The notes beneath the pieces are model-generated. The model was not told the DNA's origin. It did not search any database and saw only the letters and a program-made list of their open reading frames with translations. A DNA stretch of 64,000 bases from Desulfuromonadales bacterium (GTDB lineage Bacteria > Desulfobacterota > Desulfuromonadia > Desulfuromonadales > BM103): NCBI GenBank assembly GCA_014860225.1, contig JACZKE010000060.1, positions 248,001 to 312,000 on the forward strand, given 5' to 3'. The position numbers were made by a program, and so were the translations under genes. Positions 1-64,000 of the stretch are shown here, in pieces. Within the stretch, counting starts at the first letter, position 1. Every line of letters begins with the position of its first letter.

Positions 1-108
1 CTTCAAGATCGATATCCTGAACAAAAAATCGATCATGTTGCCGAAGACCTGTCAGCTCATCGCCGCGATACGGAAGTGCATCGGGGTTATCAGGTACGTG
101 AAGATTAA

Positions 109-423
109 AATAGGTATTATGTCACCCGATTCCGGCACAAAGCCGGTAACCACCGCAAATCTCTCGCAGCTTATACAGTGAGCACCCTTGAAAGCTTCAT
201 GTGCATGTCCGGTGCGGCGGTCCTTGTCACCTACACCCTGTATGTGATCACCAAGCACAAGCTGGCGTTCACAGTGCCGCTTTGCTGTTTTGGTCTGTTT
301 CGTTATATGATGCTGGTCAAAAGAGGTGGCAGTGGCGATCCGACAGACTCCTTTTTGAAAGGTCCGGTTCTTTTTGTTGTTGGTGCACTCTGGATAGTGA
401 TTGTTGGCTTTTCGACTTATTAG
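109..423 (+). pseudogene. 3' remnant of a UbiA-family (decaprenyl-phosphate phosphoribosyltransferase-like) prenyltransferase
   Basis: Frame 1 reads ...HKAGNHRKSLAAYTVSTLESFMCMSGAAVLVTYTLYVITKHKL...CCFGLFRYMMLVKRGGSGDPTDSFLK..., resembling the C-terminal third of UbiA-type phosphoribosyltransferases; in-frame TAA at 106-108 and no upstream UbiA sequence in the visible bases. Confidence 0.6.
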
Positions 424-430
424 GGCACTT

Positions 431-1474
431 ATGAAGGTTGTATTTGTCAGACATTCTCTGTTGAGCCGAGGCGGAGATAAAATGATACTGGCCCACGCCA
501 CACACTTAGTTGCGATGGGGCATGATGTCACGATAAAAACATCGATAGTTGATACCGTTTTTCCACTGGACGAAAGGCTCACAATTCAGAAAACCGCTTC
601 AAAAAGTAAACTGCAGTCCATCCTCAAATGCCTGACGGAAGCACATGACTCCGATTGGGTAGTCGCAGATATTGTTCCTCTCGCGTGTTTGCTCTATTTT
701 CGTAATCGGCAAACAGTCTTGTATTTTGCTCAAGATTATGATGAGTCCTATTACTCATCCTTTCTACAGAAAATTTTCATTCGTTCTCTCTACCACCTGG
801 GATTGTCTTGGTTGAAAATCCCTGTTGTCGCGGTTTCTGACTATTTACAGGAAATTCTGAGTCGTCGATTTAACGCCAGGGTCGCAGTTGTGACTAATGG
901 CGTCGACTTGGATACATTTTTCCCTGATCCAGATTCTGATTTGTTGACACGAAAAAAGGATCGAAAAGTTATTCTGATCTTGTCCAGGGGCGATCGGAGA
1001 AAGGGTTTTGATCTTGCAAAAAGTATCGTTAGAAGGGTCAAGAATGAAATAACTACCCCTTTTGAAGTATGGACTGTCGGTGACGTCGCAACTGGCTGTT
1101 TTGAAGGTGTGTGTCACAGAGACTTTGGCTACGTTCGGGAAGAAAAATTGCGTAAGTTGTTCAGTAGTGCTGATGTCTTTCTTTATCCCACTAGACACGA
1201 AGGGTTTGGTCTGATGGTTGCGGAGGCTTTTGCTAGTGGATGCCCTGTAGTGACTACAGATGCTGTCCCTTTTGTTAAAGATGGTCAGAATGCTTTGGTT
1301 AGTCAAATTGAGGATGTTGATGCTATATTTGAGAGCTTGCAGAAATTGCTGTCTGATCCAGAACGGGCCAGGCATTTGGTGAACGAGGGCATCGCTTTTG
1401 CCAATGAACATTCTCTCGCCTCTGCATGTAGAAGATTTGCAGCAATTTTGGAAAAAAGACACGCTCTTCGATGA
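431..1474 (+). CDS. Glycosyltransferase family 4 (GT-B)
   Basis: MKVVFVRHSLLSRGGDKMILAHATHLVAMGHDV...; C-terminal DVFLYPTRHEGFGLMVAEAFASGCPVV motif. Confidence 0.85.
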   Translation: MKVVFVRHSLLSRGGDKMILAHATHLVAMGHDVTIKTSIVDTVFPLDERLTIQKTASKSKLQSILKCLTEAHDSDWVVADIVPLACLLYFRNRQTVLYFAQDYDESYYSSFLQKIFIRSLYHLGLSWLKIPVVAVSDYLQEILSRRFNARVAVVTNGVDLDTFFPDPDSDLLTRKKDRKVILILSRGDRRKGFDLAKSIVRRVKNEITTPFEVWTVGDVATGCFEGVCHRDFGYVREEKLRKLFSSADVFLYPTRHEGFGLMVAEAFASGCPVVTTDAVPFVKDGQNALVSQIEDVDAIFESLQKLLSDPERARHLVNEGIAFANEHSLASACRRFAAILEKRHALR

Positions 1475-2289
1475 ACAATAAGAAAGTGCAGCATATTCCA
1501 TTACAAGGCATTTCTTTAATTACGATCTGTCTGAACAGCGCCAGCACAATTGGTCGAACCATCGAAAGTATTGCCGCACAGAAGGATGATCACGTCCAAT
1601 ATATCGTCATTGACGGGGGGTCGACTGACGGTACCCAGGAGATTGTCAGTTCTTACGAACACTTTGTCGATTATTTTATCAGTGAACCTGATAGAGGCAT
1701 ATCGGATGCTTTCAATAAAGGTCTAAATGTTGCAAATATGGACATTGTCGGTTTGATCAACTCTGATGACACTCTTTTGCCTGGGGCAATTCTATCGGTG
1801 CGACAGGCTTTTCAATCAAATCCGGAGGTTGAAGTTGTTCATGGTGATATTCTCCTTTACGATGGAGAGCAATTTGTTAAACAGATAAGTCCTGCAGGGA
1901 AATGGTGGTTTCCATGGCGTTTGGTTCTCTTTAATCATCCAGCAACCTTCGTTAAACGTGATGTATATAAGCGATTTGGTGGGTTTTCCAGCGAATTCAA
2001 GTTTGCTATGGACGACGACCTTTTTTTGACCTGGATTCAAGAAAAGGTGCAACTTCAATATACTCAGGTTGCTTTTGTAAGGATGCAGGCGGGTGGCTTG
2101 AGTGGACGCTTTGCGTTTCAAGTCTTTAAGGAGAAACGCAAAACTCTACTGGCTCACGGATACAACCCTTTGTTGGTAAATCTTCAATATGTGGCGAGGT
2201 TTGGTGTGCAGATAGCGGCTTATTTACAAAAAATCATTCGGGATTTTAGAACTGGTAGCATGGTTTCAACTCATGATCACACCGGATAA
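1471..2289 (+). CDS. Glycosyltransferase family 2
   Basis: SLITICLNSASTIGRTIESI...YIVIDGGSTDGTQEIV; 4-nt overlap with upstream GT. Confidence 0.88.
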   Translation: MNNKKVQHIPLQGISLITICLNSASTIGRTIESIAAQKDDHVQYIVIDGGSTDGTQEIVSSYEHFVDYFISEPDRGISDAFNKGLNVANMDIVGLINSDDTLLPGAILSVRQAFQSNPEVEVVHGDILLYDGEQFVKQISPAGKWWFPWRLVLFNHPATFVKRDVYKRFGGFSSEFKFAMDDDLFLTWIQEKVQLQYTQVAFVRMQAGGLSGRFAFQVFKEKRKTLLAHGYNPLLVNLQYVARFGVQIAAYLQKIIRDFRTGSMVSTHDHTG

Positions 2290-2469
2290 CTTACAAGGCT
2301 GTGTTAGCTCTTTCCAAAAAGAATCCTTGGGTTAGGAATCTGAGACTTCTTTGCATTATATGCGGGTGAATGCACATGATTGGTTTGATGAAACGATTGA
2401 ATCAATAATTGAGATATCTGCGCATTTCAGCAGATCAGGTGGTCAACAAATCAACAGGTACTCAGACTT

Positions 2470-3294
2470 ATGTCATACAAGATCATCATAGAAGCGGGAC
2501 GTAGTGAACGCCATTATTGGCGGGATATCTGGCGCTTTCGCGAGCTATTTTACATTCTGGCATGGCGCGATATTCTGGTGCGTTACAAACAGACCGTGAT
2601 TGGTTTTGCTTGGGCTATTTTGAGGCCATTACTTACCATGATTGTCTTCACGGTCATCTTTGGGAAACTAGCCAAGTTGCCATCTGAAGGTTCCGCTCCC
2701 TATGCAATAATGGTTTATGCTGCGATGTTGCCCTGGCAGTTTTTTTCGAACTCTCTTAGCGAAGCAAGCAATAGCTTGCTTGATAATGAAAAGTTGATTT
2801 CCAAAGTATATTTCCCTCGGATGATTGTCCCTGCCAGTTCAGTAATCACCAGCTTTGTTGATTTTTTAATCTCCTCAATAATTCTCCTCGCCATCATGGT
2901 CTGGTATCAATACTGGCCCTCATGGCGCATTATGACCTTGCCCTTTTTTATTTCCATAGCTTTTGCTGCTGCCATGGGGTTGGGGCTTTGGTTGACTGCT
3001 TTAAATGTTAAATATCGTGATTTTCGCTACATTGTACCTTTCATCCTTCAGTTTGGTCTGTATATCTCTCCTGTCGGTTTTTCAAGTTCCATCGTTCCTG
3101 AAAAATATCGCTTGCTCTATTCCCTGAACCCAATGGTTAGTGTGATTGATGGCTTCCGCTGGGCAATTCTCGGCAATGACTCAAAGATATACCTGCCCGG
3201 TTTTTCCCTATCTCTTGGAATTGTGGTTGCATTCTTGATCTATGGAATTGTTTATTTCCGAAGAACCGAAAAGAACTTCGCGGATATTATATGA
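2470..3294 (+). CDS. wzm: Polysaccharide ABC transporter permease (ABC-2, Wzm-like)
   Basis: WRDIWRFRELFYILAWRDILVRYKQTVIGFAWAILRPLLTMIVFTVIFGKLAKLPSEG; paired with Wzt. Confidence 0.9.
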   Translation: MSYKIIIEAGRSERHYWRDIWRFRELFYILAWRDILVRYKQTVIGFAWAILRPLLTMIVFTVIFGKLAKLPSEGSAPYAIMVYAAMLPWQFFSNSLSEASNSLLDNEKLISKVYFPRMIVPASSVITSFVDFLISSIILLAIMVWYQYWPSWRIMTLPFFISIAFAAAMGLGLWLTALNVKYRDFRYIVPFILQFGLYISPVGFSSSIVPEKYRLLYSLNPMVSVIDGFRWAILGNDSKIYLPGFSLSLGIVVAFLIYGIVYFRRTEKNFADII

Positions 3295-4571
3295 GTGATA
3301 CAATTATTAAAGTAGAAAACCTGTCCAAAAGTTACATTATAGGGCACCAAAGCAATGAAAAATATCTGGCTTTGCGGGATGTTTTGGCTTCTCAGGCAAA
3401 GTCCTTTGGTAAACGTCTTCTGCATCCCTTTAAAAACTCAGCAGGGGGGCTCATCTCAGCCGACGAAACGGAAGAGTTCTGGGCTTTAGATAATGTCTCT
3501 TTTGATATTAAGCAGGGTGACCGGGTTGGTATCATCGGACGCAATGGTGCTGGCAAGTCAACCCTACTGAAGATTTTAAGCCGCATCACCGAACCAACGC
3601 AAGGCCGGATTGAGATTGATGGTCGTGTGGCCAGTTTACTCGAGGTCGGAACTGGCTTTCATCCTGAATTGACCGGGAGAGAGAATGTTTTTCTAAATGG
3701 TGCCATTTTGGGGATGAGCAAAGCCGATATCCGGCGTAAGTTTGATGAAATTGTTGCATTCTCAGAGGTTGAGAAGTTTCTTGATACACCGGTTAAGAGG
3801 TACTCCTCGGGTATGTATGTGAAGTTGGCTTTTGCTGTAGCGGCGCATCTTGAGCCAGAAATCTTGATTATTGATGAGGTGTTGGCGGTGGGGGATGCAC
3901 TATTTCAGGAGAAGTGTTTAGGGAAAATGGAGACTGTTAGTCAAGAAGGAAGAACAGTTATTTTTGTGAGTCACAATATGGGCGCGATTAAAGCACTCTG
4001 CCAAAATGTATTGTTGTTAAGTAGTGGGCGGGTTCAATCTATTGGTAATGTTGATGAGATTATTAGTGATTATCTTTCAGATGGCTCGACAGAATTTAAG
4101 CCTTCATTGCATATTCCAAAAGATGCGAGCAAAATAGCGCAATTCACAGAAATAACAGTCAGTAGCCTAGCTGAAGGGGCTTCACAAATAGCTCACGACA
4201 AGCCATATTCAATAACTCTACAGGTTTTTGTTAAAGAAAAACTACCAAGTTGCTATCTTGCCCTGCACGTAATAGATAGTGACCTGCAAACGATTCTTTT
4301 CTCCCGTAATTTTTGCCCCGGGAAGGGAAATGATGATTACATCCTTCCTGGTAAACATACATACTCTATACACATTCCTGGAAACTTACTTGTGCCTGGA
4401 GTCTATAGGATATCTGCGCATCTTGCGACATCTTCGCCAGCGGTACTTTTAGATGGTTATGATAATGTATGTAAATTCGAAATTTACGACAATGGCAGTA
4501 TTTATGCTAAAAAAGGTTTTCCATGGAGAGGGAAGCTTTCTGTACCTTTGGATTGGAACTACATAGGTTGA
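3291..4571 (+). CDS. wzt: Polysaccharide ABC transporter ATP-binding protein with C-terminal Wzt-type domain
   Basis: Walker A GRNGAGKST, signature YSSGMYVKLAFAVAAHLEPEILIIDEVLAVGD; ~170 aa C-terminal extension. Confidence 0.92.
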   Translation: MSDTIIKVENLSKSYIIGHQSNEKYLALRDVLASQAKSFGKRLLHPFKNSAGGLISADETEEFWALDNVSFDIKQGDRVGIIGRNGAGKSTLLKILSRITEPTQGRIEIDGRVASLLEVGTGFHPELTGRENVFLNGAILGMSKADIRRKFDEIVAFSEVEKFLDTPVKRYSSGMYVKLAFAVAAHLEPEILIIDEVLAVGDALFQEKCLGKMETVSQEGRTVIFVSHNMGAIKALCQNVLLLSSGRVQSIGNVDEIISDYLSDGSTEFKPSLHIPKDASKIAQFTEITVSSLAEGASQIAHDKPYSITLQVFVKEKLPSCYLALHVIDSDLQTILFSRNFCPGKGNDDYILPGKHTYSIHIPGNLLVPGVYRISAHLATSSPAVLLDGYDNVCKFEIYDNGSIYAKKGFPWRGKLSVPLDWNYIG

Positions 4572-4816
4572 ATTGTTTTTAACTTTTTTTTGTAAGAATG
4601 TTTGATTCGCTTGCTCGTTGAATCCGCAGAAAATTATTAGGTAAAGGCTAAAGACTTTGTTCCCACCCAAAAGGGCAGAAATTTATAGGCCCCTTCAAAA
4701 GGTTTAAAAATCCCAATGTGTTTGTATGGGGAATGTTCAAGTGGTAAAAACAACGAATACGAATTTCAGTTAAAGTTTTCAACAGTGGTAAAAATATAGG
4801 ACGAGTGTAAGAAAAA

Positions 4817-5812
4817 ATGGGAAAATATGAAGATCTTTTAGGTAAAACTGTTTTTCTTTTAAAGAAACTTAAGAAGGATAGGTATTCCGTCCTGTTTGAC
4901 ACGACCAATGGCTGCAACCTTAGATGCACTTTCTGCTCTAGAAATAACGATAGAATTACGCAGATGTCTGTAGAAGAATTTGATAGTATTCTCAATAAAG
5001 TTCATAAAAATGTAAATGCACTACAGCTTTCATGCGCCTGGGAGTACTCAATTGCTAATAACGCTGCCGAAATAATTAGAACTTTGGGCAGGTACTCTCT
5101 TCCTCAAACAACTATATACACAAACGGTAACATTTTAACTGACGATATCGCGAAGGCGATGATTGAAGCTGAAATTAATGACTTTGTTGTCAGTATTGGT
5201 GAGGTAAAGAAAGAGACTTATGAGAGGCTTAGGGTAGGTGGTAAGTTTGACTGTGTGGTCTCAAATATTCGAAAGCTCGAAAACTTTAAAAAAGAACATC
5301 GAAGTCAGTTCCCTCGTATTTGTGCGAACCTCACGGTCGTTAATTCGAATATTGGCGAACTTATTGAATTCGTTGATTTGGCGTACAGCGTTGGGATTGA
5401 AAGAATAATAGGTCGTCATCTAATCCTTAATGAAGGTCTTGACATGGAAAAAGAGATGGTGACAGATATCTCGCTTGCAAATAGCATCATAAACACCGCT
5501 GATAACAAAGCTTTGAAGTACGGAATGAGCTTTTCTATCCCAAAGTATGAAGAATCATTCCAAGCCAAAACTTGCCGGGCACCATGGCACCAACTGTATG
5601 TTTCCAGTAATGGAGATGTTTCTGTCTGCCCAAGGATACATATGTATGAAAAAATGGGGAACCTTCTTACTGACAACTTTAGCCGTATTCTTAAAGGCCG
5701 AGAGATGAGGTCATTGAAACAGCAATTTGATAATCTCCATTTCAACAATCCCGTCTGTGGTATATGCATGGAGAATTGTGAGACCAAGCAGGCCATTGAC
5801 CAAGGATTTTAA
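4817..5812 (+). CDS. Radical SAM protein with SPASM-like C-terminal Cys cluster
   Basis: CNLRCTFC (CxxxCxxC) motif; C-terminal CRAPWHQLYVSSNGDVSVCPR...CGICMENCE. Confidence 0.88.
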   Translation: MGKYEDLLGKTVFLLKKLKKDRYSVLFDTTNGCNLRCTFCSRNNDRITQMSVEEFDSILNKVHKNVNALQLSCAWEYSIANNAAEIIRTLGRYSLPQTTIYTNGNILTDDIAKAMIEAEINDFVVSIGEVKKETYERLRVGGKFDCVVSNIRKLENFKKEHRSQFPRICANLTVVNSNIGELIEFVDLAYSVGIERIIGRHLILNEGLDMEKEMVTDISLANSIINTADNKALKYGMSFSIPKYEESFQAKTCRAPWHQLYVSSNGDVSVCPRIHMYEKMGNLLTDNFSRILKGREMRSLKQQFDNLHFNNPVCGICMENCETKQAIDQGF

Positions 5813-5815
5813 GCG

Positions 5816-6700
5816 ATGCTTCCCTATCAATTGCAAACCGTGGAAAATTTCATAAAACTGTTACCCTCTGACACACAGGATGTTTTGGAGATAGGGAGTG
5901 ATATCGGTGGCGAGGTTGTTTCTGCCATTGTGGAAAAAACGGGAGTAAGAGCTGTCGGGATCAATCCTTCACCCGAATTCCCGACGTTGGCCGGACCTAG
6001 AATGTCGAATGCTTGTTTTCTCAGGATGGACGGTCGTTCAATGCCCTTTCCTGATAATTCTTTTGATGCCGTGTTATCCGTTGCAACGATGGAACATGTT
6101 AATGGGCTCGATGTTTTTCTGGAGGAGGTGGCTCGAGTCCTGAGACCTAAAGGGTTTTTTTATACCGATTTCTCTCCAATATGGTCAAGCGCTCTGGGTC
6201 ACCATGTATATGCCGTAGTAGGTTCAAAAGAGGCTCGTTTCTGGAAGCCAGGGAAAAACCCAATTCCTGATTATGGCCATCTTCTGATGACGCCTGATGA
6301 AATGCGTGACTATCTGCGCTCTGGCCCATGTTCTGAGGAACTTATAGAGCCAGTCATTCACTGGATCTACGAGGGGGATAGCCTTAATCGATGTCATTCC
6401 GAAGTTTATATGGAGGCTTTCCAGAAATGTCCAATGGTAATTCAGAAGATGTCACTCAGTAACAACCAACCGTGCAACGAGACGTTAAACAAGCTCCACT
6501 TGAAATACGGTACAAAGATTGACTTTAGTTGCTCAGGGATTTCCGGAGTATTCAGGACGCTCCCTGAAGGCATTATCCAGAGCTTTTTTTGGGGTAAATT
6601 TCTTAGGGCAAGATATTGGTTGGACAGATGGGGCACACGGCAGATGCAGATAGCAAAGGCTCTTGTGCGAGCCTTCCGTTCCATCATTCCTTATATTTGA
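5816..6700 (+). CDS. Class I SAM-dependent methyltransferase
   Basis: DVLEIGSDIGGEV, FDAVLSVATMEHVNGLDVFLEEVARVLRPKGFFY. Confidence 0.8.
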   Translation: MLPYQLQTVENFIKLLPSDTQDVLEIGSDIGGEVVSAIVEKTGVRAVGINPSPEFPTLAGPRMSNACFLRMDGRSMPFPDNSFDAVLSVATMEHVNGLDVFLEEVARVLRPKGFFYTDFSPIWSSALGHHVYAVVGSKEARFWKPGKNPIPDYGHLLMTPDEMRDYLRSGPCSEELIEPVIHWIYEGDSLNRCHSEVYMEAFQKCPMVIQKMSLSNNQPCNETLNKLHLKYGTKIDFSCSGISGVFRTLPEGIIQSFFWGKFLRARYWLDRWGTRQMQIAKALVRAFRSIIPYI

Positions 6701-6987
6701 AGTTATGATGGTGTAATTGAGTCAAATCGTTGAGAATCGACATGGAAGAAGTGCAAAAGTTTGAAGATAAAATAGAACTCCTGAGCTTAAACCTGTTCGA
6801 TACTAACCAAGAGGAAATAGAAATCGTAGAAGTTTTTCAGAAGTATTTCAATACTGCTTTGGGCTGGCACTACTATCTTGATCTTGCGTGGATTGTTAGG
6901 GAGATAAAAAAATACCAAGAGGGTCCCTCATACTCGATGCCGGGGCTGGAAGTGGCCTTTTGCAATTCATACTTATAGAGCTTGGTT

Positions 6988-8310
6988 CACTACTGTCCGA
7001 TTAATAAGTGAATAAATTCAGTTGGTTATCGCTTGGCGTGTCTGTGATTTGCTTGAGAGCGTCAGCAACCATAGATGGAATGGGTTTTTTCTCGAACAAA
7101 TTGACCTCCAGTATTTGTAGAAAAGTGTAGAGCTGGCATGAGATGCCGAGCCTCTTTTTGGCGATCACCACCAACAGATAGATGCTCAATGCAACCCAGA
7201 TCTGACTTTTCACCGCGTTTATTGATGTTCCGTAAAATGTCTTTATTCGCAAGTGTTGTTTGACCCATTTGAAAAACAGTTCCACTTGCCAGCGCTGCTT
7301 GTAAATTTCAGCAATGACTGGTGCTGGCAGCGCGAAGTTGTTGGTCAGAAAGACCAAACGTTTATTGCGTTTATTGTCGACATAGCTGACCTGACGTAGT
7401 TTATCCGGGTAATCCTTTTTCGATTTGTAGGTTGTCAGAACAACCGTTTGATCCGCCCTGATTCCGGCATCTTTGTCCTTGGGCGATGAATACAGTCGCT
7501 TAAAGCGAAAGTTGTCCTTTGCTCTGACGACAAAATAGGCGTCTTGCTGGTGAAGCGCATAGAGCCTGGTGAAGTCGATATAGGCCCGATCCATGGTGTA
7601 GATAGCGTCTTCTTTCACAGGCAAGGTGTCAAGCATTCTGACATCATGAACCTTGCCCGTTGTGATCGTCACGAATGTCGGGATTGTTCCCCGCAGGTCG
7701 ATCAGTGTGTGCATCTTCACCGCAGCCTTTGTCTTACGGAATTCGGCCCAAGGGAACAATGACAAGCACAGATCAATAGTTGTTGAGTCAAAAGCGTACA
7801 GAGGCTGATTGAGTTCAAGAGCAAACGGTTCGTCCTGGTAGAGCCGTTGTGCCATGCGGATCAGAATTTGACCAAAGTCTTGAAAGATACGCCAGTCTCT
7901 GCGCTCATTTGCGTCGGCCAGAGTGGAACGGGAGACAGAACCTCGGAAACCGATGTGATACAGTTTCTCTTGATGAGAGTTCAAACAGGTCTCAATATCA
8001 CGCAAGCTCTCACGCCCAGTCATTTGGGCATATGCGAGACATAGGAACTGATCAAACGTTGAGAAACTTTTGGCTCTGTAGTTGCCGCGATAACGACGCA
8101 CGCACAGGTCGAACTCATGCCGTGGCAACAATTGCAACAGTTGCCGGAAAACGGTATGACCGGAATTCATAGATACCCTCCTGTGAGATCAGAAAGGTAT
8201 CAACCCATACTGCTGAAGCGAATTCAAATCGAAAACATGCTAGCTATGTCAAAGAACTATTATTCTCAACGACTTACGTCGTTTCCCAAATTTTTAACCG
8301 GACAGTAGTG
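6988..8310 (-). mobile_element. IS4-family insertion sequence, 1323 bp, with terminal IRs and 9-bp TSD
   Basis: Left end CACTACTGTCCGATTAA, right end reverse complement CACTACTGTCCGGTTAA; direct repeat AGCTTGGTT at 6979-6987 and 8311-8319. Confidence 0.95.
7001..8170 (-). CDS. IS4-family transposase (DUF4372 + DDE domain)
   Basis: 389 aa, FDSTTIDLCLSLFPW, DRAYIDF, YKQRWQVELFFKWVKQHLRIKTFYG (Y-R-E-K signature). Confidence 0.93.
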   Translation of the reverse strand: MNSGHTVFRQLLQLLPRHEFDLCVRRYRGNYRAKSFSTFDQFLCLAYAQMTGRESLRDIETCLNSHQEKLYHIGFRGSVSRSTLADANERRDWRIFQDFGQILIRMAQRLYQDEPFALELNQPLYAFDSTTIDLCLSLFPWAEFRKTKAAVKMHTLIDLRGTIPTFVTITTGKVHDVRMLDTLPVKEDAIYTMDRAYIDFTRLYALHQQDAYFVVRAKDNFRFKRLYSSPKDKDAGIRADQTVVLTTYKSKKDYPDKLRQVSYVDNKRNKRLVFLTNNFALPAPVIAEIYKQRWQVELFFKWVKQHLRIKTFYGTSINAVKSQIWVALSIYLLVVIAKKRLGISCQLYTFLQILEVNLFEKKPIPSMVADALKQITDTPSDNQLNLFTY

Positions 8311-9184
8311 AGCTTGGTTATAACATTATCAGCGCTGATTTTCTTGGTAGAAGCTTTTCTTCAAAATATGCTGAGCGCTATGGACGTGTAATCAATAGCC
8401 TGAACAATCAGGCGAAGACGTTTAATAACAGATATACAAAACACCTGAAATCTTCTTATGGCGGTAAACGCGATGGGAAGTTGTCCCGTCTAAAAGGTTT
8501 GTTTCGTCGCGATGTAAGGAATGAAGACCTGTTTGCTTTTATTGAAAAAAACAAACGTTCGCCGCGTGAATATGTGTCTAAACAATTTTTTGAGTACGAC
8601 GCTGACAAGACTTGCGGTAGCCTATTTTTATACAAATGTGACCTTAAGGATATGGCCCTTTTGCCTGATGGCTTTGTTGATGGTGTTGTCTCAATTTCGG
8701 CACTTGAACATAACGATCACAAGGATTTTGAGAAGTGTATTGATGAGATTCTCAGGGTTACAAAACCTTCAGGATGGCTTCTAGCAACAGTTAGTGCTGC
8801 GCAGTCCGAAGACTGGTTCCATGCTCCCTCAAAAGGTTGGTGCTATAGCGAGGCAACTCTGAAACAGCTTTTTCAGCTGTCTGAAAGCGTGGAGAGCAAT
8901 TTTTCCCAGAAAAAATTGTTTTTTGAGCAATTGAGAAGCGAAGGCAACAATCTCCATAAAAGACTTGCCTCGGTTTATTCTCAATCTGGTGAAAACGGCA
9001 TGCCGTGGGGAAAATGGAAACCAACTTATATACCTGTCGGTATTTTGAAGGTTAAGGCATAATCAAAGCATACGATATGAGAAATACAAGGTAGTGATTA
9101 TATCACTCTGGGAAATAAACCAGAGTTGGTTTAGTAAAAGATGAAGATCTAGGCGTTTAAAAAAAATAAGTAAGAGAATAATTT

Positions 9185-9952
9185 ATGATTAAGTCGCTCA
9201 AAGTGTATTTAGAAAACTTTTCAGATATATCATATCGGGAGTGGTATTTCTGTCACATGAAAAGATTAGAAGCGTTTAGAGGTAAACATAAAGGAGAAAG
9301 ATGCTTCATTGTCGGCAATGGTCCTTCCTTGAATGAAATGGAACTCACTCTTCTGGCTGATAAAAACACATTCGGCCTGAATAAGATTTATCTTCTTCTT
9401 GATAAAATTGATCTTAATGTCTCGTATCATGTTTCCGTGAATTCATTAATTATTGAACAAAGCCATAAAGACTTTGAACAAATAAGTTGCCCATCATTCT
9501 TGTCGTACCCAGTGAGTCGGGGGATCGTTGAAAACCTCGATAAATTTTATTACATATACCCTCGTGGGCCGTATACCTTTCAACCTGATATTACTCAAAA
9601 CATTCATGAAGGTTATACTGTTACCTTTGTGGCTCTGCAAATTGCTTTTTTTATGGGGTTTGAAGAAGTCTATTTAATTGGTGTCGATCATAATTTCGTT
9701 GTCAGTGGTAACCCGAATGAAAAACAGCGGCTTGAAGGTGAAGACCCAAACCATTTCGACCCGAACTATTTCTCTGGTAAAGATTGGCATTTGCCTGATT
9801 TAGAAGCCTCTGAGTTGTCTTATCATCTGGCCAACTTTTTCTACAAGAGGGCAGGGCGGCAAATTTTTGATGCAACAGTTGATGGTAAGTTGACTGTCTT
9901 CCCGAAGATTTCTTTTGCGGATGCTTTACTTAGATCAAAAACAAAACGTTAA
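9185..9952 (+). CDS. DUF115 / MptE-like protein, putative GT42-like glycosyltransferase (copy 1)
   Basis: GERCFIVGNGPSLNEMELTLLADKNTFGLNKIYLL...TVTFVALQIAFFMGFEEVYLIGVDHNF. Confidence 0.75.
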   Translation: MIKSLKVYLENFSDISYREWYFCHMKRLEAFRGKHKGERCFIVGNGPSLNEMELTLLADKNTFGLNKIYLLLDKIDLNVSYHVSVNSLIIEQSHKDFEQISCPSFLSYPVSRGIVENLDKFYYIYPRGPYTFQPDITQNIHEGYTVTFVALQIAFFMGFEEVYLIGVDHNFVVSGNPNEKQRLEGEDPNHFDPNYFSGKDWHLPDLEASELSYHLANFFYKRAGRQIFDATVDGKLTVFPKISFADALLRSKTKR

Positions 9953-9972
9953 ATCACGAGTTGACAATAAAG

Positions 9973-10803
9973 ATGATCACTCTATTCACATCATGTAAGC
10001 CATTTATAGGCGCTGATAATGTTGCTCAAAGGAATGCAATAAAGAGTTGGAGATTGCTAAGGCCTAAGCCTGAGGTTATCATCGTTGGAGATGATTCCGG
10101 GGCTAAGGAGGTAGCAGAAGAATTCGGGTTGATCTACATAAGTGAGGTCAGAAGATATCGAAACCGCAATCCGTATGTTGACGATGTTTTCAAAAGAGCG
10201 TCTCAGGCTGCCTCGAATGATCTACTGTGTTATCTGAATTCAGACATTATCCTTATGAGCGACTACATGTCTGCCGTGAATGAAGTCAGGGTGTTAAATA
10301 AACAGTTTCTGATTATTGGAAAAAGATATGATCTTAATGTAGAAAATGAGTTGGATTTTGGGTCCCAATGGGAGGAACAGCTAACTGCCAGAGTTAAGTC
10401 AGAAGGCTGTCTTTATCCTCTCGCTGGTATAGATTATTTTGTCTTTCGTAAAGGGACATATGACGATATCCCCCCATACATTCTTGGAAATGTCAGATGG
10501 GATAACTGGATGGTCTATTCTGCTCGTTGTAAAAGAATGATGGTAGTTGATGCCACGGATCATGTGCGAGTAGTTCATCAGAACCATGAGTTGAATCATG
10601 CTCAAGGTGCGGATGAGGAGGAGATATCTACCGACGAAGCTGCTGTGTACAACTTTAATCTCTATGGTAAAGACTTGCCTCCTTTTTATCATGTAGATGC
10701 TACGCACAAGATTACTCTTAATGGGTTGAAGAGATCGATGGATAGGTCTTTTCTCGTGAGGTGTTTAACGACGTTGCCCATTCTTTTGAAAAACAAGTCA
10801 TGA
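9973..10803 (+). CDS. Glycosyltransferase-like protein (GT-A fold)
   Basis: MITLFTSCKPFIGADNVAQRNAIKSWRLLRPKPEVIIVGDDSGAKEVAEEFG...DLLCYLNSDIIL. Confidence 0.65.
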   Translation: MITLFTSCKPFIGADNVAQRNAIKSWRLLRPKPEVIIVGDDSGAKEVAEEFGLIYISEVRRYRNRNPYVDDVFKRASQAASNDLLCYLNSDIILMSDYMSAVNEVRVLNKQFLIIGKRYDLNVENELDFGSQWEEQLTARVKSEGCLYPLAGIDYFVFRKGTYDDIPPYILGNVRWDNWMVYSARCKRMMVVDATDHVRVVHQNHELNHAQGADEEEISTDEAAVYNFNLYGKDLPPFYHVDATHKITLNGLKRSMDRSFLVRCLTTLPILLKNKS

Positions 10804-10844
10804 TTTGGTGGCTAGTGAATAGTTTATAATGTTAGGTTCAAACC

Positions 10845-11684
10845 ATGTTAGAAAAAGGTAAAAGTCTAGTGTCGGTTATATTATGTAACTACAACTATGA
10901 CCAATATGTTGGTGATTCGATCAATAGTATTCTGAGACAAACGCACGAGAATTTACAGTTGGTAGTTGTTGATGACGGTTCTACCGACAACTCACGTGAG
11001 ATCATCAATACGTTTGTTGATAGCCGAATTGTAAAAATATTTCAGAAAAATTCAGGCCAAGCCGCAGCCTTCAATGCTGGATATGAAAGATGCACCGGTG
11101 AGTTTATAGGTTTTTTAGATAGTGATGATTTTTGGGATAATGACAAACTGTCTAGCGCACTACCTTTTTTCGACGATGAAAATATCTGCATGGTACAACA
11201 TAATTTAAGAGTGGTTGATAGGGGCTCTAACGACACTGGACGCTTACAAACAAAGGTCAAGCCAGGATTAACCGATGTTTTTAGTAAGTATTTTAGAAAA
11301 AATCACACTGGCTTCTTTGTGGCTACAAGTGGGATCGTCTGTCGTAAGTCCGTTCTTGATAAAATCTTTCCGTTGGATGTTGACTGGAAGATTTGCGCTG
11401 ATGTTGCCTTTACAAGAGCTCTACCTCTCTTTGGGAAAATCTATACAATATCTGAGACGTTAGGCAGTTACAGAATTCATGGTGAAAATAACTGGGTCAA
11501 TACACAGCAACAGAACCAATGGCTTATTAACCAGAGAAAGTATGTTGATTATACAAACCACTGTTTAAAGAAACATGGCTATCAGCAGCAGCTTGTTTTT
11601 GAGAAATCTGGTATGTATCGTAGAAATGTTTTAAAAAACAAAATTCCTGGGTTGAGATCGTTTTGTGATTTCTTGTTAAGATAA
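10845..11684 (+). CDS. Glycosyltransferase family 2
   Basis: VSVILCNYNYDQYVGDSINSILRQTHENLQLVVVDDGSTDNS...FLDSDDFW. Confidence 0.9.
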   Translation: MLEKGKSLVSVILCNYNYDQYVGDSINSILRQTHENLQLVVVDDGSTDNSREIINTFVDSRIVKIFQKNSGQAAAFNAGYERCTGEFIGFLDSDDFWDNDKLSSALPFFDDENICMVQHNLRVVDRGSNDTGRLQTKVKPGLTDVFSKYFRKNHTGFFVATSGIVCRKSVLDKIFPLDVDWKICADVAFTRALPLFGKIYTISETLGSYRIHGENNWVNTQQQNQWLINQRKYVDYTNHCLKKHGYQQQLVFEKSGMYRRNVLKNKIPGLRSFCDFLLR

Positions 11685-11707
11685 TAGATTATAACTAATT
11701 GGATTAA

Positions 11708-12685
11708 ATGTCTAAAATATCAATAATTATACGTTGCTACAATGAAGAAGAACATATCGGTCGACTTCTGTCCGGAGTCCTTCAGCAAACCGAAAAGGAT
11801 TCCGAGATCATCGTTGTCGATTCCGGTTCAACAGATGCCACACTGGCAATAGCATCCCGTTATCCAGTCAAGATCATCTCCATCAAGAAAGACGATTTCT
11901 CTTTTGGTTATTCCCTGAATGTCGGTTGTGAAGCATCGATAGGGAAGTTTCTAGTCATTGTCAGTGCCCATGTTTATCCTGTTCATCATGATTGGCTGGA
12001 AAAACTTTTGCAACCATTTGAGAACGATCGGATTGGGCTCGTGTATGGAAAACAACGGGGAAATGATACAACCAAATATTCTGAGCAAAAGGTCTTTGCC
12101 AAGTGGTTTCCTGATCAATCCAATTGCAACCAGGGAAATCCTTTCTGCAATAATGCCAATACGGCTGTTCGTAAGGATCTTTGGGAAAGATTCCGTTATG
12201 ATGAAAGTCTGACCGGTTTGGAAGACCTCGCCTTTGCCAAGCAACTGCTCGGTGCTGGATACAAGGTTGCATACCAGGCTGAATCGGAGGTCATACATGT
12301 CCACAACGAGACATGGAAATCTTTGTTCAACCGTTATCGTCGCGAAGCTATTGCTCTCAAGGAGATTCTACCGCAGGAGCGGTTCGGGCTGTTTGACTTT
12401 TATCACATGTACACGAAGAACGTGTTTGGTGATTGCTTCCTGGCAATGAAAGAAGGGGTTTTCTGGCGCAATGCCCGTTCAATACTGGTTTTTCGGTTAA
12501 TGCAGTTCTGGGGAACTTACCGTGGATACACTCAGCACGGAACAATTTCACGGCAACTTAAAGAAAAATTCTATTATCCGAGCGAGGTGAAAATTCTGAA
12601 GCGAAAGAAAAATGAGATTGTAACGGAACGTCCAGTTATAGACTACAGGGAACTGGAAGAGGCCCGGGTTGAAGAAGATAATTGA
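11708..12685 (+). CDS. Glycosyltransferase family 2 (rhamnosyltransferase-like)
   Basis: ISIIIRCYNEEEHIGRLLSGVLQQTEKDSEIIVVDSGSTDATLAIASRYPVKII. Confidence 0.9.
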   Translation: MSKISIIIRCYNEEEHIGRLLSGVLQQTEKDSEIIVVDSGSTDATLAIASRYPVKIISIKKDDFSFGYSLNVGCEASIGKFLVIVSAHVYPVHHDWLEKLLQPFENDRIGLVYGKQRGNDTTKYSEQKVFAKWFPDQSNCNQGNPFCNNANTAVRKDLWERFRYDESLTGLEDLAFAKQLLGAGYKVAYQAESEVIHVHNETWKSLFNRYRREAIALKEILPQERFGLFDFYHMYTKNVFGDCFLAMKEGVFWRNARSILVFRLMQFWGTYRGYTQHGTISRQLKEKFYYPSEVKILKRKKNEIVTERPVIDYRELEEARVEEDN

Positions 12686-13298
12686 TATTTCACTGCCTCT
12701 GATAGAAGAACTTCCTGTCTGGCCTGGTAGCCCCAAGTTTGAGCTTGTGCAAGTGTCGCGTCTGGGCTTTGATGGTTGCAATGAAACGCGGCTGAGCCTC
12801 GGCAGTCATACTGGAACACATATAGATGCGCCACGACACTTTGTTGAGAATGGCGCAACAGTCGATCAGCTCTCTCTAGAAGTTTTGGTCGGCGAGGCTT
12901 ATGTTGTCGAGTGTACTGCTACCCGGGAAATTTCAGCCGAGATACTGGAGAGGCTTACATTGCCTTCAAAAGTTGAGCGTTTGCTCTTCAAGACAGGGAA
13001 CTCAGATCTATGGTCTCTGGGGCAGAAAGCATTCTTTGAAGACTTTGCGGCGCTGACTCTCGATGGTGCCGAATGGCTGGTGCAAAAAGGTGTAACGCTT
13101 GTAGGAATCGATTACCTTTCCATACAACGTTTTCATGATTCGAACGCTACCCATGAAGTCCTTCTTGGCGCTGGCGTTGTTGTTCTTGAGGGGCTGAACC
13201 TTGCTGGCGTGACACAAGGTCTCTATGATCTTACCTGTTTGCCCCTGTATGTTGTAGGTGCGGAAGGCGCACCGGCCAGAGCCATCTTAAGCTATTGA
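12669..13298 (+). CDS. Cyclase family protein (kynurenine formamidase-like fold)
   Basis: ISLPLIEELPVWPGSP...HTGTHIDAPRHFVENGATVDQL; TTG start overlapping the upstream GT. Confidence 0.85.
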   Translation: MKKIIDISLPLIEELPVWPGSPKFELVQVSRLGFDGCNETRLSLGSHTGTHIDAPRHFVENGATVDQLSLEVLVGEAYVVECTATREISAEILERLTLPSKVERLLFKTGNSDLWSLGQKAFFEDFAALTLDGAEWLVQKGVTLVGIDYLSIQRFHDSNATHEVLLGAGVVVLEGLNLAGVTQGLYDLTCLPLYVVGAEGAPARAILSY

Positions 13299-13323
13299 GC
13301 AGCAACAGATCTCGGATAATCAA

Positions 13324-14007
13324 GTGAAAATTTCTGCAATTATACCGATGAGGCACAGCAGTGAACGAGTGCCGGGTAAGAACTACCGCATGTTTGCTGG
13401 TAAGCCGCTATTTCATCACGTGGTCGGGAGTTTTATGGCGTGTCCCGAGATCGATGAAGTAGTCATCGACACAGACAGCCAGATGATCATGGATGATGCG
13501 GCAAGCCATTTTCCAACTGCTAGAGTTCTGAAACGTCCTGAGCATCTCAGGGATGCGGCGATCCCAATGAATGCTGTTCTGCTGCACACCACAAAACAGA
13601 TTGTTGCTGATTTTTACTTACAATCCCACAGCACAAATCCCTTGCTTAGTTCGACGACCACCTCCTGTGCAATTCAGTGCTTCCTCAAAAACCTTGATAA
13701 ATTCGACTCGTTATTCTCTGTAAAACGTTTACAGACCCGACTGTGGGACGCGTCGGGACGACCTCTTAATCATAACCCTGACAAACTAATCCGCACTCAA
13801 GATCTGCCACCGGTTTTCGAGGAGAACTCTTGCATCTATATTTTCAGCAGGCAGACCTTGGAAAAAAGAGGGAACCGCATCGGTGAAAACCCATTGTTGT
13901 TCGAGATGGATTCGATTGAATCTTTGGATATTGATGAAGAGGTTGATTTCCAGATTGCTGAATTGCTTTTTCTGAACAGAGCTAATCTCAAGGTGAACGA
14001 AAAATGA
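13324..14007 (+). CDS. Acylneuraminate cytidylyltransferase family protein
   Basis: MKISAIIPMRHSSERVPGKNYRMFAGKPLFHHVVGSFMACPEIDEVVIDTDS. Confidence 0.88.
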   Translation: MKISAIIPMRHSSERVPGKNYRMFAGKPLFHHVVGSFMACPEIDEVVIDTDSQMIMDDAASHFPTARVLKRPEHLRDAAIPMNAVLLHTTKQIVADFYLQSHSTNPLLSSTTTSCAIQCFLKNLDKFDSLFSVKRLQTRLWDASGRPLNHNPDKLIRTQDLPPVFEENSCIYIFSRQTLEKRGNRIGENPLLFEMDSIESLDIDEEVDFQIAELLFLNRANLKVNEK

Positions 14008-14945
14008 AGTGGCAAATTCTTGTTTCTGCACCTTATCTGCAGCCACACATCGCTCAGTTCCGGTCTATATTTGAAGCAAATAGTGCTGAGATCATTCTGC
14101 CTGAAGTTCACGAAAGGCTTTCAGAAGAAGAACTCCTTGGCCTTATGGGAGAGATTGATGGTGTAGTTGCTGGGGATGATCGTTTTACCCGTAAAGTACT
14201 GGAAAAGGCGACTCCCCGCCTAAAAGTCATCTCAAAGTGGGGGACGGGGATTGATTCCTTCGATCAAGAGGCATGTCAGGATCTCGGTGTTGTCATCAGG
14301 AATACGCCTGACGCATTCACCGACCCCGTTGCTGATTCTGTAATGGGTTATATCCTTGCTTTCGCCAGACGACTTCCATGGATGAATCAGCAAATGAAGG
14401 CTGGAGTGTGGGACAAAATACCCGGAAGGGCTTTGAACGAATCGACCCTCGGAGTGATTGGGGTCGGCAAGATCGGAAAAGCAATTGTACGTCGTGCAAG
14501 ATCTTTTGACATGAGAGTCTTTGGTCATGATCTTGTCGAAATGCCAGAGTCGTTCATCAAGGAAACGGGGATTGAAATGGTTTCCAGGGAGAGGTTACTC
14601 AGCGAGGCTGATTTTATCACGGTGAACTGTGACCTCAATGCTACTAGTTTGCATCTTATTGGCGAAGAGGAGTTCAAGGCCATGAAACCTTCTGCTGTTA
14701 TCGTCAACCTTGCAAGAGGGCCCATTATTGAGGAGTCGGCTATGATTTCTGCTCTTCAGAGTAAAGAAATTGCCGGTGCTGCCCTCGATGTGTATGAAGA
14801 TGAGCCTCTACCGTTAGAAAGCCCATTTCTGAAGATGGATAATGTCTTGTTGGCACCGCACAACTCGAACAGCAGTCCTAAAGCCTGGGCAAGAGTACAT
14901 ATAAATACTCTGAAAAATCTTTTTGAAGTATTGGAAGGCCAATAA
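14004..14945 (+). CDS. D-isomer-specific 2-hydroxyacid dehydrogenase (phosphoglycerate dehydrogenase-like)
   Basis: GVIGVGKIGKAIVRRARSFDMRVFGHD...KPSAVIVNLARGPIIEE...GAALDVYEDEPLP. Confidence 0.9.
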   Translation: MKWQILVSAPYLQPHIAQFRSIFEANSAEIILPEVHERLSEEELLGLMGEIDGVVAGDDRFTRKVLEKATPRLKVISKWGTGIDSFDQEACQDLGVVIRNTPDAFTDPVADSVMGYILAFARRLPWMNQQMKAGVWDKIPGRALNESTLGVIGVGKIGKAIVRRARSFDMRVFGHDLVEMPESFIKETGIEMVSRERLLSEADFITVNCDLNATSLHLIGEEEFKAMKPSAVIVNLARGPIIEESAMISALQSKEIAGAALDVYEDEPLPLESPFLKMDNVLLAPHNSNSSPKAWARVHINTLKNLFEVLEGQ

Positions 14946-14946
14946 A

Positions 14947-15690
14947 ATGAAAACAGCAATAATTACTGGTGTGGCTGGTGGCATCGGTGCTGCAACCTCA
15001 GCGGTTTTCTTGCGTGAAGGCTGGCGGGTGATCGGGGTAGATAGAGAACAGGCAAAGGACTCCTGCTACAGTGATTTTATTGCTACGGACCTGGCCAATG
15101 TGACACAGCTTGACCAGGTTTTTGCCGAGGTGGCTCATAAAACAGACAGGCTTGACGCCTTGATCAACAATGCAGCGGTACAACTCTGTAAACCCCTAAT
15201 GGAGACGACCTCTGTCGAGTGGGATGAAGTTATGGCTGTCAATTTGCGGGCAGCCTTCCTGATGATGCAGTATTCTTATCCTTTACTGAGCGTGCGAGGC
15301 GGTTCAATCGTCAATGTTGGCTCAGTGCATGCTCGGGCCACTTCTGAAAACATAGCAGCATATGCCGCGAGCAAGGGCGGTTTGGAGTCTTTGACTCGCG
15401 CCGCGTCTCTTGAGTTTGCTGCAAGCGGCATTCGCGTTAATGGTGTACATCCTGGTGCGGTAAAAACGGATATGCTTAAAGCAGGTCTTAATCGTGGACA
15501 TTTGTCTGACGAGACATACGAAGTACAGCTGGAAAAACTTGGACAAAAACACCCTCTTGGCAGGGTCGGATCACCCAAGGAGATTGCTGAAACCATATTC
15601 TTTCTTGCTGATGGCCAAAGGTCGTCATTTATTACAGGTACTTTCTTGGTTTCTGATGGCGGCGCGTTAGGTCGTCTTTCGACTGAGTGA
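14947..15690 (+). CDS. SDR family oxidoreductase
   Basis: AIITGVAGGIGAATSAVF...NNAAV...YAASKGGLESLTRA...VHPGAVKTDM. Confidence 0.92.
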   Translation: MKTAIITGVAGGIGAATSAVFLREGWRVIGVDREQAKDSCYSDFIATDLANVTQLDQVFAEVAHKTDRLDALINNAAVQLCKPLMETTSVEWDEVMAVNLRAAFLMMQYSYPLLSVRGGSIVNVGSVHARATSENIAAYAASKGGLESLTRAASLEFAASGIRVNGVHPGAVKTDMLKAGLNRGHLSDETYEVQLEKLGQKHPLGRVGSPKEIAETIFFLADGQRSSFITGTFLVSDGGALGRLSTE

Positions 15691-15704
15691 ATGAACAAAC
15701 TACA

Positions 15705-16490
15705 ATGAATAGTAAGTACTTAGGGTATTATTTTGCCAATATCTTGCAGCTCCGATACAGTTTTGCCTATATCGAGTGGTTTTTGAAATATGCGAGGACC
15801 CTTAGAAAATTCAAAAACCTGCACCATGGAAAAGATTGCTTTATTCTCGGGAATGGGCCGTCCTTAAACAAAATCGATCTAGACCAACTTTCAGAGTATT
15901 ACACATTTGGCCTAAATAAGATTTTCTTGCTTTTCGACAAGGTAAACTACAGGCCAACTTATCATGTGGCAGTGAACCGATTAGTTATCGAACAAAGTAT
16001 AAAAGAGTTTGAAGCTTTACCTTGTACTTCTTTTCTGTCTTTTTTCCCAAGTCGCAACAAATTTAAAAATCTGGAGCATATTAATTTCATCCTGACCGGT
16101 GGTCCGAGCGTCTTTCGTAAGAATCTTGTCGGTCTGGTTGATGAGGGCTGGACAGTAACGTATGTCGCAATGCAGATCGCATATTATATGGGCTTTAAAA
16201 ATGTTTTTTTGGTTGGAGTAGATCATAATTTCATTGTGAGCGGCGCCCCAAACGAACCTCAGCTTTTTAAGGGGGATGATGTGAACCATTTTGACTCTAA
16301 TTATTTTAGTAATATGGAATGGCAGCCTCCGGATTTGCGGGGCTCCGAGAGTTCTTATCATTTGGCCAAACTTTGTTACGAGAAAAGTGGTCGAAACATC
16401 TTCGACGCCACGGTAGATGGAAAACTGCAGGTATTCCCAAAATTGTCATTTGAGAAAGCTCTGGTAACCTGCAAGAAGAGAAACGGCTAA
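15705..16490 (+). CDS. DUF115 / MptE-like protein, putative GT42-like glycosyltransferase (copy 2)
   Basis: KDCFILGNGPSLNKIDLDQLSEYYTFGLNKIFLL...TVTYVAMQIAYYMGFKNVFLVGVDHNFIVSGAPNE; clear paralog of 9185-9952. Confidence 0.75.
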   Translation: MNSKYLGYYFANILQLRYSFAYIEWFLKYARTLRKFKNLHHGKDCFILGNGPSLNKIDLDQLSEYYTFGLNKIFLLFDKVNYRPTYHVAVNRLVIEQSIKEFEALPCTSFLSFFPSRNKFKNLEHINFILTGGPSVFRKNLVGLVDEGWTVTYVAMQIAYYMGFKNVFLVGVDHNFIVSGAPNEPQLFKGDDVNHFDSNYFSNMEWQPPDLRGSESSYHLAKLCYEKSGRNIFDATVDGKLQVFPKLSFEKALVTCKKRNG

Positions 16491-16690
16491 TATGTATTCT
16501 TCTCATTTCGCAATCACCACCTCGATTAGGTTGCTGGCTGGATGTTGTGGTTAAATCGTTAGAGTCAGGACTCGCCGCCAAGTGGGCTCTGCAAGGGACA
16601 CTGTGCCCTTTATAAAGTATCTTCGTTGTTCTCCCGGTCTCTTTTTTCCTGATTTGAGTTTGCGTCGCCAAACCGATTGACGTCAAGTGT

Positions 16691-17704
16691 TTGGCCGACA
16701 TTTCAGGGAATGATGTTCATACTGCGATCATGAATCTTATAGGTCCATGTGCGCAGAAGAAGGAAGTCTTGTTAATGTTGGTACGAAAACAGTATTCATT
16801 GGAGAATGGTGAGGATTGCCCAGCTTGTCAGAAATCGGTTCGGCAGGTCGAGTACCTTTATCGCCGGGACGACTTTAAGGCAAAGCTTTTTAAATGCGAT
16901 GAGTGCAGTCTGCTGTTTGCTCGACCTGTCTTTATTGAAGAGCTCACCGAGCGACAGATGGACGGTGTGGATGATTCAGAAATGTTCGGAAGTCCCACAC
17001 TCAAGTCAATCTATACCAGTTGGTTCCTGAAGAAGGAGTTGCGGGAAGTAAGGAGAAAACTCAAGGTTGACAATCCTACTCTACTCGATATCGGTTGTGG
17101 GACCGGATGGACAACGGCATTCTGGAGGGACAACGGCTTTATTGCCCATGGCCTTGAACCTTCAATTACTCGGTCGACGCATGCAAGGGATCGGTATAGC
17201 CTGACAGTTTTCAATGATTACGTTGAGAATTATGAAGCGGAAAATCTTTACGACGTTATCCTTTTGCGTCATTCTCTGGAACATTTTGAAAGCCCTGTCG
17301 ATGTTTTAGGAAAGATTCACAAGCTCCTGGCTGATGATGGCCTGATTCTCCTGGTAGTACCGAATATTGATTGTCTGGGGAGGGTTATGTTCGGAACAGA
17401 TTGGTCTTGGGTTCTGCCATGGCACTGCAATTTCTTCAATCCAGAATCTATCCGAAATGTTTTGTATTATACTGGATTTTCAGATATCAATCTGTACCAA
17501 ACACCATCTCCTCTCTATTTTTTCGAGAGTTTGGACCGCAAGTTAAATATCCGACTTTTTACGGCACTGAAAAGGAAGTTTCGAGTGCCTCTCTTGCTAG
17601 CTTCGGCGCCCTTTGCATTGCTAGGATTGATGTTGGGTATGGGAGATAACATAACAGTTGTTGCTCGTAAAAAGCATTCACTGGAAACTGTTTCTTGTAA
17701 CTAG
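16691..17704 (+). CDS. Class I SAM-dependent methyltransferase with N-terminal zinc-ribbon-like motif (start uncertain; ATG at 16730 or 16775 region also possible)
   Basis: CPACQKSVRQVEYLYRRDDFKAKLFKCDECSLLFARP; TLLDIGCGTGWTTAFW; HSLEHFESPVDVLGKIHKLLADDGLILL. Confidence 0.85.
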   Translation: MADISGNDVHTAIMNLIGPCAQKKEVLLMLVRKQYSLENGEDCPACQKSVRQVEYLYRRDDFKAKLFKCDECSLLFARPVFIEELTERQMDGVDDSEMFGSPTLKSIYTSWFLKKELREVRRKLKVDNPTLLDIGCGTGWTTAFWRDNGFIAHGLEPSITRSTHARDRYSLTVFNDYVENYEAENLYDVILLRHSLEHFESPVDVLGKIHKLLADDGLILLVVPNIDCLGRVMFGTDWSWVLPWHCNFFNPESIRNVLYYTGFSDINLYQTPSPLYFFESLDRKLNIRLFTALKRKFRVPLLLASAPFALLGLMLGMGDNITVVARKKHSLETVSCN

Positions 17705-17874
17705 TCGTCCCTGAAAAATTCGATATATCGCCCTCAGGCGAGACTCGACTGTAACTGCAAATCTTGTTCAGGAAGACCCGCTATCGTCCTGACGGCCCAA
17801 TGGGGCCAGATGAACGGCATCAGCAATGCTTTGAGCAGTTCCAGCTCTTTGAAAATAAGCCAAAGAAACATGTA

Positions 17875-18918
17875 GGGTCAAATCTTTGATGTTGACAAAT
17901 CCAATCCTCCCAGGTAGAAGAGGGCATGGCCAGACCGTTACGTATTCAATATGCCGGTGCTGTTTATCATGTTATGTGTCGGGGAAACGACCGGCAGGAA
18001 ATTTTTCTTGATGATGAGGATCGTACTACATTTCTTCGTATCCTCTCCCGGTCTTTCAATATCTATTCGGTTAAGCTTCATGCCTATGTTCTGATGCCGA
18101 ACCATTTTCATTTGCTGGTGGAAACTCCTCTTGGCAATCTTGCCGAATTCATGCGTCAATTCAATATCACCTATACCAGCTACTTTAATCGCCAACACAA
18201 GCGTGTGGGGCATCTCTATCAGGGCAGGTACAAGAGCATCCTGGTCGAGAAAGCCTCTTATCTTGGTATGGCTTCTCGCTACATCCATTTAAATCCGATC
18301 AGGTCAAAATCATTGGAGCAGGTTTCTGCAACTGAAAAGTATGAAAGTCTCATCAAATACCCATGGAGCAGCCTCCCCGGTTATCTTGGCAAGGATAAGC
18401 AGCAAGTGATGGTGGATTATGCTCTGGTGTTGGCAGATTATGGAGGTCAGACCAAAAAAGGTTTGGATCTGTACCGAAAACAACTCCTTGCCGACATTGA
18501 GGATGGTCTAGATCTGAAAGACGAGGTTTTCGGTCAGAGCATACTTGGCAGTGATCGTTTCATCGAACTGATCAATAGTGAATTTCTTGAAGCCGGTCCG
18601 GTGCGGGAACAACCGGCGGCGCGGTCTTTAAGACAATATCAGCAGCAAGCAGTGATACTTGCTGCCATCGAAAGGGAGACTGGGCAGAACCTTGCGGCAC
18701 TGATAACAGGCAAGGGCGAACTGCGCCGGGTCGCGATGGATTTGCTCTACCGTTTTGGCGGACTCAAGGGGCCGGCAATCGGTGCGTTGTTCGGAATCGA
18801 TTACAGCGTTGTGAGTCAGGAGCGAAAACGGTTGCGCGAGCGGCTTGGTCGTGACCCTGAACTTGAGGGGCTGATGCAGAGATTGGAACGTGAATTGTCA
18901 ACAACAAAGATTTGACCC
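17875..18918 (+). mobile_element. RAYT/REPtron-like unit: Y1 transposase bounded by 24-bp inverted repeats
   Basis: GGGTCAAATCTTTGATGTTGACAA at 17875-17898; TTGTCAACAACAAAGATTTGACCC at 18895-18918 (reverse complement GGGTCAAATCTTTGTTGTTGACAA, one mismatch). Confidence 0.85.
17926..18915 (+). CDS. REP-associated tyrosine transposase (IS200-like Y1 TnpA_REP) with C-terminal HTH-like domain
   Basis: MARPLRIQYAGAVYHVMCRGNDRQEIFLDDEDR...HAYVLMPNHFHLLVETP...C-term ALFGIDYSVVSQERKRLRERL. Confidence 0.92.
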   Translation: MARPLRIQYAGAVYHVMCRGNDRQEIFLDDEDRTTFLRILSRSFNIYSVKLHAYVLMPNHFHLLVETPLGNLAEFMRQFNITYTSYFNRQHKRVGHLYQGRYKSILVEKASYLGMASRYIHLNPIRSKSLEQVSATEKYESLIKYPWSSLPGYLGKDKQQVMVDYALVLADYGGQTKKGLDLYRKQLLADIEDGLDLKDEVFGQSILGSDRFIELINSEFLEAGPVREQPAARSLRQYQQQAVILAAIERETGQNLAALITGKGELRRVAMDLLYRFGGLKGPAIGALFGIDYSVVSQERKRLRERLGRDPELEGLMQRLERELSTTKI

Positions 18919-18995
18919 TTGGGTTCCCTTGGGTCTTCAGCTTGACAAGACAAATACTCCGCCCTACAGTGTCAAGCGGGTTGCATTCAGAGTCG

Positions 18996-19439
18996 ATGGG
19001 TGAGGAAATGGAACAGCTGATGTCGGTCGAAAATGCCCTTGCTACTATAAAATCACTGCTTGCGCAAAATCCGTATGTGAAAGTTGCTTACCTTTTCGGC
19101 TCTTGTGCGCGGGGTGATGTTGGGCCTTTGAGTGATGTCGATATCGCGGTCTTGCTGGATGGCCGGATCTCCCCGTTTGAATTCCGCTTGCGACTGTCAG
19201 CGTCTCTAGCCCAGGCGTTGGGGTCGGAGAGTTTTGATCTGGTTACTCTTAATGATGCTCCATTGCTTTTAAAGTATGAAGTGGTTCGCGGCGGTCGGGT
19301 GATCAAGGAAGATAAAAAGAAACGCGTCACCTTTGAAACACGGGTCCTCAGCGAGTATCTTGACACGGCTTACTTGCGACGTACCCAACGAGCCTATCTT
19401 AAAGAGCAGTTGGCACAGGGAGGCGCTTTTGGTCAATAA
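18996..19439 (+). CDS. mntA: MntA-type nucleotidyltransferase antitoxin
   Basis: VKVAYLFGSCARGDVGPLSDVDIAVLLDG (GSxxRG..SDxD); followed by a HEPN gene. Confidence 0.85.
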   Translation: MGEEMEQLMSVENALATIKSLLAQNPYVKVAYLFGSCARGDVGPLSDVDIAVLLDGRISPFEFRLRLSASLAQALGSESFDLVTLNDAPLLLKYEVVRGGRVIKEDKKKRVTFETRVLSEYLDTAYLRRTQRAYLKEQLAQGGAFGQ

Positions 19440-19842
19440 AGCGATTCTGGCGGAGCGACTGGATCGGTTGAGGGAATACCTCGGTATCCTGGAAACTGTT
19501 CAGCGACATGATATGAAGAGCTTTGTCCAGGATCCTTTTATTCATGGTGCGGCTGAACGCTACCTTCATCTGGCCATTGAGTGCCTGCTGGATATCGGCA
19601 ACCATGTTATTTCCGACAGGGGTTATCCCAAGCCTGAAAGTTATGCAGATATTTTCCGGATTCTTGCTGACAATGGGGTCGTACCCAAAGACCAGCTTGA
19701 CGAACTTGCCGGAATGGCGGCTTTTCGAAATGTGTTGGTTCATGACTATCTTCGGTTGGATCGGGAAAAGGTCTATCACATCCTTATTGAGAAGGTGCAA
19801 CTACTGCAAAAAATGGGGCAGCTTTTTTCCGGGTTGCTTTGA
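19429..19842 (+). CDS. hepT: HepT-like HEPN-domain ribonuclease toxin (DUF86)
   Basis: HEPN motif RNVLVHDY; overlaps mntA end; probable TTG start at 19429. Confidence 0.85.
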   Translation: MVNKAILAERLDRLREYLGILETVQRHDMKSFVQDPFIHGAAERYLHLAIECLLDIGNHVISDRGYPKPESYADIFRILADNGVVPKDQLDELAGMAAFRNVLVHDYLRLDREKVYHILIEKVQLLQKMGQLFSGLL

Positions 19843-19979
19843 CATAAGCCGGAATCCCCAGGCCACGTTGACATCCTCGACTTTGCTTGTTTTAAAAGCT
19901 CGCGACTCCTCTCCTCTACCTCTTCACCCCCTGCCGCCTGCCTTCAAGTTGTCTTGCTTTCATGGTTTGGATTGTGTAA

Positions 19980-19998
19980 AATATGATTCAATCATATT
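19980..19998. promoter_or_regulatory. Palindromic operator-like site upstream of the Phd/VapC module
   Basis: AATATGATTCAATCATATT: 9-bp perfect arms around a single central C, 14 bp before the antitoxin ATG. Confidence 0.65.
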
Positions 19999-20011
19999 CT
20001 CAGGAGTGACT

Positions 20012-20284
20012 ATGCGAACGATTACTGCCACTGAATTAGCACGCAATCTTCGACAGGTGCTAGACCGTCTGGCAACGGAACCGGAAGAAATCATTATTGA
20101 ACGGAACAATCGCCAGATTGGTCGCTTGCTCCCTGGGCCTGGAAGCATGACGGCTTTAGAGGCAATGGCCGATCTGTACCGTACCCTTCCGGAAGCAGCC
20201 GGCCATGATTGGTTGCAGGATAGTCGGAAAACAGATCTGGGTGAAACTTTGGCAGCAGAGAGCCGTGATCCATGGGATTCCTGA
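20012..20284 (+). CDS. Phd/YefM-family antitoxin
   Basis: MRTITATELARNLRQVLDRLATEPEEIIIERNNRQIGRLLP; overlaps PIN gene. Confidence 0.85.
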   Translation: MRTITATELARNLRQVLDRLATEPEEIIIERNNRQIGRLLPGPGSMTALEAMADLYRTLPEAAGHDWLQDSRKTDLGETLAAESRDPWDS

Positions 20285-20676
20285 TTGACACCTGTATCTG
20301 GATCGATGTTGAGCAGGGGGTTCTGGCACCTGCTGACATCGCCTCTGTTACGGGGAATGCGCCAGTTTTCCTCTCACCGGTGACTCTGGCCGAAATGAAA
20401 TTTGGCGCGGAGATCGCAAAGGATCCTGATGTGCGGCAAAAGCGACTGTCCGCTTTGCGCCGTCTGCAGCACAAACCTCTTTTGATGATCGATGCGGCAA
20501 CTGGAATTACCTTTGGAGAGTTGGTTGCTGCCCTCAAGTTGCAAGGCAAGGGCCATCGGCAGCGGGTGCAGGATCTCTGGTTGGCGAGTCAGGCGGTACA
20601 GCATGGGTTTACTCTTCTGACCCGTAATGGTAAGGATTTTGCAGATATTCCTGGTCTTGTATTGGTGGTCTTGTAA
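20272..20676 (+). CDS. vapC: PIN-domain toxin (VapC family)
   Basis: MGFLIDTCIWIDVEQG...C-term QHGFTLLTRNGKDFADIPGLVLV. Confidence 0.9.
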   Translation: MGFLIDTCIWIDVEQGVLAPADIASVTGNAPVFLSPVTLAEMKFGAEIAKDPDVRQKRLSALRRLQHKPLLMIDAATGITFGELVAALKLQGKGHRQRVQDLWLASQAVQHGFTLLTRNGKDFADIPGLVLVVL

Positions 20677-20687
20677 CAGGTTTACTT

Positions 20688-21797
20688 TTGAATGTTATGT
20701 TTCTGAAAAAACTTGATGAGGCTATTGGCTCCTTTCTGGCCCGCTTGTGGCCACGGCCGAAACAACCGGGACTTTTGCCTGTGCCTGTTTCCAGCATGCT
20801 GCTGATCCGCCCTGGCGGCATCGGCGACGCGGTGTTGCTGGTCCCGGTGATCGAACATCTGTGGGACCTGTTTCCTGCGGCGCGTATCGTGGTTCTCGCT
20901 GAAAAGCGCAACTCTGGGGCTTTTGCCCTCTGCCCGGGGATCGACCGGATTTTGTGTTACGATCGGCCGCGTGAACTGTTTGCGGCACTTGCCAGCAGCT
21001 ATGATGTGGTGATTGACACCGAACAGTGGCATCGACTCTCCGCATTGGTTGCCCGCTCCACCCGCTCGTGGCTGAAGATCGGTTATGCAACCAATGAGCG
21101 GCGACGATTGTTCACGCACCCGGTAGACTACAGTCACGACAACTATGAGCAGAACAGCTTTTTTGAGCTGTTGAAGCCTCTGGGGATCGAACCGCCGGCG
21201 ACGATCCCGCCTGCTTTTCTGGCCATTCCCGCCAGTGATCAGGAGACTGCCGACAAACTGCTCGGGACGGTTTCGGAACAACCTTTTGTCGTGATCTTTC
21301 CTGGCGCGAGCATCCCGGAACGGTGCTGGGGTGCTGAGAAGTTTCAGCAGTTGGCGATCCGGTTTCTCGACGAGGGGTTTGCCGTTGTTGTCGTCGGCGG
21401 AAAGCAGGAAATTGCCGCGGGGAATGCAATTGCAGCTGGCAGCAGCGCTTTGAACCTTGCCGACAAGACCTCTTTATCCGGGACTGCCGGCATATTGAAG
21501 AGATCACAGTTGCTGGTCAGTGGCGATTCCGGCGTGCTGCATCTCGGGGTTGGCCTGGGAAAACCGACCGTCTCGCTGTTCGGCCCGGGCATTGCCGCCA
21601 AGTGGGCTCCACGCGGGGAACAGCATATTGTCATCAACCACAAGCTGCCTTGCTCTCCCTGTACCCGATTCGGTACGACGCCACCCTGTCCGATCGGCGC
21701 TAAGTGTATTCAGGATATTACCGTCGACGAGGTTTGTATGGCTGCACAGGAGTTGTTGAATTTGCAGCAGAAAAAGGTGAATTCCGATGCAGTCTGA
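20688..21797 (+). CDS. Glycosyltransferase family 9 (heptosyltransferase-like)
   Basis: LLIRPGGIGDAVLLVPVIEHL...VVIFPGAS...LLVSGDSGVLHLGVGLGKPTVSLFGPG. Confidence 0.9.
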   Translation: MNVMFLKKLDEAIGSFLARLWPRPKQPGLLPVPVSSMLLIRPGGIGDAVLLVPVIEHLWDLFPAARIVVLAEKRNSGAFALCPGIDRILCYDRPRELFAALASSYDVVIDTEQWHRLSALVARSTRSWLKIGYATNERRRLFTHPVDYSHDNYEQNSFFELLKPLGIEPPATIPPAFLAIPASDQETADKLLGTVSEQPFVVIFPGASIPERCWGAEKFQQLAIRFLDEGFAVVVVGGKQEIAAGNAIAAGSSALNLADKTSLSGTAGILKRSQLLVSGDSGVLHLGVGLGKPTVSLFGPGIAAKWAPRGEQHIVINHKLPCSPCTRFGTTPPCPIGAKCIQDITVDEVCMAAQELLNLQQKKVNSDAV

Positions 21798-22596
21798 ATA
21801 TTATTTTTTTCTGGCTGCAACCTTTGTTCTGGGTGCCGTCATCGGCTCCTTCCTCAACGTCTGCATTTATCGCATTCCGGAAGGCATCTCGATCGTCAGC
21901 CCGCGTTCACGCTGCCCGCAGTGCGGAACGCCGATCCGCTGGTATCACAACATCCCGATCCTGAGTTGGCTGTTGCTCAAAGGCCGATGTGCCTACTGCG
22001 GTGTCAAGGTCTCCGCGCGCTATCTGCTGGTTGAGGCTCTTACCGGAGGCCTGTTCGCGCTGTTTTTCTACCGCTTTGCATTTCACCCGGTGACTCCGGT
22101 CATCCTGCTTTTGGTCGCACTTCTGGTGGTGATCACCTTCATTGACCTGGATCACCAGATTATTCCTGACGTCATCAGTCTGCCCGGGATTCCGATCGGC
22201 TTTTTCTGCTCATTCTTGGTGCCGTGGGTCTCCTGGCAAGGGTCTCTGCTCGGTATTGTCCTTGGCGGGGGTTCTCTGTTGACGATAGCCCTCGGCTATG
22301 AACTGCTGACCAAAAAGGAGGGCATGGGATTTGGTGATGTCAAGTTGCTGGCCATGTTGGGAGCCTTCCTCGGCTGGACTGCGATCTTCCCGATTATCTT
22401 TATCGGCTCCCTGCTGGGCACTCTGGTCGGGATTCCTCTCATGCTGATCAAGAAGGCTGACGGCAAGCTTGCCGTGCCTTTTGGTCCCTTCCTCGCTGCC
22501 GGTGCCTTGATCCATATCTTCTTCGTGCAACATTTCGACCCGATCATGCGTTGGTATGCCGATATGCTGCAGCAATTATGGCTTTCCTTCTGGTAA
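21787..22596 (+). CDS. pilD: Type IV prepilin peptidase (A24)
   Basis: GSFLNVCIYRIPEGISIVSPRSRCPQCGTPIRWYHNIPILSWLLLKGRCAYC; GMGFGDVKLLAMLGAFLGW. Confidence 0.95.
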   Translation: MQSEYYFFLAATFVLGAVIGSFLNVCIYRIPEGISIVSPRSRCPQCGTPIRWYHNIPILSWLLLKGRCAYCGVKVSARYLLVEALTGGLFALFFYRFAFHPVTPVILLLVALLVVITFIDLDHQIIPDVISLPGIPIGFFCSFLVPWVSWQGSLLGIVLGGGSLLTIALGYELLTKKEGMGFGDVKLLAMLGAFLGWTAIFPIIFIGSLLGTLVGIPLMLIKKADGKLAVPFGPFLAAGALIHIFFVQHFDPIMRWYADMLQQLWLSFW

Positions 22597-22761
22597 ATCC
22601 CCTGTTTTTTGTCTGAAAACCTTGATTTTTTCAATTATTTTGCAAAAAAAATTACACTTTATCTTGTGGTTGCCTGTTTGTTGAGGCCCTTGATGTTGTG
22701 CTTAACCCTGCCGTCTGTGGTATTTCTCACCACCATATGGTCGTCATATAGACATAATTGG

Positions 22762-22789
22762 TTGACAATTGTTTTAATAGACATATAAT
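22762..22789 (+). promoter_or_regulatory. Sigma-70-like promoter upstream of the XRE gene
   Basis: TTGACA (22762-22767), 16-nt spacer, TATAAT (22784-22789); overlaps palindrome ACAATTGT. Confidence 0.5.
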
Positions 22790-22838
22790 TAGCCCTAATT
22801 TCGTATAATTATGCTCACTATAACTCAAATGGTAGCCT

Positions 22839-23039
22839 ATGAAAAACCAAATCAAAGAAATCCGTGAAGCCCAATTGATGAGCAAGGCAGAGCTGGCCCG
22901 TAAGGCCGGAGTATCGCCGGTGACCGTCGATCGCCTTGAAAATGGTGCAGAGTGCCGGATGTCTACCAAACGCAAGATTATTCTTGCCCTCGGACTCAAG
23001 CTCACCGACCGCAACGAAGTTTTTCCGGAAGACGAGTGA
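22839..23039 (+). CDS. XRE-family HTH transcriptional regulator
   Basis: IKEIREAQLMSKAELARKAGVSPVTVDRLENGAECRMSTKRKIILALGLKL. Confidence 0.88.
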   Translation: MKNQIKEIREAQLMSKAELARKAGVSPVTVDRLENGAECRMSTKRKIILALGLKLTDRNEVFPEDE

Positions 23040-23134
23040 TAGTTGGTATGTTGCTTGCTCGTGATCATGGTTGTTCGGTGAACAGAGATCTTTTGCGCTG
23101 CTCGAATCAGTTAGCGGTTTAGCCAGGGGCACAC

Positions 23135-24193
23135 ATGTTATTCCAAAAGAAAAAAGACGTGATTGGCATCGATGTCGGCTCCAGCTCGGTAAAGATGGTC
23201 CATCTTAAGGAGGCTAAGGGCGGATACCAGCTAGCCAGCCTTGGATTGGCCATGCTGCCTGCTGAAGCTATTGTCGATAATGCAATTATGGACTCGAGTT
23301 CGATTGTCGACATCGTCAAGAGTCTGGTGGAAAGCCAGAAGCTCAAGACAAAAAATGTCGCTACTTCGATTTCCGGGCATTCGGTCATTATCCGCAAGAT
23401 TCAATTGCCGATCATGACCGAGGAGGAGATGGAAGCTTCCATTCAGTGGGAGGCTGAACAGTACATTCCCTTCGAAATTTCGGAAGTTAACCTCGATTTC
23501 CAAATCCTGGGTCCTGATGCCAATGATGCCTCTTTGATGAATGTCATTCTGGTGGCTGCCAAAAAGGAGTTTGTCAACGAATACGTGGCGCTCTTCAAGG
23601 AGTGTGGCCTGAATCCGCAGGTTGTCGATATCGACTGTTTTGCTGTCGAGAATGTCTATGAATTAAATTACGGAACGAATGCAGGTGAAATCGTGGCTTT
23701 GATCGATATGGGCGCGAGTTCCATGAACGTCAATGTGCTGCGTGGCGGCATGTCAGTCTTCACCCGTGACATTCAGGTGGGCGGCAACGCATACAACGAG
23801 GAAATTCAGAAGCGTCTGGGGTTGAACAACGAAGAGGCGGAAATTGTTAAGCTCGGTGGAGAGGTTGCAGATGTGACTGCTGAGGCGGTTGCCGAAGTCA
23901 TGGCAGATGCAACGGAGAGTTTAACCCAGGAAGTACAGCGCTCAATCGACTTCTTCTCAGCAACTTCTGCAGACGAGAAGGTCCACAAAGTGTTTATAAC
24001 CGGCGGCGTTTCCAAGATTCCGGAAGTCAGAAGTTCGCTGGAACACCGACTTGGCGTAGAAGTGCATGTGATTGATCCCTGGCGGCAGATTGCCTTCAGT
24101 GAAAAAGATTTTGATCTTGAATACCTGCAGGCTATGGGCCCTGTCTATACTGTAGCTGCCGGCCTGGCCATGAGAAGGATGGGAGACAGATGA
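23135..24193 (+). CDS. pilM: Type IV pilus assembly protein PilM
   Basis: IGIDVGSSSVKMVHLKEAKGGYQLASLGLAMLPAEAIVDNAIMD; operon context. Confidence 0.95.
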   Translation: MLFQKKKDVIGIDVGSSSVKMVHLKEAKGGYQLASLGLAMLPAEAIVDNAIMDSSSIVDIVKSLVESQKLKTKNVATSISGHSVIIRKIQLPIMTEEEMEASIQWEAEQYIPFEISEVNLDFQILGPDANDASLMNVILVAAKKEFVNEYVALFKECGLNPQVVDIDCFAVENVYELNYGTNAGEIVALIDMGASSMNVNVLRGGMSVFTRDIQVGGNAYNEEIQKRLGLNNEEAEIVKLGGEVADVTAEAVAEVMADATESLTQEVQRSIDFFSATSADEKVHKVFITGGVSKIPEVRSSLEHRLGVEVHVIDPWRQIAFSEKDFDLEYLQAMGPVYTVAAGLAMRRMGDR

Positions 24194-24741
24194 TCCGTAT
24201 AAACCTTCTGCCCGTAAAGGCTGCCCAAAAGAAAGAGATGCTCAAGGGCCAGCTGATGGTCGTTATTCTGGCATTGATTGTTACTGCAGGGCTTTGCGGC
24301 GCGGCCTATACGTATATTGCCGGCGAAGTCGAGGCCAGGCAAGAGCGGATTGACCAGAAAAAAGCAGAGATCTCCCAGCTGATGAAGAAAATTGGCGAGG
24401 TGAACCAGTTCAAGAAGCGCCAGGAGGCATTGCGCGCCAAGCTGGACGTCCTCGATCAACTGAAAGCCGCGAGAGTCGGTCCTGTCTACATACTGGATGC
24501 ACTGTATAGGGCTCTCCCCGATAAGTTGTGGTTGACCAAATTACAGCTGGGTTCGAATCAGGCAAATATCAGCGGGATCGGAGTCAATGAGGAAACCGTC
24601 GCGCTTTTTATGAAAAACCTTGAAGCGTCGGATTTTTTTGAAGGGGTGGAGCTTAAAGTCACCAAGCAGATCGTGCAGGATAATATAAAGTTCCAGCAGT
24701 TTGATTTGAGTTGCAGAACCAAAAACACAAAATCAGATTAA
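24190..24741 (+). CDS. pilN: Type IV pilus assembly protein PilN
   Basis: MIRINLLPVKAAQKKEML...; operon context. Confidence 0.93.
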   Translation: MIRINLLPVKAAQKKEMLKGQLMVVILALIVTAGLCGAAYTYIAGEVEARQERIDQKKAEISQLMKKIGEVNQFKKRQEALRAKLDVLDQLKAARVGPVYILDALYRALPDKLWLTKLQLGSNQANISGIGVNEETVALFMKNLEASDFFEGVELKVTKQIVQDNIKFQQFDLSCRTKNTKSD

Positions 24742-24796
24742 TAAACAATCGCTGCCGGACCTGTTTTATCCTGACAGCCAGGGAGAACGTTAGTCG

Positions 24797-25366
24797 ATGA
24801 ATCCAAAGGTTGAAAAACTTCTCAAATTGCCACTTTATAAGAGATCGCTGATCCTTGCCGTTTTGATCGTGGTGATTGTGGGTGCTTTTGTCTGGCTCCT
24901 CTGGTTGCCTGAATACGAGAAGCTGGACGTGATGGATCAGGAGATCGCACGACTGGAAGCCGACTACATCCAGAAGAAGCAGATCGCTGACAACCTGCCG
25001 AAGTTCAAGGAAGAATTTGCTAAACTGGAAAAACTTCTTGAAGAAGCTCTGACGCAACTGCCCAACAAAAAGGAAATCCCGACTCTGCTGACAAATCTCG
25101 CTGCCCTCGCAAAAGATAATGGCCTTGAAGTTGTCAACTTTACTCCGAGAGGAGAAGTGAACAAGGGCTTCTACGCAGAAGTGCCGGCGTCTCTGGATCT
25201 GGTCGGTTCATACCACCAGGTTGCCGAATTCGCCCAGGCCGTTGGCAAGTTGTCGCGAATAGTCAACCTCAGTGACCTGAATATGTCCAGCTCCAGAATC
25301 GATGGCCGTACCGCTATCCTGGGGATCAAGTGTAAAGTGACCACGTTTCGCTTTGTCGAACAATAA
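24797..25366 (+). CDS. pilO: Type IV pilus assembly protein PilO
   Basis: Single N-terminal TM, coiled coil, PilO position in operon. Confidence 0.9.
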   Translation: MNPKVEKLLKLPLYKRSLILAVLIVVIVGAFVWLLWLPEYEKLDVMDQEIARLEADYIQKKQIADNLPKFKEEFAKLEKLLEEALTQLPNKKEIPTLLTNLAALAKDNGLEVVNFTPRGEVNKGFYAEVPASLDLVGSYHQVAEFAQAVGKLSRIVNLSDLNMSSSRIDGRTAILGIKCKVTTFRFVEQ

Positions 25367-25378
25367 GGATGGTTTGAG

Positions 25379-25903
25379 ATGATACGTTGGTATGTATACC
25401 TGATCTGTGGTGTTCTCATCTTCACGGGCCCGATCGGCTGTTCTGAGGAGCCGACCCCGGCACCAAGGCAACAATCCGTTGCCGTCAAGACTCCTCCTCC
25501 AGCAACTCAGGTTCCTGCTCCGGAATCCATTGCGGAGGAAAAGGAAGAGGACGAGTTCGTTTATTTTGCAGAGGGTCGCCGTGATCCTTTTGTGCCGTTA
25601 TCAACCATTAGAAGGCCGATTGCCGTCTCAGCAGAGCCGGATACGCCTCTGCAGAGTTATGACCTGGACCAATTCCGGTTGGTCGGGGTCATCGTAGGTA
25701 AAGGCGCATCAAAAGCCATGGTCATTGCACCAGATGGCAAATCCTATGTCCTCGCCAAAGGGGTGAAGATTGGCAAGAATAATGGTGTCGTTGTAGGGAT
25801 TAACAGTGAAGTGATTCTTGTTGAAGAGAAATATTACGATTTTTCAGGAAATGTCATTGAAAATATTCAGGAAATTGCAGTTCCCAAGCGGGAAGGAGCA
25901 TAA
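25379..25903 (+). CDS. pilP: Type IV pilus assembly lipoprotein PilP
   Basis: Lipobox-like GPIGCSEE; EGRRDPFVPL...YDLDQFRLVGVIVGKGASKAMVIAPDGKSYVL. Confidence 0.92.
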   Translation: MIRWYVYLICGVLIFTGPIGCSEEPTPAPRQQSVAVKTPPPATQVPAPESIAEEKEEDEFVYFAEGRRDPFVPLSTIRRPIAVSAEPDTPLQSYDLDQFRLVGVIVGKGASKAMVIAPDGKSYVLAKGVKIGKNNGVVVGINSEVILVEEKYYDFSGNVIENIQEIAVPKREGA

Positions 25904-25906
25904 TCA

Positions 25907-28588
25907 ATGCGCGGGGTGAATATCATGTTGAATCAGCGGAGGGTTAGCAGAACAGCCCGTTTTTGGCAATGTCTGTTTGGTAGCTTTGTAATGCTTCTGC
26001 TGGTAAACGGGTTGGCATGGGGGGCTGAGAACACCAATAAATTGATTTCTGTGTCCCTGGACTCTGACGCGGCAACGCCGACGGTTCTTATTAAAACCGC
26101 GGAACCGGTTGGCTACCGATACACCGTTTACGATTCTTTTGACCCAACGCGTGTGGTTGTTGATTTCCCCGGCATGGAATTGTCCGACATCGCTGAATCA
26201 ATTTCTGTCGACCAGGGGGCAGTACAGGAGATACGCGTTTCCGGCTTTGCATTGTCTTCCGGACAACTTGTGCGGGTTGAAATTCTGCTTGCCGAAGGCA
26301 CCGAATATCAGGTTAATCTGGCAGAAAAAGAATTCCGCGTCGCTTTTGCAACTGATGGCACAAAATCGCTAACTGCTGAAGCTGCAACCAAAGCCATTGC
26401 AGCAAATGCGAATGCTTCTGAAGCTGCGGAAGATACCGCTGTCGATGCAACTCAAGCCGCAACCGTGCTGAGCAACATCAACTTGTCAGCAGGTCAGGCC
26501 ATCCTGGAAACAGACGGCAAGCCAGGCAAATTTCAGTTTTTCTCTCTTGGCAACCCACCCCGACTTGTCATTGATCTCTATGGATTGAAGCCTGCTTTCA
26601 AGGAGCGCTCTTTCCCCGCTGATGCCGGCTTTCAGCAGGTGCGCGTTGGCACCTATAATGACAAAACCCGTCTGGTTTTTGATGCGAGTGGCAATGTCCT
26701 GCCAGAGCATCTGGTTGAAGGCCAAGCAACAGGTCTCCTGGTCTCCTGGAGTGCTGGAGCGTCTTCTCCGGTTGCAGAAAGCAAACCCGTTGAGGCAGCG
26801 CCAGCGATCGTTGCTGACAGTCCGGCAAAAGCCGCTGCACCTGCTCCGGCTGTGATGAACGAGAAGCCTGCCTCTGCCGTGTCAACTCCGCAGGCATCGG
26901 CCTCTGTAAATGTCGATGCTATCGATTTTATAAATGAAAATGGACGGAGCGTCATTGCTGTCGCACTCTCTAAACCTGCCAAGGTTCTGGGCCCAGTCGA
27001 AGAAGGCAACCTTGTGCGTTTTGAAATCGTAAACGCTGCGATCAGTCGTGCCCTGCGCAGAACGATAGATGCTTCTGCCTTTCCGAGTGCGGTTACTTCG
27101 GTAACACCGTACACGGTTACCGAAGGCAACCATCAGAATGTACGCATTGCCGTCGAACTTAAAGGCCCGGTTGCCTACGCCCTTGAGCAAGACGGTGCCG
27201 CAATACGCATGGTCATCGACGATGGCGCATACGCCGAACCAAAGCCGCCTGCTGTCAGCCAGGTAGAAGTCCGTGCCCCGGTCGCAACTTCCAAGTCGAA
27301 GCCTGCTGCAACCAGAACTGCATTGACGCCGACAGGATCAATGGGTACCGCCGAAGAAATGTCCGCTGAGGCTGCGCGTTATACCGGCGAAAAAATTACC
27401 CTGGTATTTGATTCGGCAAATGTTCGCAGCATCCTGCAGTTGATTGGCGATGTCAGCGGCCTGAACATCCTGGCCAGCAGTGATGTCAAGGGTGATGTTA
27501 CGCTACGCTTGATTGATGTGCCGTGGGACCAGGCGCTTGATCTGGTTTTGGAGACAGCCAACCTCGGCAAAATCCAGCAAGGAAATGTGCTGCGCATCAT
27601 GCCCAAAGACAAGATCAGGGAAATTGAGCAGACCAGCATGAAAGAACAACAGGTGGCGATCGATGAGGGTGTGCTGGTAACGACAACCTTCCCAATAAGC
27701 TACGCTTCTGTTGATGTTATGAAAGGCTTCCTCACCGACATTAAGTCGGACCGGGGTTCTATTATTGCTGATTCGCGCAACAAGCAGCTTATTGTCCGTG
27801 ATGTTGCTGAAGTCCTTGCGCAGATGCAGGACACGATCGCTCAGATTGACATGCCGGAAAGGCAGGTCATGATTGAAGCGCGCATTGTTGAGGCCAGCAC
27901 CTCTTTTACCCGGGACCTCGGGGTTAAGTGGAACTTTGATTACGACAGTGACCGGGAATCTGCTTCCGGCGGTGATGAAAGTGCACTGATTGGTTTGGGC
28001 GGACAGTTCCTGATAGCCTCCACCAACCCCGCCGCCGCAGGCTTTTCCTCCATGTTCTCAATCGGCGGCCTGGATGATTCGATAAACCTCGACCTGCGTC
28101 TTTCCGCCCTTGAGAATAACGGGGAAGGCAGGATCGTCTCTACGCCGAGGATTACAACCTTGAACGGTGAATCGGCTGAGATCAGCCAGGGAACGCAAAT
28201 TCCTTTTTCTACAACCAGCGATGCCGGCGCAAACACTGAATTCATCGATGCCGTATTGAAACTGAACGTGACCCCCGAGATTAATCCGGACGGCAGCGTC
28301 ATCCTGCAGATCGAAGCCAGCAACAGTGCTGTCGGCAGCATTGTACCAACCTCGACAGGTAATGCTGTGTCGATCGAGAAGAAGGAAGCGAAGACCAAGG
28401 TTCTGGTTCGCGATGGCCAGACTACGGTCATTGGCGGCATCTTTGTCGAGAGTGAAACTGATGGCTCCTCAGGCGTACCGTTGCTGAAGGATATCCCGGT
28501 TATGGGGCATCTCTTCAAATCCACGACCAAGAGTCGTGAGCGCCGGGAGTTGCTGATCTTTATCACTCCGCGTATCGTACAACCATAG
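25907..28588 (+). CDS. pilQ: Type IV pilus secretin PilQ (AMIN domains + secretin)
   Basis: 893 aa; AMIN-like repeats; VRDGQTTVIGGIFVES...LLKDIPVMGHLFKSTTKSRERRELLIFITPRIV. Confidence 0.96.
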   Translation: MRGVNIMLNQRRVSRTARFWQCLFGSFVMLLLVNGLAWGAENTNKLISVSLDSDAATPTVLIKTAEPVGYRYTVYDSFDPTRVVVDFPGMELSDIAESISVDQGAVQEIRVSGFALSSGQLVRVEILLAEGTEYQVNLAEKEFRVAFATDGTKSLTAEAATKAIAANANASEAAEDTAVDATQAATVLSNINLSAGQAILETDGKPGKFQFFSLGNPPRLVIDLYGLKPAFKERSFPADAGFQQVRVGTYNDKTRLVFDASGNVLPEHLVEGQATGLLVSWSAGASSPVAESKPVEAAPAIVADSPAKAAAPAPAVMNEKPASAVSTPQASASVNVDAIDFINENGRSVIAVALSKPAKVLGPVEEGNLVRFEIVNAAISRALRRTIDASAFPSAVTSVTPYTVTEGNHQNVRIAVELKGPVAYALEQDGAAIRMVIDDGAYAEPKPPAVSQVEVRAPVATSKSKPAATRTALTPTGSMGTAEEMSAEAARYTGEKITLVFDSANVRSILQLIGDVSGLNILASSDVKGDVTLRLIDVPWDQALDLVLETANLGKIQQGNVLRIMPKDKIREIEQTSMKEQQVAIDEGVLVTTTFPISYASVDVMKGFLTDIKSDRGSIIADSRNKQLIVRDVAEVLAQMQDTIAQIDMPERQVMIEARIVEASTSFTRDLGVKWNFDYDSDRESASGGDESALIGLGGQFLIASTNPAAAGFSSMFSIGGLDDSINLDLRLSALENNGEGRIVSTPRITTLNGESAEISQGTQIPFSTTSDAGANTEFIDAVLKLNVTPEINPDGSVILQIEASNSAVGSIVPTSTGNAVSIEKKEAKTKVLVRDGQTTVIGGIFVESETDGSSGVPLLKDIPVMGHLFKSTTKSRERRELLIFITPRIVQP

Positions 28589-28647
28589 GAGCCTGTCGGA
28601 TTTCCCAAGCCCGACAGACTCCTGGAAGCTGTCAAAGTAGCGTACTG

Positions 28648-28676
28648 GAAAGGACAGGAACTCCCTGTCCTTTTCT
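28648..28676. terminator. Hairpin with flanking A/T tracts between pilQ and aroK
   Basis: GGAAAGGACAGGAACTCCCTGTCCTTTTC. Confidence 0.6.
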
Positions 28677-28705
28677 GTATCAACCTGATGCCGCAACCGT
28701 AAGAT

Positions 28706-29224
28706 ATGCAGCCTGAGATCACACACAATATTTTTCTGACCGGATTTATGGGGGCAGGCAAATCGACAGTTGGCAAAATACTGGCAGATTTGCTGAAATG
28801 CGCTTACAGTGATCTTGATGACATGATTGTGCAACGCGAGAAGCGGACTATTGCAGAGATTTTTGCCGCAGAAGGCGAGGATTATTTTCGCGATTGTGAA
28901 ACAACGGTGTTGCAATCATTACGCTCGCAACCGGCAGCGGTTTACGCAACGGGAGGAGGTCTCGTCGTTCGTGACGAGAACCGCCGTCAAATGCAAATTC
29001 TTGGCCGCGTCGTTTACTTAAAGGCCAGTTGGCCGACATTGATGAACCGACTGCAGCAGAGTACTGATCGCCCGCTCGTCACTCCGGAAAGAGATTGGCA
29101 TAACCTGAATCAGCTTTGGACCAAACGGCAAGTCTTTTACGAGGATGCCGACATCGTGGTTGAGACTGACGGACTGACACCATTGCAGGTGGCTCAGAAA
29201 ATTGCATCAGGATTGACATCATGA
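28706..29224 (+). CDS. aroK: Shikimate kinase
   Basis: IFLTGFMGAGKSTVGKILADLL; precedes aroB. Confidence 0.95.
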   Translation: MQPEITHNIFLTGFMGAGKSTVGKILADLLKCAYSDLDDMIVQREKRTIAEIFAAEGEDYFRDCETTVLQSLRSQPAAVYATGGGLVVRDENRRQMQILGRVVYLKASWPTLMNRLQQSTDRPLVTPERDWHNLNQLWTKRQVFYEDADIVVETDGLTPLQVAQKIASGLTS

Positions 29225-30297
29225 ACCAGATTACCGTAGGTCTCGGCGAGCGCAGCTACCCCATCTGGATTGGTGAGCGCATCCTTGCCAACATCGGCTC
29301 CGCACTGGATGCCGTGGCCTTTCCCGTGAAAGTGGCCGTCGTGACCAACCCGACAGTAGGCGACCTGTACTGCGACCAGCTTGTGGAATCGCTGGCTGCA
29401 TCAGGGCGGAAGGTCAGTGTGATCCGGGTCCCGGATGGTGAAGAATACAAAACTCTGGAAACCCTGGAAAACATCTACGATGTGCTGATTGATCGCCAGT
29501 TTGATCGCTACTGCGGCCTGATTGCCCTTGGCGGCGGGGTCATCGGCGACATGGCAGGTTTCGCTGCCGCAACCTTTTTACGTGGCATCCCCTTCGTGCA
29601 GATACCGACAACGCTGCTGTCCCAGGTCGACAGCTCTGTCGGAGGCAAGACCGGTGTTAACCATCCGCAAGGCAAGAACCTGATCGGTGCTTTCTATCAA
29701 CCAAGGCATGTCCATATCGATGTCATGGCATTGGCAACTTTGTCAAAAAGAGAGTTTGCTTCAGGCTTGGCTGAAGTCGTGAAGTACGGCATCATTCATG
29801 ACCTGGAATTTTTTAACTGGCTGGAGGAACATCGCGAGTCGCTCGTTGCCAGATCAGCCGATGCGCTGGTGCATGCTGTAATGAAATCTTGCCAAATCAA
29901 GGCAAATGTTGTAGAAAATGACGAAAAAGAGCAGGGAATACGGGTCCTCCTTAACCTGGGTCACACCTTTGGGCATGCCGTCGAAACCCTTGCAGGTTAC
30001 GGTGTTGTCAAGCACGGAGAAGCGGTTGCAATCGGTATGGTTCTGGCCGCCCGCATCTCGCAAAGAATCAATTTGTGCTCAGCTGCTGATGTCGACCGGA
30101 TTGTTGAGCTGCTCACCTACTTCGATCTGCCTGTAACGCCTCCTGATTTCGCGGTCACGGATTATCTCAAGGTGATGCAGCGTGACAAAAAAGTCAAAGA
30201 TGGTGTGGTGAGGGTCGTTTTGAACCATGGCATAGGTTCTGCCGCAATGCATCAGATCAAAGATCTGGATAAGATGTTAGGCGACTTGCTAACCTGA
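29221..30297 (+). CDS. aroB: 3-dehydroquinate synthase
   Basis: GLIALGGGVIGDMAGFAAATFLRGIPFVQIPTTLLSQVDSSVGGKTGVNHPQGKN. Confidence 0.97.
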   Translation: MNQITVGLGERSYPIWIGERILANIGSALDAVAFPVKVAVVTNPTVGDLYCDQLVESLAASGRKVSVIRVPDGEEYKTLETLENIYDVLIDRQFDRYCGLIALGGGVIGDMAGFAAATFLRGIPFVQIPTTLLSQVDSSVGGKTGVNHPQGKNLIGAFYQPRHVHIDVMALATLSKREFASGLAEVVKYGIIHDLEFFNWLEEHRESLVARSADALVHAVMKSCQIKANVVENDEKEQGIRVLLNLGHTFGHAVETLAGYGVVKHGEAVAIGMVLAARISQRINLCSAADVDRIVELLTYFDLPVTPPDFAVTDYLKVMQRDKKVKDGVVRVVLNHGIGSAAMHQIKDLDKMLGDLLT

Positions 30298-30313
30298 AAA
30301 GGGAAGAGGGAAA

Positions 30314-31114
30314 ATGAATCCGGCAAAAAGTGGAGGAAGCCTGGTTGGCAGAATCGGCAGCTATCTGCAGATTTTTGCCAAGGACCCGAGTTCTACCGCA
30401 TTCATTCCTCTGGCAGAAGCATATCGCCAGATCGGGTTGCTGGATGATGCCTTGGAAGCCACACGCCTGGGAACGAAGATGCTGCCGCATTTCAGCCCGG
30501 GGTTCTCAACCATGGGGCGTATCCTGGCCCAGATGGGGCGCACTGATGAGGCTTTGAATGCTTATGCTACAGCTCTCAGTATCGACAGCCAGAGCAAGTC
30601 AGCCCTGATTGGCCTGGCCTGCCTGCATCTGGCCCATGGTGAACGCGATTTGGCCCGCAAAACCCTGGGGCAAGCCGAAGAATTCCATCCTGGTGATGAA
30701 AAAATTACAGATATGCTTGTTGCTCTGGACCTGCCCACGCCGTGGTCTGAAATCAAGCAGGCCGCGCAAATCAAGGAACCGGTTCCTCAACTGGAAACAG
30801 AAGTAGACGAACCAGCAGAGCCTATTCCAACCGCAACTTTGGCAGAAATCTATGTAAAGCAGGGCTTGACGGACAAAGCCATCAAAATCTATCAGGATAT
30901 TCTGATACAGAATCCGGGAAATGAAGTCGCACGTGAACGGATCCTGCACCTTCAGCAACCGTTCAGCGCCAAGATTGAAATATCAGCCAACGAACAGGTC
31001 CCGGCAACATCAATGATATCTTCAGAACTTCAAAGCGCACCTGTTGATCAATCGCCATTGACTGTTCTCAAGCGCTGGTTGACTGCAATTAAACAGGGGA
31101 GGGCAAATGTTTAA
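30314..31114 (+). CDS. Tetratricopeptide repeat protein
   Basis: TPR-like repeats (FIPLAEAYRQIGLLDDALEATRLG..., TLAEIYVKQGLTDKAIKIYQDILIQNPGN). Confidence 0.8.
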   Translation: MNPAKSGGSLVGRIGSYLQIFAKDPSSTAFIPLAEAYRQIGLLDDALEATRLGTKMLPHFSPGFSTMGRILAQMGRTDEALNAYATALSIDSQSKSALIGLACLHLAHGERDLARKTLGQAEEFHPGDEKITDMLVALDLPTPWSEIKQAAQIKEPVPQLETEVDEPAEPIPTATLAEIYVKQGLTDKAIKIYQDILIQNPGNEVARERILHLQQPFSAKIEISANEQVPATSMISSELQSAPVDQSPLTVLKRWLTAIKQGRANV

Positions 31115-31466
31115 TAAAATTCTGCAACGAATTGTTGAAGAAACCGGTGGTGGAATCGGTGCCGTTCTTATGGGGTACGATGGCATCGCCATAGATCAGT
31201 TCTTCACCTCCGATGAGGAAATCGACCTGCATATGGTTGTCGTCGAATACTCGAATGTGCTTAAAGAGATACGCAGAACCGCAGAAATCCTGAGCCTCGG
31301 TGAAATGGAAGAAATCTCCATCCGGACCGATCGTTTCATTATCGTGATCCGGATGCTTAATCAAGAATATTTTGTCGCGCTGATCATCGATCAGGATGGT
31401 AATTTCGGTAAGGGCCGCTATTTGATAAGCCGTGAGAACTTTAACCTGACTGAGGCGCTGAACTGA
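31107..31466 (+). CDS. Roadblock/LC7 domain protein (MglB-like)
   Basis: [31 protein letters not shown]... Confidence 0.8.
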
Positions 31467-31467
31467 T

Positions 31468-31908
31468 ATGCCGACCCGTATCCTGGTATTGCACGGGCCT
31501 AACCTGAATCTGCTCGGTCGGAGAGAGCCGGAAGTTTATGGTCGGCAAACACTCGACGACATCAATGAAGCCCTGTCTCTGCTTGCGGATGAGCTGGGTG
31601 CTGGCGTCGAAGCCTTTCAGTCGAACCATGAAGGAGACCTGATCGACCGTATTCATGCAGCAAGTGGTGATGGCTTTGCCGGCATCATCATTAACCCGGG
31701 CGGTTTGACGCATACCAGCGTTGCCTTGCGTGATGCGATCTCATCCGTTGAACTTCCTGTTGCTGAAGCTCACTTGTCCAATATTCATGCTCGCGAGTCA
31801 TTCCGCCAGCATTCCTACGTTGCCGGTGTGGCTGTCGGCCAGGTAAGCGGTTTCGGCTCAATGAGTTATTTGCTGGCATTACGCGGCCTGGTCGCTCATC
31901 TTTCATAA
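31468..31908 (+). CDS. aroQ: 3-dehydroquinate dehydratase type II
   Basis: [21 protein letters not shown]...[16 protein letters not shown]. Confidence 0.97.
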
Positions 31909-31923
31909 TTGTCCTCTTCTAAC

Positions 31924-33003
31924 ATGAAATATTCCCAGCGCAGGCAGAAGGCTGTCGAACTCATCTCGGAGTTAAGCCTGGATGCTCTGATCTTCTGCCA
32001 ACCCGAAAATATTCGTTACCTGTGCGGCTTCTCCGGAAGTGATGGCGTTTTGATCGTCACACCGGATCACCTTGTTTTTCTGACCGATTCGCGTTATACC
32101 ACTCAGGCTCATGAAGAGGTCACGGCTGATCGTGTTGCCGAGTACACGATCCAAGCAGAGGGCGTCATTGCTCTGCTGACGTCGCTCCAGGTCAAACGGA
32201 TCGGTTTTGAGGCTGGCCTTGCCTATGGCGTTGTTAAGGGATTTCAGAAGCAGGGCGATCCCGACTGGCTGTGGCTGCACTTCAAGGATGAACTGCAAAG
32301 CTTGCGCCTGCATAAAGCCATGGAGGAGGTCAACGCTATCACCGCCGCGGCCGACTTGAATGTTGCAGGTTTTGCCGAAATTGCAGCGATGATCAGGCCC
32401 GGGAGCAGGGAAAAGGACATCGCCCTGGCTCTTGAATTTGCTTTAAGAAAATTGGGAGCTGAAGAGAAAGCTTTCGACATAATTGTCGCTTCAGGGAAGC
32501 GTGGCGCTATGCCACACGGAGTTGCCAGTGACAAGCTGCTTGCCGAGGGTGAACTGGTGACAATCGATTTCGGATGTCGATTGACAGGTTACCACTCTGA
32601 TGAAACGGTCACCCTGGCCCTTGGCGAAGTTTCTGATGAACTGCGCGGCATATTTGATACGGTCCTCGAAGCGCATGATCGCGCTCTGGCGGCAGTTGCT
32701 CCCGGTGTGGCCTTAGCGGACCTGGATCAGCTTGCCCGGGAGTACATCAAGGCTAATGGCTTTGGTGGCTATTTCGGTCACGGCCTGGGACACGGCGTCG
32801 GTCTGGAGGTCCATGAAGCCCCGACGGTGTCGCCGCGCAGCACGGCAATCGCTGAAACAGGTATGGTGTTCACCATTGAACCCGGCATCTACGTGCCGGG
32901 AGTCGGTGGCGTGAGAATAGAGGATATGGTTCTGGTGACTGCAGACGGTCATCAGACCCTGACAAAAATCCCCAAAACGTTTCGCAACATTCTGTTAAAC
33001 TGA
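31924..33003 (+). CDS. Xaa-Pro aminopeptidase (M24 family)
   Basis: IDFGCRLTGYHSDETVT...GYFGHGLGHGVGLEVHEAP...GMVFTIEPGIYVPGVGGVRIEDMVLVT. Confidence 0.95.
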   Translation: MKYSQRRQKAVELISELSLDALIFCQPENIRYLCGFSGSDGVLIVTPDHLVFLTDSRYTTQAHEEVTADRVAEYTIQAEGVIALLTSLQVKRIGFEAGLAYGVVKGFQKQGDPDWLWLHFKDELQSLRLHKAMEEVNAITAAADLNVAGFAEIAAMIRPGSREKDIALALEFALRKLGAEEKAFDIIVASGKRGAMPHGVASDKLLAEGELVTIDFGCRLTGYHSDETVTLALGEVSDELRGIFDTVLEAHDRALAAVAPGVALADLDQLAREYIKANGFGGYFGHGLGHGVGLEVHEAPTVSPRSTAIAETGMVFTIEPGIYVPGVGGVRIEDMVLVTADGHQTLTKIPKTFRNILLN

Positions 33004-33058
33004 CTCAACATACAGCCCGGTCTGGCAGGTCAGCGCCGGTGATAAAGGAGGAACACCG

Positions 33059-33514
33059 ATGGATATCAAGGATTTGAAAGCGTTGGTAAAAATCATAACC
33101 GACACTGATATCACTGAATTTGAGCTGGAAAATGCCGAAGAAAAAATTGTCATCAAACGTGGCCCGGACAAAGAGTACGTGCAATTTGCGGCACCTGTTG
33201 CCCAGGCAGCCCCAGCCCCTGCAGGGAGTGCTGCGCCAGCTGCTGCCGCAGTGCCTGTCGTAGCTGATGACAAATATGAGACGATCACTTCTCCCATCGT
33301 CGGCAGCTTTTATCGCAAGCCGAGCCCTGATGCTGATAATTTCGTTAAAGTCGGTGATGTGGTTGAAGCCGGTCAGACCGTCTGTCTGGTTGAAGCGATG
33401 AAGCTCTTTAATGAAATTGAGGCAGATTTCAAGTGCAAAATCATAGAAGTTTTCAAGGAGGATGCTGCACCGGTAGAATTTGGTGAGCCGCTCTTTAAGG
33501 TAGAACGTCTCTAG
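33059..33514 (+). CDS. accB: Acetyl-CoA carboxylase biotin carboxyl carrier protein
   Basis: Ala/Pro linker; biotinylation motif [11 protein letters not shown]. Confidence 0.96.
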
Positions 33515-33527
33515 TAAAGGAGCATCC

Positions 33528-34865
33528 ATGTTTCACAAAATTCTGATCGCCAATCGCGGCGAAATTGCTCTTCGCATTATCCGTGCCTGCAAAGAGATGG
33601 GCATTCTGACCGTTGCAGTGCATTCTGACGCCGATGCCGACGCCTTACACACCAAGATTGCCGATGAGAGCATCTGTATAGGCAGGGCTCCGAGCAGTCA
33701 CAGTTACCTCAACATGAAGGCCATCATCAGTGCCGCCGAAGTGACTGATGCTGAAGCCATCCATCCCGGCTACGGTTTTCTTGCCGAAAATGCTGAATTT
33801 GCAGAGATCTGCCAGAATTGTGGTCTGACATTTATCGGCCCTACACCGGATAACATCCGCCTGATGGGTGACAAGATCGCCGCCCGTCAGTCGGTGATAA
33901 AAACCGGTGTGCCGATTCTGCCGGGCACTAAAGAGAATGTCCCGACCGCTGAAGATGCCCAGCGCATCGCTGCTGAGATCGGTTTCCCGGTGATTATCAA
34001 GGCGACTGCCGGTGGCGGCGGCAAGGGTATGAAGGTTGTTCACTCGCCGGCCTCCCTGCCGAATCTGTATGCCATGGCCCGGGCAGAGGCGAAGGCCTCG
34101 TTCAGCAACTCTGAGGTCTATATCGAGAAGTTCTGTGAAAACCCGCGCCACGTTGAAGTTCAGATACTGGCCGACAAACATGGTAACGTGATTCACCTCG
34201 GAGAGCGTGATTGTTCTATCCAGAGACGTCACCAGAAACTCATCGAAGAGGCGCCCTGTCCGGTGCTTTCGCCAGCCCAACGCAAACAGCTCTGTGAATG
34301 TGCTGTCAACGCGGCTAAATCAATCGGTTATACCAGTGTAGGCACTATGGAGTTTCTGCTTGATTCTCAAGGCAAATTCTACTTCATGGAGATGAATACC
34401 CGCGTTCAGGTTGAGCACCCTGTCACCGAGATGATCACAGGAGTCGATATTATCAAGGAGCAGATTCGTTCTGCTTACGGTGAGCCTCTGAGGTATAAAC
34501 AGAAAGACATCAAGATCAACGGGCACTCCATCGAGTGTCGTATCAATGCAGAGGACCCGGTCAAATTTACTCCCTGTCCCGGCAAGATTGACGGCTATCA
34601 CCCTCCGGGCGGTCTGGGTGTACGCATCGACAGCGCTGTTTATGATCAATATGTCGTGCTGCCCCACTACGATTCGATGATTGCCAAACTGATCGTGCAC
34701 GCCGACACCCGCGAAGAAGCGATTAAACGTATGTCGCGATCACTTGACGAGTTCATCATCGGTGGCATCAAGACAACCATCCCATTCCATCAACGCATTA
34801 TGCACAACAAAGAGTTCATTGAAGGCGATATCGACACCGGCTTCATCGAACGCTTAAAGCTCTAA
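33528..34865 (+). CDS. accC: Acetyl-CoA carboxylase biotin carboxylase subunit
   Basis: [26 protein letters not shown]...[14 protein letters not shown]...[14 protein letters not shown]. Confidence 0.97.
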
Positions 34866-34869
34866 CGTT

Positions 34870-34905
34870 GAAGGCCAGGTTCTCCTGGCCTTGCTTTTTC
34901 GCGAC
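34870..34905 (+). terminator. Rho-independent terminator after accC
   Basis: AAGGCCAGG-TTCT-CCTGGCCTT then GCTTTTT. Confidence 0.7.
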
Positions 34906-34975
34906 CGTGGTGAAAACGCTTTACAAATACTTTTACAACGACATTCAGGTCTGCCTGATAACAGGCTGATTATCT

Positions 34976-35782
34976 ATGCAGAAATGGCGGTTGATCAATT
35001 CCGGTTTTCAGACGGGTGCCATGAACATGGCGCTGGATGAAGCCTTGTTGCATTCTGTAGCCAAAGGCAATTCGCTGCCTGTACTGCGTTTCTACCGCTG
35101 GCAACCAGCCACCGTCACCCTTGGCTACGCTCAGTCCGTCATCACGGATCTGGATCAGGACGTCTGCCGTCAGGCTGGCCTCGATGTTGTTCGAAGATCA
35201 ACCGGGGGGCGGGCCGTCCTGCACGACCACGAAGTCACTTATTCGGTGATCGCCCCGCTCAATACTGATTTGTTCGGTCATTCTGTTCTCGACTGTTATC
35301 GTGTCATTTCTGAAATTTTGCAGAAAACCCTTGTTCAACTCGGTTTGCCGGCAGAGCTTGTTCCTGGAAAATCGCGTGGCGGCCATCTGAATGTCACGAA
35401 AGCGGTTTGTTTCTCTTCTCCTTCGCAATATGAACTGGTCATCGATGGCCGCAAGGTCGCCGGGAGTGCGCAGAAACGTTTTGGCCAAACATTCTTACAA
35501 CACGGTTCAATTCCGATTGATATGGATCTCGAGCTGCTGGGTAAAGTCCTCAAGGTCGATGTCCATAATCTGACGGCTCCGTTGCATACTGTCGGCTGGC
35601 TGAACCAGTGGAGCGCTGAACCTCTGCTCGTTTCCAATGTTGAAAAGCTGCTGGCCGATGTGTTCTCCAGACATCTGCGAATTGACTGGCTGCACTCTGA
35701 GCCGACCTCATCAGAACGGCAGGAAGCCATGAGAATCAGTGCTGATAAATTTGCGCATCCGGGCTGGAATCTGAAACGCTAG
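34976..35782 (+). CDS. Lipoate-protein ligase A family protein
   Basis: MNMALDEALL...PVLRFYRWQPATVTLGYAQS...VVRRSTGGRAVLHDHEVTYSV. Confidence 0.9.
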   Translation: MQKWRLINSGFQTGAMNMALDEALLHSVAKGNSLPVLRFYRWQPATVTLGYAQSVITDLDQDVCRQAGLDVVRRSTGGRAVLHDHEVTYSVIAPLNTDLFGHSVLDCYRVISEILQKTLVQLGLPAELVPGKSRGGHLNVTKAVCFSSPSQYELVIDGRKVAGSAQKRFGQTFLQHGSIPIDMDLELLGKVLKVDVHNLTAPLHTVGWLNQWSAEPLLVSNVEKLLADVFSRHLRIDWLHSEPTSSERQEAMRISADKFAHPGWNLKR

Positions 35783-35873
35783 GAAGACTGACTTTGGCAT
35801 GTCTTTGGCCATTGAACAGACTGAGGGGCCGTGCTAACATGCCGTATTATTTCGGTTGAATACGGAGGTGGGT

Positions 35874-36284
35874 ATGAAACGTGGATTGATATTTGCTCTG
35901 TTGGCTGCGGTCGCGATGCTTTGCATGGGCATGGGCGATCTCGGTGGCCAGCCCAAAGGAATAGTCCCGGAAACGGATGTGCCTATCCAGGCAGAGATCA
36001 AGGATCACAAGGGAATCACAACCAGCCTCGAGCAGTTTTCAATGGATGGCGAGACCTATCTGGATGCATGGCGCGGCCAGGGTAAACTGACCATCCCTTT
36101 TCAGAATATTGATACCCTCTCTTTTAGGGAACTCAAGGGCGACGAGGTCAAGGTTGATGTCAAGCTGAAGGCTGGGGAGATCATGTCACTGACAGTACGT
36201 TCACGTGCAAAATTTTATGGATCGACCGGTTTCGGTGCTTTTCAGATCAAATCAAGGGATGTGGACAGTATTGATTTCCCCTGA
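35874..36284 (+). CDS. Conserved secreted/periplasmic protein of unknown function
   Basis: Signal-peptide-like N-terminus MKRGLIFALLAAVAMLCMGMG; no recognised domain. Confidence 0.6.
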   Translation: MKRGLIFALLAAVAMLCMGMGDLGGQPKGIVPETDVPIQAEIKDHKGITTSLEQFSMDGETYLDAWRGQGKLTIPFQNIDTLSFRELKGDEVKVDVKLKAGEIMSLTVRSRAKFYGSTGFGAFQIKSRDVDSIDFP

Positions 36285-36310
36285 AACGGCTCAACCTCCA
36301 GGATTTTTCA

Positions 36311-36332
36311 ATGCGGGGACTAATCCCCGCAT
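36311..36332 (+). terminator. Rho-independent terminator-like hairpin
   Basis: ATGCGGGGA-CTAA-TCCCCGCAT followed by TTTGTTTG. Confidence 0.7.
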
Positions 36333-36393
36333 TTTGTTTGTTAACTTGGCGTACCTGCGGAAACTCCGGATGAACACCTTCAATCCTTATCTA

Positions 36394-36530
36394 TCATGAT
36401 GGCGTCGCAAAAAGTCCGCCCTACGGCGTTATGGCGCTTTTTCAGGACCTCGACATACCATATGTATGCCTTCGCCCCTGAAAAAACACCATGCCTTGTA
36501 GGGCGAAATTTTTGCTTAGCCATCCCATGA
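36394..36530. repeat. 137-bp long foldback (MITE-like palindromic element) with 13-bp flanking direct repeats
   Basis: Outer arms TCATGATGGCGTCGCAAAAAGTCCGCCCTACGGCG vs (rc) TCATGGGATGGCTAAGCAAAAATTTCGCCCTACAAGGC; inner arms GGCGCTTTTTCAGG / CCTGAAAAAACACC; TTATCTATCATGA at 36387-36399 and 36543-36555. Confidence 0.75.
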
Positions 36531-36551
36531 CTATTTGCTAATTTATCTATC

Positions 36552-37379
36552 ATGACTTTGCGAATCGGCCGTATTGCCTACCTGAATGTAGCTCCTTATT
36601 TTCACTACCTGCACGAACAGGGTTTCACCGGTGAGATCATTGCCGGGGTACCGTCTGCGTTAAACGCCATGTTGGCAGAGGGAAGCATTGATGCGTGCCC
36701 CTCGTCTTCCTATGAATATGGTCTGCACGCGGACGATTACTGCTTGTTGCCCGGTCATTCCATCAGCAGCATCGGGCCGGTACACAGCGTTTTGCTGTTT
36801 ACTCCGGGACCATTGCACTCCCTTTCAGGCGAGGAGATTGCCATAACCGGCGAATCCGCAACCTCGATCAATTTGTTGAAAATTCTCCTTACAGAATTCT
36901 GCGGTATCAATAATGTTTCCTGTAATGTGCCCTCCGGCGAGGTTGAAAAGCTGCTCAAGGAGGGGCAAAGCGCCCTTTTGATAGGAGACCGGGCTCTTGC
37001 CGCAGCGCAAGACTGTCCCCCGGGCGTTCAGATTACAGATCTCGGCGCGCTCTGGTATCATTTTACCGGCATGCCGTTTGTCTTTGCGCTGTGGATCCTG
37101 CGGCGGGAAGCCGTGACTAAATCTCCTGACGAAATCAGCGCCCTGGCTGCACAACTCGGCAAGTCACGACAGCATGCGTTCTCAAACCTGCATGAAATGG
37201 CGGCCAAGCTGTCTACCGGTGCCGGCTTGTCCGCTCGGCAGCTAGAGGCTTATTGGCGTGGAATGTCTTACGATTTGAGTGATGGGCATATTGAAGGACT
37301 GCGGCTCTATTTTACCCTGTGCCGCAAGCATGGCCTGCTGGAAAAAGTCCCCGACTTTCATTTCTTCCCGGCGATGTAG
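36552..37379 (+). CDS. mqnA: Chorismate dehydratase (futalosine menaquinone pathway)
   Basis: [18 protein letters not shown]...[26 protein letters not shown]. Confidence 0.88.
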
Positions 37380-37795
37380 TCTTTCAGTATACGGGCGTGA
37401 TCAAAGCAGAGGAGCTCTGGCAGGTTATCCAGCCGGAATAGCCGGACAGTTTTAGCGTCATCGCCGGCTTTGGCTTCTCCTCGAGCGTCTGCGGTAAAAA
37501 CCATGGAAATGTTGTGCTGCCGAGGATCGCGGTCCGGGTCAGAATAAGCGTGGAATTGCCTGAGATTCTCAATCTCGAGGCCCGTCTCTTCGCGTGCTTC
37601 CCGAATGGCTGCCTCTTCCAGGGATTCACCGTAGTCGACAAAGCCGCCTGGCAGTGCCCATCCATGTGGCGGATTCCGACGTTCAATCAGGACGATACTG
37701 TCTTTCATGCTGATGATAATGTCCACGGTCGGGAGGGGGTTGCGGTGGCTGGTAACTTTTTTGCCGCAGTGCGGGCAAAGGACAAAAGTCTGCAT
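37358..37795 (-). CDS. NUDIX hydrolase
   Basis: [26 protein letters not shown] Nudix box; N-terminal CPHCGKKV. Confidence 0.93.
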
Positions 37796-37859
37796 GTGAA
37801 TCCTCCGGTTGACAGATGAGTCAAAACTGCATTAATAATAGCCGAACTTTTCAAACTTT

Positions 37860-37946
37860 GCCCGGGTGGCGGAACTGGTAGACGCAAGGGACTTAAAATC
37901 CCTCGGGAGCAATCCTGTACGAGTTCGATTCTCGTCCCGGGTACCA
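37860..37946 (+). tRNA. tRNA-Leu (anticodon TAA)
   Basis: GCCCGGGTGGCGGAACTGGTAGACGCAAGGGACTTAAAATCCC...GAGTTCGATTCTCGTCCCGGGTACCA; class II tRNA, 87 nt with CCA. Confidence 0.95.
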
Positions 37947-38277
37947 TAAGAAGATCAAGGGTTTAGCTTAATTGCTAAGCCTTTTTTCTTTTGCTATAAT
38001 CCTCGGGAAATACCTCTGTGGACCACTGGTGGACCACTAGGCATCAATAAATCACTGTAAACCACCATAAAACTTGGTCCCGTTAGCTTCCAATTTTTGA
38101 TCGTCTGAATCGATGGTTGTCTGTTGAAATCTTCGATAATGAATTGTCGTTTGTGAAATCTTGTGGTCCATGAGTGATCAAATATGAGATTCGTCTTTTG
38201 TAACTATCTAAAAATAAATGAGAAACTGGACTTTGACAAGGGATTTGCTATCTAAAGCATAATTGCTCGGAGGAAGT

Positions 38278-38511
38278 ATGGGCGTTATTTACGAAAGAAA
38301 AACGAAAGAAGGGAAGGTCAATTTCCGCGCGCACGTAAGATTGAAGGGGTATCCTCAACAGGTCGCTACCTTTTCCAGGAAGACTGATGCAAAAAAGTGG
38401 ATACAGGAAACAGAAACATTTATCCGTGATGGACGCTACTTCAAAATTGTTGAGGCAAAAAAACACACATGTAACTTGGCCTTCACCGAACATTCCCGAG
38501 ATTTTGGCTGA
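38278..38511 (+). pseudogene. N-terminal remnant of a phage-type tyrosine integrase next to tRNA-Leu
   Basis: MGVIYERKTKEGKVNFRAHVRLKGYPQQVATFSRKTDAKKWIQETETFIRDGRYFKIVEAKKHT, typical integrase N-terminus, then unrelated sequence and stop. Confidence 0.8.
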
Positions 38512-38728
38512 CCGGGCCGCTCTTGGCAGCGTGAGTCCAGTCGCCTCGGAGTGGAACCCGTATCACGGCAGTATGGTCTGGAGCATGGGGATGTGGCGGT
38601 TGGCCCATTGGTAGGGGGGGCAGACTGAAGCAAATAAGCTGTTCCTGGGTGCCTGGTCTGTTCTCGGTTGGATTAAGACGACCAAACGACCTCCGAAAAA
38701 CAATTCGCCGGCAGATGAAGCAGAAAAA

Positions 38729-38763
38729 CTAAAGGCCACTCTCCAAAGAGAACGGCCTTTTTC
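38729..38763 (+). terminator. Rho-independent terminator-like hairpin
   Basis: AAAGGCC-ACTCTCCAAAGAGAAC-GGCCTTTTT. Confidence 0.6.
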
Positions 38764-38805
38764 ATTTGCATATCCTGAGCAGGAATAAATCTGCCTGTTT
38801 TATCT

Positions 38806-38952
38806 CTAGTTGAACATCTTGGCACCGAGATAAGCCAGGGCTGGCCAAGCAATCAAAACAGCGGAGACAAAAGCAAAGACGCCAAGGACACCCATGATAG
38901 CGATTGTGTAGCTGGCTTTTACATTGTTGAGGATATTGGCTGCGGTTGTCAT
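38806..38952 (-). CDS. 48-aa single-TM microprotein (paralog A), absent from ORF track
   Basis: MTTAANILNNVKASYTIAIMGVLGVFAFVSAVLIAWPALAYLGAKMFN*; upstream GGAGAAACGCC; 28/48 identical to the adjacent paralog. Confidence 0.85.
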   Translation of the reverse strand: MTTAANILNNVKASYTIAIMGVLGVFAFVSAVLIAWPALAYLGAKMFN

Positions 38953-39000
38953 GGCGTTTCTCCTATGGTTTCTCCCACCGGGTGAGAGGGTTGGTTAAAG

Positions 39001-39147
39001 TTAGTTAAAAAGCTTCGAGCCGATGTAAGCAAGTGCCGGCCAGGCGATCAGTACGGCCGAGATGAAAGCGAAAATCCCGAGCATGGCAATGACCAGAACC
39101 AGGTAACTACTTTTCACATTATCCATAAAGCGGCTTTGAGTTTTCAT
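39001..39147 (-). CDS. 48-aa single-TM microprotein (paralog B), absent from ORF track
   Basis: MKTQSRFMDNVKSSYLVLVIAMLGIFAFISAVLIAWPALAYIGSKLFN*; strong SD AGGAGGACGTC before ATG. Confidence 0.87.
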   Translation of the reverse strand: MKTQSRFMDNVKSSYLVLVIAMLGIFAFISAVLIAWPALAYIGSKLFN

Positions 39148-39528
39148 GACGTCCTCCTGATCGATTTGGTTTGTGAGTTGTTCCTCACTGTTGATTAAAC
39201 TTTTACCATTAGAAATACATCATGTCAACAATAAAAGTTAAAATATTTTCATATTGCTTAACTTATTTGCAATAGACTGTTTTTACAGAGTTATTCTCAT
39301 AATAAATTAACCACTAAGGAGACAGGACGACATTCCTTAGAATTAATTTCCAGGTTTATTAGAGACATTAGGTCATGCTGATCGCGTATGGCGTAGTGTT
39401 GCGCAGGAGAAAATCAGGAGTGACGCGTATCTCCCCCTGGGAAAGAACCTGTACTGAGACCACACCACAAGAAAAAAAACCCACAGACTTCACGGCACAC
39501 ATATGCATGGACCACTCATCAATATTAC

Positions 39529-39577
39529 TTGACAAATAGTTATGGCACTCCTATATATGACTGACTTATCAGTCAGT
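39529..39577 (+). promoter_or_regulatory. Sigma-70 promoter with overlapping TetR-type operator
   Basis: TTGACA (39529) - 17 nt - TATATA (39552); palindrome ACTGACT-TATC-AGTCAGT at 39560-39577. Confidence 0.75.
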
Positions 39578-39594
39578 TAAGGGGACAGAATACC

Positions 39595-40203
39595 ATGACA
39601 CGCAGAGAAACGCTCCTGGATGCAGCAATCGCGCTGTTTGCGGAAAAAGGCTACAACGGGACCTCTACCAGCGAAATTGTAGAAAAAGCCGGGGTTGCCC
39701 AAGGCACCCTGTTTTACCATTTCAAGAACAAGGAAGGGATGCTCCTGACCATTCTCGAAAATATCCTGAATGAATACCTGCAGGACATGGAAGAGGTTGC
39801 ATCAGTTACTCAGAGCGGTCTGATGACTGTCGAAAACCTGATCAGGTGCAGCACCCATTTTCGGCAGACCCGGTCCCTGGAACTGCTCGTGCTGATGCGT
39901 GATTTTCCTGCTGACCTCATCAAGCCAGATTCACCCCAAATGATGTTCATTATCGAGTTTTTTAAGCGATTCTACGATCTATTTAAAAACGCTATTGACC
40001 GGGGACAAAAAGACGGCTCAATCAGAAAAATATCCAGCGAGAAATATACCCACATACTGTTGGGTATGCTCAGCGGGATGGATCGCCATATCCTGCTTGG
40101 CCCGCTGCCTACACCAGCATTGACTGAAGAGATTGTCAGTTTTTGTTGCAGTGCCCTTTCCCCCCCAGGGATCGACCCTGTGTCCCACGAACGGAGGTCA
40201 TAG
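39595..40203 (+). CDS. TetR/AcrR-family transcriptional regulator
   Basis: TRRETLLDAAIALFAEKGYNGTSTSEIVEKAGVAQGTLFYHFKNKEGMLLTIL. Confidence 0.95.
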   Translation: MTRRETLLDAAIALFAEKGYNGTSTSEIVEKAGVAQGTLFYHFKNKEGMLLTILENILNEYLQDMEEVASVTQSGLMTVENLIRCSTHFRQTRSLELLVLMRDFPADLIKPDSPQMMFIIEFFKRFYDLFKNAIDRGQKDGSIRKISSEKYTHILLGMLSGMDRHILLGPLPTPALTEEIVSFCCSALSPPGIDPVSHERRS

Positions 40204-41818
40204 CATGTCCAATTTCCTCAAGATCAGCATCACACTGGTTCTGGCGATGATACTTCTTCAGACCACGAGGCTATACGCAGAAGAATATGTAGAGGGCCTG
40301 TCCCACTGGCCGGAGTTGACCCTGCAACGTGCATTGGAGAGAGGCTTGAATAAAAATCTCGAATTGCGTATAGAAACCCTCAATGTGCCGATCGGTCAGG
40401 AAAGCGTCATCGTCGAAGACGCCAACTTCGATCCGGTCGCAGAAGTTTTCACTTCGACACAATATCAAAGGACACCGGCCACAGCAGCGTTGTCAGAGAA
40501 TCAATTTACCCGTGAACGTCGTTACGAAGGCGAAGCAAGTCTCAGTAAAAGATTCCGCTTCGGACTTGACGGACGCCTCAGCGCCCGCACGTCCAGAGTT
40601 ACCAACAGTTCCACCTTCGACGACAGCACCGTGGTCGACCTGGACCCCCAATATCGAAGTTTTCTGGTACTCGACCTGACGCAGCCGCTATTACGAGATT
40701 TCGGCACTGCTGTCAATACGACCGATGTACGCATTGCTGAAAATCGTTTACAGCAAGCTACTTACCGTACACTAAGTCGGGCTCAGCGTCTGGTCGCTGA
40801 CATTGAAATAACCTATTACGAAATGGCACAAGCCATCCAGGCATATAGCTACCGAATTGAATCGCGTGATTTGGCACAGCAACTTCTGGCAGGCAATCGT
40901 GAAAAATTTGACGTGGGGCTGATCCCCATTTCCGAGGTTCAAGAAGCAGAAACCGCTGTTGCTTCCAGGGATGAACAGGTGCTCGCAGCACGTCAGCAGG
41001 TGGAAACAGTGGGGAATCGCCTCAGGGATTTGCTGGAAATTAACCGGGAAGACCCCATGAGTCGTGAATTCCTGCGTACGGAGCTCTTGCCGGGAACAGA
41101 CCAGGTTTTCCCAGAGATGGAAGAAGCTTTACCCCTGGCTCTTGACAGCCGCCCGGACCTGGCACAGCAACGTCTGGAGATAGCCAGTCGCGACATCCGC
41201 CTAAAATTCGACAAGAACCAGACGTTGCCCAGGCTTGACCTGGAGGGCACCCTGGGAGCCAACGGTCTCTCCGGTGAGGAGCGAAACCTCACAATCGCCG
41301 GCGTGGGCTCGGGATCAAACCCGTACGACGGGAATTACTTTGATTCAGTAGACAGCCTCGCACAAGGGAACGGTTACGAATGGTTTGTCGGGGCGCGTTT
41401 TTCTTATCCCCTCGGTAATCGTGAGGCCGAGTCTACGTATCGGCGCAGTGGCATGGAAAAGCAACAGGCGATTTACAGCTTAAAGCGGCTGGAGACGACC
41501 GTGGAGACGGAAGTTATCGAAGGGTTGATCGCTGTTAAACGCAGCCTGGAGCGAGTCAAGGTTGCGGGACGATTTGAGTCATTAGCGGAGAAAACCCTGA
41601 GCCAGGAAATGGAGCGCTTGCAGGAAGGTCTTTCCGACACCTTCCGTATCCTCGACTTTCAGGACAAGGTCATCGATGCCCGTATCCGCAAGATAACAGC
41701 CCTTGGCGACTACAACAGGGGGCTAGCCGACCTTTATCGAGCAACGGGCACCAACCTGGAAAGACTCGGGATCGTCTACAAAGTTCAGAATCAGGAGACT
41801 TATGATGCAACAAAGTAA
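40204..41818 (+). CDS. TolC-family outer membrane efflux protein
   Basis: WPELTLQRALERGLNKNLELRIETLNV..., OEP repeats; SD CGGAGG before ATG. Confidence 0.9.
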
Positions 41819-42884
41819 CACTCAGTTTGTCAGCCTCTTCGGTGCTCTCCTCGTGATGGTTTTAACTTTCTCTGGTTGCGGCAATGATGCCCCTGAAACA
41901 ACCGGCAGGCAAGCCCCTTCTCAACCCCAGGTCAAGGTTACAAATGTTGCGCTTTACAAGGTCATACCACAGGATATTAAAGAGACCATAACGTTTCCGG
42001 GCACCCTGGAGGCTTGGGAAGATTTGACTCTGGCCGCCGAAATGGCCGGTCCGATTCGCTGGATCGGCCCCAAGGAAGGGGATCGGGTGAAAAAGGGCGA
42101 GGCGATTCTACGTATCGACCCGGAACGCCGCGAGGCTGAATTAAGCCGCGATCAAGTCGAATACGAGCTTCAGCAAAAACGTATGGAGCGTCGCCGTTCG
42201 CTGGTTGAACGTAACCTGGTGAGTCAGCAGGAATTTGAAGATGCCCGCAAGGCCTTCGAGCAGGCGCAGGCCCAACTCCGCCTCTCTAAAGTGGCCCTGG
42301 ACAAAAGCACCCTGCATAGTCCGGTAGATGGCATACTCGATCGATTGCTGGTGGATCGTGGCGAATATGTTTCCGAAGGCACTGCTGCGGCTGTTGTGAT
42401 GCAGGTCAACCGCTTGAGGGCGTTGGTGGACGTTCCCGAGAAAGAGGTTCTGACTCTGAGCGTAGGGGAGACCGCTCGGGTCTTTCCTGCCCCGGTCAAT
42501 GGTACTACTGACCCAGGATTGTCCGGTGAAATCATCCACATCTCCTACCAGGCAGATCCCGCCACCCGAACCTATCAGGCGAAAATAGCGGTGGATAATA
42601 GTGAGGGAACCCTGCGTCCCGGAATGATTGTACAGGTCGGTTTCACCCGCCAAGAGCTCAGTCAGGTCATTGCCGTTCCCCTCTACGCTCTGGTCGATCG
42701 AGAGGGCAGCAAAGTGGTTTATATCGAACAGGACGGCAAAGCGCAGATGCGTCAGATCAAAATCGGTCCCATTGTCGGCAGCCTGGCAGTGATTGAGGAA
42801 GGCCTCGCTTCCGGGGATCGACTTATTGTCAAGGGTCAGCAGTTGATCAGTGATGGTGTGGCGGTGGTTGAGGAAGGTCTCTGA
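41802..42884 (+). CDS. RND efflux periplasmic adaptor (membrane fusion) subunit
   Basis: Lipobox-like LTFSGCGND; ...VALDKSTLHSPVDGILDRLLVDRGEYVSEGT. Confidence 0.93.
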   Translation: MMQQSNTQFVSLFGALLVMVLTFSGCGNDAPETTGRQAPSQPQVKVTNVALYKVIPQDIKETITFPGTLEAWEDLTLAAEMAGPIRWIGPKEGDRVKKGEAILRIDPERREAELSRDQVEYELQQKRMERRRSLVERNLVSQQEFEDARKAFEQAQAQLRLSKVALDKSTLHSPVDGILDRLLVDRGEYVSEGTAAAVVMQVNRLRALVDVPEKEVLTLSVGETARVFPAPVNGTTDPGLSGEIIHISYQADPATRTYQAKIAVDNSEGTLRPGMIVQVGFTRQELSQVIAVPLYALVDREGSKVVYIEQDGKAQMRQIKIGPIVGSLAVIEEGLASGDRLIVKGQQLISDGVAVVEEGL

Positions 42885-42885
42885 T

Positions 42886-45800
42886 ATGTTGATATCAAAT
42901 GCAGCCATCGGTCACCGGAGTACAATCTTCGTCCTGATGCTGATGTTTATCGTGATCGGGACTTACAGCTACATCACGCTGCCCCGTGAATCCTCCCCGG
43001 ACATCACCATTCCCAATGTCCTGGTCATCACCTCTTATGAAGGGGTGGCTCCCTCGGACATCGAGACCCTGATCACCTTACCCATCGAACGCAAGTTAAA
43101 GGGGCTTAAGGATGTTGAAGAGATTCGTTCGGTAAGCGCAGAAGGCTCTTCGATGATCACCGTCGAGTTTGCACCCAAGGTCGACATCGACAACGCCTTA
43201 CAATGGGTCCGCGACAAGGTGGACCAGTCCAAGGGTGATCTTCCCGACGATCTGGAAAACGATCCATCCATCCTCGAAATCAACCTCTCCGAATTCCCGA
43301 TCCTGATGCTGGCTGTTTCGGGTGATGTCGATGAGACTGTGCTCAAGGGTGTGGCAGAAGAACTCGAAGACCGTATCGAGGCCGTTCCAGGGGTATTGGA
43401 GGTCGATCTGACCGGCGGCCGGGAGCGAGAAATCCGAGTGGAATTCAACCCGGATCGTATGGCCGCTTACCGACTCTCTTTTGCCGAAATCCTCCAGTCT
43501 ATCCAAAGCGAAAACGTCAACATCCCCGGCGGCAGCCTTGATCTCGGCCAGGGGAAATACCTGCTGCGCATTCCCGGGGAGTTCACCGATCCGGCTGAAG
43601 TAGACGCACTGATGGTGGCGACCCGCGACGGTCGACCGATCTATCTCACGGACGTGGCGACAGTCCGGGACACTTTCGAGGACCGTACCAGCCATGCTCG
43701 GCTCAACGGCCGCAACAGTGTAACCCTGGCAGTGAAAAAACGAACCGGCGAGAACATCATTGCAGTTGCCGACCATGTCTTCGCCCTGCTTGAGGTCGCC
43801 CGGGAGCAGGTCCCTGAAGGAATAGAACTCTCCGTCACCCTGAACCAGTCGAAAAACATCCGACGCATGGTTTCGGACCTGGAAAACAACATCCTCACCG
43901 GCCTAATCCTGGTGGTCGCAGTGCTGTTTTTCTTTCTGGGGCTGAACAACGCCATGTTCGTAGCTTCGGCGATCCCTTTTTCCATGCTGCTGTCCTTCGC
44001 TACACTCCAGGCTTTGGGAATTACTCTCAACATGGTGGTTTTGTTCAGCCTGATACTGGCATTGGGTATGCTGGTGGACAATGCCATTGTTATAGTGGAG
44101 AACATCTACCGACACATGCAGGAAGGTAAAGATCGAGTCAGCGCTTCCCGACAAGCGGCACAGGAGGTCGGTTGGCCGGTGATCACCTCGACCCTGACAA
44201 CATTGTGTGCATTCGGCCCCATGATGTTCTGGCCAGGGTTGATGGGCGAGTTCATGAAATACCTGCCGCTGACCTTGATCATTGTTCTAACGTCGTCACT
44301 CTTCGTGGCCCTGGTCATCAATCCGGTACTCTGTGCCTCATTCATGCGCATCGGCAACAATCGCATGACCGATGGTGGCGATAAAACCCGCGTCCTTCGC
44401 ACTTATCGTTGGCTTCTGGAAAAATCCCTCGATCATCGTGGTCGGGTGATCGGCGGTGCGATCTTACTGATGACCTTGATCATCGTTGCTTATGGCCTGC
44501 TTGGACACGGCGTCGAGTTGTTTCCCGATTCCGAACCGAACTCGGCGTTTGTCGAGATCAAGGCTCCAGAAGGGGCCAGTCTGGAAACTTCCAATCAACT
44601 GGCTCTGGTGGCGGAAAAGATTGCACGTCAGGAACAGGACCTGAATTTCGTTATCGGTGAGGTTGGTGTTGCCTTCAGTGGTGAATCCGGAGGACAGTCC
44701 CACCAGAGCAAGATATCTCTGGAATTCGTAGATAGGCATGAACGTCACGAGGATTCCAATACTGTACTGGGACGCATCCGCAAAGCAGTTGCTTCCATGG
44801 CCGGAGCGGAAATCAAGGTGGAAAAACAGGAAAACGGCCCCCCCACAGGTCCGCCAATTAATATAGAAATCAGCGGCGAAGAAATCGACACTCTGGGCGC
44901 GCTGGTGGAACAGTCCAAGGCGTTGATCAAGGATGTTCCCGGCCTGGTTGATCTCAAGGACGATTTTTCCAAGGCCAAGCCTGAAATCAGGGTCGTTGTC
45001 AATCGCAACAAGGCTACGCTGCTGGGACTTTCTACCGCAGCTATCTCCACCACGGTCAAAGCCGCCATCAGCGGCAGTAAGGTAGGAGTTTATCGTGAAG
45101 GCAAGGACGAGTACGACATCATCGCTCGCCTACCCGAATCGCGTCGCCAAAATTTGTCCGATATCGGCGGCTTACTGATCCCAACCGCGACCGGGGCTCC
45201 TATCCCCCTGTCCACAGTGGCCCAGATCGAGCTCGGCACCGGGTTTGGCGCTATCCGCCATATCGATCAGGACCGGGTGGTGACTCTCTCCGCCAATACC
45301 TTCGGCCGCAACAGCAACGAGGTATTGAAAGACGTGCAGAACCAACTGGCCGCTCTCGACCTGCCTGTCGGATACATGATAGATTTCTCCGGTGAGCAGG
45401 AAGAGCAACAGAACGCGACGGCATTTCTTGGCAAAGCCTTCATATCCGCGGTTTTCCTTATTTCGATAGTTCTCCTCACCCAGTTCAACTCGGTACGGCA
45501 AACACTGATCGTCATGACCTCAGTGATTCTTTCGCTGACAGGTGTCTTCCTCGGACTGATAATGACCGCTACCCCCTTCGGCATCATCATGACAGGTATC
45601 GGAGTGATTTCCCTCGCCGGGGTGGTGGTCAACAACGCCATCGTGCTGATCGATTACATTAACCAGTTGCGTAGAGATGGGATGGAGTTGAGGGAGTCCC
45701 TGGTTCGCGCCGGCGTGGTGCGTTTTCGTCCGGTCATGCTCACAGCCATAACAACCATCCTCGGTCTACTTCCGATGGCCGTAGGAGTGAGCTTTGACTT

Positions 45801-46011
45801 TCGCAACCTTGCTTGGGAAATTGGCGGTGAATCAGCTCAGTGGTGGGGGCCGATGGCGGTCGCCGTTATCTTTGGCCTGGCCATGGCAACATTGCTGACG
45901 CTGATCGTAGTACCGGTGCTCTATTCGTTGTCGCAGACATTCTCATTGAGAGGAGTATTGACTAGGTCAAAAGGAACAAAGCATGGCAAGGGAGTCGCAA
46001 TTACGTCGTGA
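42886..46011 (+). CDS. RND efflux transporter permease (AcrB/HAE1 superfamily)
   Basis: ~1040 aa; LMLMFIVIGTYSYITLPRESSPDITIPNVLVIT...LILALGMLVDNAIVIVENIYRH. Confidence 0.95.
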   Translation: MLISNAAIGHRSTIFVLMLMFIVIGTYSYITLPRESSPDITIPNVLVITSYEGVAPSDIETLITLPIERKLKGLKDVEEIRSVSAEGSSMITVEFAPKVDIDNALQWVRDKVDQSKGDLPDDLENDPSILEINLSEFPILMLAVSGDVDETVLKGVAEELEDRIEAVPGVLEVDLTGGREREIRVEFNPDRMAAYRLSFAEILQSIQSENVNIPGGSLDLGQGKYLLRIPGEFTDPAEVDALMVATRDGRPIYLTDVATVRDTFEDRTSHARLNGRNSVTLAVKKRTGENIIAVADHVFALLEVAREQVPEGIELSVTLNQSKNIRRMVSDLENNILTGLILVVAVLFFFLGLNNAMFVASAIPFSMLLSFATLQALGITLNMVVLFSLILALGMLVDNAIVIVENIYRHMQEGKDRVSASRQAAQEVGWPVITSTLTTLCAFGPMMFWPGLMGEFMKYLPLTLIIVLTSSLFVALVINPVLCASFMRIGNNRMTDGGDKTRVLRTYRWLLEKSLDHRGRVIGGAILLMTLIIVAYGLLGHGVELFPDSEPNSAFVEIKAPEGASLETSNQLALVAEKIARQEQDLNFVIGEVGVAFSGESGGQSHQSKISLEFVDRHERHEDSNTVLGRIRKAVASMAGAEIKVEKQENGPPTGPPINIEISGEEIDTLGALVEQSKALIKDVPGLVDLKDDFSKAKPEIRVVVNRNKATLLGLSTAAISTTVKAAISGSKVGVYREGKDEYDIIARLPESRRQNLSDIGGLLIPTATGAPIPLSTVAQIELGTGFGAIRHIDQDRVVTLSANTFGRNSNEVLKDVQNQLAALDLPVGYMIDFSGEQEEQQNATAFLGKAFISAVFLISIVLLTQFNSVRQTLIVMTSVILSLTGVFLGLIMTATPFGIIMTGIGVISLAGVVVNNAIVLIDYINQLRRDGMELRESLVRAGVVRFRPVMLTAITTILGLLPMAVGVSFDFRNLAWEIGGESAQWWGPMAVAVIFGLAMATLLTLIVVPVLYSLSQTFSLRGVLTRSKGTKHGKGVAITS

Positions 46012-46386
46012 TAAAGTTTAAGTCAGGAGATGTACAAATACGGTTTCGTCAGGAAGGGGCAATCAACCACCAGATTTCCCATAAGCCTAGCAATGTGCAG
46101 TTGTAACGGAGGAACGCGCTGTATTCACATAAATATTCTCCTGTTTTTGCTGTCGAAAATCGATTGTTAAGCCCCTTTGTATTGTTTGTCGGTGTTCAGA
46201 TTCGCCAAAATTCAGGATTCCTGTAAACACTGAAATCTTATACAAGTATCCACCAAAACCTTCCTCAGGGATTCTCTCAAATGACCGTGCTCGTGTTATT
46301 GTGCGCGTCAAATGTGTCCGATTCATTTAATCAATAACTGAACATCGTCTTCATCTCTTACCTCCCAAGAGAAACCAAAACCCGTT

Positions 46387-46423
46387 GCCCCACAGTCGTC
46401 CTCCTGGTCTGTGGGGCTTTTTT
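46387..46423 (+). terminator. Rho-independent terminator
   Basis: GCCCCACAG ... CTGTGGGGC followed by TTTTTT. Confidence 0.85.
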
Positions 46424-46570
46424 GTTAAATATCAGGGTTTCCAAGAACCGCCGATTTGTCCTCTCCGTGACCTGCAAATTTCAATAAGACGACTTACTGC
46501 ACTAACACATTTTGATTTGAGGTCCTCCATGTGCTAGGTTGAGAGCATCTTTTTTTGGGCAGGTTCATGA

Positions 46571-46960
46571 ATGAGAGTAAGAGGATTTCTCCTGACTCTG
46601 ATGCTGGGAATTCCCCTGTGCGCTGCTATGTGCGCAGCGGAATCTGCAGAGCGTTCAATGGTTGTTACCGTTACTGCATTCAACTCGGTGCCCTCGCAGA
46701 CCGATTTGAATCCATCAATCGCTGCTTGGGGAGATCGGCTCAAACCCGGTATGAAAGCCGTGGCGGTTTCCCGCGACCTTCTCGAAGATGGATTTACGAG
46801 GGGAACTACCCTGCGAATCGAAGGAATGGATGGTGAATACGTCGTCCTCGACAAAATAGCATCACGTCACACAAAGCGGATTGACATCTATATGGGCACG
46901 GATGTTCAGAAGGCAAGGCAGTTTGGCGTCAGACAACTGCGAATCTACTGGAACGATTAA
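46571..46960 (+). CDS. 3D (Asp-Asp-Asp) domain-containing protein
   Basis: Signal peptide; VTVTAFNSVPSQTD...AVSRDLLEDGFTRGTTLRIEGMDGEYVVLDKIASRHTKRIDIYMG. Confidence 0.82.
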   Translation: MRVRGFLLTLMLGIPLCAAMCAAESAERSMVVTVTAFNSVPSQTDLNPSIAAWGDRLKPGMKAVAVSRDLLEDGFTRGTTLRIEGMDGEYVVLDKIASRHTKRIDIYMGTDVQKARQFGVRQLRIYWND

Positions 46961-46972
46961 CTCACTTTCGAC

Positions 46973-47391
46973 ATGATGGGACCGATTCCAGGTGCCCACA
47001 TACCCCGCCTTTTCCAAAAGCTGCCCTTCCATTACGGATGGGCTATCGTTTTCACCGGCGCTCTCATTCAATCGTCTGTCTCGGTTTAGCCCGTTTCGCA
47101 TACGGTATGCTGCTTCCAGCAATGCGTGCCGGCCTCGGACTGAACTACGAGCAGATAGGTTTTATCAGTACCGGCAATTTCGCCGGATATCTGATCGCCG
47201 TGATTGCCGCCCCTGCGCTTATAAGGTGCTTCCAGCCGCGGATCACTATTGTCGGTGGCCTGTTGCTCATCGCCTTGTGTATGCTCGGCATATCCCGTCT
47301 GGGGCACCTGCCGATTCAGGCTGTAGAAAACAGTCGCCATAAAGCACCGCCTAAGGTACAGGTTTTGGCGCCGGAGCTGGCAAGCGAATAA
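46973..47391 (+). pseudogene. YbfB/YjiJ-like MFS transporter, frameshifted and truncated
   Basis: MMGPIPGAHIPRLFQKLPFHYGWAIVFTGALI in one frame, then CLGLARFAYGMLLPAMRAGLGLNYEQIGFISTGNFAGYLIAVIAAPALI in another; ends after ~110 aa. Confidence 0.8.
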
Positions 47392-47535
47392 TTTCTTTTT
47401 ATATAGATAATTGAATTTACATATTGACCTCTTGCCCTCTGAATGTTAGAGGAATAAAAGGAATTGTACGCCCCCTTGGGTCATCAGCACTTGTCGCGCC
47501 ACATGAAGCTTCTCCCTTAAAACCAGGAGGATACC

Positions 47536-48312
47536 ATGTCAGAAGATCTGATTCTCAGTTGCAAAGAGGGTGCAATCGGCCGGATTACACTGAACCGCCC
47601 GGAGGCGATGAATACCTTTACGATCCCTTTTGCCGAACAGCTAGATACCGCACTCTGGGCCATGGAAGATGATCCGGAGATCGGGGTTGTCATCATCGAC
47701 GCGGCCGGTAAGAACTTCTGCACAGGCATATCGCTCGACCAGTTCCCCTCTCAAACCCAGCGCGAAGCCCGTGAATTCCTCTATCAGATTGACGCTTTCT
47801 ATCACACACTGGCACGCATGAAGACGGTGACGATCGCTGCTGTGCATGGCTACGCCCTGGCCAACGGCGCAGGGTTGGCCTTCGGTTGCGATCTGACCGT
47901 TGCCGCCGACACGGCTGTATTCGGTACCACTGCCATCAATGTCGGTCTGATCTGCCTGGGGCCGGCGGCGCCGATGATGCGTTCACTAGGGCTGAAAAAA
48001 ACTCTCGAAATGGTCCTCACCGGAGAGATGATCAAAGCGGCGGAAGCGGAAAGGCTCGGATTGGTGAACAAGGTCGTTCCCGAGGAGGATTTGAAAGAGG
48101 CCGCCAACAGCTTGGCCGGCAAGCTGGCCGCCAAGAGCCCGCTGGCTCTGCAGATCGGCAAGGAGGGAATCAATCGGCTGCACGACACCCCTTATCACCA
48201 GGGTCTGGATGTGATGGACGATCTCTTTGCAACACTCTGTTCCACGGAAGATGCGGTTGAGGGCGTAAGCGCCTTCCTGGCAAAGCGCCCGCCGTTGTGG
48301 AAAAAGCGTTAA
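47536..48312 (+). CDS. Enoyl-CoA hydratase/isomerase family protein
   Basis: GRITLNRPEAMNTFTIPF...VHGYALANGAGLAFGCDLTVAADTAVFGTTAINVGL. Confidence 0.92.
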   Translation: MSEDLILSCKEGAIGRITLNRPEAMNTFTIPFAEQLDTALWAMEDDPEIGVVIIDAAGKNFCTGISLDQFPSQTQREAREFLYQIDAFYHTLARMKTVTIAAVHGYALANGAGLAFGCDLTVAADTAVFGTTAINVGLICLGPAAPMMRSLGLKKTLEMVLTGEMIKAAEAERLGLVNKVVPEEDLKEAANSLAGKLAAKSPLALQIGKEGINRLHDTPYHQGLDVMDDLFATLCSTEDAVEGVSAFLAKRPPLWKKR

Positions 48313-48497
48313 ATGGTCCAGGACCCGACCGACCGGTATATCGCGACTATACGCTGAACGAGATCCGGCATTTCCTTGCCGAATACCAGAGTGCGGATGG
48401 TTTTATCCTGGAACCCGATCGGCGATTGAACGTCCTGACCTGAGTGAAAAGTTGGTGATGGGAGTTGGTGATGGGATGTAAGCCTCCGCACCAGTGG

Positions 48498-48686
48498 CTA
48501 TTTCCTTGGGCAGTCATCGGGCAGAAAAGCGAGCACTGCGCCAACGACGAATCCGAACAGCGCCCCTGACCAGGGGCTGGCGAGAGCGCCTCAGGTGCCG
48601 CCGGCACACTGGCCGAGATAGCCGATCAGGGCGCCAAGAAGGACTCCCCCCGTTCCGAAAACCAACAATTTGATGCTTTTCTTCAC
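48498..48686 (-). CDS. Candidate selenoprotein: DUF6132-like 62-aa membrane protein with in-frame UGA (Sec) at codon 32
   Basis: (GTG)KKSIKLLVFGTGGVLLGALIGYLGQCAGGT-U-GALASPWSGALFGFVVGAVLAFLPDDCPRK*; SD GGAGG; UGA at 48591-48593; hairpin GCCCCT-GGTC-AGGGGC at 48562-48577. Confidence 0.7.
48562..48577 (-). promoter_or_regulatory. Candidate bacterial SECIS apical hairpin
   Basis: On the minus strand, 19 nt between UGA and the GGUC loop; perfect 6-bp stem GCCCCU/AGGGGC. Confidence 0.6.
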
Positions 48687-48712
48687 AAAACCTCCGGGTC
48701 TGACATGTTCTG

Positions 48713-48780
48713 TTTCAAGCTCACCGGCAGCAATGGAGCGCAGCGTAATTGTCGTCCGGTGCAGCCCCTTATTATGCGTT
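48713..48780 (-). repeat. attC-like imperfect palindrome (possible integron cassette site remnant)
   Basis: Minus strand GCATAATAAGGGGCTGCACCGGACGACAATTACGCTGCGCTCCATTGCTGCCGGTGAGCTTGAAAC; arms CACCGGACGACAAT / ATTGCTGCCGGTG with bulge. Confidence 0.45.
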
Positions 48781-49187
48781 TCCATCTAGTGGGCCTACCC
48801 AGAAAAATGGGTTGTGCGCCACCTCCCAAAGATGACCGTCGAGATCTTTGAAGTACCCACTGTAACCACCCCAAAACACTTTCTGCGGTTTCTTTACAAA
48901 GTTGCGCCGGCTTCAACTGCTTGTAATATAACCTCATCAACTTCTTGTTCCGAGCTTACATTGTGAGCGAGCGCAAATGACTCGAAGCCCTCTCCTTCGG
49001 GAGATAACGTGGCATCTTCCGCCAATGCTTCTCGTCCATACAAACCAAGCCACGTACCGTTGAGTGTGAAAAACGCGACTTCCGGTGGGGACTTCATTCG
49101 GGGAAAACCGAGTCCTTTCTCATAGAAATCAATCGCCGCCGCAAGATTGCGGACGCCGAGTGTGATCATGCTTATTCTTGGCTTCAT
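48772..49187 (-). pseudogene. VOC (glyoxalase/bleomycin-resistance) family protein with a 1-nt frameshift
   Basis: MKPRISMITLGVRNLAAAIDFYEKGLGFPRM...VEAGATL then, in another frame, VKKPQKVFWGGYSGYFKDLDGHLWEVAHNPFFWVGPLDGNA*. Confidence 0.85.
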
Positions 49188-49614
49188 GATTGCAGCTTCC
49201 TTCTTCTACGCATAATGGTTCATGATAACTAGTTTCCGGACGAAAACCAGGCTAAAGGTTTGAATATGATGGTGAGAACCGCTATTGTTAAAAGAAGATG
49301 ACAGCAGAGAAGTGATTGATGACATCAGACGGGGAAGTGTCATCTGTTTTTATCGCAAGGATGAAAGTCGGATTCACATCCGAATTCTCACACCCCAAGA
49401 CGTAAAAACCTACTCAGGTCCCAAGTTCTCTGCCGGTAAGGACAGTACTCCAGGTTAATTGAAATTGACCTTCATTCAGAGGAAACAGAATAACCATGTC
49501 AGTATCAACCTCTATCAAATCGATCCCGAGTTAACGTCTCATCGTTAGCTCCCTGTTTTAAGAATCCCCTTATTCCCCTGTACTCAAATTGGTTAATCAA
49601 ATAAAATAGCTGCA

Positions 49615-50469
49615 ATGACTGATATCGGGCATGACTTACTTAAACATTTGACGCTGGAACGCCTCGAAGAAAACCTGTATCGCGGTGACAGCCGCGACAT
49701 AGGCGGCCCGAACGTGTTTGGCGGGCAGGTCCTTGGACAGGCCTTGTTTGCCGCCAGCCAGACTGTTGAGGGCCGCGATGTGCATTCGCTGCATGCGTAT
49801 TTTCTTCGCCCTGGCGACAAGAATGCACCTGTTGTTTATGAGGTGGAACAGACGCGCGACGGGAAAAGTTATGCGACCCGGAGAATTGTCGCCATCCAGC
49901 GTGGTAAGCCGATCTTTAACATGTCTGCGTCGTTCCAGGTGAGAGAGGAGGGTATCGAACATCAATTCGCGATGCCCGTGGTGCCAGGTCCGGACGGATT
50001 GCCCAACATGACGGAACTTGCCAGGCAGACATTTGTGGAAGTTCCCGACAAATTAAGCCGGTTCCTTTCGTGGCAACGTCCCATCGAATTTCGTCCCGTC
50101 CAGCCAACGCATCCTCTCCATCCTGAAGCATGTCCACCGTTTCGTAACCTCTGGATGCGCGCCAATGGAGTTTTCCCTGACGATCCGGCAATGCATAAGG
50201 TTCTTCTGGCTTATGCTTCTGACTTTTCCCTGCTCGGTACAGCTTTGCTGCCTCACGCCCTGACCTTCTATCAGAGTACGATTCGTGCGGCAAGCCTTGA
50301 TCACGCCATGTGGTTTCATCGCGACTTCCGCATGGACGAGTGGCTGCTGTATAGCATGGACAGCCCGAGCGCATCCCACGGACGGGGTTTCAGTCGCGGC
50401 AATCTCTTCAGCCGCGAGGGCAAGCTGGTCGCATCTGTGGCCCAGGAAGGGATGATCCGCAAGATCTGA
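49615..50469 (+). CDS. tesB: Acyl-CoA thioesterase II (TesB family)
   Basis: LERLEENLYRGDSRDIGGPNVFGGQVLGQALFAASQTV...LDHAMWFHRDFRMDEWLLYSMDSPSASHGRGFSRGNLFSREGKLVASVAQEGMIR. Confidence 0.93.
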   Translation: MTDIGHDLLKHLTLERLEENLYRGDSRDIGGPNVFGGQVLGQALFAASQTVEGRDVHSLHAYFLRPGDKNAPVVYEVEQTRDGKSYATRRIVAIQRGKPIFNMSASFQVREEGIEHQFAMPVVPGPDGLPNMTELARQTFVEVPDKLSRFLSWQRPIEFRPVQPTHPLHPEACPPFRNLWMRANGVFPDDPAMHKVLLAYASDFSLLGTALLPHALTFYQSTIRAASLDHAMWFHRDFRMDEWLLYSMDSPSASHGRGFSRGNLFSREGKLVASVAQEGMIRKI

Positions 50470-50549
50470 TGGCGGCGCAGAAAGCCATAAGACAGCGTTG
50501 CCTGCAACCTTCACCTGGAATGCAGAACCATTGATTGAGGCTATGAACG

Positions 50550-51527
50550 ATGAAGACGAGAATTACCGAGTTGTTTGGCATCGAATATCCGATTGTCCAG
50601 GGCGGCATGATGTGGGTCGGGACAGCCGATCTGGCTGCTGCGGTATCCAATGCCGGGGGCCTGGGCATTATCACCGCCCTGAACCTGTCAACCCCTGAGG
50701 CCTTGACAAAAGAGGTGGCTCGCTGTCGAGAGATGACCAGCAAGCCCTTCGGTGTCAACGTGACGATCCTTCCGTCCATCAATCCCCCGCCCTACACAGA
50801 GTTTGTGCAGGCGATTATTGAGAGTGGTGTAAAGATTGTCGAAACCGCCGGTCGCAATCCACAACCGTTTATGGCTGCTTTCAAAGCGGCTGGCGTGAAA
50901 GTTATCCATAAGTGCACTTCGGTCCGCCACGCGTTGAAAGCGCAGGCAATCGGGTGTGATGTCGTCAGTGTCGACGGTTTTGAATGTGCCGGGCATCCCG
51001 GCGAAGATGACGTCACAAATCTGGTGCTTATCCCTGCGGTTGCGGCCAGACTGTCTATCCCTATACTGGCCTCGGGAGGTATCGCCAACGGCTATCAGAT
51101 GGCGGCGGCTTTTGCCCTGGGTGCCGAGGGCATCAATATGGGAACACGCTTTGTGGCGACCCGGGAGGCACCCGTACATGACAATGTAAAGCAGGCAATG
51201 GTTGATGCAGACGAACGTCAGACCACCTTGATCCTGAGAACATTGAATAACACCGCACGCGTCTTTGACAACAAGGTTGCCAGGGAAGTTCTCGCCATAG
51301 AATCACGGCATGGCGATACCGACTTTGCTGAAATTCAACCTTTGGTCGCCGGTACGCGTGGCCGCAAGCAAGTCCTGGAAGTCGGTGATATTGATGGTGG
51401 CCTATGGACGGCCGGTATGGTTATCGGGCTGATTGACGATATACCCAGCTGTGATGTCCTGATCAAGCGCATCATTGCGGAAGCTCGTGAAGCGGCAGAG
51501 AAGCGCGTAAGCATGTTGTTAACCTGA
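50550..51527 (+). CDS. Nitronate monooxygenase family protein
   Basis: ITELFGIEYPIVQGGMMWVGTADLAAAVSNAGGLGIIT...GFECAGHPGEDDV. Confidence 0.92.
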   Translation: MKTRITELFGIEYPIVQGGMMWVGTADLAAAVSNAGGLGIITALNLSTPEALTKEVARCREMTSKPFGVNVTILPSINPPPYTEFVQAIIESGVKIVETAGRNPQPFMAAFKAAGVKVIHKCTSVRHALKAQAIGCDVVSVDGFECAGHPGEDDVTNLVLIPAVAARLSIPILASGGIANGYQMAAAFALGAEGINMGTRFVATREAPVHDNVKQAMVDADERQTTLILRTLNNTARVFDNKVAREVLAIESRHGDTDFAEIQPLVAGTRGRKQVLEVGDIDGGLWTAGMVIGLIDDIPSCDVLIKRIIAEAREAAEKRVSMLLT

Positions 51528-51595
51528 TTCCTCGCCTACACATTAAACGCTTTAAGCCTTTGCATTATTGTTGTATTGCTTTAAGGAGTTCGGTC

Positions 51596-53185
51596 ATGAA
51601 TCTCAGCGGAGAACAGATCATCGGTTCGGAATTCCATCCGGCTGGTAACCGGAGGCAGTTTGCTGCAGTGAATCCCGCCACCGGGGCTGTCCTTGAACCG
51701 CAAATCAGCGAAGCGACCTGTGACGATGTCAACAGCGCTGTCTGCGCGGCCGCAGAGGCATTCGAACTGTATCGTAAACTGACGACGTCGCGGCGAGCAA
51801 CCTTCCTGGAGAACATTGGCGAACAGCTGATGGCAGCTGGTGCTGAGTTGATTGCCCGTGCCTATGAAGAGACGGCGCTCCCCCGAACGAGGCTCGAAGG
51901 AGAACTGGTGCGCACTGTCAATCAGTTGCAGCTTTTTGCTCAACAGGTTCGTTCAGGCTTTCATCTTGAGGTGCGCATCGACCTCGGCCAGCCGGAACGG
52001 GCACCGGCGCCGAAGCCGGATCTTCGGGCAATGCAGATTCCGCTCGGTCCGATTGCGGTCTTTGGTGCAAGCAACTTTCCCCTGGCGTTTTCTGTGGCTG
52101 GTGGTGACACTGCCTCGGCGCTGGCGGCAGGTTGTCCGGTCGTCGTCAAGGGTCATCCGGCGCACCCGGGGACATCCGAACTCGCTGGCCGTGCAGTGAT
52201 GCGGGCGATTCGGAAGAACCAGGTCCCACCGGGAGTTTTTTCCCTGCTGCAGGCGGAAAATACAAATGTAGGCGCAGCATTAGTGCAACATCCTTTGATC
52301 AGGGCGGTCGCTTTTACCGGATCGCTTGCAGGTGGGCGGGCACTCTTTGATCTGGCCTGCTCGCGATCGGAGCCTGTGCCGGTCTATGCCGAAATGGGCA
52401 GCGTCAACCCGGTCTTCTTCCTGCCAAAGATTGTTGAAGACAGAGGTGCGTCGCTGGCTGCTGCGCTGGTTGAATCGTTGACCCTCGGTGTCGGTCAGTT
52501 CTGTACCGCACCGGGGCTGGTCCTGGTAATCAAGGATGGCGCAACAGAGTTCTTTCTGCACGAGGTCGAAAGCTGTCTTGCTGCAAAGCCACCGGGAGTT
52601 ATGTTACATGACGGCATAAAACAAAATTTTCTGGCGGGTCTGAACAGGCTGTCGTCTGTTGACGGTGTCGAGCGCTCCGACAGACCGTCTCCTTTTCCGG
52701 GCGGGTGTCTGGCTGCCCCTGCCGTGTTGCGGACCGATGCGAAGACCTTGCTTGACAACCCTGCACTTGCTGAGGAAGTCTTCGGCCCCTCTGCGATGGT
52801 TGTCGTTTGTGATTCCAGAGGCGAGATGTTGAGAGCAGCGGAGAGACTTCAGGGCCAGTTGACAGCCTCTGTGCACGGCACGCACGATGAACTGCTGGGC
52901 TCTCGTGATCTGTTGGAGATTCTTGAACGCAAAGCTGGACGTCTGCTTATAAACAACTTTCCAACGGGGGTTGAAGTGTGTGCCTCGATGCATCATGGCG
53001 GCCCCTATCCAGCGACGACCGATAGCAGAAGCACCTCGGTAGGCCACTATGCCGTTAAGCGATTTCTGCGTCCTGTCTGTTATCAGAACTTTCCACAGGA
53101 ACTGCTGCCTGAAGCGTTATGTGATCTGAACAAATTGAATCTATGGCGCCTGGTTGACGGCAGCATGAGCCGTGATGACCTGTAG
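51596..53185 (+). CDS. Aldehyde dehydrogenase (NADP+), 2,5-dioxovalerate dehydrogenase-like
   Basis: MNLSGEQIIGSE...AVNPATGAVLEPQISEAT...PIAVFGASNFPLAFSVAGGDTASALAAGCPVVVKGHPAHPGTSEL. Confidence 0.88.
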   Translation: MNLSGEQIIGSEFHPAGNRRQFAAVNPATGAVLEPQISEATCDDVNSAVCAAAEAFELYRKLTTSRRATFLENIGEQLMAAGAELIARAYEETALPRTRLEGELVRTVNQLQLFAQQVRSGFHLEVRIDLGQPERAPAPKPDLRAMQIPLGPIAVFGASNFPLAFSVAGGDTASALAAGCPVVVKGHPAHPGTSELAGRAVMRAIRKNQVPPGVFSLLQAENTNVGAALVQHPLIRAVAFTGSLAGGRALFDLACSRSEPVPVYAEMGSVNPVFFLPKIVEDRGASLAAALVESLTLGVGQFCTAPGLVLVIKDGATEFFLHEVESCLAAKPPGVMLHDGIKQNFLAGLNRLSSVDGVERSDRPSPFPGGCLAAPAVLRTDAKTLLDNPALAEEVFGPSAMVVVCDSRGEMLRAAERLQGQLTASVHGTHDELLGSRDLLEILERKAGRLLINNFPTGVEVCASMHHGGPYPATTDSRSTSVGHYAVKRFLRPVCYQNFPQELLPEALCDLNKLNLWRLVDGSMSRDDL

Positions 53186-53349
53186 CAGCCTGTCGGACTA
53201 CCCATGAGCCGGCTGCAAATTCGGCTGTTTGGCCCATATTTCAGCTCCTTTTTGGTCCATAGCTACGGCTATGGCCCTGCAAATGAGCTAAAAGCTGTTC
53301 TCAAACATCCAAATTATAGCTTCGGCCCGTATAGTCCGACAGACTGCTA
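53183..53349. repeat. 167-bp element bounded by 18-bp inverted repeats (non-autonomous, MITE-like)
   Basis: TAGCAGCCTGTCGGACTA (53183-53200) vs TAGTCCGACAGACTGCTA (53332-53349), one mismatch. Confidence 0.6.
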
Positions 53350-53426
53350 GCCTTTTCAGGTTGGCAGAGATTGCGGAAAAGGGCCGTTTCCGGACGAAAA
53401 CCAATTAAATCAGGAGCTTGATTAAC

Positions 53427-54185
53427 ATGGGTGTTACAGTTGTTATCCCGGCACGGTATGCTTCAACCCGGTTCCCCGGAAAACCGCTTGCCGACTTGTG
53501 CGGCAAGCCGATGATACAGTGGGTCTATGAACGTTCCGCACTTTGTGAATCCGTTGGCCGGGTCATCGTCGCCACTGATGATGACCGTATTGCCCGTGCA
53601 GTAGAGTCCTTCGGCGGCGACGTCGCCATGACTCGATCTGATCATCTGACCGGTACCGACCGTCTGGCAGAAGTTGCCGCAGGTCTCGATGATGAACTGA
53701 TTGTGAATGTGCAGGGTGATGAACCTCTGATTGATCCGGCCATGATCCAGGCAGCCGTGGCGCCGCTGCTGGCTGACGACTCGATCCCCATGGGAACACT
53801 CAAGACACCCCTGACATCTATAGAGGAATACCGGAATCCGAATGTCGTCAAGGTGGTGACTGACCAGCACGGGTTCGCGCTCTACTTTTCCCGGGCGCCG
53901 ATACCCTACCCACGCGATTTCAATGACGCACTCGACCAACGCTGGGGTGAACTGGCGACCGCCAAGCATATTGGCCTGTATGTCTACCGACGTGAGTTTC
54001 TGCTGCAATATCCGCATCTCAAGACGACCCCGCTGGAGTCTCAGGAATGTCTTGAACAGCTGCGTGCTCTTGAACACGGCTACCGTATCAGTGTGGCAGA
54101 AACCAGGCTGGCGGGGCAGGGGGTTGATACACCGGAGGATCTGGAACAGGTAAGGGTGATCCTTGCCTCTTCTGTGCCGCGTTAA
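53427..54185 (+). CDS. kdsB: 3-deoxy-manno-octulosonate cytidylyltransferase
   Basis: [35 protein letters not shown]. Confidence 0.96.
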
Positions 54186-56712
<2,527 letters not shown>

Positions 56713-56716
<4 letters not shown>

Positions 56717-57699
56717 TGATGACCAAATACACAGAAATTTTAGATGCCGCCCGCAAGGTTATTCAGATAGAAGCTGAAGCGGTTGCAGCTCTGGCAGCAC
56801 GGTTGGATGATAGCTTCGCCATGGCGGTAGAGATGATTCTGGCATGTTCCGGTCGCGTGGTCGTAACCGGGATGGGCAAATCCGGTTTGATCTGTCAGAA
56901 AATGGCGGCGACCATGGCTTCTACAGGAACACCGACAATCTTTTTGCATCCTGCTGAAGGTGTTCACGGTGATCTGGGAATGCTGATGAAGGGCGATGTC
57001 GTCATTGCGGTCTCCAATTCCGGTGAGACAGAAGAGATCGCCCGCATATTGCCGACGATCAAGCGCATGGGGCTGCCGTTGATTTCCATGACCGGAAATC
57101 CCACCAGTACTCTGGCACGCGCCGGCGATGTGTTTCTTGACATCTCCATCAAGGAGGAGGCCTGTCCATTGCAGCTGGCCCCGACAGCGAGTACCACAGT
57201 CACCCTGGCCATGGGCGATGCCCTGGCTGTTGCTTTGCTTTTACAGAGAGGTTTTCGGGAAGAGGATTTTGCTCTGTACCATCCCGGAGGCGCACTAGGC
57301 AAGCGCCTGCTGCTACGTGTTGAAGACCTGATGCATGTTGGTGAAGATGTACCGACTGTTAACGTAAATACTCCATTGAAAGATGCTCTGTATGTGATCT
57401 CCAGTAAAAAGTTGGGGATTACCGGGGTTGTTGATGACCGGGGAGACCTGGTCGGCGTCTTTACTGATGGTGACTTACGACGCAAGATTGAGCAGGGCAT
57501 CGAGGTCCTCAATCTCCCTATCGGAGAGCTCATGGCCGGCAAGCCGAAGCGTATTTTGCGCACCAACCTGGCGGCCAAATCCCTGCAGCGCATGGAGGAA
57601 CACCAGATTACCTCCTTATTTGTATTTGACTCGGAAGAGGATCAGAAACCGATCGGGATTATCCACCTGCATGACCTTCTCAAGGCAGGGGTTATCTGA
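56713..57699 (+). CDS. kdsD: Arabinose-5-phosphate isomerase (SIS + CBS)
   Basis: GRVVVTGMGKSGLICQKMAATMASTGTPTIFLHPAEGVHGDLGM; CBS pair. Confidence 0.95.
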
Positions 57700-58217
57700 T
57701 GGCTGTCGATTTATCCAGGATCAAGCTGTTGCTGCTTGATGTCGACGGTGTCATGACTGACGGTCGAATTATCTTTGACAGCGATGGTGGCGAGACCAAG
57801 GCCTTCGATGTAAAAGATGGTCATGGTATCAAGCTGCTGCAGCGGGCAGGAATCCGGGTTGGCATCATTACCGGCCGTCAGTCGACAATCGTTGTCCGCA
57901 GGGCTGCGGAGCTGGGTATTGAACTGGTTTATCAGGGAGCCAAAGACAAGCGCCTGCCGTTCAACGAGATTCTGCAAAAACTGGCCCTTGCCCCGGAAGA
58001 AGTTGCTTATATCGGTGATGACATAGTCGATTTGCCTGTCATGAGGCAGGTCGGTTTTGCCGTGACCGTGGCTGATGCCGCCGACGATGTGAAACCCTTC
58101 GCCGACATGGTCACCGAACGGCCGGGAGGAAAAGGTGCCGTCAGGGAAGTCTGTGACTTTATTCTCAAGGAAACCGGCCGTTGGCCAACTGTGACACATC
58201 ATTATTTCGAAGGTTAG
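57699..58217 (+). CDS. kdsC: Kdo-8-phosphate phosphatase
   Basis: IKLLLLDVDGVMTDGRIIFDSDGGETKAFDVKDGHGIKLLQ. Confidence 0.96.
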   Translation: MAVDLSRIKLLLLDVDGVMTDGRIIFDSDGGETKAFDVKDGHGIKLLQRAGIRVGIITGRQSTIVVRRAAELGIELVYQGAKDKRLPFNEILQKLALAPEEVAYIGDDIVDLPVMRQVGFAVTVADAADDVKPFADMVTERPGGKGAVREVCDFILKETGRWPTVTHHYFEG

Positions 58218-58297
58218 CCTGTTATACAATTCTCATGCCAACTTGTTATATGGCGCTTTACAGTAAACCTCCCGGGGTGTTATACTGACTTCCAATA

Positions 58298-58873
58298 ATG
58301 AGTAAATTCAACAAACCCCGCAATCTTCTTCTTATCCTGGCCCTGGGTCTTGCGCTTGCTCTGCTGGTTGTTATCTCCCTGCGATATCGGCCGGAAGCTC
58401 AATTGCAGGCTCTGGTGAAGGCTTTGCCGGAGGGGGTCGATGTCTCCTTACAGGACATTGACTATACGCACATTGAAGAGGGCAGGGCCCGTTGGCGTTT
58501 AGTGGCTCAACAGGTTGAACGCAAGTCAGCGTCGGGAATCCTGGGGCTCATCAGCCCGCAATTGAACTTTTATGACGAGCAAGGTGAAACGAAAGGCTCT
58601 TTACAGGCCGGCGGTGGTGAAGTCAGCGAGGATTATCAGCAGGTCAAATTGCGTGACAATGTTATTTTGAAGAATTCTGCCGGCTACACATTGTACACTG
58701 ACCACCTTGATTACGATCACACAACGCAGACTGCAACAACTGAGGACCATGTGCGTTTGGTTGCAGATGGCTTGCGCCTGCAAGGCACTGGGCTGGTGTT
58801 TTATTTAAAACAGGAACGCTTGCAACTGAATGCAGATGTAAAAGGGGTCCTTGCTTCCAGGCAGAAGGAATGA
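58298..58873 (+). CDS. lptC: LPS export protein LptC
   Basis: Single N-terminal TM, LptC-like beta domain; position before lptA. Confidence 0.88.
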   Translation: MSKFNKPRNLLLILALGLALALLVVISLRYRPEAQLQALVKALPEGVDVSLQDIDYTHIEEGRARWRLVAQQVERKSASGILGLISPQLNFYDEQGETKGSLQAGGGEVSEDYQQVKLRDNVILKNSAGYTLYTDHLDYDHTTQTATTEDHVRLVADGLRLQGTGLVFYLKQERLQLNADVKGVLASRQKE

Positions 58874-59376
58874 CAGTTCCTATGATTAAAATTGCTACCC
58901 TGTGTTTATCCGTCCTCTTGTTGCTCCTGCCGTTATCGGTGCTTGCCGCTAGCGGATTAGCGTCACAAAACCGCGGCCCGGTCGAGGTCTCCGCAGATCG
59001 TCTTGAAGCCGATGATCAGGCTCAAACTCTCGTGTTCTCAGGGAATGCTGTCGCCAGTCAGGACGACGTCACGATTTATGGCGATCGTCTTACAGTGGAG
59101 TATACCGGCGAGAAACGTGAGATAGAAAAAGTTATTGCTGAAGGTTCGGTGCGCATCCTCCAGGGAGCGCGGGTTGCTACTGGTGCAAAGGCGGTCCTCT
59201 ATCATGTGGAAGAACGCATTGTCCTGACGGGTTCACCGAAAGTCAGCGATGGCGATAATTCTGTTCAGGGCCAGGAGATCACAATCTACCTGAACGATCA
59301 ACGCAGCGTCGTCACTGGAGGTGCCGGTGGCAGAGTGAATGCCATTTTCACACCACAAACGGAGAAGAAGCCTTGA
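58870..59376 (+). CDS. lptA: LPS transport periplasmic protein LptA
   Basis: [42 protein letters not shown]. Confidence 0.92.
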
Positions 59377-60098
59377 GCCATCTTCTGACCGCACGTGGGT
59401 TGTCGAAGGCGTATAAACAACGCCAGGTGGTTTCGTCCGTTGATCTTGAAATCAAGTCAGGTGAAGTGGTCGGTCTGCTCGGTCCGAATGGCGCCGGGAA
59501 AACCACCTCTTTCTATATGGTGGTCGGACTGATCAGACCGGACCATGGTGAAGTCTTTCTTGACGATGAGAATTTAACCGCATTGCCTATGCACCAGAGA
59601 GCCAGGATGGGGATTTCATACCTCCCACAGGAAGCTTCGGTTTTTCGTAAACTGTCGGTTGAACAGAACCTTCTGACAATTCTGGAGACTGTGGAAAAAT
59701 CCAGGCAGGTTCAGCAAAAACGCAAGGATCAATTACTTGAAGACTTCCGTCTGACGCATGTTGCAAAATCTTTCGGCTATGCACTCTCCGGCGGAGAGAG
59801 ACGTCGTGTCGAGATAGCCCGCGCCCTGGTCCTCGATCCCAAGTTTATTTTGCTCGACGAGCCTTTTGCCGGGATTGATCCGATCGCCGTGCTTGATATT
59901 CAGGAAATCATTAATGAACTGAAACAACGCCGTATCGGTGTCTTGATCTCTGACCATAACGTCCGTGAAACGCTGGGTGTGTGCGATCGAGCTTATATTT
60001 TAAATGAAGGCTGCATTCTGGAGCATGGGGCGCCTGATCAAATTGCCCGGAGCGCAAAGGCCAGGGCGATTTATCTGGGAGAAAAATTTCGACTTTAG
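59373..60098 (+). CDS. lptB: LPS export ABC transporter ATP-binding protein LptB
   Basis: [67 protein letters not shown]. Confidence 0.97.
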
Positions 60099-60183
60099 TG
60101 CTGGAGCCCGCTGGCAGATGGTTAGCTTTTTGCCAGTATTATTGACTTGACCTTTTGACGCTACTTTCCCTTATGATGGTGAC

Positions 60184-61635
60184 ATGGCCTTAGAAATCAG
60201 ACAACAACTCAAGCTCAGTCAGCAATTGGTTATGACGCCCCAGCTGCAACAGGCGATCAAGCTGCTGCAGCTATCGCGCATGGAGTTGATGGATGTTGTG
60301 CGCGAAGAGCTCGAAGAGAATCCTGTTCTGGAAGAAGGGCAGGAGCTCCTTGAAGAGAAAAGCCAGTCAGCTGAAGAGCTGATCGCCGAAATACCTGAAG
60401 CGCAGGTTCAGGACAATGTCAAGGAGGTTGAGGGCGACCGCGATGGCATGGCGGATATTGATTGGAAGACATACCTGGAAAGCTACAGCCTCGGCGGCTC
60501 CACGGCAGACAGCTATGAGGATGATGAAGATCGTCCCTCTTATGAAAACCTTCTGACCAGAAAGCCTTCTCTGTCTGACCACCTTTTGTGGCAGCTGAAT
60601 CTCTCCCGATTGGAAAGCCGGGAAAGAGCTATCGCCAGCGAGATTATCGGCAACGTGGACGATGATGGTTATCTGCAGGTTTCGGTTGAAGAGCTGGCCG
60701 CGCAGGCTGGTTGCGACGCTGAGCATGTCGAAAAAATTCTGAAAGAGGTTCAGGATTTCGATCCCCCCGGCGTTGCCAGTCGCAATCTCCAGGAATGTCT
60801 CCTTAAACAGGTGGAACAATTGGGGATGGCTGAGGACATCGTTGACGTCATCCTGAGGGAATATATTGAAGAGCTGGAAAATCGCCGATACCAAGTGATC
60901 GCCAGAAGTCTCCAGATCCCATTGGATGAGGTGTTTGCTGCGGCCAAGTTTATCAGCGGTCTGGACCCCCGCCCTGGTAGTCAATACGGCCAGGAAGACG
61001 TTCACTACATCATCCCCGATATTTTTGTATACAAAGTCAGTGATGAGTATATTGTCGTCCTCAACGACGAGGGATTGCCTAATCTACGGATCAATTCTTT
61101 TTATCGCAATGCTCTCTCCGGTTCTGCGCAGCTCGATGAAAAAGCGGGTGAATATATTCAGGAGAAGTTGCGCGGCGCCCTTTGGCTGATTAAAAGTATT
61201 CATCAGCGGCAAAGGACAATTTATCGGGTCACCAAGAGCATCGTTAAATTCCAGCGGGATTTCTTTGACCGGGGAGTTGCAAATCTTAAACCCCTGGTTT
61301 TACGCGATGTTGCTGAAGATATCGAAATGCATGAATCCACTGTCAGCCGTGTGACGACCAATAAGTATGTGCAGACGCCACAGGGTCTTTTTGAACTGAA
61401 GTACTTTTTCAATAGCGGCATCAGTACTACCGAAGGAGACTCAGTTGCGTCGGAGAGCGTTAAAAGCAAGATTAAGGAAATTATTGCCGAGGAGAATACC
61501 CGCAAGCCGTATTCAGACCAGAAGATTGTTGACATCCTGCATGGAAAGGGAATCGATATCGCGCGTCGCACTGTGACCAAGTATCGGGAAATGCTGGGCG
61601 TCGGCTCTTCCACCCAGCGCAAGCGTTTGTTTTAA
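60184..61635 (+). CDS. rpoN: RNA polymerase sigma-54 factor
   Basis: QQLKLSQQLVMTPQLQQAIKLLQLSRMEL...RRTVTKYREMLGVGSSTQRKRLF (RpoN box ARRTVTKYRE). Confidence 0.97.
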   Translation: MALEIRQQLKLSQQLVMTPQLQQAIKLLQLSRMELMDVVREELEENPVLEEGQELLEEKSQSAEELIAEIPEAQVQDNVKEVEGDRDGMADIDWKTYLESYSLGGSTADSYEDDEDRPSYENLLTRKPSLSDHLLWQLNLSRLESRERAIASEIIGNVDDDGYLQVSVEELAAQAGCDAEHVEKILKEVQDFDPPGVASRNLQECLLKQVEQLGMAEDIVDVILREYIEELENRRYQVIARSLQIPLDEVFAAAKFISGLDPRPGSQYGQEDVHYIIPDIFVYKVSDEYIVVLNDEGLPNLRINSFYRNALSGSAQLDEKAGEYIQEKLRGALWLIKSIHQRQRTIYRVTKSIVKFQRDFFDRGVANLKPLVLRDVAEDIEMHESTVSRVTTNKYVQTPQGLFELKYFFNSGISTTEGDSVASESVKSKIKEIIAEENTRKPYSDQKIVDILHGKGIDIARRTVTKYREMLGVGSSTQRKRLF

Positions 61636-61712
61636 CCTTGCCATGGTTTTATGCAATCCAGCCGGTATAATTGTAACATCAAGATCTTTTTCATAAACAT
61701 TTACAAGGAGGT

Positions 61713-62267
61713 ATGAAAATTATGCGGATTAATGTGACCTTTCGACATATGGAAAGCAGCGAACCGTTACGTAACTATGTTGAAGACAAACTACCAAAGG
61801 TCAAAAAATATATTGATGAACCCGTTGAAGCCCAGGTGGTTCTCTCTGTAGAAAAGAAAATCCGTCACAAGGCTGAAGTTTCGCTCTCGGCTAAAGGGAT
61901 AACCATCAAAGCGACCGATGAAACCGCCGATATGTACGCAGCGGTTGACGGGGTGCTGGATAAACTCGAACGTCAATTGAAGCGCTATAAAGATAAGATT
62001 AAAATGCACAAGCCACTCAGCGGGCGGGAACGGCGTGTGGAGAAAACCGTTTATACCGCTGAGAGTATCGATGAAGCTCATCCTGAGCCAAGCATTATCA
62101 AGTCAGACAGTTTTCACGTGAAGCCGATGTCCGTGGATGAAGCCGTCATGCAGATGGACCTGTTGGAAAAGGAGTTTCTGGTTTTCACAGATGCCTCATC
62201 CGAAGAGATTAATGTGGTCTATCGTCGCAAAGATGGTAATTATGGCTTGATTGTCCCTCAGGCCTAG
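61713..62267 (+). CDS. hpf: Ribosome hibernation promoting factor, long form
   Basis: INVTFRHMESSEPLRNYVEDKLPKVKKYID; C-terminal MSVDEAVMQMDLLEKEFLVFTDASSEEINVVYRRKDGNYGLIVP. Confidence 0.95.
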   Translation: MKIMRINVTFRHMESSEPLRNYVEDKLPKVKKYIDEPVEAQVVLSVEKKIRHKAEVSLSAKGITIKATDETADMYAAVDGVLDKLERQLKRYKDKIKMHKPLSGRERRVEKTVYTAESIDEAHPEPSIIKSDSFHVKPMSVDEAVMQMDLLEKEFLVFTDASSEEINVVYRRKDGNYGLIVPQA

Positions 62268-62350
62268 GGCTATCTTTATACGGCAGGCGGTAAATGTGAC
62301 CGTCTGCCGTAGTTCCACTAACTTATATAAATAACCAGGTTAATCGTGAA

Positions 62351-62812
62351 ATGAAAATTTCGGAGTTGCTTGATCCTGCGGCAATCGTCGCAGAACTGGA
62401 CGGTACGGGAAAAAAAGAAGTTCTTGCCGAATTGACCGATGCTCTTTTGAAAGCGGATCCGAGTCTGGTCAGGGATGATATCCTTAAAGTCCTGATGGAA
62501 CGGGAGCGGCTCGGGTCCACGGGCATTGGTGATGGTGTCGCTATACCTCATGGCAAATTGAAAGATATAGATCGTCTTATGATTTCTTTTGGTCTGAGTC
62601 GTCAGGGGGTCGATTTTGACTCTATGGACGGCAAACCGGCGCATCTTTTTTTCCTGCTGGTTGCTCCTGAGGAATCCGTTGGTGTTCATTTGAAGACTCT
62701 TGCCCGCATTTCCAAGCTGCTGAAAAGTACTTCTGTGCGAGAGCGTCTGCAGTCAGCGGTCGACAGTGAAGAAATCCATCGCATAATCGCTGAAGAGGAA
62801 GAGCATTTGTAA
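62351..62812 (+). CDS. ptsN: PTS IIA-like nitrogen regulatory protein
   Basis: RERLGSTGIGDGVAIPHGKLKDID. Confidence 0.94.
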   Translation: MKISELLDPAAIVAELDGTGKKEVLAELTDALLKADPSLVRDDILKVLMERERLGSTGIGDGVAIPHGKLKDIDRLMISFGLSRQGVDFDSMDGKPAHLFFLLVAPEESVGVHLKTLARISKLLKSTSVRERLQSAVDSEEIHRIIAEEEEHL

Positions 62813-62824
62813 ACGGTTGAATCT

Positions 62825-63808
62825 ATGCTTCGTCTGAGTATTGCAGAACTATTGTCCGAGACGGAGGCCGGGCTTGACCTGGAGCTTTTGGCCGGCGAGC
62901 GTGGCCTGAACCGTTTTGTGCAGATCCCAAGAATCCAAAAACCTGGTTTGGCGCTGGCCGGTTATACCAAGAATCTCCATCCCGATCGCATTCAGATTCT
63001 CGGCGCCACCGAGCTGAGTTATCTCTCGGAATTATTGCTGCAGGATCGCAGCAAGGCTGAAGAGCACATCTCCCGGCTCTGCGCACTTGATATCTGCTGC
63101 TTTATCATCACCAAAAATATGACCCCGCCTGAAAGCCTCCGGCGCGAAGTGGAGAAGCACAATATTCCGCTGCTTCGCAGTCATCATCAAAGCTCAACCT
63201 TCATCTCTCTGTTGACCCAGTATCTGGAAGAACGCCTGCTCCCTCAGACCAATGTGCATGGTGTGCTTGTCGATGTGCTCGGCGTTGGTGTGCTCCTGCT
63301 CGGCAAGAGCGGCGTCGGCAAAAGCGAATGCGCTCTTGATCTGATCATCCGTGGACATCGACTGGTCGCTGACGATGTCATTAAGGTCCGTCTGAAATTG
63401 CCGGCAGTTCTCTTTGGCGAATGCAGTGACCTGTTGCATTACCATATGGAGATCCGTGGTCTGGGCATCATCAATATTAAACATTTATTTGGTGTGGCTG
63501 CTATTCGTGAACGCAAAAAAATCGATCTGGCTATCGAGCTCGTGGAATGGCAGGATGGCCACGAATACGACCGTCTCGGTCTGGAAGAGAGCAACTATGA
63601 ACTGCTTGGAGTGAAATTGCCCCTACAGACAATTCCGGTCCGTCAGGGCCGGAATATTACGACCATCGTTGAGGTTGCGGCCCGCAACCAGTTGCTCAAG
63701 GAGATGGGCTATCACAGTGCGGTAGAGTTTGAAGAGCGTTTGGAGCAGCGCATGGCTGAAACTGCCAGAATCCACGCTCGGTCCATCATTGGGGACAACC
63801 TGGAATGA
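62825..63808 (+). CDS. hprK: HPr kinase/phosphorylase
   Basis: VLLLGKSGVGKSECALDLIIRGHRLVADDVI...EIRGLGIINIKHLFG. Confidence 0.96.
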   Translation: MLRLSIAELLSETEAGLDLELLAGERGLNRFVQIPRIQKPGLALAGYTKNLHPDRIQILGATELSYLSELLLQDRSKAEEHISRLCALDICCFIITKNMTPPESLRREVEKHNIPLLRSHHQSSTFISLLTQYLEERLLPQTNVHGVLVDVLGVGVLLLGKSGVGKSECALDLIIRGHRLVADDVIKVRLKLPAVLFGECSDLLHYHMEIRGLGIINIKHLFGVAAIRERKKIDLAIELVEWQDGHEYDRLGLEESNYELLGVKLPLQTIPVRQGRNITTIVEVAARNQLLKEMGYHSAVEFEERLEQRMAETARIHARSIIGDNLE

Positions 63809-64000
63809 AACGGCAACTGGTTATTATCACCGGGCTGTCGGGATCCGGTAAAAGCACTGGCGCCAGGGCCCTTGAAGATGCCGGTTTCTTTGTCATCGAT
63901 AACCTTCCCTTGGTCATGCTTCCTGATTTTCTCGCGTTGACAGGACATGGCTACCCCAAAGTGGCCGCGGTCGTTGATGCCAGAAGTTCTGATTTCTTAG
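63805..64000 (+). CDS. rapZ: RNase adapter protein RapZ (partial, runs off window)
   Basis: MKRQLVIITGLSGSGKSTGARALEDAGFFVIDNLPLVMLPDFL; ATGA overlap with hprK. Confidence 0.95.
   Translation, partial: MKRQLVIITGLSGSGKSTGARALEDAGFFVIDNLPLVMLPDFLALTGHGYPKVAAVVDARSSDFL

Follow-up and report, generated by a model that had tools for sequence, protein, structure and literature searches.

Introduction

CydX/CbdX is a single-span protein of ~40-50 amino acids encoded beside a quinol-oxidising membrane enzyme, the cytochrome bd oxidase. AcrZ, at ~49 amino acids, is a single helix with an internal proline, and the type I toxins Ldr, Hok and Ibs are small, hydrophobic, multi-copy peptides. The microproteins described here were found as a tandem pair in a 64,000-nucleotide stretch of a Desulfuromonadales genome (the window, meaning the whole stretch that was analysed). 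They share with CydX/CbdX the single span, the length of ~40-50 residues and the position beside a quinol-oxidising membrane enzyme, but they adjoin ImcH/CbcL, often as tandem hetero-pairs, with a promoter of their own and in several copies; the recurrent neighbours are ImcH, NrfD and CbcL and not cytochrome bd, and there is no significant Pfam or NCBIfam match. They resemble AcrZ in its ~49 residues and its single helix with an internal proline, but have no homology to it by Pfam or NCBIfam matching and no conserved RND linkage. Like the type I toxins they are small, hydrophobic and multi-copy, whereas they show class-wide purifying selection and linkage to respiratory genes, and no antisense partner was found.

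Passages of two published accounts describe ImcH and CbcL as quinol oxidases of extracellular electron transfer (PMC6295460, PMC4914508), and the architectures given in one of them match the cytochromes found here (PMC6295460). The other deals with the ImcH and CbcL of Desulfuromonas soudanensis WTL (PMC4914508). Where those passages treat the neighbourhoods of the two cytochromes, they mention no adjoining microprotein gene (PMC6295460, PMC4914508), and a literature search found no paper describing these ORFs.

Two small membrane protein genes

Both ORFs lie on the minus strand, 48 bp apart. ORF B (39001..39147, 48 aa, MKTQSRFMDNVKSSY...AWPALAYIGSKLFN) is the first gene of the pair and has homologs across the class, and ORF A (38806..38952, 48 aa, MTTAANILNNVKASY...AWPALAYLGAKMFN) is the second and has homologs across the window's taxonomic family. 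A sequence-only reading of this DNA had described the two 48-residue frames, an identity of 28 in 48 residues and a Shine-Dalgarno sequence at each. The translations match exactly, the same identity (58%) was counted, and the ribosome-binding sites were located upstream of both: AGGAGG at 39153..39158 (-), 5 nt from the ATG of ORF B, and AGGAG ~7-8 nt 5' of the ATG of ORF A. That reading had also proposed selection on the protein sequence of the paralogs. Median pairwise dN/dS, from 15-16 copies, is 0.07 for ORF B and 0.08 for ORF A, far from the value near 1 that it had named as counting against it, and both are therefore protein-coding genes under strong constraint. Given this constraint, the further pairs in the host and the copies in relatives, ORFs A and B are genuine genes and not chance reading frames.

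The proposal of a single-span small membrane protein agrees with structure prediction, which gives one membrane span. An AlphaFold2 model (36 aligned members, mean pLDDT 84) consists of one helix that breaks at residue 35, where the conserved WP stands, within a family core of the form G-x-x-A...A-W-P-A-L-x-[Y/H]-[I/L]...K. In most members the N-terminus has more K and R than acidic residues; the C-terminus is short and usually carries a single K or R. This mostly N-terminal charge suggests an N-in/C-out topology.

The predicted transcription unit and its surroundings

The predicted promoter of the pair (39200..39228, minus strand) has the -35 element TTGACA (39228-39223), a 17-bp spacer and the extended -10 element TG-G-TAAAAG (39205-39200). 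A generic promoter scan did not list it because the -10 element lacks the final T, but its sequence hardly varies between pairs that stand in unrelated genomic contexts. A conserved, UP-element-like AT-rich block, ATGAAAATATTTTAACTTTTATTG (39229..39252, minus strand), immediately precedes the -35 element, and a conserved operator-like core, CTAATGGTAAAAGTTTAATCAA (39191..39212, minus strand), overlaps the -10 element and the predicted start site. The order upstream of pairs is AT-rich block, TTGACA, 17 bp, TGn-TAAAAn, TTTAATCAA and a leader ending in AGGAGG. A search of the whole host genome for the operator-like core, with up to 3 mismatches, returned the upstream regions of the three pairs only, and a wider regulon through this element was rejected on that ground. 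The folding of the ORF B leader is ordinary (z -0.5), and no structured RNA or Rfam element was found in it. An intrinsic terminator with a 13-bp stem, AAAGGCC...GGCCTTT, follows the pair (38731..38760, minus strand), and similar terminators lie 3' of several other family copies. The unit in the window's taxonomic family thus consists of a strong predicted promoter, ORF B, ORF A and a terminator, duplicated to several sites.

On the plus strand nearby are a tRNA-Leu gene (37860-37946) and an 82-aa ORF (38263-38511, MGVIYERKTKEGKVNFRAHVRLKGYPQ...), which we take to resemble the start of a site-specific integrase. The ORF has no Pfam match and no att-site repeat of the tRNA-Leu was found within the window; the two features are a possible island edge.

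Distribution and copy number

When 277 sampled genomes of the class were searched with a profile of 50 members, 65 had the family, at 1-6 copies each. Every sampled member of the window's taxonomic family has it, so the homologs in related genomes that the sequence-only reading had called for are present. Across the phylum (395 genomes), the sole match outside the class was marginal and lay inside a 752-aa reading frame. Pfam, NCBIfam, PADLOC and a PDB profile search gave no significant match, PHROGs gave isolated weak matches only, and no family match was found in 50,697 phage records or 72,556 plasmid records. By these searches the microproteins are an uncatalogued family, apparently restricted to a single bacterial class, some of whose members are known to respire metals. 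Related but diverged ORFs adjoin true members at three loci (L129:5234-5593, L130:9507-9707 and L175:4943-5209). They have lost the WPAL motif and have a TAG/AWSxxCxGGA-type end (e.g. ...AAFIAWSFTCAGGALIEVIGKMV), and are possibly a second subfamily.

The host genome has three tandem pairs in all, one in the window and one on each of contigs C40 and C59. The pair in the window is one of the dispersed extra copies and has no cytochrome nearby. Within each of three genomes (G001, G002 and G012), the ImcH-site copies match those at a rubrerythrin-linked site at 97.5-100% identity; copies at the same site in different genomes have a mean identity of 77%. Gene conversion or recent re-copying could account for the high identity within genomes. 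In another genome, G014, a truncated and decayed B-type remnant (MKTQTNFMDTVKSRYLVVIITYDQNR) lies near ImcH (L171:4522-4602), and two identical intact pairs lie elsewhere; the remnant suggests that copies undergo birth and death. Whole-pair duplications with identical protein copies on one contig were seen at L079:5284-6634 and L089:941-4107, in units of ~1 kb and 2.8 kb. A REP-like dispersed sequence (AATGGCGTTGCAAAAAGTC...CCTACTGCGTTGCAGCG...) lies just downstream of the microproteins at L041, L043 and L063, in two genomes.

Linkage to ImcH and CbcL

Neighbouring genes were clustered for 92 groups of family loci, with a tblastn check of the key ones on 90. ImcH/NrfD and CbcL are the neighbours that recur. 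Architecture served to identify both cytochromes: the ImcH-like protein combines a CX3CH motif with further CX2CH motifs and matches NapC/NirT in Pfam, and in the CbcL-like protein a membrane domain comes after nine CX2CH motifs. CbcL or ImcH is no more than 5 kb away at 25 of 51 loci (22 of 27 genomes) outside the window's taxonomic family, and at 10 of 39 loci (10 of 19 genomes) inside it. At an assumed chance of 1% per locus, the binomial tail for 25 of 51 is ~2e-36, a figure that overstates independence because the genomes are related.

At the C59 pair of the host, ImcH is 434 bp upstream and divergent, and NrfD is ~100 bp downstream and convergent, followed by a 4Fe-4S protein; at the corresponding ImcH site in relatives a tetraheme cytochrome is usually next. 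Ten loci have, on one strand, a single microprotein gene, a Zn-ribbon/IS1595-like gene and CbcL. In 8 of these 10 a small gene labelled NifX-like (cluster c6) lies upstream; the c6 protein that was scanned has no Pfam match, and another neighbouring cluster, c21, matches Nitro_FeMo-Co. The intervening Zn-ribbon/IS1595-transposase-like protein (~250 aa; L118, L121, L122, L123, L124, L125, L126, L136, L146 and L149) is possibly a domesticated regulator. In three other genomes (G089, G110 and G045) the microprotein gene is less than 300 bp from CbcL.

When the CbcL and microprotein match lists were compared by eye, all 16 of the CbcL matches at least 70% identical to that of G261 had a microprotein ~0.1-1 kb upstream on the same strand. 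Distances among microproteins and among the adjacent CbcLs are correlated (mirror-tree rho 0.74; Mantel 0/2000 permutations), a signal that can also arise from shared species history. In the CbcL tree, where the CbcLs "without" a microprotein are a small chosen sample, one placement stands out. In G022, a member of the window's order, CbcL is nested among the CbcLs of another order and has the matching microprotein alongside, which suggests that the two were transferred as a cassette. Conserved linkage and co-inheritance, as looked for in an accessory protein of ImcH/CbcL, were thus both found.

Many copies, including those of the window, are not near ImcH or CbcL, 11 loci of the window's taxonomic family adjoin a rubrerythrin-like gene instead, and the CbcL of the host itself (C32) has no adjoining family member. 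In the window's taxonomic family the pairs have their own predicted promoter, outside any cytochrome operon. ImcH and CbcL often occur in one region, and part of the linkage could mirror one ancestral location. Most genomes that encode CbcL or ImcH are without the family, and no hidden members were found at the CbcL/ImcH loci inspected in genomes without a family match; the microprotein is therefore no core subunit.

Alternative explanations

The sequence-only reading had placed the pair divergent from a TetR-TolC-RND operon and had guessed at an efflux or envelope-stress role. The arrangement is borne out by Pfam, which identifies TetR, OEP, membrane-fusion and AcrB-type genes next to the pair, with the TetR regulator at 39595..40203 (+), outside the pair unit. 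A small AcrZ-like regulator of the adjoining RND pump would suit this neighbourhood and the length of the microproteins, and one other family locus (L066) is also near an RND-like gene. It is the only one besides the window, and nearly all other loci are without RND neighbours. In 25 relatives no match to the TetR gene reached E<=1e-30, so that among 26 genomes only this one has it, while the microproteins are shared by every sampled member of the taxonomic family. The efflux accessory role was rejected on the missing TetR, an envelope-stress role read from the same RND neighbourhood is likewise unsupported, and we consider an AcrZ-like function very improbable. Carriage as a phage holin, lysis protein or mobile-element cargo would account for dispersed, multiple copies and for a tRNA-Leu ~0.9 kb away, but the phage and plasmid records hold no match, the PHROG matches are weak and isolated, and the positions beside ImcH are stable across genera; mobile-element carriage was likewise rejected, and this reading is the hardest to credit. 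A membrane-acting toxin of a type I toxin-antitoxin system is improbable, if somewhat less so. Size, hydrophobicity, tandem layout and copy number are those of Ldr/Hok-type toxins, but both paralogs are under strong purifying selection and kept class-wide, the leader has no special structure or Rfam match, and the gene upstream of CbcL has an operon-like position.

With the toxin, efflux and phage readings disfavoured, the serious rival is that selection for dosage has kept these microproteins abundant as general-purpose membrane peptides, of a membrane-stress or lipid-environment kind, and that the ImcH/CbcL linkage is an old location and no partnership. The strong, conserved predicted promoter in all contexts, the several copies per genome, sometimes homogenised within it, and the many copies beside unrelated or rubrerythrin-like genes would all be expected of such peptides. 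Location alone hardly explains why linkage to CbcL recurs in so many families, why the two genes were inherited together as a cassette in different orders, or why the mirror-tree signal arises, and we regard this reading as possible but not likely.

Proposed role

The best explanation of the microproteins, because it fits the linkage, the co-inheritance and the predicted topology, is that they span the inner membrane once and act, in particular lineages, as accessory or tuning subunits of ImcH/CbcL-type quinol oxidases, a proposal on which our confidence is evenly balanced. They would serve the multihaem cytochromes ImcH and CbcL, where extracellular electron transfer begins, and probably also the neighbouring NrfD/NapC-type complexes. 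In an N-in/C-out orientation the conserved W-P-A-L-x-[YH] end would lie close to the periplasmic face of the membrane, the side that the haem domains occupy, and the microproteins may be in physical contact with the cytochromes. A and B may act as a hetero-pair whose abundance is kept up by the strong promoter and the extra copies, and the window pair, from its own promoter, would be expected to feed the same membrane pool as the other copies. A bolder version, which is possible but which we would not count as likely, is that the family is dedicated to tuning the ImcH/CbcL quinol oxidases and thereby affects the potential or the efficiency of electron export, with tandem pairs held at high dosage through copy homogenisation in the window's taxonomic family.

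At 48 aa a microprotein of this kind is easy to miss, and the family libraries searched do not contain it. The locus is also a case where a guess from the neighbouring operon (efflux) fails and comparative context points elsewhere. If the proposal is true, a small protein tied genetically to ImcH and CbcL would offer a testable handle on how these gates are assembled or tuned.
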